A stretch of DNA of 36,357 nucleotides from contig JASMMA010000018.1 of assembly GCA_030748415.1 (NCBI GenBank), forward strand, positions 1 to 36,357, in the 5' to 3' direction. The notes below the pieces were generated by a model that was not told the DNA's origin, searched no databases, and saw only the letters and a program-made list of their open reading frames with translations. The stretch comes from Planctomycetota bacterium. Its GTDB lineage: Bacteria; Planctomycetota; UBA1135. Below are positions 1-36,357 of the stretch, one piece after another. The first letter of the stretch is position 1. Each line of letters opens with the position of its first letter. The translations under genes and the position numbers were made by a program.

Positions 1-423
1 GTGGATGATGCCGCCATCATGGGCGACTTGTAGAGCATCGGCGACTTGCGCAAAAAGCTCGGCAACTTTTTGGTAATAGTCTTTCGGGAGTTCCGCGAGG
101 TCACGGTCTGCTTTGATGCGGTCTGCGAGTGAACGACCTCCCTCGACTAACTCTTGGGCAATAAAGTGCGTGCCCTCAGCTTCACCCACGGAGTGGACCG
201 CCACGATGTTTGGATGCGTAAGGCGTGCACCCGCCTCGGCCTCGCGCTGAAAACGCTGCAGCGATGTCGGCGACATCGAAATATGGGGTGCGAGAATCTT
301 CAGCGCGACTCGACGACCGAGCGATGTCTGCACCGCCTCCCAGACCGTGCCCATCCCTCCACTCCCGAGTTCACGGATGAGTTCAAAATCGCCGAGTTGG
401 GTGGGTTGGGAGGATTCAGTCAT
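1..423 (-). CDS. Serine/threonine protein kinase, N-terminal 141 residues (cut by window edge)
   Basis: The minus-strand frame opens at ATG 423-421 and stays open to the window edge, giving 141 residues of a Hanks/Pkn-type Ser/Thr kinase. The glycine-rich ATP loop is visible at residues 20-30 (LGSGGMGTVWEA), the VALKIL strand carries the ATP-anchoring Lys42, and the helix-C region follows (QRFQREAEAGARLTHPNIV). The fragment ends in HDGGIIH, so its last His is probably the His of the HRD catalytic loop; catalytic and substrate lobes lie outside the window. Family knowledge: planctomycete kinases of this type often carry membrane and sensor domains C-terminal to the kinase, which cannot be judged here. 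No clear Shine-Dalgarno precedes the start. The kinase-family call is secure; the substrate is unknown. Confidence 0.93.
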   Translation of the reverse strand, partial: MTESSQPTQLGDFELIRELGSGGMGTVWEAVQTSLGRRVALKILAPHISMSPTSLQRFQREAEAGARLTHPNIVAVHSVGEAEGTHFIAQELVEGGRSLADRIKADRDLAELPKDYYQKVAELFAQVADALQVAHDGGIIH

Positions 424-514
424 TCGCTGAGTTTACGACGCAGAATCTGGATAAAGGTTTGGAATCCTTTGGAATCTCTTAATTGTCTTGAACATATTTC
501 AACTCGATTTCATG

Positions 515-712
515 CCAAGGTCGTAACAGACGACTGCGGCCCGAAGGGTCGCAAGGCGGATGGAGCGGCCGAAGGGACTTGACGCTGAGCGGGCGCAAGC
601 GAGGGGCGCGCCGAAGGTGCGACCCAACCCGCTCTGCGGAGGTCCCAAGGTCGTAACAGACGACTGCGGCCCGAAGGGTCGCAAGGCGGAGGGAGCGGCC
701 GAAGGGACTTGA
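515..712. repeat. 68-bp direct repeat containing the 3' end of tRNA-Gly
   Basis: Positions 515-582 and 645-712 are identical except for one base (t561 versus g691). The right copy includes the 3' part of the tRNA-Gly gene (T-arm 3' strand, acceptor 3' strand and discriminator) plus about 49 bp of its downstream flank; the left copy is a displaced duplicate. The 62 bp between them are equally GC-rich and carry another related CCGAAGG word. Several CCTTCGG words on the minus strand could form UUCG-capped hairpins. I see no coding capacity in 424-693. Confidence 0.85.
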
Positions 713-766
713 ACCCTCGACAACCAGCTTGGGAAGCTGGAGCTCTACCAACTGAGCTACGGCCGC
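694..766 (-). tRNA. tRNA-Gly (anticodon CCC)
   Basis: Read on the minus strand, the 73-nt cloverleaf is complete. The acceptor GCGGCCG pairs with CGGCCGC, the D-arm is GCTC/GAGC, the anticodon stem CCAGC/GCTGG closes the loop TTCCCAA, so the anticodon is CCC and reads GGG glycine codons. The T-arm is GAGGG/CCCTT with loop TTCAAGT. The discriminator is U, as usual for bacterial tRNA-Gly. CCA is not encoded. It is divergent from the acylase gene, so its promoter must lie in about 767-830. Confidence 0.95.
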
Positions 767-809
767 ACCTTTTGGGAAGGCAGTTTAGCCATGTCGCTTT
801 CCATCAAAC

Positions 810-829
810 TGTATTCTGCGGAGAATACA
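810..829. promoter_or_regulatory. 20-bp perfect palindrome between tRNA-Gly and the acylase gene
   Basis: TGTATTCTGCGGAGAATACA is an 8-bp perfect inverted repeat around a 4-bp centre. It sits in the divergent promoter zone of tRNA-Gly (minus) and the acylase operon (plus), and upstream of the acylase start preferred here (839). It could be an operator or a short hairpin; no regulator is identifiable. Confidence 0.4.
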
Positions 830-838
830 CTGACATCA

Positions 839-3208
839 ATGCGCCAACGCTGGAAACCCTTTCTCCTTTTGTTCCTCCTGCTGCTCGTTCTTGCAACCGG
901 ATTCGCTGGGAACTGGTTACAGAAAGCTCTCCATCGTGGGCTTCCTGTTCGAAGTGGCAACCTAACCGTCGAAGGAATCCACGAGCCCGTTTCCATCAGT
1001 TATGACAACTGGGGCGTGCCTGCTATCCGCGCCCAAAATCAACGCGACTTAGCCTTTGCTCTTGGATGGGTTCATGCCAACGATCGAATGGAGCAAATGG
1101 AACTCTCACGATTAGCAGCTCAGGGCCGACTTTCTGAGGCCCTCGGCTCTTCCCTCGTTAAAACGGACCAATCTCTTCGCCATTTTCGAATTCCTCACAC
1201 AACAAAACGCCTGCCCGAAGTTGCAAGCCATGACTCCAAAGAATGGCTACTTGCTTATGCCGAAGGAGTGAACACTTGGCTTGCGCAACGCAAAGAAGAC
1301 CTTCCCCCCTTCTATCAACTCACGGGTTGGGAACCAGAGCCTTGGGAACCAAAAGATAGCGCAGGCATTCCACTCATGATGGCCCTTCTCCTTTCACGAG
1401 GATTCGGACCCGCTGAGGAACAAAGGTTCCTGAATCTCAAAGGCCTTGGAAAGGAAAAATATCTGGACCTCTGGGGAGACACGCATATCCCTGATGGCAT
1501 CCTTGATTACCCCACCCCTAACGCAAAGAACAAAACAAACTCGCGGCTATCCGAATCCGCACACGGCTCAAACCAATGGGCTGTTGCTCCCTCCCACACT
1601 TCCACTGGCGGAGCATTAGTTGCGAATGACCCCCACTTGGGCCTCCAACTCCCTTCCCGCTGGTATCAGGTCCTTCTTCGCACGCCCGATTTTCAAGTAG
1701 CAGGGATGAGCTTTCCTGGAGCGCCCGGGATTGTGATTGGACACAACGAGAACATCGCTTGGTCTTTTACAAATTCTCAACTTGACGACAACGACCTTTA
1801 CTTGGAGCGATTCAATGACGACCGCACTGCGGTTTTGCGTGGGGAAAAGTGGGAGCCCATTCAAACCGCAACAGAACAAATCCACATAAAAGGTGAGAAG
1901 CCCTTAGAAATTACTCTTCGTTCCACCAGCCGAGGGCCCATACTTCCAGAAAACAAAGAGCTTGGATTTCCTGAACGAACTTTTGTTTGGACCGCATACA
2001 CTGATTGCGACTTCACGCATGCATTCCTTGGTTTCGCTCGTTCAAAGACCATGAAGGAAGCACACGATGCGGCAAAGTCTTTCCTTGCTCCCTCCCAAAA
2101 TATTTTGATTGCGAACAAGAATGGCGATTTGCTTCATGCATGGACGGGACAACTTCCAAAACGAGCTAAGGGTGATGGCAAAATCCCATCTCCTGGGTGG
2201 GACTTGGATTACGAGTGGAAGGGTTTATGGCCTGCCGGAGAGGGAGCCTTTCGGTGGAACTCCCAAAGCGGTTCACTCGCTACTGCAAATCATGACACTC
2301 GACCCGAGGATTGGAAATCTCGAATCCAGGGTGACTTCGGGCAGAAGTATCGCCACCAACAAATCCAAAACCGATTGGAGGAGCGGGATGATTGGAATGC
2401 AACACTCTTATCGGAGGTTCATTTGGACACCTTCGACGGCTGGGCTCTCGATATTTGTCTAGCCATTGAAGAGCAATTGGCAGACCGACCTCCAGACCCA
2501 AGTTCCGATGCTGGTAAAGCTCTCCGCGCACTTTCTTCTTGGGATAAACGAATGGAGAAAAAGGGAGCCTCTGCTCTCTTCCGGCTACTCCGGGTGCATT
2601 TACCCCAAGTTCTTTTTGGAGACGATGATGAGCTGGATAATCTCCCAAAAATGGCGGGCTTCTTTCGCCGCCCCCACACACTGGCCGCCGTTCGAGGCGA
2701 ACTGGATGCAGCTTGGTATGACAATCGAAAAACTGAGGAGAAGATAGAAACCTTAGAACACAACCTGATTCTCGCCCTTGAAAAATCTTGGCAGGACGGG
2801 TTCGCTCATTGGGGAGAAGATGTTTCTACTTGGGACTATGGCTCCTTCCACACGCTTGAACTCCGTCACCCTCTTAGCAAAACGCCCCTCATTGGAAAGT
2901 GGTGGTCTCGCGGCCCCTTCGAAGTTGCCGGCTCACCCGAAACTATTTCTGTGATGGCAGGTCCATGGGAAAACGAGAAAGAACAAGTTGTTGCAGGCGC
3001 ATCTTTCCGCATGGTTTGTGATACCGCTAACTGGGACAACTCTCTTTTGATTTTACCTGGTGGGCAATCGGGCCATCCCGCTGACCCTCACTACGATGAC
3101 CAAATTCAGCTCATGATTTCGGGTGGAAACCGCCCCTTTTTGTGGGAAGACTCAAGCTTAGATGCTGCCAAGGTTTCAGAAGTTCAACTCATGCCTGCCG
3201 ATGGTTGA
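839..3208 (+). CDS. Penicillin acylase family (Ntn-hydrolase) protein, membrane-anchored or exported
   Basis: This resembles the penicillin G acylase / acyl-homoserine-lactone acylase family, in which a precursor self-cleaves and the new N-terminal Ser acts as nucleophile on amide bonds. The diagnostic block GSNQWAVAP, with nucleophile Ser encoded at 1568-1570, is followed by the family block VANDPHLGLQLP and by GIVIGHNENIAWSFTN. N-terminal to it lies the usual alpha-chain sequence (YDNWGVPAIRA, ALGWVHANDRMEQMEL). A strong hydrophobic segment at the N-terminus (KPFLLLFLLLLVLATG) is a signal peptide or anchor. I prefer ATG 839, directly before this segment; ATG 791 is in frame but would add 16 residues of no clear function. 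About 790 residues is normal for the family. It overlaps the next gene by 8 nt. The natural substrate (peptide, amide or acyl-homoserine lactone) cannot be told. Confidence 0.9.
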   Translation: MRQRWKPFLLLFLLLLVLATGFAGNWLQKALHRGLPVRSGNLTVEGIHEPVSISYDNWGVPAIRAQNQRDLAFALGWVHANDRMEQMELSRLAAQGRLSEALGSSLVKTDQSLRHFRIPHTTKRLPEVASHDSKEWLLAYAEGVNTWLAQRKEDLPPFYQLTGWEPEPWEPKDSAGIPLMMALLLSRGFGPAEEQRFLNLKGLGKEKYLDLWGDTHIPDGILDYPTPNAKNKTNSRLSESAHGSNQWAVAPSHTSTGGALVANDPHLGLQLPSRWYQVLLRTPDFQVAGMSFPGAPGIVIGHNENIAWSFTNSQLDDNDLYLERFNDDRTAVLRGEKWEPIQTATEQIHIKGEKPLEITLRSTSRGPILPENKELGFPERTFVWTAYTDCDFTHAFLGFARSKTMKEAHDAAKSFLAPSQNILIANKNGDLLHAWTGQLPKRAKGDGKIPSPGWDLDYEWKGLWPAGEGAFRWNSQSGSLATANHDTRPEDWKSRIQGDFGQKYRHQQIQNRLEERDDWNATLLSEVHLDTFDGWALDICLAIEEQLADRPPDPSSDAGKALRALSSWDKRMEKKGASALFRLLRVHLPQVLFGDDDELDNLPKMAGFFRRPHTLAAVRGELDAAWYDNRKTEEKIETLEHNLILALEKSWQDGFAHWGEDVSTWDYGSFHTLELRHPLSKTPLIGKWWSRGPFEVAGSPETISVMAGPWENEKEQVVAGASFRMVCDTANWDNSLLILPGGQSGHPADPHYDDQIQLMISGGNRPFLWEDSSLDAAKVSEVQLMPADG

Positions 3209-4307
3209 AGACCGAAAATTCGATTTAGTTTTACAAGGGGCAACCGGGTTTACCGGAAAAATTGCCGCCCGTGAACTTGTGAAACATGCGCCTTCTAATT
3301 TGCGATGGGCTGTTGCCGGAAGGAGAAGCGATGCTGTTCAAAAGCTCGCCGATGAGCTTGGAGTGGGTGCCCTCGTTGCCGATGGCCTTGACCCGAATGC
3401 TGTCCAAGCATTAGCAAAACAAACAAGAGTTGTTCTGTCTTGTGCTGGCCCATTCTCTCGGTACGGAACACCACTTGTCGAGGCCTGCGCCCAAAATCAA
3501 ACCCACTACGCTGACCTTACCGGTGAGCTTCCGTGGATACATAGTCTCATTCAAAAACATCATCATCAATGTGAAGAATCGGGAACCGCCATTGTTCCTG
3601 CTTCGGGATTTGACTCCGCCCCGACCGATCTTTGCGTACAAGAATTTTGCTCTATGTTGCAAGAACAGCAACTTCCCTTAAGCCTTTATGGTTTCTTTTC
3701 CTTGCGTGGAGGGTTCAATGGGGGGACTCTTCATTCGGGATACGCAATGGCCGAAGATGGGCATGCGATTGGTATGCCAACCATGCAAATCGGAGAAGTG
3801 CCCGCTCTTAAAAAATGGTTCGCACCTTTCTTGATGGCTCCAGTCAATGAATCCATCGTAACTCGAAGCGCAAAGCTTCAGTCTAAAAACATTCAATACC
3901 AGGAATTTATGCTATGCAAAAACAAGTTTGAGGCTAAAACGATTCGTACTGCTCTCAAACTCATCACTTCAATGTTTGCCTCTCCAACCGGGCGGCGAAT
4001 CATGAAGTGGGTTGGCCCCAAGCCGGGCGAAGGCCCTTCTGAGAGGCGTATCCAAAATGGATTTGCGAACCTCACCCTTATTGCAGGTTCATTGGAAAAA
4101 CCCTCAGCCACTCAAACCTGGAAATGGGCCGGTGACCCCAGCAACCTCATTACAGTGCGGTGTCTCGTGCAAACCGGCCTCGCGCTCGCCGCTGGAGAAC
4201 ACCAGGGTGGCGGAGTTCTGACTCCAGCAACCGCCCTCGGCCCAGCTCTTCTGAATCGCTTAAAACAAACTCAATCCGTCAAACAATCTGAATTCATGGT
4301 AACCTAG
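3201..4307 (+). CDS. Saccharopine dehydrogenase-like / trans-acting enoyl reductase family protein
   Basis: The N-terminus FDLVLQGATGFTGKIAARELV is a dinucleotide-binding Rossmann motif of the saccharopine-dehydrogenase-like family, whose best known bacterial relatives are the trans-acting enoyl reductases of mycobacterial lipid synthesis. The family blocks VLSCAGPFSRYGTPLVEAC, HYADLTGE and PASGFDSAPTDL are all present. ATG 3201 is chosen because it overlaps the upstream stop and immediately precedes the Rossmann strand; an in-frame ATG at 3162 would add 13 unlikely residues inside the acylase gene. At 368 residues the length fits the family. Translational coupling to the acylase and the closely following peroxidase suggests one operon. 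The substrate is unknown; a lipid role is only an analogy. Confidence 0.85.
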   Translation: MVEDRKFDLVLQGATGFTGKIAARELVKHAPSNLRWAVAGRRSDAVQKLADELGVGALVADGLDPNAVQALAKQTRVVLSCAGPFSRYGTPLVEACAQNQTHYADLTGELPWIHSLIQKHHHQCEESGTAIVPASGFDSAPTDLCVQEFCSMLQEQQLPLSLYGFFSLRGGFNGGTLHSGYAMAEDGHAIGMPTMQIGEVPALKKWFAPFLMAPVNESIVTRSAKLQSKNIQYQEFMLCKNKFEAKTIRTALKLITSMFASPTGRRIMKWVGPKPGEGPSERRIQNGFANLTLIAGSLEKPSATQTWKWAGDPSNLITVRCLVQTGLALAAGEHQGGGVLTPATALGPALLNRLKQTQSVKQSEFMVT

Positions 4308-4314
4308 TGGCATC

Positions 4315-5940
4315 ATGCTTTCCCAGCATTCTCCTCTCTGGGCAGTTGTTTTCTTTTGCTCCACCCTCCACGCACAAGGATTCCTGACCCCGCCTGCTCC
4401 CCCTCCCGGCAACATCCCCACTGCTGAGAAGGAAGCCTTGGGCATGGCGCTCTTTTGGGATGAACAATTAAGCTCTTCCAATTCTGTAGCTTGTGGAAGT
4501 TGTCATCAGCATTCGGCAGGTGGAGTGGATCCTCGCACTGGCTCCGAGGCATCACGCAACCCCGGTCCAGATGGAATATTTCAAACAACCGATGATGTCT
4601 TCGGGTCCATCGGGCTTGTTCGGCGCGATTCTATGGGAGCCTTCGACCCTACGGGCGTGTTTGCCCACCATCCTCAAGCAACTGGGCGACAACCTGGCTC
4701 TGCGATTAACGCTCTTCTGGCACCGTCACTTTTCTGGGATGGGCGCGCTTCTGGACAATTCATTAATCCCACGACTGGCCAAGTAAGTCTTCCCTTTGGC
4801 GCAGCCTTGGAATCTCAATCTGTTGGTCCGCCAATGGCCGATTTGGAAATGGCGCACATTGGCCGCACTTGGTCTGAACTCACGACCAAGCTTCAACAAG
4901 TGCGCCCGCTTGCACTTTCAAGTTCGATTCCGACCCGCCTTCAAAACTTTGTGAGGCACAGAAGTTATCCGGAACTTTTTGCACTCGCCTTTGGAACTTC
5001 AGATATCACAGCTGAACGAATTGCATTCGCTATTGCAAGTTACGAGCGAACTCTCTTCTCTAATCAAACGCCATTTGATGATTACCACAATGGCAACCCA
5101 GCTGCAATGACAGCTCAAGAGTTGCGTGGGATGGACCTCTTCAAAACAAAAGGCCGTTGCATTCAGTGTCACACTTTCCCCACTTTGGGACGGAGTCAAT
5201 TTCACTACACCGGTGTTCGACCTGCGGATGAAGACCCTGGGCGTTTTGCCGTAACGGGTCTGCAATCTGACTACGGGAAACTCCTCGTGCCTGGGCTTCG
5301 TAATACTTCTCTTCGAGCTCCTTATTTCAGAAACGGATCAGCCGACACCTTGATGGCTGTGATTGATTTTTATGATCGCGGCGGCGACTTCAACCACACC
5401 AATAAATCCCCCCACATTGCGCCCATCGGGTTTACTCAAGCTGAAAAAGATGACCTGCACGCTTTTTTGGAAACGGCAGTTCTTGACTCAAGAGTAGTCT
5501 CAGGTCTTCCACCGTTTGATTCGCCCACCTTAAACGGTGGTTCACCACAAGTGCGCATTCCTTTCGGATTTGGAACATCAAGTGGAAGTGGAGCCCCGCC
5601 GGTCATGGTCTTTGATGACCCTGCTCTTCTTGGAGCCTCCCTTTCTGTGGGCATTCATGGAGGAATTCCAGGCGCCTTAGCTTGGCTCAGTTTAGATTGG
5701 GTACCTGACACCTTTGGCCATCAAGAATTCGGTGTCACCTGTTTCCTAGACTGTGGCCCGCAGCATCGAGTAGTCACAAAGGTGGTATTGGATTCAAGCG
5801 GGAACTTCACGCATATCTCCCAGCTCCCCACCCACCCAGCTCTTCGAGGGCAATCTGTTTACTTACAGTGGCTCCTTACAGACCCCAGCGCTCCTCAAGG
5901 TTTTACCGCAAGCGAAGCCTTGGAGCTTGTGCTGCAGTAA
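4315..5940 (+). CDS. Exported di-haem cytochrome c peroxidase (CCP/MauG family)
   Basis: A signal peptide ending near Ala20 (TLHAQG) precedes a bacterial di-haem cytochrome c peroxidase fold. Two haem-binding C-x-x-C-H motifs are visible: CGSCH (Cys60, Cys63, His64) and CIQCH (Cys282, Cys285, His286). Other family blocks are ALGMALFWDEQLS, SLFWDGRASG and VPGLRNTSLRAPYFRNGSA. Such enzymes act in the periplasm, reducing H2O2 with electrons from small cytochromes, or oxidise protein side chains (MauG-like). After the catalytic part, at about residue 410, there is an extra C-terminal tail of roughly 125 residues rich in beta-strand and Gly/Pro (from GFGTSSGSGAPPVM to ALELVLQ). This resembles tails on secreted planctomycete proteins and may be a sorting or surface domain. 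The start lies 7 nt after the previous stop. Confidence 0.92.
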   Translation: MLSQHSPLWAVVFFCSTLHAQGFLTPPAPPPGNIPTAEKEALGMALFWDEQLSSSNSVACGSCHQHSAGGVDPRTGSEASRNPGPDGIFQTTDDVFGSIGLVRRDSMGAFDPTGVFAHHPQATGRQPGSAINALLAPSLFWDGRASGQFINPTTGQVSLPFGAALESQSVGPPMADLEMAHIGRTWSELTTKLQQVRPLALSSSIPTRLQNFVRHRSYPELFALAFGTSDITAERIAFAIASYERTLFSNQTPFDDYHNGNPAAMTAQELRGMDLFKTKGRCIQCHTFPTLGRSQFHYTGVRPADEDPGRFAVTGLQSDYGKLLVPGLRNTSLRAPYFRNGSADTLMAVIDFYDRGGDFNHTNKSPHIAPIGFTQAEKDDLHAFLETAVLDSRVVSGLPPFDSPTLNGGSPQVRIPFGFGTSSGSGAPPVMVFDDPALLGASLSVGIHGGIPGALAWLSLDWVPDTFGHQEFGVTCFLDCGPQHRVVTKVVLDSSGNFTHISQLPTHPALRGQSVYLQWLLTDPSAPQGFTASEALELVLQ

Positions 5941-5951
5941 ATCAAATTGGG

Positions 5952-7094
5952 TTACAACCGCCCCGTCAGCAACCTGCACTGCAGGGAGCCGTTTTGGATG
6001 GGGAGGCTCTCCCATTTTTGAAAACCAAGGAGGTGAGCAAATTGTCGAGTACCAACGAGAATAGAAAAATCGTAGCGGCTGCAGTTTGTTCGCAGAGATG
6101 AACCAAAATCTTTATGGAGTTGGTCAAGTTCTTCAGGATTTCCAACCCGCATTCCGTAGGGCATATTGCAAACGATGGTTGCACCCCACCCTTTTTTCCA
6201 GGGAAACTCCAACCCATCGGCGACTTCAAGGTCAAAGTTCTCCGAAAACCCGATGCTCTCCGCATTCTTTTGTGCGCCGCTAATGTGCTTATGCTCGTGG
6301 TCGCGTCCAAAGAGTTTCAGCTTTTTCGGCATTTGTGCCCGTGCTTGGGCATCGGAACGAACTTTGGCCCACGCCCAAGCATCGTGGCCGGGCCATTTTT
6401 CAAAACCAAAAGTGCGAAACAAACCTGGTGCCGTATCCGAGGCAATTAGCGCAGCTTCGATTAGCAAGGTACCGGAGCCACAAAATGGGTCCACAATGGG
6501 GGCTCGGCAATCCCACTTGGATTGCAAAACCACCGCGGCGGCAATCGTCTCTGCAACGGGCGCCAATCCTTGATATTTTCGCCATCCTCTTTTGTGAAGC
6601 GAGTCGCCTGATGTATCTACAGACAAAGTGCAACGATCTTTCCATAGGTGAACATGAATCCGCAAATCAGCGTTTTCTTTTGCAACGCTTGGGCGGGCGC
6701 CATCGTCTCCTCGAAGAGAGTCCACTACTGCATCCTTAGTTCGCTGGGCGATGAACTGAGAATGGTCAAGAGAAGATTGGCGGCATTGGGCATCCACAAA
6801 AAAGGAACCATCAGGAGCCAAAAACTGTGACCAGTCAATTGCCTTTACCGTTTCATAGAGAGTTTTCTCATCGGGACAAGGGAAACGGTCTAGCCTCCGC
6901 AGAACACGAATGGCCGTCCGTAGTTCTAGGTTTGCCTTCCACGCATCAAGCATGGAACCCAAAAACTTCACCCCTCCAACTTGCTGTTCGACTTTTGAAA
7001 ATCCGAGCGCCCGCACTTCGCGATGCAAAACCGGTTCAATCCCGGGGGAGCAGGTCACGAAATGCTCAGTTTGATCCTTCATCCCAATTGGCAT
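5952..7094 (-). CDS. THUMP-domain class I methyltransferase (RlmL N-terminal-half / YpsC type)
   Basis: This is a probable 23S rRNA guanine-N2 methyltransferase using S-adenosylmethionine. The N-terminal ferredoxin-like/THUMP region (about residues 8-160; FVTCSPGIEPVLHREVRALGF start) is followed by a Rossmann methyltransferase domain with the SAM motif DPFCGSGTLLIEAAL (202-216) and catalytic motif NMPYGMR (310-316), a variant of the usual N-P-P-Y-G-x-R. At 380 residues it matches the stand-alone YpsC class, not the 700-residue RlmL fusion of E. coli. Either M1 or M5 (7082) could be the start, and neither has a convincing Shine-Dalgarno. It converges on the peroxidase gene with an 11-bp gap and is divergent from the RNA helicase gene, a second RNA-metabolism gene, across 55 bp. 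Confidence 0.9.
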   Translation of the reverse strand: MPIGMKDQTEHFVTCSPGIEPVLHREVRALGFSKVEQQVGGVKFLGSMLDAWKANLELRTAIRVLRRLDRFPCPDEKTLYETVKAIDWSQFLAPDGSFFVDAQCRQSSLDHSQFIAQRTKDAVVDSLRGDDGARPSVAKENADLRIHVHLWKDRCTLSVDTSGDSLHKRGWRKYQGLAPVAETIAAAVVLQSKWDCRAPIVDPFCGSGTLLIEAALIASDTAPGLFRTFGFEKWPGHDAWAWAKVRSDAQARAQMPKKLKLFGRDHEHKHISGAQKNAESIGFSENFDLEVADGLEFPWKKGWGATIVCNMPYGMRVGNPEELDQLHKDFGSSLRTNCSRYDFSILVGTRQFAHLLGFQKWESLPIQNGSLQCRLLTGRL

Positions 7095-7149
7095 CGCGAG
7101 GGTATTTTATGCGCCCCTAAGTGGCTGAACCCCCCTCCTAGGGTCAAAA

Positions 7150-8868
7150 ATGTCAACCGTTAACTTCACTGAACTCGGACTCCCGCCTGCGATGGTGAAG
7201 TCTATCTCGAACCTCGGTTACGAGAGCCCTTCCCCCATCCAGGCCGAAGCAATCCCGTATCTTCTTGAAGGGCGCGACATCATTGGCCAAGCTCAGACCG
7301 GTACCGGGAAAACAGCGGCTTTTGCCCTGCCCCTCTTGGCTAATTTGGACTCTGAGCTTCGCGCACCACAAGTCTTGGTCCTTTGCCCCACTCGGGAGCT
7401 CGCCATCCAAGTGGCGGAATCATTTCAAAAATATGCGCGCTCGATTCCAGATTTCCATGTGCTCCCGATTTATGGCGGCCAGGGTTATCAGCACCAACTC
7501 CAACCTCTGCGGAGAGGAGTTCATGTAGTTGTGGGTACGCCAGGTCGAGTTTGCGACCACCTCCGCAAAAAAACACTCAAGTTGGAGAATCTGAAGTGTC
7601 TCGTTTTGGACGAAGCTGACGAAATGCTGCGGATGGGTTTCATTGAAGATGTGAACTGGGTGCTGGAGCAAACTCCTAAGCAACGGCAGATTGCTCTTTT
7701 CTCGGCGACGATGCCCAATGAGATTAAAAAGATTGCCAAGAAATATTTGGACAATCCAGCTGAAATAAAAATCAAAGTGAAGCAGGCAACTGCTGATACC
7801 ATCAACCAGCGTTATCAAATCATTGGTGGCCGGAGAAAAATCGACGCCCTCACACGAATCCTTGAAGTCGAGGAAACGGATGCTGTTCTGATTTTTGTAC
7901 GGACAAGGAATGCAACTGGAATTGTTGCTGAACAACTTGAGGCTCGTGGTTTTGCCGCCGCTGCTCTCAACGGCGACATTCCTCAAGCGCAACGGGAACA
8001 AATCGTTAGTCGCCTGAAACAAGGCAAAGTGGACATTATTGTTGCAACCGATGTTGCTGCACGAGGCCTTGATGTTACTCGCATTAGTCATGTGGTGAAC
8101 TTTGACGCTCCAACAGACCCAGAGTCTTATGTGCACCGCATCGGTCGAACCGGTCGTGCGGGCGCATCGGGCGAGGCCATTCTCTTCGTAACACCTCGCG
8201 AAAAACGATTGCTCAACATGCTTGGAAAGGTTACGGGCGCAAACATTGAGCCCATGAAAATGCCAACCCCCGATGAAGTAAATGAACAACGCATCGGTCG
8301 TTTCAAAAATAAAATCTCCGAGGCCATCGCAGAAGGAGATTTGGAGTTCAATGTTCGACTTATCGACAGTTACCTCACAGACCATCCCGAAGCGGATGCT
8401 CTTCTAGTTGCTGCGGCTCTCGCTCAATTGGCCCAAGGAACGAAGCCTCTTTTAATTGCAAGCAATGAAACTTTCGGCCAGGACAGTTTTATCGAAAGCA
8501 ACAAACGACCAAGGGAGCGAGGTGACCGACGCAATCGGAAAGATCGTGGCGCTCGACGCGACGGTGATTCCAAAAACTCTGAACGGGGTGGAAGAAAAGA
8601 CCCCAGAAAAATCGGTCCAAGTAATGAAAAGGGGATGGAAAGGTTCCGAATCGAGGTTGGCTATCAAGACGATGCCAAACCTGGCCCCATCGTGGCGGCA
8701 ATCGCAAACACATCGGGCCTCCAAGGCAAACATATCGGGCGCATCGACATTTACGAAAATTTTGCAACAGTGGATTTGCCCGAGGGTATGCCGCCTGATG
8801 TATTTGAAGACTTGGCCAAAACAAAAGTCTTCAACCGGCCCCTCAAAATCTCCCGCATTAAGGGATAG
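7150..8868 (+). CDS. deaD: ATP-dependent DEAD-box RNA helicase (DeaD/CsdA type)
   Basis: A cytoplasmic RNA helicase that unwinds structured RNA during ribosome assembly, mRNA decay or cold growth. Motifs in order: Q-motif region (ELGLPPAMVKSISNLGYESPSPIQ), Walker A AQTGTGKT (48-55), PTREL, DEAD (154-157), SAT (185-187), VATDVAARGLD and HRIGRTGR (329-336). A basic, Arg/Gly/Asp-rich low-complexity linker (about 455-490) leads to a C-terminal RNA-binding domain of the DbpA/CsdA kind (about 493-570; GPIVAAIANTSGLQGKHIGRI). The 572 residues fit DeaD. The gene is monocistronic-looking: a divergent gene lies upstream and the fumarase gene begins 40 bp downstream on the same strand. Confidence 0.95.
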   Translation: MSTVNFTELGLPPAMVKSISNLGYESPSPIQAEAIPYLLEGRDIIGQAQTGTGKTAAFALPLLANLDSELRAPQVLVLCPTRELAIQVAESFQKYARSIPDFHVLPIYGGQGYQHQLQPLRRGVHVVVGTPGRVCDHLRKKTLKLENLKCLVLDEADEMLRMGFIEDVNWVLEQTPKQRQIALFSATMPNEIKKIAKKYLDNPAEIKIKVKQATADTINQRYQIIGGRRKIDALTRILEVEETDAVLIFVRTRNATGIVAEQLEARGFAAAALNGDIPQAQREQIVSRLKQGKVDIIVATDVAARGLDVTRISHVVNFDAPTDPESYVHRIGRTGRAGASGEAILFVTPREKRLLNMLGKVTGANIEPMKMPTPDEVNEQRIGRFKNKISEAIAEGDLEFNVRLIDSYLTDHPEADALLVAAALAQLAQGTKPLLIASNETFGQDSFIESNKRPRERGDRRNRKDRGARRDGDSKNSERGGRKDPRKIGPSNEKGMERFRIEVGYQDDAKPGPIVAAIANTSGLQGKHIGRIDIYENFATVDLPEGMPPDVFEDLAKTKVFNRPLKISRIKG

Positions 8869-8908
8869 TGGCTGGCGAGGGGCGCAGTCGTAGTTTATGA
8901 GGACTTCC

Positions 8909-10549
8909 ATGACTGACCCTACCGACCTGCTCGCCCAAAAGATGTTCCCCCTCTCCGCGGACGACACTCCGTGGCGACAGCTGAGCAATTTAGCGGTTGA
9001 AACTGCAGATTTCCAAGGCCAGACCTGCTTAAAAGTTGCCCCCGAATCACTCACGGAATTGGCGCGCCAGGCATTTCATGACATTGCCCATTACCTGCGG
9101 CCAACGCACCTCCAACAGTTGCGAAACATTTTGGATGACTCCGAAGCCTCTCCGAATGATCGATTCGTTGCGCTTGACCTTTTGAAAAATGCCGTGATTT
9201 CTGCCGAGGGCGTTTTGCCCATGTGTCAAGACACAGGAACGGCCATCATTCTTGGCAAAAAAGGGGAGAAAGTTTGGACTGGTGGTGGCGACGAGTCCTC
9301 ACTTTCCAGGGGCGTTTTGAAAACTTACTCCGACGACAATCTGCGCTACTCACAGTTAGCGCCGCTGAAAATGTTTCAGGAAGAAAACACAAAAAGCAAT
9401 CTCCCCGCCCAGATTGATTTGCTCGCTGTTGATGGCGACTCCTACGACTTTCTTTTCATGGCCAAGGGTGGCGGTTCTGCAAACAAGACCTTTCTTTATC
9501 AAGGAACTCCTTCGCTTTTAAGGGAAGACCTGCTACTTGATTACCTTAAAGAAAAGATAAAAGGCCTCGGAACCGCAGCTTGTCCGCCTTACCACCTTGC
9601 TGTTGTTATAGGTGGCACTTCTGCCGAGCTGAACCTAAAAACGGTGAAGCTTGCGAGTGCCCATTACTTGGATTCTTTGCCAACCGAGGGCTCTAGCAGT
9701 GCTCACGCATTCCGTGATTTGGATTTCGAGGCAAAGGTTCTCCAGATGACCCAAGATTCTCAAATCGGCGCTCAGTTTGGTGGAAAGTATTTCTGCCACG
9801 ATGTGCGGGTGATTCGATTGCCTCGACACGGCGCCTCCCTTCCCATTGGGGTTGGTGTTTCGTGTTCTGCCGATCGGCAAATCAAAGGCAAAATCAATTC
9901 CGACGGCGTGTTCCTGGAACAGCTCGAAACCAATCCGGCTCGCTTTCTTCCTAAAGAAGAGGCAACTGCTCTCGCCAATGAGGTTGTCCAGGTGGACCTA
10001 AACCAACCCATGAGCGAAGTCCTCTCTACCCTCAGCCAACAGCCGGTCCGCACTCGACTTTCCTTGAGTGGTCCGATGGTTGTTGCCCGAGATTTGGCCC
10101 ATTCAAAACTAAGAGAACGGCTGGAACAAAGCGGCGAACTTCCAGACTATCTCAAAGACCATCCTGTTTATTACGCCGGCCCTGCAAAAACACCTGAAGG
10201 TTATACCTCAGGTTCCTTTGGGCCCACAACTGCTGGTCGGATGGATGACTTCGTGAATCAATTCCAAAAAGCGGGCGGCTCCTTGGTCATGGTCGCCAAA
10301 GGGAATCGCTCCCGCCAAGTTGCCGAAGCTTGCCAAGCAAATGGCGGTTTTTATCTTGGGAGCGTTGGCGGAGCAGCCGCTAGCCTTGCAAAGAATTGCA
10401 TCACAAAGGTGGAATGCCTTGAGTACGAAGAACTCGGTATGGAAGCCGTGTGGAAAATTGAGGTGAAAGACTTCCCCGCCTTCATCATCACCGACGATAA
10501 AGGAAACGATTTCTTCCTTGGCGATATCAATAGCAAGGTCGAAGTTTAG
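8909..10549 (+). CDS. fumA: Fumarate hydratase, class I ([4Fe-4S])
   Basis: It catalyses reversible hydration of fumarate to L-malate in the TCA cycle. The three cluster-binding cysteines are in the expected blocks: [20 protein letters not shown] and [12 protein letters not shown]. Their spacing (119 and 94 residues) is the same as I recall for E. coli FumA Cys105/224/318. The C-terminal domain has [12 protein letters not shown] and the [13 protein letters not shown] block. I choose ATG 8909, preceded by GAGG at six bases, over the in-frame ATG 8897. The stop TAG shares its last G with the GTG start of the next gene, so fumarase, amidase and SurE look co-transcribed. The oxygen-sensitive class I enzyme fits a microaerobic or anaerobic-tolerant lifestyle but does not prove it. 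Confidence 0.95.
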
Positions 10550-11349
10550 TGAAGATTGGCCTGATTCAATCCGAACCTGTCCACCTGGACACTCGTGCAA
10601 GCTGTGAACGCCTAGCTCCTCAAATTTGCGCCTGCGCCCAACAAGGTGCAGAGCTCCTTGTTCTGCCCGAGCTTGCAAATTCAGGCTATCTTTTCCCCGA
10701 CCAAGCTTCTGCTGAAATTGTCGCGGAATCCTCCAACGGAAGTGGGGAATATCTCGGTTGGCTTGTTCAGCAATGCAAGGAGCACCAGCTTGCACTTGTT
10801 TCGGGTTATCCAGAAATATCGGGCGGCAAGCTTTTCAACTCGGCTGCCTTTGTTACGCCAGACGGGGTCAAGGGCAATTATCGAAAGCTGCACCTCTTTG
10901 ACATGGAAAAAAATTGGTTTGAACCCGGCAATGTTGGAGTCCCCCTTTTTGAATGGAAGGGCGCAAAGTTTGCCGCCCTCGTTTGTTTCGATTGGGCATT
11001 CCCTGAAGCTTGGAGAATGGCTGCCCTCGCGGGCGCCGATTTTGTCGCTCACTGTTCCAATTTAGTTCTTCCTTGGGCTCAAACCGGTGTAAAGGGACAC
11101 GCTCTTTGTAACCGCATTGGAGTATTCACCGCCAATCGCGTCGGAACTGAATCCTGTGGAGAAGCTCAACTCACCTTCACCGGAGGGTCACAAGCCCTCA
11201 GCCCCACTGCTGATGTATTGGCAAGCGGCCCCAACGACCAAGCATGGGAGGCCGTCATTGAATTTGAACTCGAACTCGCGCGGAACAAACAAGTCACGAA
11301 ACAAAACGACCTCTTTGAAGATCGGCGAAGGGACATGTACTCTCTTTGA
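10549..11349 (+). CDS. Nitrilase-superfamily carbon-nitrogen hydrolase
   Basis: The superfamily catalytic triad is visible: Glu41 (VLPELANSGY), Lys113 (YRKLHLF) and Cys146 (LVCFDWAFPE). These cytosolic enzymes hydrolyse amide, nitrile or carbamoyl C-N bonds; the sequence looks more like an omega-amidase or N-carbamoyl hydrolase type than a true nitrilase, but the substrate cannot be fixed. Translation probably begins at GTG 10549, whose first base is the last base of the fumarase stop (TAGTG). The length of 266 residues is normal. The next gene begins inside its last codons, so the three genes are likely one operon. Confidence 0.88.
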   Translation: MKIGLIQSEPVHLDTRASCERLAPQICACAQQGAELLVLPELANSGYLFPDQASAEIVAESSNGSGEYLGWLVQQCKEHQLALVSGYPEISGGKLFNSAAFVTPDGVKGNYRKLHLFDMEKNWFEPGNVGVPLFEWKGAKFAALVCFDWAFPEAWRMAALAGADFVAHCSNLVLPWAQTGVKGHALCNRIGVFTANRVGTESCGEAQLTFTGGSQALSPTADVLASGPNDQAWEAVIEFELELARNKQVTKQNDLFEDRRRDMYSL

Positions 11350-12230
11350 CCGTGATTTACCGCCTCTGCACTTTTTTTCTTTTTGCAAGTCTTTGCGCTT
11401 GCTCCACTACTCCGACTGAAACAAATGGGGAAACTAACTCTCTCCGAATCTTAGTGGTCAATGACGATGGGATTCAATCTCCCGGACTATCTGCGCTTGC
11501 TCTCGCCCTTTCTGATGTTGGCGAAGTTGTTGTTTGCGCGCCAAGCGGAAACCGGTCCGGTGCGAGTCATTCTTCCGTTGCCTTTTCCGAAACACTCATT
11601 GTGAACGAAATCCAAATGGAAGGCGCCAATTACGCATGCTCCATTAGTGGGACTCCCTCCGACGCAACATCTTTTGGAATCCTTCACCTCGGCGCGGAAA
11701 ACAACTTTGACCTTGTCGTTTCTGGAATCAATCGAGGTGCCAATGTTGGCAAAATTGCACACTACTCTGGAACCGTCGGTGCCGCCATGGAAGGAAACTA
11801 CCACGGGATTCCCTCTATTGCCGTATCCCAAGAATCCCGAATGAAAGATTTCACGGCAACCGCTCAATGGGCCGCTCGATTCGCTCGGGCCCTGCTCAAG
11901 GAAGGTGCCGACCCCAACATTTGCTGGTCCATAAATGCACCTCAAAAGCCCAAGGATGGTTGGCTGGGTGCGAAACTTGCGCCGATGGGAGGTGGCTACA
12001 TCCAAGTGACCGGATTTAGAAAAATGAAACCTTCCAAGGATGGGCCTGAAACCGCTGACGGCTTTCGTGCCGCATTCAACTTTAAGGGCCAATATCCCGA
12101 AGGCTCAGACACCGAGGCCTATCTTCAAGGTTGGATAACGATTGCCCCTCTGCGTTTTAACTGGACCGAAGAATCTCTCCTTAACGAAAGCTGGATTCCA
12201 GATACGAATCAGGTCCGCGTTTCCGACTAA
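11346..12230 (+). CDS. surE: SurE-family 5'/3'-nucleotidase with an N-terminal export signal (putative lipoprotein)
   Basis: SurE is a metal-dependent survival-protein phosphatase acting on nucleoside monophosphates. The metal/catalytic motif VNDDG (Asp40, Asp41), the loop SGNRSGASHS and SGINRGANVG (Asn129) are present. Unusually, about 30 residues precede the first SurE strand: a short basic start, a hydrophobic stretch (CTFFLFASLCAC) and a Thr/Asn/Glu linker, which read as a signal peptide with lipobox-like LCAC (lipidated Cys19). The start is TTG 11346 (overlapping the previous stop) or GTG 11352. Classical bacterial SurE is cytoplasmic, so this copy would act in the periplasm or on a membrane surface. 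Its stop overlaps the convergent zinc-ribbon gene by 4 nt. Confidence 0.9.
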   Translation: MTVIYRLCTFFLFASLCACSTTPTETNGETNSLRILVVNDDGIQSPGLSALALALSDVGEVVVCAPSGNRSGASHSSVAFSETLIVNEIQMEGANYACSISGTPSDATSFGILHLGAENNFDLVVSGINRGANVGKIAHYSGTVGAAMEGNYHGIPSIAVSQESRMKDFTATAQWAARFARALLKEGADPNICWSINAPQKPKDGWLGAKLAPMGGGYIQVTGFRKMKPSKDGPETADGFRAAFNFKGQYPEGSDTEAYLQGWITIAPLRFNWTEESLLNESWIPDTNQVRVSD

Positions 12231-12529
12231 CGCCAGCGGTCGTCCAAAGGATTCTCCGGAGGTTTTTCATCGTCCGAGCCCTTGGCCTTGTCGGCCGCTT
12301 TTCGGAACAAGTCCTCCAGCTCATCTTTTCTATTTCGTTCGGCATCCATGGCATCAGCAAAGGAATCTTTTAGCTTCTCATCTCGACCCTCTACTCTTTT
12401 CACCACATCCCCTAAATCGATTGGCTTGAGGGCGTCTTCTCCATGTGCCAAAACTTTGCCCGAAAGGGGGTGCACCTTGATGAGGGTGTCGCAGCAGGGG
12501 CAAGTGACTTCTAGGGGAATGGCTTTCAT
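12227..12529 (-). CDS. Small zinc-ribbon-like protein of unknown function
   Basis: A 100-residue acidic protein. Near its start, VTCPCCDTLIKVHP carries a C-P-C-C knuckle typical of half a zinc ribbon, followed by a short linker and a long charged helix (about residues 38-75; many Lys, Asp and Glu) and a hydrophilic tail ending PPENPLDDRWR. Only one Cys pair is visible, so metal binding may need a partner or dimer. ATG 12529 is used because it lies just before the Cys motif; ATG 12541 is also possible. I do not recognise a named family. It converges on surE with a 4-nt overlap. Confidence 0.65.
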   Translation of the reverse strand: MKAIPLEVTCPCCDTLIKVHPLSGKVLAHGEDALKPIDLGDVVKRVEGRDEKLKDSFADAMDAERNRKDELEDLFRKAADKAKGSDDEKPPENPLDDRWR

Positions 12530-12816
12530 GAGTTCCAGCATACAAAGGCTACTTTTCTGTGCTTTCTTTGCTGAGGTTGCAAATGCCCAACCTGCGGCTC
12601 TGTAAGGGTTTAGGGCAACAAAAAACAAATAATCCCTTTATTCTTCCAATAAAGGGGAACCTTTTCCTTTCTCCTGCCCTCCTACTCTTCAGTAAAGGAT
12701 TCCAACGAGGTTAATAAACCTCACGGGACAGTTGGCGACACCACATTGGATTCATCCAGGGGGCAGGTGGAACTAGCTGTCCCACTTTTTTTTGCCCCTA
12801 TAATTTTGGTAAGAGT
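12530..12816. other. 287-bp intergenic stretch with several hairpins
   Basis: No convincing gene is seen. It holds an 8-bp hairpin at 12634-12656 (listed as terminator), a 6-bp hairpin GAGGTT/AACCTC at 12707-12722, and a longer-range pair GGGACAG/CTGTCCC around 12724-12782. It probably includes the promoter of the zinc-ribbon gene and the 3' untranslated region of the mazG-like gene. Confidence 0.6.
12612..12656 (-). terminator. Probable terminator of the pcrA-to-mazG operon
   Basis: On the minus strand, an 8-bp stem CCCTTTAT/ATAAAGGG (12634-12641 with 12649-12656) with a 7-nt loop is followed by the U-rich run ATTATTTGTTTTTTG. It lies about 160 bp beyond the mazG-like stop and before the zinc-ribbon gene. 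Confidence 0.55.
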
Positions 12817-13107
12817 TTAGGAATTGCAACTGCAAGGAGTCGCATGGCAGTACGGGCAACCATTTGCATATTTTTTGCCTGCAACCGCTCCGAGATCCAC
12901 ACCCTTAATGCTCGCAAGGGTTGCCAGCCACGCAAGCACATCTGCGAACTCCTCTTCTAAATTTTTCCGATTATCGTCTCGGCGAAGTGCACGAGTTAGT
13001 TCCCCCACCTCTTCGCAAAACCACATATGGGTGGCTTCAAGCCCTCTGCTCTTATCTTTCTCAAAGTAAATCTCTTCGATGAGTTTTTGAAATTCGCTTA
13101 TTTTCAT
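12817..13107 (-). CDS. MazG-like nucleotide pyrophosphohydrolase
   Basis: A 96-residue single-domain all-alpha NTP pyrophosphohydrolase (MazG-like). The metal-binding signature is clear: EEVGELTRAL then EEEFADVLAWLATLA, giving the E-x-x-E and E-x-x-D pairs used for Mg2+. Such proteins clear non-canonical or excess (d)NTPs. The C-terminus carries GCPYCHATPCSC, a four-Cys zinc knuckle seen on a subset of small MazG-like proteins. ATG 13107 overlaps the stop of the upstream phosphatase-like gene in the arrangement ATGA, so it is translationally coupled and last in the operon. Confidence 0.88.
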   Translation of the reverse strand: MKISEFQKLIEEIYFEKDKSRGLEATHMWFCEEVGELTRALRRDDNRKNLEEEFADVLAWLATLASIKGVDLGAVAGKKYANGCPYCHATPCSCNS

Positions 13108-14546
13108 GTTTCGTTTCCAACTTCTTCCGTTTCAACAGCACGGCACATCGCAAACGCCAAATCAGAACGGGGTTGCCCACCCAAGAAGGTTTTTAATTTT
13201 TCTTCCATCGCTGGCATGCCTTCTTCAACAGCAATCTTACCCAAGGCATAAACTCCATTTTCACCAAGAGGTTTAGCTTTGGGATTGGTTTCTTCAAAAG
13301 CTGATGGGCTAAAGAGGAAAAGTGCGTCACCCTTTTTTAGCTGAAGGCTCAAAGTTTCCATTGAACGCCTAAAAATAGGACCACGGTCAAATCCAAGCGC
13401 AATACCATTTGGTTGTAGCTTGCGGAAAATTCCCTCTTCCGCATCCCAACGAATCGCGGGAGATTTGTGCCCAGAAGAAACCAACTCAACCGTCCCATCC
13501 GAAGGCTCCAATCGGGCAATCATTGCACTTGCGTACAAGCCTCTGGACAAATCACGATTCAAAGATAAGTTTGTTCGGTCGGCGGATTCCGCGGGGGAAT
13601 GGCCTTCAAGAATTGCAACACGCAAATACGCTCGTGTCATGGCCATCAATAGAGCGCCAGGCATTCCACGAGTGGCTGTCGTGCCTACAACAAGAGTCGG
13701 GCGGCCCTCGCCATCGGATAAGGCATCTGCAAAATCTCCAGTCCCGGCTCCTGCGGATTCAACAAGCAGCGTATCCACCTTGAAGCCTTTGGGTGGGTCA
13801 ATCTCCATTGGGCGGAGGTTTCGACGAATCTCCCGAAGGGTCTCGACTTCCTGTTGCCTCTTTTCAAGGCTTCGCTGTGTTTCTTGACCTTCAACAAGGT
13901 CGTCTAACATCCGATCCACGGCCCAGCCCAACATAGCGACTTCTCCGACTGCATCTTCTGTTCGGATTCGATGGTCGAGTCGGCCACGGCTAATCGTGAG
14001 CACATCCTCAGTCAATGTTTTGAGTGGTAACGAAACTCGGCGCGCAGTAATGGAGGCAAACAAAATCACAACTCCTACCAATCCAGCAGTTACTAACAAC
14101 ACTAAAACGACAAAGCGCTGTTCTGGATTCGAATTACCCTTCGCAGGAGCAAACAAATCAAGGGTGCGGCCAAGCCCTCCTTCTTCTTCACTGGCTTCGC
14201 GAACGCGAAAAACCTTGGAGGGAATTTTCCTTTCCCCAACCGCAACATCTCCACTTCCAACAATAACCTTGATTCCAGACCCGGCAGAATATTGCTTCCC
14301 CGCCATTTCGGGGGGAAGTTGATATTCCTCTGCGTGGATTCGACCCGTCGCCTTCGCCATTTCCAAGCGGGCGGTGTCGGCGGTTTCCTGGTTTAAAGTC
14401 TTCGCTCCATTCAAGAGAGCCCAAGTCGAAATACCTGCGAACAAAAGGGCGAAGGCGCCAATACCAAAAGTGAAGCGCGCGGCAAGCCCCATCCCAGCCG
14501 ATTGACGACTGGTAGATACGGTGTCGGTATTTATTTCGTTATTCAA
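13104..14546 (-). CDS. Membrane HAMP/SpoIIE-type PP2C phosphatase-like protein with altered active site
   Basis: Two membrane segments (about 24-46 and 144-167) frame an extracytoplasmic region of about 100 residues. They are followed by a HAMP linker (168-220; SLPLKTLTEDVLTISRGRLDHRI), a short coiled coil (222-245) and a SpoIIE-type phosphatase domain (about 255-470). This is the architecture of RsbU-like regulators that dephosphorylate anti-sigma antagonists. Family blocks GDFAD (270-274), RGMPGALLMAM and VSSGHKSPAI are present, but the usual second metal-binding block G-D-V-x-G-x-G is GTTATRG here (288-294), so the Asp is lost. It may be a weak phosphatase or a binding-only sensor. It has 4-nt overlaps with both pgpA and the mazG-like gene. 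Confidence 0.85.
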   Translation of the reverse strand: MNNEINTDTVSTSRQSAGMGLAARFTFGIGAFALLFAGISTWALLNGAKTLNQETADTARLEMAKATGRIHAEEYQLPPEMAGKQYSAGSGIKVIVGSGDVAVGERKIPSKVFRVREASEEEGGLGRTLDLFAPAKGNSNPEQRFVVLVLLVTAGLVGVVILFASITARRVSLPLKTLTEDVLTISRGRLDHRIRTEDAVGEVAMLGWAVDRMLDDLVEGQETQRSLEKRQQEVETLREIRRNLRPMEIDPPKGFKVDTLLVESAGAGTGDFADALSDGEGRPTLVVGTTATRGMPGALLMAMTRAYLRVAILEGHSPAESADRTNLSLNRDLSRGLYASAMIARLEPSDGTVELVSSGHKSPAIRWDAEEGIFRKLQPNGIALGFDRGPIFRRSMETLSLQLKKGDALFLFSPSAFEETNPKAKPLGENGVYALGKIAVEEGMPAMEEKLKTFLGGQPRSDLAFAMCRAVETEEVGNET

Positions 14547-15034
14547 GAACCAAGCAGGTCGGGGAACAGAAAGGAAACTCCAAGCAAAAGCAGGAGTGCC
14601 CAGATGCCGGCGACGATGTCATCTGCCAAGATACCCCATCCGCCAGGAATTTTTTCCATTCGTCGAGCAGGAGGGGGTTTCACAATATCTGTCAAACGAA
14701 ACATCAAAAACGCGGCAATTAAATGAGTCCAACCAGGGAACACCGGCCATGCGGCTGCAATTAAATAACCCACCACCTCATCCAGAACATACTGACCTGG
14801 GTCTTTCTTTCCCCACTTCAGTTCTGCCCATGCGCCGCAAGGTGCTCCGAGCAGGCAAAGGAAGAGAGCGATACCAAGAACTGCAACCAAGTAGTTTTCC
14901 GGACAACACGCACCCACCGCAGCGGCAATCGCTACACCACCCAAGGTGCCAAATGTTCCTGATGCCACAGGGGCATGCCCTAAGCCAAAAAAGGTGACAA
15001 GGGTCTCAGCAGCTTTATCCCGAAGAGTATTCAT
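14543..15034 (-). CDS. pgpA: Phosphatidylglycerophosphatase A
   Basis: An inner-membrane enzyme that removes the phosphate from phosphatidylglycerol-phosphate to give phosphatidylglycerol. The family signature is visible: FFGLGHAPVASGTFGTLGG near the N-terminus, VLDEVVGYLIA in the middle, RLTDIVKPPPARR, and GGWGILADDIVAGIWA at the C-terminus. The Asp and Glu of these blocks are the metal/catalytic residues of the family. Hydrophobic segments at about 30-58, 88-110 and 138-160 fit an integral membrane protein. The 163-residue length is typical. It overlaps pcrA and the SpoIIE-like gene by 4 nt each. Confidence 0.93.
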   Translation of the reverse strand: MNTLRDKAAETLVTFFGLGHAPVASGTFGTLGGVAIAAAVGACCPENYLVAVLGIALFLCLLGAPCGAWAELKWGKKDPGQYVLDEVVGYLIAAAWPVFPGWTHLIAAFLMFRLTDIVKPPPARRMEKIPGGWGILADDIVAGIWALLLLLGVSFLFPDLLGS

Positions 15035-17178
15035 GACTTTTGGACTTTCGCGAGGGGTGCGTAGGCCACCAAAAGTTGGCGCGGGTCCCGCTCGCCCTCA
15101 AATCGTACGACCACCCGTTGATTGATGCCCTTTCCGAGAACTTTTTGAACTACCCCCTGGCCGAATGTCGTGTGGTTCACCCAGTCCTGCACCCTGAAAA
15201 GTTCCCCGCCATCCGAGCCCGTCCCAGAGGCGGCCCCTTGCTCGGGTAAAGCCTCTTCCATGGATTCGCCCTCTAGGAGGTGAACTGGAAGCTCATCCAG
15301 AAAGCGAGAAGGGGCTTGGGGCCCCGGGGCTCCAGTTCGAAACCGCATCCGACAATGAGACAAGAATAGTTCTTTCCGAGCCCGAGTAAGCGCAACATAG
15401 AAAAGGCGGCGCTCCTCCTCGATTCCACCTGCATCTTCAAAGGAACGGGCGTGGGGAAAGAGGCCCTCCTCTAAACCAACAACTGCAACCCGATCAAACT
15501 CGAGTCCTTTTGCGGTGTGCACCGTCATTAAAGAGACTCGCTGGGCACCCTCTTCCCAACGGTCGTGGTCGGTCAGTAAGGTTACCTCTTCAAGGAAACC
15601 TCGCAAGCCTTGCCCCATTCGCTGGTCATATTCTGAAGCGAAGGCCATCAGCTCGTCAATGTTCTCCAGACGGTCAACATCTTCGGTGTCGCCTAAGGCT
15701 TCAGCAAATCTTCGGTAGCCCGTCTTCTCGATAATGGTGCGCAAACTATCTTCGGCACTATCTACGCGCTCCGATATTTGAGCATAAACAGATAAAAATG
15801 ATGTCAGCGATTTTTTCGCACGGGTGCCCATCGAATCTCGAACTTCGGAACGGCTCAAGGCTTTCAGGAGTGGTTCATCAAGCTCTTGCGCCTTTGCGCG
15901 TAAACGGTCAACAGTGGTTGCGCCAATGGCTCGAGGGGGCACATTGATAATTCGCTCCACGGCAACATCATCTTTCGGGTTCACAACCATTCGGCCATAA
16001 GCAATCAAGTCTTTTATTTCTCGCCGCTCGAAAAAGGACAACCCCCCAACAACCTGATAAGGAATCTGAAGACGAGTAAAGGCCGCTTCCAATGGCCGGG
16101 AACACGCATTCGTTCGATAAAAGACAGCAATTTCTTTCGCAGGAGTTCCAGCATTGGTCCAATGCCGAACGCGACCCGCAATCGCTAGAGCTTCCATCTC
16201 TTCGTCGGGACTATCCGACAAAGTAAGCGGTTCTCCCTTTTCCTGTTTCGTCCACAAATCCTTCTCTTTTCGAGAATGATTGTTGGCAATCACCGTTTGT
16301 GCCGCTTCAAGAACATTCCCAACGGAACGATAGTTCTGCTCCAACCTCACCACTTCGGTTCCTGGAAAATCTTCTTCAAAACGCAAAATGTTTCGAATGT
16401 CCGCGCCGCGCCATTGGTAAATGGATTGGTCCGGATCACCACACACGGCTAAGTTTCCATGGGCAGCTGAGAGATGTCGCACGAATTGGTATTGGAGTTC
16501 ATTCGTGTCTTGATATTCATCAACAAGAATGTGCTCCCACTTGGTCGCCCATCTTTTGGGACCTTTTGCATCCCACTCCACCAACTCTTGCCCTTTGAGA
16601 AGAAGGTCATCAAAGTCTAGGGAGTCTTGTTTAGCGAGCGCCTTTTCATATTTCTCATAAACCTGGGCTGCACGCTCTTCCCTCAGCCCACGAAGAGCGG
16701 CTTCATTGGCTGCCGCCTCGGGACCCATGCGCAGGCGCTTCCAATAAGAAATCATCGTTTGAAAACCGCGCGGTTTATAGACAGTTGTGTCCCAACCCAA
16801 GTCTTTGGTGATTCGTCGAATCAGTTTTTTTCTATCGTCTTCGTCTAGGATTGTGAAGTCACGGGAACGGCCAACGGGCTCTGGATCCATTCGCAACATG
16901 CGTGCGCAAGTCGCGTGGAAAGTTCCCACCCACATTCCAGATTCGGGAACCCACTCCCGAATTCGAGAACGCATTTCCTTGGCAGCCTTATTCGTAAAAG
17001 TAATTGCCAAGACTCGCCTTGGGTCCACACCCCGCTCCCGAACCAGATGAGCAACTCGCCTGGTAATCGTGCGGGTTTTCCCAGTTCCTGCACCAGCCAA
17101 AATCAACAATGAACCGCCCCCGTGCTCAGCAGCATTCTGCTGGGCAGGGTTTAGGCCTTCAAGGATGGGGCTACTCAT
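15031..17178 (-). CDS. pcrA: ATP-dependent DNA helicase, PcrA/UvrD type
   Basis: A superfamily 1A 3'-5' DNA helicase for nucleotide-excision and mismatch repair and for clearing replication blocks. Motifs: LNPAQQNAAEH (Q motif), Walker A LAGAGTGKTRTI, TFTNKAAKEMR (Ia), LVDEYQDTN (II), CGDPDQSIYQWRGAD (III), RLEQNYRS (IV), MTVHTAKGLEFD (V) and VALTRARKELFLSH (VI). The C-terminal GQGVVQKVLGKG... region is the PcrA/UvrD Tudor-like tail. The 715 residues fit PcrA. It is the first gene of the four-gene run and faces acpS across 58 bp. Confidence 0.96.
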   Translation of the reverse strand: MSSPILEGLNPAQQNAAEHGGGSLLILAGAGTGKTRTITRRVAHLVRERGVDPRRVLAITFTNKAAKEMRSRIREWVPESGMWVGTFHATCARMLRMDPEPVGRSRDFTILDEDDRKKLIRRITKDLGWDTTVYKPRGFQTMISYWKRLRMGPEAAANEAALRGLREERAAQVYEKYEKALAKQDSLDFDDLLLKGQELVEWDAKGPKRWATKWEHILVDEYQDTNELQYQFVRHLSAAHGNLAVCGDPDQSIYQWRGADIRNILRFEEDFPGTEVVRLEQNYRSVGNVLEAAQTVIANNHSRKEKDLWTKQEKGEPLTLSDSPDEEMEALAIAGRVRHWTNAGTPAKEIAVFYRTNACSRPLEAAFTRLQIPYQVVGGLSFFERREIKDLIAYGRMVVNPKDDVAVERIINVPPRAIGATTVDRLRAKAQELDEPLLKALSRSEVRDSMGTRAKKSLTSFLSVYAQISERVDSAEDSLRTIIEKTGYRRFAEALGDTEDVDRLENIDELMAFASEYDQRMGQGLRGFLEEVTLLTDHDRWEEGAQRVSLMTVHTAKGLEFDRVAVVGLEEGLFPHARSFEDAGGIEEERRLFYVALTRARKELFLSHCRMRFRTGAPGPQAPSRFLDELPVHLLEGESMEEALPEQGAASGTGSDGGELFRVQDWVNHTTFGQGVVQKVLGKGINQRVVVRFEGERDPRQLLVAYAPLAKVQKS

Positions 17179-17236
17179 GACGAAGGCACCATTATTCCCA
17201 TTCAGGGCCCCCAGCGCACCCTGCTATTCTGCTTTC

Positions 17237-17629
17237 ATGAAAGAATCTTCCGCCCCTGGAGTGGGAATCGACCTTGTCGAGGTGGAGCGCTTTCGCACAG
17301 CCGTGGAAAAGGGCGGCGAAGCCTTCCTTAATCGACTTTTCACTCCAGACGAACAAGCAGATTGCAACTCCCGGGCAGACCCCCCCCTCCATTACGCGGC
17401 CCGTTGGGCTGCAAAAGAGGCCGCAATGAAAGCCTTGGGCAGTGGATTTGCCCAAGATGGCGTGGAATTTACTCATTTTGAAATTCGCTCTGATGGCTCT
17501 TCACCCCCAACTTTGCTTCTCCATAAAAAAGCCGCGGAGCTCGCGGCAAAACGCGGACTCCACGACCTGAACCTATCATTGAGCCATACTTCAACCACGG
17601 CAGCAGCAGTCGTGATGGCTCGCAACTAA
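17237..17629 (+). CDS. acpS: Holo-[acyl-carrier-protein] synthase
   Basis: It transfers 4'-phosphopantetheine from CoA to the serine of acyl carrier protein, activating fatty-acid synthesis. The diagnostic blocks are VGIDLVEVERF (Mg2+-binding Asp at the N-terminus), FTPDEQADC, ARWAAKEAAMKALGSGF (the W-A-x-K-E-A motif) and LSLSHTSTTAAAVVMA. ATG 17237 is chosen since it gives the normal 130-residue family length and starts right before the first strand; upstream in-frame codons overlap pcrA. It ends 2 bp from the stop of the convergent TPR-like gene. Confidence 0.94.
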   Translation: MKESSAPGVGIDLVEVERFRTAVEKGGEAFLNRLFTPDEQADCNSRADPPLHYAARWAAKEAAMKALGSGFAQDGVEFTHFEIRSDGSSPPTLLLHKKAAELAAKRGLHDLNLSLSHTSTTAAAVVMARN

Positions 17630-17631
17630 AC

Positions 17632-18414
17632 TCAACCCTCCTTCTTGGGCGAACTGGCTTCTTGAAGGGCTTCTTCTTGGGCTTTCTTTAAGGTCCCCGG
17701 CGATTTCATCCGCTCCAAGGCACGAGCAAGGGCAGCACTTTCTTTGGTTGGCTCTTCTGCAAGACTCGACATTTCCTCTTGCAGCTGGCTCAGCCGTGTT
17801 TCCGCTTTGCCCAACTTTCCAAGTTGAATCCAGGCGCCGACTTCCAAATCCGTTGCTCTGACCACTTCAATCGGCCCCTCAGAATTACTTGCCCATTCCA
17901 CAAATTTCTCAATTGCCGCTTCCCAATTACCCAGTTTTAAATGTGCTTTTCCAGTCCATTCACGACTATCGTTCTTGTACCGCAAATGGGCATTTTCCAA
18001 CTTCATAACGCGTTCGTAATACAAAAGTGCATCTTTCATTTCGACCAATCGTCGATGTATATGCCCAATCTCCAATAGACCGCGGGCCTCCCAACCGGAG
18101 CCTTCTCCCTGATCCACAGCACTTTCAAAGGCACCCTTTGCTGGACCTGGCCGCCCAAGGCTTCGGTGGATTTCTCCCTGACGAAAAGCAGCTTCCGCAG
18201 TAATCAACCCTGATTCAGGGTAAAACTTCAGAACTGCACCATACGCTTCGCATGCTTTATTTAAGGCGACAACGCGCGCCTCTCCCTTTGTTCCTCGCGA
18301 TTCAGCTTTCACTGCCTTTGCTTGAAGCAATTGCTCCTCAGCAGTTGGCAACTTTTCAACCCCTTCGCTTGGCTGAGCAAGCAGCAGGCTAGTCATTAAA
18401 ATTCCTACGAACAT
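17632..18414 (-). CDS. Exported TPR-like protein, partner of the ECF sigma factor gene
   Basis: A short hydrophobic start (MFVGILMTSLLLAQPS) reads as a signal peptide. The remaining roughly 240 residues form helical tetratricopeptide-like units (EARVVALNKACEAYGAVLKFYPES, AEAAFRQGEIHRSLGRPGPAKGAFESAV, ARGLLEIGHIHRRLVEMKDALLYYERV, GKAHLKLGNWEAAIEKFVEW), so it is probably a periplasmic scaffold. The C-terminus is Lys/Glu-rich. Its start lies inside the end of the sigma factor gene (10-nt overlap), so the two are translated together. No zinc anti-sigma motif is present, so I do not call it an anti-sigma factor. ATG 18396 is an alternative start. Confidence 0.75.
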   Translation of the reverse strand: MFVGILMTSLLLAQPSEGVEKLPTAEEQLLQAKAVKAESRGTKGEARVVALNKACEAYGAVLKFYPESGLITAEAAFRQGEIHRSLGRPGPAKGAFESAVDQGEGSGWEARGLLEIGHIHRRLVEMKDALLYYERVMKLENAHLRYKNDSREWTGKAHLKLGNWEAAIEKFVEWASNSEGPIEVVRATDLEVGAWIQLGKLGKAETRLSQLQEEMSSLAEEPTKESAALARALERMKSPGTLKKAQEEALQEASSPKKEG

Positions 18415-18992
18415 TCTTTTGTCTCCTCTTTTTCTTTTAACTTTTGTTCTGCAGCTGTGGACAAAAGCCCACGAAGCCGCCGCCGTGCTCGAAACAAACG
18501 AACCCGAGCGTGAGATGTAGTAATACCTTCTAATTCAGCAATCTCGCAGCACCTCATTCCTCCAACAAACTTTGAATCTAAATACAACTGTTCCGAAAGG
18601 GGAAGTTGTTCATAGGCGTGGGGTAGAAGGCCAACAACTTCACTTCGATAAAACTCTTCTTCCCCTAATGTCCAACGAGGCTCATCTGTGGACCACTCTT
18701 TTTTTTGAGTGGGGAGAATCGTTATTTTCTCCTGAACTTCAAGCCCCAATTGATTGGGTAAGTTCTTTCGAAACTCATCTATGAGCAGATTGCGCGCAGC
18801 TCGATAAACCCAAGCTCGCCGGTTATTTACAACACCACCCGCAGCCTCCTTTCTCCATAATCGAAGCAAAGATTCCTGGGCAATATCCCTACAAGCCTCG
18901 AAATCTCGGTATCGCTTTCGCAAAAAGCATTCAATCTCTTTGCCGAGCTTTCCTAGTTCCTCTTTAGGGCAATCTTGGGGGCGCGTTTTCAC
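18405..18992 (-). CDS. ECF-type RNA polymerase sigma factor
   Basis: A two-domain sigma-70 family factor. Sigma region 2 shows RDIAQESLLRLWR and the -10-reading segment NRRAWVYRAARNLLIDEFRK. Region 4 contains the helix-turn-helix EIAELEGITTSHARVRLFRARRRLR preceded by LPLSEQLYLDSKFVGGMRC. The linker of about 45 residues and total of 195 fit an ECF factor. Translation starts at GTG 18992, with AGAGGA a few bases upstream. Its C-terminus overlaps the exported TPR-like gene, and another exported TPR-like gene lies upstream on the same strand. The cognate promoter and the signal are unknown. Confidence 0.92.
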   Translation of the reverse strand: MKTRPQDCPKEELGKLGKEIECFLRKRYRDFEACRDIAQESLLRLWRKEAAGGVVNNRRAWVYRAARNLLIDEFRKNLPNQLGLEVQEKITILPTQKKEWSTDEPRWTLGEEEFYRSEVVGLLPHAYEQLPLSEQLYLDSKFVGGMRCCEIAELEGITTSHARVRLFRARRRLRGLLSTAAEQKLKEKEETKECS

Positions 18993-19040
18993 TTTCCTCT
19001 GTCCGCTTCTGCGGCAAAGAAAAGGACGAAAATGTCATTA

Positions 19041-19066
19041 AGAAGTTACCGTTGTGAATAACTTCT
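19041..19066. promoter_or_regulatory. 8-bp inverted repeat before the ECF sigma gene
   Basis: AGAAGTTA (19041-19048) and TAACTTCT (19059-19066) form a perfect 8-bp stem with a 10-nt loop in the 90-bp gap between the upstream TPR-like gene and the sigma gene. There is no U-run, so an operator or leader hairpin is as likely as a terminator. Confidence 0.35.
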
Positions 19067-19082
19067 CAAATTTGTGGAAAAC

Positions 19083-20177
19083 TTAACGGAGATTCAAGTC
19101 TCGCTTAACTTTCGCAGTCCACTGCGAATTTGGGTACCGCTTCAGCAAACGCCCCGCAATAGAAATTGCCTTCCGGCGATTTGCGGAACCACCTGAGCGA
19201 TTAAAGCAAAGCGATGAGTAGTACATGGACTTGGGAACCAAAGAAACATTGTCTCGATACATGGTGACGACCCGAAGAAAGTTCAAGTTAGCTTCAAAAT
19301 AAGTATCGGCGGCAGAATCCTGATCTTCCATCTCTAAACCCCGACGATAGTTGCAAAGGCCTAGACCAAAAAAGGCAGAGGCCTCGGTGCGGTCATCAGC
19401 ACCATCGTTAGCCGTAATCGATTCAAAAAACTCTTCCGCTTTGCCGTATTTTTCTTCTTCGATGAATGAGAGTCCGATGGCAGCAGTTGCTCGGCTAGCA
19501 ACAGTTGGGAAAGACTTCTCTGTCAAGGCCACCAAATCTTCAAGTGTTCTCCGCAGGCCAGCACCACTCTTTGTTTTATCCAAAAGCAACAAACCAAGCT
19601 CGCTTTCCTTTTCCCAGCGAGCGGGAAGACCTTTTGCGACTACATCTGCTGACATTTGCTCAAAAGCGGCTCGGGCGCCAGACTCGTCGCCCTTCAACTC
19701 CAAAGCTTCGGCTTTGAACATCAGTGCCGGAGCGTAATAAAAAGTGTCTGGCACTTCTGAGAGGAGGCGATCCACGAACTTGACCACGCCCTCGAAATCG
19801 CCCAAGGTAAACATGCAACGGACTTGGCGAAATAGAGTATCGCCCTTTACCCAAGCGTAGCGCTTGTTGGTCATGAGCCGCTTGTCCTCTAGAACCTCAT
19901 TGAAGGCCTGAATCGCAACAACATATTGCTCGTCCACCATCAAATCGCGCCCATCGGCGTAAGTGTTCAAGAGACGGGACCCGTAGGCGTGCTTCAGTTC
20001 GCGAACTTGTTCGGCATCTTTGCGACCGGTACCCGTGGCTGTTTTGTAGGTGACCTCACTGTATGTTTCTCCGGTAATGCGTTGAACATCCAAAATACGG
20101 CCATCCATGAGGATGATTTCCTCTTGAGGGAGGGCGGCGGCACAAAGCAGGGCAGGGGCAAAAAGGCTAATTAGCAT
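19083..20177 (-). CDS. Exported TPR-repeat protein
   Basis: A signal peptide (MLISLFAPALLCAAALPQ) is followed by a small beta-rich segment (EIILMDGRILDVQRITGETYSEVTYK), reminiscent of other planctomycete envelope proteins, then helical tetratricopeptide-like repeats for most of the 364 residues (for example AIQAFNEVLEDKRL, GDFEGVVKFVDRLLSEVPDTF, APALMFKAEALELKGDESGARAAFEQM, RKAISIAGRLLKRYPNSQWTAKVKRDL). It is probably a periplasmic protein-interaction module. It lies directly upstream of the sigma factor gene on the same strand with a 90-bp gap. No enzymatic motif is seen. Confidence 0.75.
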   Translation of the reverse strand: MLISLFAPALLCAAALPQEEIILMDGRILDVQRITGETYSEVTYKTATGTGRKDAEQVRELKHAYGSRLLNTYADGRDLMVDEQYVVAIQAFNEVLEDKRLMTNKRYAWVKGDTLFRQVRCMFTLGDFEGVVKFVDRLLSEVPDTFYYAPALMFKAEALELKGDESGARAAFEQMSADVVAKGLPARWEKESELGLLLLDKTKSGAGLRRTLEDLVALTEKSFPTVASRATAAIGLSFIEEEKYGKAEEFFESITANDGADDRTEASAFFGLGLCNYRRGLEMEDQDSAADTYFEANLNFLRVVTMYRDNVSLVPKSMYYSSLCFNRSGGSANRRKAISIAGRLLKRYPNSQWTAKVKRDLNLR

Positions 20178-20237
20178 GTTTTTGGGGATTCTGAGCGAAA
20201 TCTGAGAGGGGGATTATAGCCCTTCTTGAGAACCTTT

Positions 20238-21062
20238 TTAGTCAGTTGCGAGTGCCTGGATACGGGACTCCTTCGGGGATTCCATATTCCTAAGTTGGAC
20301 CAGTTCGGCCAGCAAAGAAACGGCTATCTCGCCGGCTGATTTGGACCCAATTGGAAGCCCAATGGGGGTTTGAATGGACTGAATGAAGTCGTTTGGCACG
20401 CCCTCATCCTCTAATACCCGCTCTAAGGAAGCCTTTTTGGCTTTTGAGCCCAGAAGTCCAAGGTATCGAGGTTGGCAACCGGCCTGAGCCATGGCCTGAA
20501 GAACTTCTAGGTCGGCCTGGTGCCCCCGAGTAGCCACGACCACGAATTGGTGTTCCGCTGACCCAATGGATTCAACCAGTTCCTTCCAGCTCCCCGACCT
20601 GCAATCCGAAGCCGCCGAGTGGCGAGTGGAATTGGCATATTCTGGGCGGTCATCCAGAATAGTGGTCTGGATTTCACACTCTTTGGCAACCCTAGAGGCC
20701 GCGCCTGAAACATGGCCCCCACCAAATAGGATTAATCGGGGGGAAACAACGGGTTCTACAAGTATGGTCACTTGTCCTCCGCAGATAAGCCCTGACTCCG
20801 GCAGGTCTTTCCTGTTCAATGAAAAGCTCTTCGTTTCGGTTCGGCCGGTCCGAAGTACCTTCTGAGCGATTTCAATGACTTCGGATTCAACACAGCCGCC
20901 CCCAACAGAACCCAAAGTTGTGCCGTCAATACGCACCAGCATGCGCATAGTTTCCTTCCCGGGGGTGCTGCCCTGGGTCAGAAGAATGGTGCATAAGGCG
21001 GTCGGCACGCCCAGTTGGCGAAGCCGGACAATCTCTTCGAAGATGTCCGAGTGGGAATCCAT
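20238..21062 (-). CDS. xdhC: XdhC/CoxI-family molybdoenzyme maturation protein
   Basis: XdhC-type proteins bind molybdenum cofactor and help insert sulfurated cofactor into xanthine-dehydrogenase-family hydroxylases. The N-terminal XdhC/CoxI block is clear (TILLTQGSTPGKETMRMLVRIDGTTLGSVGGGCVE, in part) and the C-terminal Rossmann domain shows LILFGGGHVSGAASRVA, VVVATRGHQADLEVL and YLGLLGSKAKK. The client molybdoenzyme is not in this window, so it must be elsewhere. The neighbour downstream on the same strand is a TPR-like gene 60 bp away; DUF523 is upstream with a 26-bp gap. Confidence 0.88.
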   Translation of the reverse strand: MDSHSDIFEEIVRLRQLGVPTALCTILLTQGSTPGKETMRMLVRIDGTTLGSVGGGCVESEVIEIAQKVLRTGRTETKSFSLNRKDLPESGLICGGQVTILVEPVVSPRLILFGGGHVSGAASRVAKECEIQTTILDDRPEYANSTRHSAASDCRSGSWKELVESIGSAEHQFVVVATRGHQADLEVLQAMAQAGCQPRYLGLLGSKAKKASLERVLEDEGVPNDFIQSIQTPIGLPIGSKSAGEIAVSLLAELVQLRNMESPKESRIQALATD

Positions 21063-21088
21063 TCCCTGATTTTACCGGCGAGAGAGTT

Positions 21089-21601
21089 TCATGCCTGGCC
21101 AGGAAAAACGGTCACTCCTGCCCTTTCCAGAGCGGCAGAAGCAACCCCAGGCCCGTCGGCTAGTCCGCCGCCACTATGGGTTTTGAATACTCCACAGGAT
21201 GGGGACCTTTCGTTCATCCAGGCATACCGCACCCCGCGCGCTTTGGCTATTTCAACAACTTGGCTGGCTCCGCTTAAAAAGGCCGCAGTTGCATCAGACC
21301 CCGCCTCGGAGGAATCTCCCACAACCAGGACGGGGGTCTTGCCATCAAGGACATCAAAACCATTTCCCTTGGGCGGTTCGGCGGGTGGCCGAGGAATAGG
21401 AAGGCCACCCATTACCTCTGGGCAAACAGAGATTACTTCGACCTTTGCTTTTTCTAACTGTTCGACAAGTTCGGGAACCAGGTCATGTTTCCCGTCCCAG
21501 GTCGTGACCTCGCCCAGCAAGCAAGAGCTCACGAGAACAGGTTCCCCGGGCTTCAAGTCTGCAGGAAAAGTGGAGGAATCAAACAAAGTCATCCGAGTCA
21601 T
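21089..21601 (-). CDS. DUF523-family protein
   Basis: A 170-residue cytosolic protein of the DUF523 family, recognisable by PVLVSSCLLGEVTTWDGKH (Ser-Cys-Leu-Leu-Gly block), VISVCPEVMGGLPIPRPPAE (Cys-Pro-Glu) and AWMNERSPSCGV. The three conserved Cys positions suggest metal or iron-sulfur binding, but the function of the family is not established to my knowledge. Start ATG 21601 is supported by AAAGG five bases upstream; ATG 21592 is the alternative. The start is only 18 bp from the divergent patatin-like gene, so each promoter must overlap the other's 5' coding end. Confidence 0.85.
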   Translation of the reverse strand: MTRMTLFDSSTFPADLKPGEPVLVSSCLLGEVTTWDGKHDLVPELVEQLEKAKVEVISVCPEVMGGLPIPRPPAEPPKGNGFDVLDGKTPVLVVGDSSEAGSDATAAFLSGASQVVEIAKARGVRYAWMNERSPSCGVFKTHSGGGLADGPGVASAALERAGVTVFPGQA

Positions 21602-21619
21602 GGTAACCTTTGCGCCACG

Positions 21620-22609
21620 ATGAGTTGGCGTTCAAAAAAAACAAAGCCCGGTGTTGTTCTTGCCCTCGGCAGTGGGTCCGCGCGCGGCCTTGCCCATGTT
21701 GGAATTTTGAATGTCCTACTGGAAGCCGGCGTGCCCATTAAGGGGATTGCGGGCTCTAGCATCGGGGCCGTTGTCGGCGGATTGCAAGCTGGCGACCAAC
21801 TCGATGGCTGGGTCGAACTCATGCGCGGCATGGATCGCCAATCAGTGCTTTGGTTCCTTGACCCGGTTATCCCTGTTTCTGGACTCTTCGGGGGAAGAAG
21901 AACCAATAAAGTTTTGCGCTCATTGCTTGGTGACCGCGTGATTGAGCACCTTCCCTTAGAATTTGTTGCCGTTGCAACGAATCTATCTTCCGGAACTGAA
22001 ATCCGCATCAAGGAAGGGGACTTAGTTCAGGCAATTCGAGCGAGCTATGCAATCCCCGGCATTTTTACACCAGAAAAGTTGGATGACTTATGGCTCACAG
22101 ACGGTGGGGCTGTTTGCCCTGTTCCTGTTGCAGCAGCAAGAGAAATGGGTTTCTCAAAAATAATTGCCGTAGATTTACATGGGCAAAGTTATGGACCATC
22201 TTCTGAAGGTGCTACTGCTTTAGGCACTTTCAAAAACGGAAATGAGCCAACTCCCGAAGCCGCCGCAAAGTCCAAACAACTTCTTCAACAGTCTGTTGGT
22301 TTTGTTGCCGACACTGCGGGCAAAGTTGCTGGCAAAGCAACCCGATTTTGGCAAAAGGTCCTCGGCCAAGCCGCGAAGCGAGGGGCTCCTGGCATTTCTG
22401 ATGTGATTGGCGACACGATGGCCTTTGCGCAACTCACAATTGCCCAGCGAGATTTAGAACTAAATCCTCCTGATTTATTGCTTGAGCCTCGACTCCCCAA
22501 TGTCGGTCTTTTTGACTATCACCGCGCCGATGAACTCATTGCCGAAGGTGAACGCTGCGCGCGTGAAGCCTTGGCCGCCGGCCTACTTGATCCATTTATT
22601 AAGGATTAA
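21620..22609 (+). CDS. Patatin-like phospholipase (RssA/YlbK-like)
   Basis: A serine hydrolase of the patatin family with a Ser-Asp dyad. The oxyanion block LALGSGSARGLAHVGIL (14-30), nucleophile G-S-S-I-G (Ser47) and DGG (Asp161, in LTDGGAVCPVPV) are all present. Such proteins hydrolyse phospholipid or other acyl esters, usually in the cytoplasm or at the membrane face. ATG 21620 starts immediately before a basic stretch and the oxyanion strand, giving 329 residues; upstream in-frame sequence overlaps DUF523 antisense and is not family-like. A C-terminal extension of about 130 residues beyond the dyad is helical and unassigned. Its stop codon overlaps the stop of the convergent hydrolase gene. 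Confidence 0.9.
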   Translation: MSWRSKKTKPGVVLALGSGSARGLAHVGILNVLLEAGVPIKGIAGSSIGAVVGGLQAGDQLDGWVELMRGMDRQSVLWFLDPVIPVSGLFGGRRTNKVLRSLLGDRVIEHLPLEFVAVATNLSSGTEIRIKEGDLVQAIRASYAIPGIFTPEKLDDLWLTDGGAVCPVPVAAAREMGFSKIIAVDLHGQSYGPSSEGATALGTFKNGNEPTPEAAAKSKQLLQQSVGFVADTAGKVAGKATRFWQKVLGQAAKRGAPGISDVIGDTMAFAQLTIAQRDLELNPPDLLLEPRLPNVGLFDYHRADELIAEGERCAREALAAGLLDPFIKD

Positions 22610-24753
22610 TCAACGGGGATTTGAACAGCGTTGGTGGATACGCCGCTTGCGCTGTTTGGGTAAAGTGCAGACGCCAAAACAAGTTCGCCGAACGGCCAGT
22701 GAAGGTTAGCCGTTTGCGAGAACCGAGCAAAAGGTTCTTCGAGAACAGATGCGTGGGGCGAACGGCCATCGCTATCCAAAGTGCCAGAAAAATTTGAAAC
22801 TGGAAAGATGCCTGGATGTGTCCAGGTGTATTGAGAATTTTGCGGTGGCCAATACAAATTTTTTGTCAGCCAATCTGCATTTAGTGGAACCGAAATGTTG
22901 TTCCAAATGAAGCCCGGCACCATCCCAGAGACTCCGGCGAATATGGTATATCCCCAACCAGCTTTAGATGAATCAGAAAAAATGGACAAGCGAAAGTCTT
23001 GGGGAGTTGATTTTTCTAGCTTGACCGCAGACGTCACCAAAGTTGGATCCATGTCATCTTTGATTGGCAGAGAAATCCATGTATCCCAGGTGCCTCCGTA
23101 ATGAAAGCTAAAGTCGAAATCTTCAAACACTGGAACGCCTCTCATTACTTTTCGGTGTCCGGAAGGGGCTCTCTTGTAAGCGAGATTTTCGACATATATA
23201 CGAATCGAGTGGCCCTTTTTGATTAAAAACGATTCGTTATCAAAATTAAAATCAAGCGGCTGGGGAACACCAAGGTATTGATTTCCTCGAATCGTCTTAA
23301 ACCCACTCATTAGGAACTGCTCGTTCCCACTAGAGTCGATATCAAAAACAGAAATATTAGTTTGAAAGTCTAGAGCATCTGAAGAGATGTAAAGCCGAGC
23401 CGTCCCCATCCCGCAAAGATATGAATCCGAAAGAAAAGGGGTTGTCTCAAACTGAATCGAATCCAAGCTTACTTTATTCAGCAAATCTGATGGGTCTGGA
23501 AGTTCAAGAAGGTAGTCCTGTATGGAATAGGGGACATTCCAATTTTGAGAGACAAGGCTGGCAATTGGTGTGGTGCCTTGCGCGGGCTCAAGCCTTCCCC
23601 CATCACATAGCCAAAACTTCGACTCCACTGTTGATGGAGGCCAATCCGAAAACTCCTGAAAATTCCAAAGGCTTTCTTCGTCGATTAGTTCAGAGGTATC
23701 CCCTGGCCGAACCACAAAACGGAGTGGTGGCGATTGGTCAATTCCGTTTTGAACCCCTTTCAGGAAATGTTCAAACCATTGGTCCCTACGAAATTCTCTT
23801 TGGGCGCTCTCCCGGGTGTTTTTTGGTGAGTCATGTCCGCCATTCGTTACATTCAACAATTTCGGAGTTCCTGGAAGAATGTCATTCCACATTTCAAGCA
23901 GACCGTTATTGGGGAAGTGGCAATCGTCCATGGAAACCGTTGCAAGAGCGGGAACGGATGATGTTCTCAAAAGCTGAGTAATGTCCAGTTCCGGCCCTCC
24001 ATACGGTAATGCCCCAAACAAGTTCTGGAGTCCAACAAAATCTTCAGCAATTGTCAGTGAGTTAAATAAGTTAAAGAAAACCGGGTCGTGGTGGAGTTGA
24101 ATCTCCTGGCTATAAAACCCATTAAGCATCGCCTCTGTAAATGCGCTGAATTCTGGAAGTATGATTTCAGGAAAGACTGGAACGATTTCTTTTGTGGCGA
24201 TGGCTTTTATCTCAGGAAAAGGAGCCGACCTCCATATGTTGGCCGGCGGCAATCTCCCTGAATGAGCGGCTGCGGCCCAAGCCAAAAAGCCGCCTTGAGA
24301 ATTTCCGAAAATCCCAACTCGGTTCATGTCCATTTCGGCCGAGAACCTTATTTTGGTTTCTTCTAGGATTTCAAACAGGTCAATTCGCTCTCGAAGCCCA
24401 AGAGGACCGCGGCCATAAACAGAGGAATCGTTGAGTCCCATTGAGGTACCTTGCCCTCGAACATCGTAGGCAATCGAGAGGTATCCCTTTTCGGCGTATC
24501 TCCTAGCGTGACCACCGACCTTGCCTCGGTTATACCCAGCGCCGTGAATTACTAAAACAACGGGCCAACCACAAACACCGGGAGCGGTTGTGGGGAGTCG
24601 TACATCTACTTGAGTTAAGTACCCATCAGAAAGTTGGTACTGGAGGCCCAAGTGGTGGGAATAACTCCCATCGGTCGGTGGGTCAACGCATTGTCCAAAT
24701 GCCCCTATTCCAATGAAAAGGACAGCGGCGATGCATAACAAGAAGCGCATCAT
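22606..24753 (-). CDS. Exported CocE/NonD-type alpha/beta hydrolase, paralog A
   Basis: A signal peptide (MMRFLLCIAAVLFIGIGAFGQC) leads to an alpha/beta-hydrolase domain related to the S15/CocE group. Visible features are VVLVIHGAGYNRGK, AYDVRGQGTSMG, a nucleophile elbow G-N-S-Q-G (Ser152), an acid region VSMDDCHFPNN and a His in NGGHDSPKN. A jelly-roll-type C-terminal domain of the X-Pro-peptidase kind follows (ARLYISSDALDFQTNISVFDID ... FLIKKGHSIRIYVEN). The last 110 or so residues are a further beta-rich tail (GTLDSDGRSP ... NAVQIPVD) shared with paralog B. The likely activity is an extracellular esterase or acyl-peptidase; substrate unknown. Its ATG overlaps the stop of paralog B by one base, so the pair is co-translated. 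Confidence 0.85.
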   Translation of the reverse strand: MMRFLLCIAAVLFIGIGAFGQCVDPPTDGSYSHHLGLQYQLSDGYLTQVDVRLPTTAPGVCGWPVVLVIHGAGYNRGKVGGHARRYAEKGYLSIAYDVRGQGTSMGLNDSSVYGRGPLGLRERIDLFEILEETKIRFSAEMDMNRVGIFGNSQGGFLAWAAAAHSGRLPPANIWRSAPFPEIKAIATKEIVPVFPEIILPEFSAFTEAMLNGFYSQEIQLHHDPVFFNLFNSLTIAEDFVGLQNLFGALPYGGPELDITQLLRTSSVPALATVSMDDCHFPNNGLLEMWNDILPGTPKLLNVTNGGHDSPKNTRESAQREFRRDQWFEHFLKGVQNGIDQSPPLRFVVRPGDTSELIDEESLWNFQEFSDWPPSTVESKFWLCDGGRLEPAQGTTPIASLVSQNWNVPYSIQDYLLELPDPSDLLNKVSLDSIQFETTPFLSDSYLCGMGTARLYISSDALDFQTNISVFDIDSSGNEQFLMSGFKTIRGNQYLGVPQPLDFNFDNESFLIKKGHSIRIYVENLAYKRAPSGHRKVMRGVPVFEDFDFSFHYGGTWDTWISLPIKDDMDPTLVTSAVKLEKSTPQDFRLSIFSDSSKAGWGYTIFAGVSGMVPGFIWNNISVPLNADWLTKNLYWPPQNSQYTWTHPGIFPVSNFSGTLDSDGRSPHASVLEEPFARFSQTANLHWPFGELVLASALYPNSASGVSTNAVQIPVD

Positions 24754-26861
24754 TACCGGACAGGCAGAATCACCGCGTTAGTCGCATCAGCGAATAAGCC
24801 CGGAGAATAAATAACGCTCGCAAAAGTCATTTCGTCGAATGGCCATACAAAGAAACCAAGACTCGAAAACTGAGCGAGCACAGAAGCGCGGCCATCTTGA
24901 TCTAAGGTTCCAGAAAAGCCAGAGATTGGAAGTTGGTCAGGGTGGTTTAACACCGCATTAGTTAACCAATCAGAATTCAATGGAATATGTGTCCCGCTCC
25001 ATGAGAAACCAGGAGAGCTTCCTGATGCACTAACAAGATTGACATACTTTAATCCTGAACGATTTGAATCTGTGTGAATCTCAAGGCGAAGGTCAGCGGG
25101 AGTGTTCCCTTGAAGTGCGACCTCAGAAGCGACCAAAGTTGCTTCGCCGGTTGGAAGAAAAGGAATTGAAACCCAACTATCGTAGGCGCCGCCGTAATGA
25201 ACTTGCAAAACGAAGTCGTCAAAAACAGGAACCGCACGAAGAACATTGGATGCGCCCCCGCCTGGTGGCCGGTGATTGATTAGATTTTCTGCAACTACGC
25301 GAAGACGGTGTCCTTTCTTAATTACAAAGGAGTATGTGTCCAAAGGAAATTCGAGAGCTTGCGGAGCAAGTTCCTGGTTTCCTCGAATCGTTGTAAAACC
25401 TCCGGCGATGTATTGGGATTCTCCCGTTGGAGCGACATCAAGCAAAGCGATATGGAGTTGAAAGTCTTCATGGGGTGTGGATACCCAAATTTTTGCATTC
25501 CCTTGGCCACATATTAATTGCTCATCCGGAAGTGGCTTCGTTTCAAAGATAATTGAATCAATTGGGATTTTCGCTTGAATCTCTGATGGGTTGGGTAACT
25601 CTTGGATATAGGAGCGGATGGTGTAATTCTCGTTCCATAGGTGGTAAAGAAAGCCAAGTCCCTGTGGGCCGGAATTTGTTAGCAGTCGTTTATCAGTTGA
25701 AAGCCAAAACTTAATGTCTGTGCTTGGGGGGGGCCAAGAGTTGAACTCTCTGAAATTCCACAAACTCTCGGTATCGCGATATTCAAGTGGGTTTTGAGGG
25801 CGGATTGCCATTCGCACTTGCGGAAGGGTGTCGATTCCGTTTGAGTTCCCTTTAAGGAAATAGTCGAACCACATATCTCGCCGCAAGCTTCGCAATTCTT
25901 GTTCATGCCGATTATCTGGAGTGGAATGCCCCCCCACTGACAAGTTGAGCAACTTGGGAGTGCCAGGAAGAATGTCATTCCAAATGTCTGTCAATAGGTT
26001 CGGTGGGAAGTGGATATCGTCAAAGGCGAGAGTTGCACGAACAGGGACCGAAGATGTTTTTAATAGTTCAACAACATCCAATTCTGGATCTTCAACCAAA
26101 GATAATAATCCGGCAAAATCCTCAGAAAAAATCAATGGTTCTGCGATTGCCATAAAAAGAGGGTCGTTATGAAGGTTTACCTTAGGGTGATAAAGATCAT
26201 AAAGATGCATTTCGGTGAATGCCCTCCCTTGGGGCATCACCCCATGGAGCAAATCAGGGGGAAAGTTTTGTGGTGCGGCTGCGTGGATTATCGGAAATGG
26301 TGCAGTACGCCAAGGATTAAGAGGCGGAACTCTTCCAGAGTGGGCGGCAGCTGCCCAGGTGAGAAATGCCCCCTGGGATTTCCCAGTAACACCGACCCGG
26401 TTCATGTCCAATTCAGCGGAAAACCGTAGTTTTGTTTCTTCAAGGACTTCGAATAAGTCCATCCTCTCTCGCAAACCGAGCGGACCACGCCCATATATAG
26501 AAGGGTCATTAAGGAGCATCGAGTCCCCTTGGCCTCGAACATCGTATGTAATCGTTAGGTAACCATTCATGGCAGCCATGTTTGCCGCGTTGCCTAACTT
26601 TTTACGGTCAAAGCCAACACCGTGAATGAAAAGAACAGTGGGCCAACCACATGGGCCAGGCGTGACATCGGGGATCCGAACATCTACCAAAGTTATGTAC
26701 CCGTCGGACTGGGTGTACTGGAGATCAAAGTGCTCCAACAATCCTCCGCTCGGGGTTGGGTCTGTGCATTGACTAGACACAACCGGAGCCAAAAAGGTGC
26801 ACATAAAGAGAGAGCCCAAAATGGTCCTAGTTGAAACAGAAGAGGGAAGAAGGGGCGGCAT
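24753..26861 (-). CDS. Exported CocE/NonD-type alpha/beta hydrolase, paralog B
   Basis: Same architecture as paralog A, and clearly homologous along its full length by eye: signal peptide (ILGSLFMCTFLAPVVSSQC), alpha/beta-hydrolase core with VLFIHGVGFDRKK, YDVRGQGDSM, nucleophile elbow G-K-S-Q-G, acid region LAFDDIHFPPN and His in VGGHSTPDN. The jelly-roll domain contains AKIWVSTPHEDFQLHIALLDV and FVIKKGHRLRVVAEN. The beta-rich tail ends GTLDQDGRASVLAQF ... NAVILPVR. ATG 26861 is chosen since GGTG lies six bases upstream and the signal peptide starts just after; the longer frame from 26921 adds 20 unlikely residues. It is the first gene of the tandem pair. The substrate is unknown. Confidence 0.85.
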   Translation of the reverse strand: MPPLLPSSVSTRTILGSLFMCTFLAPVVSSQCTDPTPSGGLLEHFDLQYTQSDGYITLVDVRIPDVTPGPCGWPTVLFIHGVGFDRKKLGNAANMAAMNGYLTITYDVRGQGDSMLLNDPSIYGRGPLGLRERMDLFEVLEETKLRFSAELDMNRVGVTGKSQGAFLTWAAAAHSGRVPPLNPWRTAPFPIIHAAAPQNFPPDLLHGVMPQGRAFTEMHLYDLYHPKVNLHNDPLFMAIAEPLIFSEDFAGLLSLVEDPELDVVELLKTSSVPVRATLAFDDIHFPPNLLTDIWNDILPGTPKLLNLSVGGHSTPDNRHEQELRSLRRDMWFDYFLKGNSNGIDTLPQVRMAIRPQNPLEYRDTESLWNFREFNSWPPPSTDIKFWLSTDKRLLTNSGPQGLGFLYHLWNENYTIRSYIQELPNPSEIQAKIPIDSIIFETKPLPDEQLICGQGNAKIWVSTPHEDFQLHIALLDVAPTGESQYIAGGFTTIRGNQELAPQALEFPLDTYSFVIKKGHRLRVVAENLINHRPPGGGASNVLRAVPVFDDFVLQVHYGGAYDSWVSIPFLPTGEATLVASEVALQGNTPADLRLEIHTDSNRSGLKYVNLVSASGSSPGFSWSGTHIPLNSDWLTNAVLNHPDQLPISGFSGTLDQDGRASVLAQFSSLGFFVWPFDEMTFASVIYSPGLFADATNAVILPVR

Positions 26862-26927
26862 GTGATTCACCGAAAAAAACCGGTGTTCAAGGATACCACC
26901 AAACAAAACCCTTAGGGGCAATTCAGG

Positions 26928-27452
26928 CTAGAAAGGAGGCCGAGCCACTACGAAAAGCCAATCACTGAGACGGTTTAGCCAAGCAAGCTGGGCGGGGTGC
27001 ACTGCAGGAGGGGCGCTCTCTGTGGCGGCGAGGGCGCAAACGGCTCGTTCTGCACGGCGGCAAACGGTGCGGGCAACATGCATGCGGGCCGATAACTCGG
27101 TGCCACCTGGAAGAATAAAGGCCCTCAGGGGCTCTTTTTGAGACTCCATCGCGTCAATTTCCTCTTCGAGGAGGGTGGCGGCTGAGTCCTCCCAGTCGGG
27201 GAGTTGGGCGCGGGCTTTTTCTGAGGCGTCTGGAGGGGTGGCAAGCCAAGCGCCAAAATCTAGAAGGCGTTGCTGCTCCCGTTCAAGTTGTTCCTTGAGG
27301 GGAGATTCCGCCACTACTGCGCACCACCCCAAAACGGCATTGACCTCGTCAATCTCACCATAGGCCTTCACACGCAGGTCCCATTTTGAAACACGGTCAC
27401 CACCAAAGAGGCCGGTTTCGCCTTCGTCGCCGCTTCGGGTGTAGATGTTCAT
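26928..27452 (-). CDS. Cob(I)alamin adenosyltransferase, PduO/MMAB type
   Basis: It converts cob(I)alamin and ATP to adenosylcobalamin. The N-terminal signature YTRSGDEGETGLFGGDRVSK (ATP-binding) and the C-terminal helix blocks RMHVARTVCRRAERAV and LNRLSDWLFVVAR are typical of the PduO family. ATG 27452 gives a 174-residue protein beginning right at the signature; in-frame sequence upstream runs into a terminator hairpin and is not expected to be translated. Adenosylcobalamin users are not in this window. It lies on the same strand as the Sec-peroxiredoxin gene but behind a probable terminator, so it likely has its own promoter. Confidence 0.93.
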   Translation of the reverse strand: MNIYTRSGDEGETGLFGGDRVSKWDLRVKAYGEIDEVNAVLGWCAVVAESPLKEQLEREQQRLLDFGAWLATPPDASEKARAQLPDWEDSAATLLEEEIDAMESQKEPLRAFILPGGTELSARMHVARTVCRRAERAVCALAATESAPPAVHPAQLAWLNRLSDWLFVVARPPF

Positions 27453-27463
27453 GGGCCCCACTC

Positions 27464-27505
27464 TACAAAAGAGAAGAGCGGCCGTCCCGAAGGGAGACCG
27501 CTCTT
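27464..27505 (-). terminator. Probable Rho-independent terminator after the Sec-peroxiredoxin gene
   Basis: On the minus strand, an 8-bp stem AAGAGCGG/CCGCTCTT (27505-27498 with 27481-27474) with an internal TCCC-TTCG-GGA hairpin is followed by CTCTTTTGTA. It sits about 50 bp beyond the prx stop and just before the adenosyltransferase start. Confidence 0.65.
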
Positions 27506-27516
27506 GTGGAATTTTC

Positions 27517-27539
27517 AATCGTTGCAGATTGCAACGATT
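27517..27539. promoter_or_regulatory. Perfect 10-bp hairpin beyond the Sec-peroxiredoxin stop
   Basis: AATCGTTGCA (27517-27526) and TGCAACGATT (27530-27539) form a perfect 10-bp stem with a 3-nt loop, 15 bp beyond the prx stop and before the terminator. It has no U-run of its own; it may be a 3'-end stabiliser or a protein-binding palindrome. Confidence 0.4.
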
Positions 27540-27554
27540 TGACTCCGAGCAACT

Positions 27555-28154
27555 TTAGAGAGCGCCTGCGTTGTCAGTGAGGTAGGAAGCGACGCCTTCG
27601 GCGGTAGGTTGCATGTCCGGCTTTGAAGGATTCCAACCAGCTGGGCAAACACCTGCACCACTGCCGACATGGCCAATGGCATCCAGCATGCGCAGGGTTT
27701 CATCTAGATCCCGCCCCAGTCCAAGGTTGTTAACGGTTTGGCTTTGAACAATTCCATCACCATCAATGAGGAATGTACCGCGGAGGGAGAAAGTGGTTTC
27801 TTCGTGGAGAAGGTCGTAAGCATTCGTCATGGAACGATCTTCATCGCACAGCAAGGGGTAACCAAGGGCACCAATACCACCCTCGTTCACAGCGGTATTC
27901 CGCCAGTTTGCATGAGATTCTGCGTCATCAATGGAAACACCCAAAACTTGGGCGCCTCGCTTTTCGAATTCACCAAGGCGGTGGTCGAAAGCGATAAGTT
28001 CAGAAGGTCAGACGAAGGTGAAATCTTTTGGGTAGAAGAAAAGAACTACATTCTGACCTTTGTAGTCAGAAAGAGAAACTTCCTTCGTTGAGCCATCAGC
28101 CATCACCGCAGTTGCGGTGAAATCTGGAGCGGGCTTATTAACGAGTACAGACAT
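27555..28154 (-). CDS. Selenocysteine-containing 2-Cys peroxiredoxin (AhpC/Prx1 type)
   Basis: A thiol-type peroxidase reducing H2O2 or organic peroxides. The frame from ATG 28154 to the stop at 27555 encodes 199 residues with a single in-frame UGA at 28010-28008 (codon 49). It lies exactly at the peroxidatic position: [36 protein letters not shown], where the family has V-C-P. The Thr of the P-x-x-x-T/S-x-x-C site is present (DFTFV-U), and the resolving Cys is retained downstream in [11 protein letters not shown]. Reading UGA as a stop would truncate the fold after two strands, yet the downstream half keeps perfect family sequence. A strong stem-loop just after the UGA (27958-27993) is a candidate SECIS. 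There is no Shine-Dalgarno before the start. A terminator follows the gene. Confidence 0.92.
27958..27993 (-). promoter_or_regulatory. Candidate bacterial SECIS of the peroxiredoxin mRNA
   Basis: Fourteen nucleotides after the UGA, the mRNA folds as CGCTTTCGA paired with TCGAAAAGCG (one bulged A), then CACC/GGTG closing a five-base loop GCCTT. The loop begins with G and starts 29 nt after the UGA, in the range expected for bacterial SelB-dependent SECIS elements. Confidence 0.75.
28008..28010 (-). other. In-frame UGA (selenocysteine codon 49) of the peroxiredoxin
   Basis: tca on the plus strand reads TGA on the minus strand, in frame with both halves of the peroxiredoxin and at the peroxidatic Cys position. 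Confidence 0.9.
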
Positions 28155-28197
28155 GTTTTTTGTTAAAGGGTTCAGGGTTGTGGTGGTTATTAGGTTG

Positions 28198-28243
28198 GAA
28201 TCGCTTAGATTTAAACCCAAAATGGGGAGAAATTGAGCGATTC
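28198..28243. promoter_or_regulatory. Long imperfect hairpin between punA and the Sec-peroxiredoxin gene
   Basis: GAATCGCT (28198-28205) pairs with AGCGATTC (28236-28243). Inside are further symmetric words ATTT/AAAT and CCC/GGG. On the minus strand it lies between the nucleoside phosphorylase stop and the prx start; it could terminate the former or be a leader element of the latter. Confidence 0.45.
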
Positions 28244-28254
28244 GGGGTGCAACT

Positions 28255-29073
28255 TTAGCGCGGCGCGGCCTGAATGGTAGCGGCCAACACTTCCGCAGCG
28301 GTGGATCCGTGTTCGGCAGCAGTTTCAAGAACTTCGGCATGACTGGGACGGCTCCCTCCGATGCCGGCGGCGTAGTTGGTCATCATAGATAGAGCCATCA
28401 CTCTTGCCCCAGCAGATTTTGCGGCAAGAGCTTCCGGAATTGTGCTCATGCCAACTGCATCTGCCCCCATCTGCTGAAGGCGAAAGACTTCGGCGGGAGT
28501 TTCATAACTCGGGCCGGAAAGCCCGGCATAAACTCCAGGAGTGAGTTCCGGCCGACTGACCAGAAGGGCGTCACGCCATGTAGGCTCATAAAGGTCAACA
28601 ATGTCCATGAAATGGGCACCACCGTCCTCGCTTTGGTCAGAAGCAAGTGGATTCGGAAGCCCCAAGTTGATGTGGTCCGAAAAGGGCATCAGGGAACCGG
28701 GAGGGCGCTCTTCGCGGAGGGAACCGGCAGCGTTTAGAAGCAAAATGCTGGGTGTCCCCCACTTCACGATTGCCCGAACTCCTCGAGCAAGCTCGCAGGC
28801 TTCCCAACCCTCGTAGGAATGAACTCGACCGCCGCAAAGAAGCACTCGCTGGTCGCCCAATGTGCCGAGCCGCAATTCTGGGGAGTGACCTTCTACCCTT
28901 GGGAGGGGCCAATGTTCCAGGCCGGTCAGGGGTAAGCGCTCCACTCCCGTTAGAAGGCTGTCCGCGCGTTCCGCCCAGCCAGAGCCCAAAACTACTGCCA
29001 CATCGGGGGCACTTCCCAAGTGGGATTGAAGAGAATCAGCCAAATGGGCCACAAGGTCGGCTTCGAGGTTCAT
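28255..29073 (-). CDS. punA: Purine nucleoside phosphorylase
   Basis: Cleaves purine (deoxy)nucleosides with phosphate to free base and (deoxy)ribose-1-phosphate. Family blocks of the trimeric PNP class are visible: [12 protein letters not shown] (phosphate loop), [69 protein letters not shown] and [16 protein letters not shown] with SMMTNYAAG near the C-terminus. The 272-residue length is typical. GGGAGG lies just before ATG 29073. A concentrative nucleoside transporter gene lies 1.2 kb away on the same strand, consistent with nucleoside salvage, though two genes on the opposite strand separate them. Confidence 0.94.
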
Positions 29074-29123
29074 TGCCTCCCAGATTAGCGAAATCTGGTG
29101 CCGCTGGCTCCCAAGAAGGAGTC

Positions 29124-29255
29124 ATGAAAAATCACTTCCAGCTTTACTTCCTTCCAGGATTGCTCGGGGCCGCCACTCTGTTCATTTTGGCTCTTGGATG
29201 GGTTCAGGTCATTCAAACAATGGAACTAGCTCCAGTTGCGGGTTCTCTCCCCTGA
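29124..29255 (+). CDS. Small single-pass membrane peptide, 43 residues (putative)
   Basis: ATG 29124 follows AAGAAGGAG, an unusually strong Shine-Dalgarno for this region although closely spaced, and opens a 43-residue frame to TGA 29253-29255. The peptide has one hydrophobic helix (LYFLPGLLGAATLFILALGWVQV) followed by a short polar tail (QTMELAPVAGSLP). It begins about 50 bp upstream of the oppositely oriented punA start and ends 15 bp before the DUF4097-like gene, with which it may be co-transcribed. I recognise no family. Confidence 0.5.
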   Translation: MKNHFQLYFLPGLLGAATLFILALGWVQVIQTMELAPVAGSLP

Positions 29256-29270
29256 AGATAGGCTCGCAGA

Positions 29271-30044
29271 ATGAATAATGTCTCTCCATTCCTCCTTGGA
29301 GCACTGATTCTTGCAACTTCATGCACAGTTTCTTTTTGCATGCAAGGTTCTGCCAGTTCCCAAGAAACTCGCACCTTTGATTTTGATTCGGCTGGTATTT
29401 CCACTTTGAGGGTCAGGGCCCGCAACGGGTCCATTGTGATTCACCCGGGCGCCTATTCTTTTCAGGGGGATGTCCGCATTACGGCTCACGCATCGAGCAC
29501 TACGGAAGCCAAAGAATCACTTCAAGAAATCGAAATATCCGAACAACGCTCGGGCGGGATTCTTGAGTTAAGCATTCCCAAACCAAAAGCAGCCTCGGGT
29601 GTTTCTTCCAGTTGGAATCTTGCAGTTCCAAATGGTATTCACCTAGAACTCTTTACTTCCAACGGGAAGATTGATGTTGATGCTGGTGCTGGCAATGTTT
29701 TGGCGGACACAAGCAACGGGTCCATTAGCGTGGTATCGAATACTGGCTCCGCCAAACTTGACTCCTCCAATGGGAAGATTTACCTGCGAGGACTTCCCAG
29801 CGACATTGCAATCGACACCTCAAACGCAGGCGTTCAAGTCCATTTCGATGGAGACTGGTCCGGTCATGGCGTGGTGGACACATCGAACGGGTCCATCAAA
29901 ATCTCATGTTCTGGAAAGTTGGGCTGCGAAGTGCGCACAGACACAAGCAACGGAAAAATCCGCGTTCAGCAATCACCTGGTCCTGGGTTACTACGGTTGG
30001 ACACTTCCAACGGGAATATCACTGTGACCCAAGACCACAAATAA
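29271..30044 (+). CDS. Exported DUF4097-like beta-solenoid protein
   Basis: A hydrophobic N-terminus (FLLGALILATSCTVSFCMQG) reads as a signal peptide, perhaps lipoprotein-like. From about residue 47 the protein carries repeated strand-turn units with a T/S-S-N-G-[S/K/N]-I core: ARNGSIVI, TSNGKIDV, TSNGSISV, SSNGKIYL, TSNAGVQV, TSNGSIKI, TSNGKIRV and TSNGNITV. This is the pattern of DUF4097 putative adhesins, a right-handed beta-solenoid. Its role is presumably on the cell surface or in the periplasm; no catalytic motif is seen. The last copies are near-identical at DNA level (acaagcaacgggtccatt-like), which could promote copy-number change. A palindromic element follows the stop by a few bases. 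Confidence 0.82.
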   Translation: MNNVSPFLLGALILATSCTVSFCMQGSASSQETRTFDFDSAGISTLRVRARNGSIVIHPGAYSFQGDVRITAHASSTTEAKESLQEIEISEQRSGGILELSIPKPKAASGVSSSWNLAVPNGIHLELFTSNGKIDVDAGAGNVLADTSNGSISVVSNTGSAKLDSSNGKIYLRGLPSDIAIDTSNAGVQVHFDGDWSGHGVVDTSNGSIKISCSGKLGCEVRTDTSNGKIRVQQSPGPGLLRLDTSNGNITVTQDHK

Positions 30045-30049
30045 CAATT

Positions 30050-30217
30050 TAGACACTGACCCCATCTGATGGGTCACTGCACTCACTATCTCCTTTCTCA
30101 GAAGAGACTAAGAGGTGTTTTTTCGGAGGGCCTTGGCCTTAGGGTTCGAATGGTCCTAAGTCATTGGCTAAAAACAACATGGCGACCGCGTGACCCATCA
30201 GATGGGGTCAGTGTCTA
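30050..30217. repeat. REPIN-like element: two inverted REP-like ends around a 112-bp spacer
   Basis: A 28-bp perfect inverted repeat (30050-30077 and 30190-30217; outer end tagacactgacccc) flanks a 112-bp spacer without a gene. Each arm is itself nearly palindromic (TGACCC-C-ATC-T-GAT-GGGTCA), so either arm can fold alone or both together. It sits between the convergent stops of the DUF4097-like gene and nupC. The outer sequence recurs at 36290-36315. This is the form of a REP doublet mobilised by a RAYT transposase; no such gene is in the window. Confidence 0.75.
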
Positions 30218-30223
30218 GTTGGC

Positions 30224-31453
30224 TTAGAGAAAAATTGCCGCAGTTGCCGCAGTCGAAAAACTGGCAAGTGCCCCGGCGAACATGGCCCTAATTCCCAGTC
30301 GTGCGATTTCTCCACGGCGTTCGGGGCAAATGCCACCCAGGCCGCCAATCTGAATGGCAATACTTCCGACATTCGCGAAACCGCAAAGCGCGTAGCTTGC
30401 AATGACACTCGAACGCTCAGAAAGGGGGGAGACACTGTTCATGGAAAGGTCAATGAGTTCGCGAAAAGCAACATATTCATTTACAGCAAGTTTAGTTCCT
30501 AAAAGTGAGCCTACTTGAGTCGTTTCACTAGCAGGAATACCTAAGAGCCAGGCGATTGGGGAGAACACCTTTCCTAATAAACCTTGAAGGGTTGTCCCTT
30601 CATGAATCGCGCCCAACCCGGCGTTGAACAATTCAAGCAACCCAAGGAAGGCGATGAGCATCCCAAGAATATTTAGGGCCAGTCTCATGCCGTCGCCAGC
30701 ACCGCTCGCGGCCGCATCAACTGTGTTGGCGTATTCTGATTTTGGTTGGGCGATATCTGCACCAAGAGTTTCCGGCCTTTCAGTTTCAGGAAAGACAACT
30801 TTCGCCAAGGCCAAGCCCATAGGAGCTGACATCACTGAGGCCGCCAAAAGGTGGCCCGCAATTCCTGGAACGGCACCCTGCATCATGGTGATATAAACAG
30901 CGAATACTCCGCCAGCAACAGTTGCAAAACCAACGGTCATAACCGCGCCGATTTCGCTTGTTGTCATCTTTTTGATGTAGGGTCGGATTAAGAGAGGGGC
31001 CTCGGTTTGGCCAACAAAGATATTCGCCGCGGCACTGGTGGATTCTGCGCCAGAAGTTCCCATCGTCTTTGACATCAGCTTTGCCATAACTCCAACAACT
31101 CGGCGAACAATGCCAAGGTGGTGCAACACGGCAAAGAGAGAAGAAAAGAAAATCACGCTGACTAAAACTATGACCGCAAGCATCGGTGTGCCGCCAGCAA
31201 GGCCGAGTGCCTCTTCGCCCACCACGGTGCGAGCGCCTTCATAGGCAAATCCGATTAGAGCTGTAAAAACAGTTTGAGCACCGTCGAAAAAGCTCTGGCC
31301 TAGTTTCGTTTTCAGGATCAGAAAGGCCAAAATCCATTGAAGGAGAAGGCCCACAAGAACAGGGCGCCACCGAACTGAGACCCTATTGGACGAAATAAAC
31401 CAAGCAATAGAAAGCAGGCCAAGCAGGCCTATCAACGGCTGTAGTAGGGACAT
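30224..31453 (-). CDS. nupC: NupC-family concentrative nucleoside transporter
   Basis: A polytopic inner-membrane cation-coupled nucleoside uptake protein of the CNT family. Its length of 409 residues fits NupC. Diagnostic blocks include VFFSSLFAVLHHLGI-like sequence (VIFFSSLFAVLHHLGIVRRV), FVGQTEAPLLIRPYI followed by MTTSEIGAVMTVGFATVAGGVFAVYITM, LGTKLAVNEYVAFREL and SYALCGFANVGSIAIQIGGLGGICPERR. Around 8-10 hydrophobic segments are visible. The neighbouring purine nucleoside phosphorylase suggests imported nucleosides are phosphorolysed for salvage. No Shine-Dalgarno is evident. The REPIN-like element lies just past its stop. Confidence 0.94.
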   Translation of the reverse strand: MSLLQPLIGLLGLLSIAWFISSNRVSVRWRPVLVGLLLQWILAFLILKTKLGQSFFDGAQTVFTALIGFAYEGARTVVGEEALGLAGGTPMLAVIVLVSVIFFSSLFAVLHHLGIVRRVVGVMAKLMSKTMGTSGAESTSAAANIFVGQTEAPLLIRPYIKKMTTSEIGAVMTVGFATVAGGVFAVYITMMQGAVPGIAGHLLAASVMSAPMGLALAKVVFPETERPETLGADIAQPKSEYANTVDAAASGAGDGMRLALNILGMLIAFLGLLELFNAGLGAIHEGTTLQGLLGKVFSPIAWLLGIPASETTQVGSLLGTKLAVNEYVAFRELIDLSMNSVSPLSERSSVIASYALCGFANVGSIAIQIGGLGGICPERRGEIARLGIRAMFAGALASFSTAATAAIFL

Positions 31454-31585
31454 AGGGGAATCATAGCGGAATGGGCAGGCCTCTAACGACTGGATTATGG
31501 CTTGCCCTGTCGGCCTGTGCTAGGATATTCCAAAGGTAGGTCACCTGCTATTCCCCTGTTCTCAGTTTTACCCCCTTAAGAAATC

Positions 31586-33253
31586 GTGAAATACTTTTTG
31601 CCCCTCGCCTCACTCCTTCTTGCCCTTCCCCTCACAGCACAGAACTACCGTGATGTTGCTGAGTTGGATTCTGGCATGAATTCCCCTTACAGCACTTCAG
31701 TTATCGCAACCGAAGGAGAACACACTGTTGTTGTCTGGCAGGAAGATACTACTAAGGAACTTTGGAGTGTTACTTCTGTTTCCCAAGGAACTTCCTTCAA
31801 TGACAAAGTTCGCATTGACAACGACAGCACTAGCGCGAAGAAATACCTGGACGACATTCACAACCTTGCTGTTTGGCAGTCCAACATTTACATGGTTTGG
31901 CGCGACGAACGCAACGGTGCCGATGATGTTTACTTCACGACATCTACCGACGGTGGATTCACCTTTTCTGGTGACACACTTCTGGACAAAGGTGGCCCCA
32001 ACTCTTGCTACGATGTCGAAATGGTGAACTGGGAGGACAATCTTTATGTCCTATCCATGACCGATGATGGCGATGAAGGCATTTGGTTTACTTCATCTAA
32101 CGATGGTGGCTCCACTTGGACAACAGCTATGCGTCTCGATCCAGCCCTTGGTGATGTTGACTCCATCTCCATGACGAACGATGAAGACACCATTTATGTC
32201 GCCTACAACGACGACCGAAACGCCACATACAACGAAGACATCTTTGTCCGAGTTTCAACTGATGGCGGCCTCACTTGGAGTGCCGACACTCAAGTCAACA
32301 CTGACGGCGATGCGGTTTACCCCGTAATCCGCTGTGGCAACGACGCCGCAGTTGTGACCTGGCTCGCCGACAAGACCGCCACATCTTCTTCTGACGAAGA
32401 AACGTGGGCTGCTTTCACAACGGACACCGGCGCGACCTGGGGTGCGAACTCCATGGTTTCCACTGGTGCAGACGCCGACAACATGAGCATGTCTTGGGTT
32501 GGCGATTCCATTGGCGGCATATGCAACATTGCCTGGGAAGATAACCGAAATGGTTCAGACGAAGTTTTTGTTGCCTCTTCTGATGACTTTGGTGGATCTT
32601 GGCACGAAGCTAGCTTTGGTGCTGGTGCATATCCAGTCATCGAGTCTGACATCAACTATGTTGGGGTCGCGTTCAATGGAGGCTCTTATCCAGAAACTGC
32701 AGCCATGTCTGTCTCGTCTGATGGCGGGTTGACGCGCTGGAGTCCAATCGCTGATTTGGGCAACGGCACTGGTGGTGACACCGACTACATGGCTCTCTGC
32801 TATGACGAAATCTACGAAAGCTTTAATGTTTCTTGGAATAATGACAATACTGGCGCGAACCGCGTTTACGCAGGTGGCTGCCGCGCGCAAACGCTCACCA
32901 TGAACGGCACTTTCCAGGCTGGCCAAACCATTGACTTCTCGGTTTCTGACTTTGGCATTAACAACACTGGAATGCAATTCCGCGTTGCAGGCTCATTCAC
33001 CGATGCGAACCCAATCCTGTTGAGTGATGGGATTCGGTTGCTCTACATCGACAATGACATTGCTTTCCAAACCACTAAGAACATGCCAGAACTTCGTGGG
33101 ACTATTGATGGAAGCGGAAATGGCGCAACGAGTTCCGTCACCGTTCCAAGTGTCGTCACTCCTGGAATGGACATGTACTGGATTGCAGTAACAATCGATT
33201 TCGGCGCGAATGTGGCTTCCATAACGGATCCGCTTCATGTAACCGCCTCATAG
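31586..33253 (+). CDS. Exported Asp-box (BNR/sialidase-like) beta-propeller protein
   Basis: A signal peptide (MKYFLPLASLLLALPLTAQN) precedes a propeller region with repeated Asp boxes (S/T-x-D-x-G-x-T-W): STDGGFTF, SNDGGSTWT, STDGGLTWS, TTDTGATWG, SSDDFGGSWH and SSDGGLTRW. Such boxes occur in sialidases and in many non-enzymatic propellers. I do not see the sialidase arginine triad clearly, so enzymatic function is unproven. The sequence is very rich in Asp, Asn, Gly and Thr and low in Lys, as in calcium-binding secreted marine proteins. The last 120 or so residues (QTLTMNGTFQAGQ ... DPLHVTAS) form a beta-rich tail resembling those of the two exported hydrolases. GTG 31586 is the start, with no evident Shine-Dalgarno. 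Confidence 0.8.
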   Translation: MKYFLPLASLLLALPLTAQNYRDVAELDSGMNSPYSTSVIATEGEHTVVVWQEDTTKELWSVTSVSQGTSFNDKVRIDNDSTSAKKYLDDIHNLAVWQSNIYMVWRDERNGADDVYFTTSTDGGFTFSGDTLLDKGGPNSCYDVEMVNWEDNLYVLSMTDDGDEGIWFTSSNDGGSTWTTAMRLDPALGDVDSISMTNDEDTIYVAYNDDRNATYNEDIFVRVSTDGGLTWSADTQVNTDGDAVYPVIRCGNDAAVVTWLADKTATSSSDEETWAAFTTDTGATWGANSMVSTGADADNMSMSWVGDSIGGICNIAWEDNRNGSDEVFVASSDDFGGSWHEASFGAGAYPVIESDINYVGVAFNGGSYPETAAMSVSSDGGLTRWSPIADLGNGTGGDTDYMALCYDEIYESFNVSWNNDNTGANRVYAGGCRAQTLTMNGTFQAGQTIDFSVSDFGINNTGMQFRVAGSFTDANPILLSDGIRLLYIDNDIAFQTTKNMPELRGTIDGSGNGATSSVTVPSVVTPGMDMYWIAVTIDFGANVASITDPLHVTAS

Positions 33254-33266
33254 TCAAGCTTTTGAT

Positions 33267-33331
33267 TGGGGCCGAATGCCTCTCCCGTTTTAGCGGGAGC
33301 CTGCTAAAACACAGAAATGCATTCGGCCCCA
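33267..33331 (+). promoter_or_regulatory. Nested hairpins overlapping the start codon of the Gfo/Idh/MocA gene
   Basis: A 13-bp perfect outer stem (tGGGGCCGAATGC, 33267-33279, with 33319-33331) takes in the last base of ATG 33317-33319. Inside it, two mutually exclusive stems compete: CTCCCG/CGGGAG (33282-33287 with 33294-33299) and TTTTAGC/GCTAAAA (33288-33294 with 33303-33309). It could act as a terminator of the Asp-box gene, or control access to the next start codon. Confidence 0.55.
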
Positions 33332-34675
33332 CCCTCCCCTTCACGGCGTTCCTTTTTAAGGACCGCCGTTTTTTCATCTACTGCGCTTCCAGTGGCCTCC
33401 TCCCTCTTAGGGAGTTGCGCAACCACTCGATATGCAAAAGGAAAACTACGACATGCAAGTATCGGTGTTGGGGGAATGGGTGAAACCGATTTAAGAAATA
33501 TCTCTTCGCACCCAGATGTCGAAATTATTGCCCTTTGCGATGTGGACAAGCTTCGGCTAAAGAAAGCCGGTGAGCTTCATCCATCGGCTCGGCTTTATCA
33601 AGACTGGCGCGAACTTTTGAATGCCGAGCGAACCAACTTGGACTCAATCAATATCACCACGCCCGATCACATGCACGCACCCATTGCCTTTTCTGCAATG
33701 GAACAAGGCCTCCATGTCTACTGCCAAAAGCCCCTCACCCACACGGTCGTGGAGGCGCGCCGGCTTCGTGAAGTGGCCAATCAAACTGGAGTAGTGACTC
33801 AAATGGGAATCCAAAACCATTCGAACCCTCCATATGCACGCGCTGGGGCCCTCTTTGCCCGCCAACACATTGGTCCAATTCGGGAGGCTCATGTTTGGAC
33901 TGACCGACCTGCTGGTTGGTGGCCGCAGGGTGTTGAGCGACCTGAGGGAAGCGACCCCGTTCCAGAGCATTTGGATTGGGATGGTTGGCTAGGGGTTGCA
34001 CCAAACCGCCCATACAAAGAAGGTGCCTATCACGCCTTCGTCTGGAGAGGGCGACTAGATTTCGGAACCGGCGCCCAAGGCGACATGGCCTGTCACCTGA
34101 TGGATCCCGCTCCTTGGTTTATGGAACTCGGAGATCCTTTGAGCGTTGAGAGTTTCGGTCCACCACCCTCCAACGATACCTTTCCGCTTTGGTCGCGTGT
34201 GCGTTATGAGTTCGAGCCCACTCGTTGGACTCGCGACAACGGTGTCACTGTCACTTGGCATGACGGAAAACGAAAACCGGACGCCCTACTTTCGGAGCTC
34301 GGCGCAAGCGATTCTGCTTACCACAATGCATGTCTCTTTGTTGGAGAAGAGGGCGCATTGATGGCGAGCCCTTACGAGGCACCTCGCCTGTTACCTGGCG
34401 ACCGTTTTGTGGATATACCCATTCCTGAAGCAAGAGGGGTAAATCATTGGCACCAATGGGTCAATGCATGTTTCGGAAACGGAAAGCCAAGCGCACCGTT
34501 TTCTTATTCTGGCCGTTTGACGGAAATTGCACTACTCGGTAATGTTGCTCTTCGGTTTCCGAACCAAAAGCTGGCCTTCGACTCCGAAGCTCTTTCTTTC
34601 CCCAACCGCTCCGATGCTGACCGCTTCCTGCATAAGGATTATCGCGATGGTTGGAAAATCCCAGGTCTAAACTAA
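33317..34675 (+). CDS. Tat-exported Gfo/Idh/MocA-family oxidoreductase
   Basis: The N-terminus SPSRRSFLRTAVFSSTALPVASSLLGSC is a twin-arginine signal (RRSFLR), so the protein is exported folded with its nicotinamide cofactor. The Rossmann domain (IGVGGMGETDLRNI, EIIALCDVD) is followed by ITTPDHMHAPIA and the E/Q-K-P motif (HVYCQKPLTHTVVEARRL), where the catalytic Lys sits, and by the C-terminal Gfo/Idh beta-sheet domain with GDMACHLMDPAPWFMELG. Exported family members of this type are abundant in Planctomycetota and are assumed to act on sugars or cyclitols. ATG 33317 lies in a stable hairpin. The stop overlaps the start of the two-Sec thioredoxin-fold gene (TAATG), so the two are coupled and may work on the same exported substrate or redox pool. 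Confidence 0.9.
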   Translation: MHSAPPSPSRRSFLRTAVFSSTALPVASSLLGSCATTRYAKGKLRHASIGVGGMGETDLRNISSHPDVEIIALCDVDKLRLKKAGELHPSARLYQDWRELLNAERTNLDSINITTPDHMHAPIAFSAMEQGLHVYCQKPLTHTVVEARRLREVANQTGVVTQMGIQNHSNPPYARAGALFARQHIGPIREAHVWTDRPAGWWPQGVERPEGSDPVPEHLDWDGWLGVAPNRPYKEGAYHAFVWRGRLDFGTGAQGDMACHLMDPAPWFMELGDPLSVESFGPPPSNDTFPLWSRVRYEFEPTRWTRDNGVTVTWHDGKRKPDALLSELGASDSAYHNACLFVGEEGALMASPYEAPRLLPGDRFVDIPIPEARGVNHWHQWVNACFGNGKPSAPFSYSGRLTEIALLGNVALRFPNQKLAFDSEALSFPNRSDADRFLHKDYRDGWKIPGLN

Positions 34676-36270
34676 TGAAATTACTTTCTCTCATTTCAGT
34701 TCTCCTCCTTTCAACTCTTGCTGTTGCGCAAGAGAAAACAAAGGGTGATGCCTTTGAAGTTTTTGAGAACGCACGCCTCGAAGCTGCCGAAACCGGGCGC
34801 AACTTGTTTGTGCACCTTGGGGCTCCGTGGTGAAGCTGGTGCGGCGTTCTCGAGGAGTTCCTCGGGCAAGATGAAGTTTCTCAACTAATGTCCAAAGATT
34901 TCGTTGATTGTTCTATTGACCAAGATTTAATGCAGCATGGGGAAGAGGTCGCATCCGTTCTGCGGGCTGGAAAAGGAGGCGGCATCCCTTGGTTTGTTTT
35001 TCTTGATCCAAGTCAGCCAATATTCATTCAAGACACCGAAACTGGAGCTCTCCGCAGAAGAGAATCTGCGATTTTGGCAACTGCCGACGGCCCCAAAGGA
35101 AATGTGGGCTGTCCAATGGCAGTTGATGAACGAACTCACTTCTTGGCATGCTTAGCCTCTGCCCGAAAGTCTCTCAGCGATGAGGAGCTCCTACGAATTG
35201 CAGAACTTCAGTTGGACTTCGCAAAAGCCCGGGATGAAAAATACGGGCAATCAGTTGCCGGGATTCCCGCCCCACCAACTTCTTTTAAAGAGCTTGAGGG
35301 TGCTTTCAAAAAAGAAATGAGTGAATTCAGAAAGAAGCTCATGGAGCAACGGAAGAAAGGAAAGTCCGTCCCCTTGCCACCCAAGTATGGGACTCAAGAA
35401 TCATATTTCCCTCAATTCCGTTCCTTGGCCAAGAATTACTTAGCACCCCCAAATGACCGGGGCCAGGCCCTTTTGTGGTGCTTCTCCAACTTCCGAAGTT
35501 CTGGTGTGGAGTGGAAGAATCCTGGAGCTATTCAAACTGGTTTAGCTGATTCCCTCATTCTGAACTGGAGTGATGCCGAATGGGCAGACGGACTCGCCGC
35601 AGCAATTGCCCGAAACAAGAACTCAGATGGCTTTAATGCCGAAGAGGCTCTAAGCAGAATGGAAGGCGCATCAAATTCCACAAGGGCGCAAGCCAATGCC
35701 GCCTACCACCGGGCCAACCTTTATCGCCGCGGGGATGAGGGAAAATTCGAATCCGCACTCACGCATTTCATTCAGGAATTCCCCAGTGACGCTCGTGTTT
35801 CTAGAGCGGAAGGTTATCTACGCAACTTGCGTCTTCTAAAACTTGGAAAGGAAGCACCCAACTTTTCTGGGACTGATGTTGACGGGAACCCAATCTCACT
35901 CTCGGATTACAGAGGAAAAGTTACATTCCTCGTTTTCTGGGGATTTTGGTGAGGCCCTTGCAAGGGGGAAATCCCCCACGAAAAGGCGCTAGTTCAGCGT
36001 TTTCAAAATGACAACTTCGCGATTCTTGGAATCAACACCGACCGAGATGCTGACTCTTATCGCGCACAATGCGAAGAGCACGGTGTCAGTTGGGAAAACA
36101 TTTTCAATGGATCAACAAAAGGGGGCGTGCCCGAAGAATGGGGCATTTACGCCTATCCCACCACCTTCCTTCTGGATGCCGAAGGAAAAATTCGTTACAA
36201 AAATTTACGCGGAAAGAGGGTTGAAGAAAAAGTTGCGGAATTGTTAGGAGAGAATTTGAACAGCGACTAA
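34675..36270 (+). CDS. Exported thioredoxin-fold selenoprotein with two selenocysteines (531 residues)
   Basis: One continuous frame from ATG 34675 to TAA 36268-36270, interrupted only by UGA at codon 53 and codon 426. A signal peptide (MKLLSLISVLLLSTLAVAQ) is followed by: (1) a thioredoxin_7/DUF255-like module (about 26-130) with HLGAPW-U-SWCGVLEEF, a U-x-x-C site matching the family's C-H-W-C, and a cis-Pro-like GGIPWFVFLD; (2) a charged helical region (about 150-390) with a Lys-rich stretch and TPR-like end; (3) a TlpA/ResA-like thioredoxin domain (about 398-531) with GKEAPNFSGTDVDGNPISLSDYRGK, FWGFW-U-GPCKGEIP where U-G-P-C replaces C-G-P-C, and cis-Pro in YAYPTTFLLD. In both sites the second Cys is retained. 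Likely an extracytoplasmic thiol/selenol oxidoreductase. It overlaps the Gfo/Idh/MocA stop by one base. Confidence 0.9.
34831..34833 (+). other. In-frame UGA, selenocysteine 53 (first redox site)
   Basis: TGA replaces the first Cys of the first C-x-x-C-type site (W-U-S-W-C). Frame is preserved on both sides. Confidence 0.88.
34849..34866 (+). promoter_or_regulatory. Candidate SECIS after the first UGA
   Basis: CTCGAGG (34849-34855) pairs with CCTCGGG (34860-34866, one G-U pair) around the tetraloop AGTT, starting 23 nt after the UGA with G as second loop base. Confidence 0.6.
35950..35952 (+). other. In-frame UGA, selenocysteine 426 (second redox site)
   Basis: TGA replaces the first Cys of the TlpA-type W-C-G-P-C site (W-U-G-P-C). 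Frame is preserved on both sides. Confidence 0.9.
35954..35987 (+). promoter_or_regulatory. Candidate SECIS after the second UGA
   Basis: GGGGG (35964-35968) pairs with CCCCC (35973-35977) around AAAT. An outer stem GCC(C)TT / AAGGC (35954-35959 with 35983-35987) can extend it across an internal loop. If the top G-C pair opens, the loop begins with G. The loop is close to the UGA (about 17 nt). Confidence 0.5.
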
Positions 36271-36289
36271 GACACCAGGCCCCCCACCA

Positions 36290-36315
36290 AGACACTGACC
36301 CCCCCGATTGGGTCA
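36290..36315. repeat. Single REP-like palindrome after the two-Sec gene
   Basis: The word agacactgacccc matches the outer end of the element at 30050, followed by a TGACCC/GGGTCA palindrome (36296-36301 with 36310-36315). A partial copy of its start (taagacacc) lies at 36268-36276, overlapping the TAA stop. A single, diverged copy of the same repeat family. Confidence 0.65.
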
Positions 36316-36357
36316 AAAAAAGAGAAAAAGTTGTAATACTCCCCAAAGAGACTCGTT

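Follow-up and report, generated by a model that had tools for sequence, protein, structure and literature searches.

A gene in the planctomycete DNA analysed here (the window, a stretch of 36,357 nucleotides) almost certainly encodes a selenoprotein with two selenocysteine (Sec) residues. On good sequence support, this is an apparently new double-selenoprotein variant built from known folds. The preliminary description of the window had proposed that a single frame of 531 codons carries UGA at the first position of the W-U-S-W-C and W-U-G-P-C sites, and this observation is real: the TGAs lie at 34831-34833 and 35950-35952, and both are kept in a genome of the same genus (G001). The accompanying claim, that two Sec residues occupy two different thioredoxin-fold modules, is likewise supported, because the Sec machinery is present, both TGAs are conserved, Cys homologues exist for both sites, and the hairpins downstream of the UGAs score above those of the Cys homologues. 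The principal features are the following.

33317..34675, + strand: Gfo/Idh/MocA oxidoreductase gene; overlaps the start of the two-Sec gene, and the pair is kept in G001
34675..36270, + strand: two-Sec gene, 531 codons plus TAA, defined by the frame, Pfam matches and the codon alignment with G001; its ATG shares the A of the upstream Gfo/Idh stop codon (TAATG)
34675..34728, + strand: putative signal peptide MKLLSLISVLLLSTLAVA, read by eye, with probable cleavage before Q19, also judged by eye
34747..35244, + strand: N-module, Thioredoxin_7/DsbH-like, residues 25-190 (PF13899, PF03190, N-module model, Foldseek)
34831..34833, + strand: TGA, codon 53, Sec53 of WUSWC in a PWUSWC context; aligned in G001 and G013
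35257..35829, + strand: helical spacer, residues 195-385, all-alpha in the predicted model
35830..36267, + strand: C-module, ResA/TlpA/CcmG-like, residues 386-531 (PF00578 and ResA-type structural matches)
35950..35952, + strand: TGA, codon 426, Sec426 of WUGPC in a FWUGPC context; aligned in G001

The two-UGA frame and the modules of its product

Codons 53 and 426 are the only in-frame TGAs of the 34675-36270 frame, and both fall at the first position of a thioredoxin-fold active site, the place of the leading Cys in a CxxC motif. With translation table 11, the only ORF of at least 80 aa within the frame is a 354-aa piece (34888-35952). Given the base composition of the window, the chance of a 532-codon span without TAA or TAG is about 1e-7, and the chance that two random TGAs over 531 codons strike both active-site first positions is about 7e-6. 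Frame length alone is no proof, since the window holds six further frames that read through TGA for 450 codons or more; the proof comes from conservation.

The first 18 residues resemble a signal peptide by eye, from which we infer that the protein is exported. The assignment of the first module as DUF255/thioredoxin_7-like is borne out by Pfam matches within residues 30-121, to Thioredoxin_7 (PF13899, 45.4 bits against a cut-off of 27) and DsbH/DUF255 (PF03190, 33.7 bits against 27). The TlpA/ResA-like character of the second module is equally well founded, with matches to AhpC-TSA (PF00578, 86.5 bits against a cut-off of 26) and Redoxin (PF08534, 78.1 bits against 26.6), and the Thioredoxin_8 and Thioredoxin domains match the C-terminal part as well. 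Among solved structures compared by sequence, ResA-type proteins are the best match for residues 388-520, at about 29% identity, and TXNDC12/p19 matches residues 28-116 weakly.

The N-module, modelled separately, reached a pLDDT of 92, and the top Foldseek matches of this model are 3fk8 (a Xylella disulphide isomerase), 7tkv (a DsbH-domain protein), 1sen (the ER protein Rp19), DsbD-gamma and AGR2, with E-values from 2e-5 to 1e-3 and TM-scores by query of only about 0.4-0.5. For the modelled C-module, the TM-scores against ResA, taken by target length, are 0.8-0.9. A helical spacer had been proposed to link the modules, and in the full-length predicted model this region is indeed all-helical, most 10-residue blocks of 201-385 having a pLDDT of about 90 or more and one block 68. 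In that model, the spacer and the C-module are confident, and the N-half is of such low confidence that contacts between domains cannot be judged. When full-length and N-only rows were aligned together (A2), N-only modules were placed onto the C-module, and the full-length model was built from alignment A3, with 26 rows; its poor N-half reflects the omission of nine N-only rows, and the separate N-module model was used instead.

Conservation, selenocysteine machinery and downstream hairpins

In a whole-gene search of 151 genomes (the host genome and 150 relatives), the matches spanning both halves, among those listed, come from the host (G000), G001 and G013. The orthologue from G001 is 73-74% identical, syntenic and contains two TGAs, which the codon alignment places at 53 and 426 in both genomes. 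Comparison of G000 with G001 gives a pN of 0.10-0.14 and a pS of 0.67-0.88 for the segments bordering each TGA, and the dN/dS-type ratio is 0.035 overall, a rough value given that dS is saturated; there is thus strong purifying selection on both sides of each TGA. Gene order is conserved in G001, including the Gfo/Idh gene immediately upstream; the BNR gene of the window (31586-33253) has no match in the G001 stretch searched. The match in G013, which is a third species, has 52% identity and is interrupted by a contig end, with UGA426 on contig C141 and UGA53, in the motif LEAPWUGWC, on contig C264. The ends of these contigs share a 92-base overlap with three mismatches, and the two pieces are likely to be one gene split over two contigs. 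A scan of genome contigs yielded one distant locus. Homologues found by reading UGA as U were suggested as a check on the two sites, and Cys homologues do align at both 53 and 426, so that each UGA is aligned with Cys or UGA in homologues, as in other bacterial selenoproteins.

The host genome (2.46 Mb, 68 contigs, 90.6% complete) encodes tRNA-Sec with the anticodon TCA and SelB, both above cut-off, as well as SelA and SelD. Absence of selB and tRNA-Sec had been named as an observation that would refute Sec; the full set of tRNA-Sec, SelA, SelB and SelD is present. On contig C11, a stretch of about 5.1 kb takes in selA, selD and the tRNA-Sec gene; selD itself carries one TGA, and its match stops about 110 bases before tRNA-Sec. 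The host reads UGA through in several genes, and in those examined, UGA is located at redox sites with Cys in relatives. One of these products is a DsbD whose C-terminal thioredoxin domain bears Sec and which also contains the PF02683 transmembrane domain. In the order at large, tRNA-Sec was found in 138 of 154 genomes and went undetected, in a scan with a stricter filter, in 16, including G011, G077 and G132; these three, drafts of 83-89% completeness, carry related UGA genes (L123, L146 and L030, respectively).

Each UGA of the gene is directly followed by a stem-loop, as in bacterial selenoproteins.

34849..34866, + strand: SECIS-like hairpin CTCGAGG-AGTT-CCTCGGG after UGA53, kept in Sec-type N-modules
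35964..35977, + strand: SECIS-like hairpin GGGGG-AAAT-CCCCC after UGA426, z 2.72 against synonymous recodings

The first hairpin is tied to the Sec state: the AGTT loop with all five inner pairs occurs in 53 of 56 Sec-type N-modules (the exceptions being L143, L187 and L194) and in none of 29 Cys-type modules. In 30 aligned Sec sequences, 96.2% of the cells of the first stem are paired, and four of its seven pairs are changed on both sides, compared with a shuffled mean of 0.3 and none of 500 shuffles equalling the observed value, although these counts come from related sequences and do not amount to a probability. When L143, the row lacking the hairpin, is removed, three of the seven pairs and four of the five both-side cells are left. 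Because the register of the second hairpin shifts among homologues, pairs of a single fixed structure were not counted there.

Against synonymous recodings, the hairpin score z is 3.46 +/- 0.25 for N-modules with Sec (n=30) and 0.08 +/- 0.18 for those with Cys (n=16), and 2.49 +/- 0.17 for C-modules with Sec (n=32) versus 0.67 +/- 0.29 for those with Cys (n=4). The corresponding group MFE z values are -1.93, -0.66, -1.33 and -0.40. At the first UGA of the window gene, plain MFE gives no significant signal (z -0.19 with dinucleotide shuffling and -0.95 with synonymous recoding); by synonymous recoding, z is -2.5 at the second UGA, and -0.95 and 0.33 at the two UGAs of G001. The second UGA of G001 is followed by a weaker, 3-bp hairpin (z 0.05), and MFE z at the second UGA of G013 is 0.13. 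These downstream hairpins presumably serve SelB. The Sec-linked hairpin also seems to influence the protein sequence, in that Sec N-modules mostly read LEEFL, whereas Cys N-modules mostly read LEDWM and similar.

Two readings of the UGAs other than Sec can be weighed against this evidence. One or both could be true stops, which would turn the frame into a pseudogene, a decayed gene or a case of regulated truncation with separately translated pieces. UGA is indeed a normal stop in this genome too, ending 6 of 25 main ORFs of the window (hand-picked, with the two-Sec gene among the 25), and the internal 354-aa ORF exists, but this reading is very improbable given that both TGAs are found in three genomes with protein constraint before, between and after them, that the hairpins are tied to the Sec state, and that the Sec machinery is complete. 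Sequencing error or a pseudogene was considered separately and is ruled out by the three genomes and the constraint flanking the TGAs. Reassignment of UGA to Trp, Gly or another residue in this lineage could account for read-through in several host genes, but is scarcely credible: the in-gene UGAs examined coincide with redox sites at which relatives have Cys, tRNA-Sec is widespread in the order, and UGA terminates ordinary genes of the window, so that the genetic code is unchanged and an altered code is ruled out.

Relatives of the modules and the two orders of fusion

Searches for the N-module gave matches in 88 of the 154 genomes of the order at 1e-10 and in 48 of a sample of 392 genomes of the phylum at 1e-20. 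The module set was confined to fetched loci, and a module was kept when its pooled E-value did not exceed 1e-18 and its motif could be read. It comprises 85 distinct N-module sequences, 56 with U and 29 with C, among which a few may represent one gene in two loci. N-modules are also seen where no C-module was detected in the frame, or with other fusion partners such as a DUF885 domain. The C-module, too, exists apart, in WGFWUGPC proteins whose N-terminal part is helical, and has Cys in four fetched relatives; one locus (L033) combines two TlpA-type modules with Sec in each.

Both module types were sought in one frame of the fetched loci with the two module profiles; as these loci are short, joined modules lying farther off may have escaped the search. 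At the final thresholds, there are 20 two-module genes, 3 in the N-to-C order and 17 in the C-to-N order, so that the joining of this pair in both orders is an observed recurrence among the fetched loci. The N-to-C order is known in only three genomes, in the window gene, the G001 gene and the G013 piece, which contains one U because its contig begins after UGA53. The reverse-order genes (L118, L120, L125-L127, L133, L134, L141, L145, L146, L158, L159, L162, L185, L186, L189 and L190) come from 17 genomes, and each has exactly two U within the two-module span, one at either active site. They share with the window gene the module types, Sec in both modules, the single frame and, in those read, a leader-like start, but differ in that the TlpA-type module comes first, the middle is longer in several and the 17 genomes lie outside the family of the window. 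The TlpA-type UGA of these genes shows no clear group excess of hairpins (z 0.72 +/- 0.47, 10 of the 17 tested), with an MFE z of -0.42 against synonymous recoding.

A tree of 67 N-modules, which predates the retrieval of the final 20 stretches, groups the three N-to-C rows in a single clade (99/86) and places the 13 C-to-N rows elsewhere, spread over several clades. There are just three changes of the U/C label in this tree, and the position of the long row L125 is uncertain. We infer separate origins for the two orders, and the joining of the same module types in opposite orders suggests that the two halves work together.

The host genome also encodes a Cys/Cys two-module protein (L091:5969-7408, contig C11), which was listed in a smaller run and dropped by the E-value limit of the larger one. 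Like the window gene, it has a leader-like start followed by Thioredoxin_7 and TlpA-type modules, but with CxxC at both sites; its C-module is 33% identical and its N-module gives a short, weak match, so that it perhaps represents a separate fusion.

Relation to known systems and possible mechanism

The N-module resembles DsbD gamma and DsbH (PF13899, PF03190; PDB 2fwf, 7tkv, 3fk8) in fold and redox site, with Foldseek E-values of 2e-5 to 2e-4; unlike these, the window protein has Sec in place of Cys and a ResA-like fusion partner. The DsbD transmembrane domain (PF02683) is not among the Pfam matches of the two-Sec protein, and the NCBIfam DsbH family (NF043050) is not listed for the N-module alone. 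The C-module is similar in fold to ResA, TlpA and CcmG (PF00578, PF08534; PDB 4nmu, 1st9) and shares their W-x-x-P-C type motif, but the nucleophile is Sec, and a helical spacer and a second Sec module precede it. No NCBIfam cut-off is reached by the two-Sec protein: it scores 86.1 bits against 170 for ResA (NF002854), 33.2 against 300 for the WAxxUGC_long ResA-like selenoprotein (NF041054) and 22 against 805 for the TsoB double selenoprotein (NF045694), and the Trx7/PDZ selenoprotein (NF041199) does not match it at E 0.001.

Other bacterial families with two Sec residues per chain exist, namely TsoB (NF045694), named as a rhodanese/DsbD fusion, MbdU (NF045648) and Prx-like UxxU proteins (PMC13188914). 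None of these is described as pairing a Thioredoxin_7 module with a TlpA module, both UxxC, and this pair is not among the families described in the parts of that review covered here, including its Table 1. Nor is the arrangement described in the relevant passages of the GOS paper (PMC2398784), the Porphyra planctomycete paper (PMC4807772) and an earlier review (PMC9312934), or found among the literature titles and abstracts listed, in a search that did not extend to subscription papers and preprints. The statement of the preliminary description that no family with this arrangement is known thus holds in the sources searched.

The domains most similar to the two modules, DsbD-gamma-like and CcmG/ResA-like, share one known periplasmic electron-transfer pathway. 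Their presence on a single chain here, with Sec in both, accords with a relay that leads from reductant to substrate. The product is very probably a periplasmic oxidoreductase. Our best overall reading, which we consider probable, is an exported double selenoprotein acting as a thiol/selenol:disulfide reductase with a relay between its modules; the internal electron relay itself is the mechanism that we tentatively favour. Sec would be the nucleophile both in U53-S-W-C56 of the N-module and in U426-G-P-C429 of the C-module. The N-module would obtain electrons from an upstream reductant, for which the Sec-containing DsbD of the host is a candidate and plausible donor. An exchange of the Sec-Sec or Sec-Cys type would carry these electrons on to the ResA-like module, where the substrate would be reduced. 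The reductase direction, the donor, the relay and the reduction of a substrate are all proposals.

It is quite possible, if short of an even chance, that the modules act independently, as tethered reductases with different substrates and without passage of electrons between them. The occurrence of each module apart or otherwise fused and the long, helical spacer of the predicted model are compatible with such autonomy, whereas the existence of both orders (N-to-C in 3 genes, C-to-N in 17, with the N-to-C clade separate at 99/86) is what joint function would lead one to expect, without proving a relay. Sec is used by bacterial peroxidases. The protein could accordingly be imagined as a selenium-dependent peroxide or sulfenic-acid reductase, with a peroxidatic Sec in the N-module and the C-module as its reductant, in keeping with the matches of the latter to AhpC-TSA and Redoxin profiles; this is improbable, considering that both motifs are UxxC rather than the TxxU of Sec peroxiredoxins (PMC13188914) and that the best folds are DsbH/DsbD-gamma-like and ResA/CcmG. 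Returning to the relay, its most specific form, rather unlikely as a whole, would be a single-chain selenium redox wire, from a DsbD-gamma-like selenol to a ResA-like selenol, perhaps via a transient interdomain diselenide, that was fused more than once and in opposite orders in lineages of this phylum.

The 2026 review counts 119 prokaryotic selenoprotein families and subfamilies, of which only a small subset has two or three Sec residues, and none of those listed in the parts covered here pairs these UxxC modules (PMC13188914). Genes of this kind are probably under-counted, because ordinary gene calling breaks them up. If the two Sec modules were indeed fused separately in each order, the idea of an internal selenol relay would become open to direct testing.

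The hairpin-coding stretch and other architectures

In the N-modules (Thioredoxin_7/DsbH-like) that carry selenocysteine (Sec), the stretch encoding the AGTT-loop hairpin 3' of the UGA mostly reads LEEFL, whereas the modules with Cys instead of Sec (loci L119, L124, L128-L132, L135-L138, L140, L142, L144, L147 and L148) mostly have LEDWM, LEAWM, LEGWM or similar at this place. Judging from these sequences, the protein sequence at LEEFL seems to be fixed by the RNA signal. Sec modules were found in other architectures, the first of which is a further double-Sec design:

L033:445-2553, two helical+TlpA units in one frame, with Sec in each (motifs WGFWUGPC and WGFWUPSC)
L053:2748-4898, DUF885 domain joined to a Sec-type N-module

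Other genes of the window

27555-28154, strand -, peroxiredoxin gene (start placed by our own count), a second selenoprotein gene in the window, with TGA at 28010-28008 within TFVU, the peroxidatic position
31586-33253, BNR-repeat gene

The BNR-repeat gene has no match in the searched syntenic stretch of the same-genus relative, G001, and was therefore perhaps gained by insertion or lost.

Selenoproteins of the source genome

The following protein is a candidate electron donor:

L092:840-2630 (contig C65), DsbD-like protein whose C-terminal thioredoxin domain contains Sec (FTGYTUVNC)

Four additional thioredoxin-like genes of this small genome (L093, L095, L096 and L102, the last scoring under the AhpC-TSA cut-off) have an active-site UGA, and the genome is thus rich in selenoproteins.
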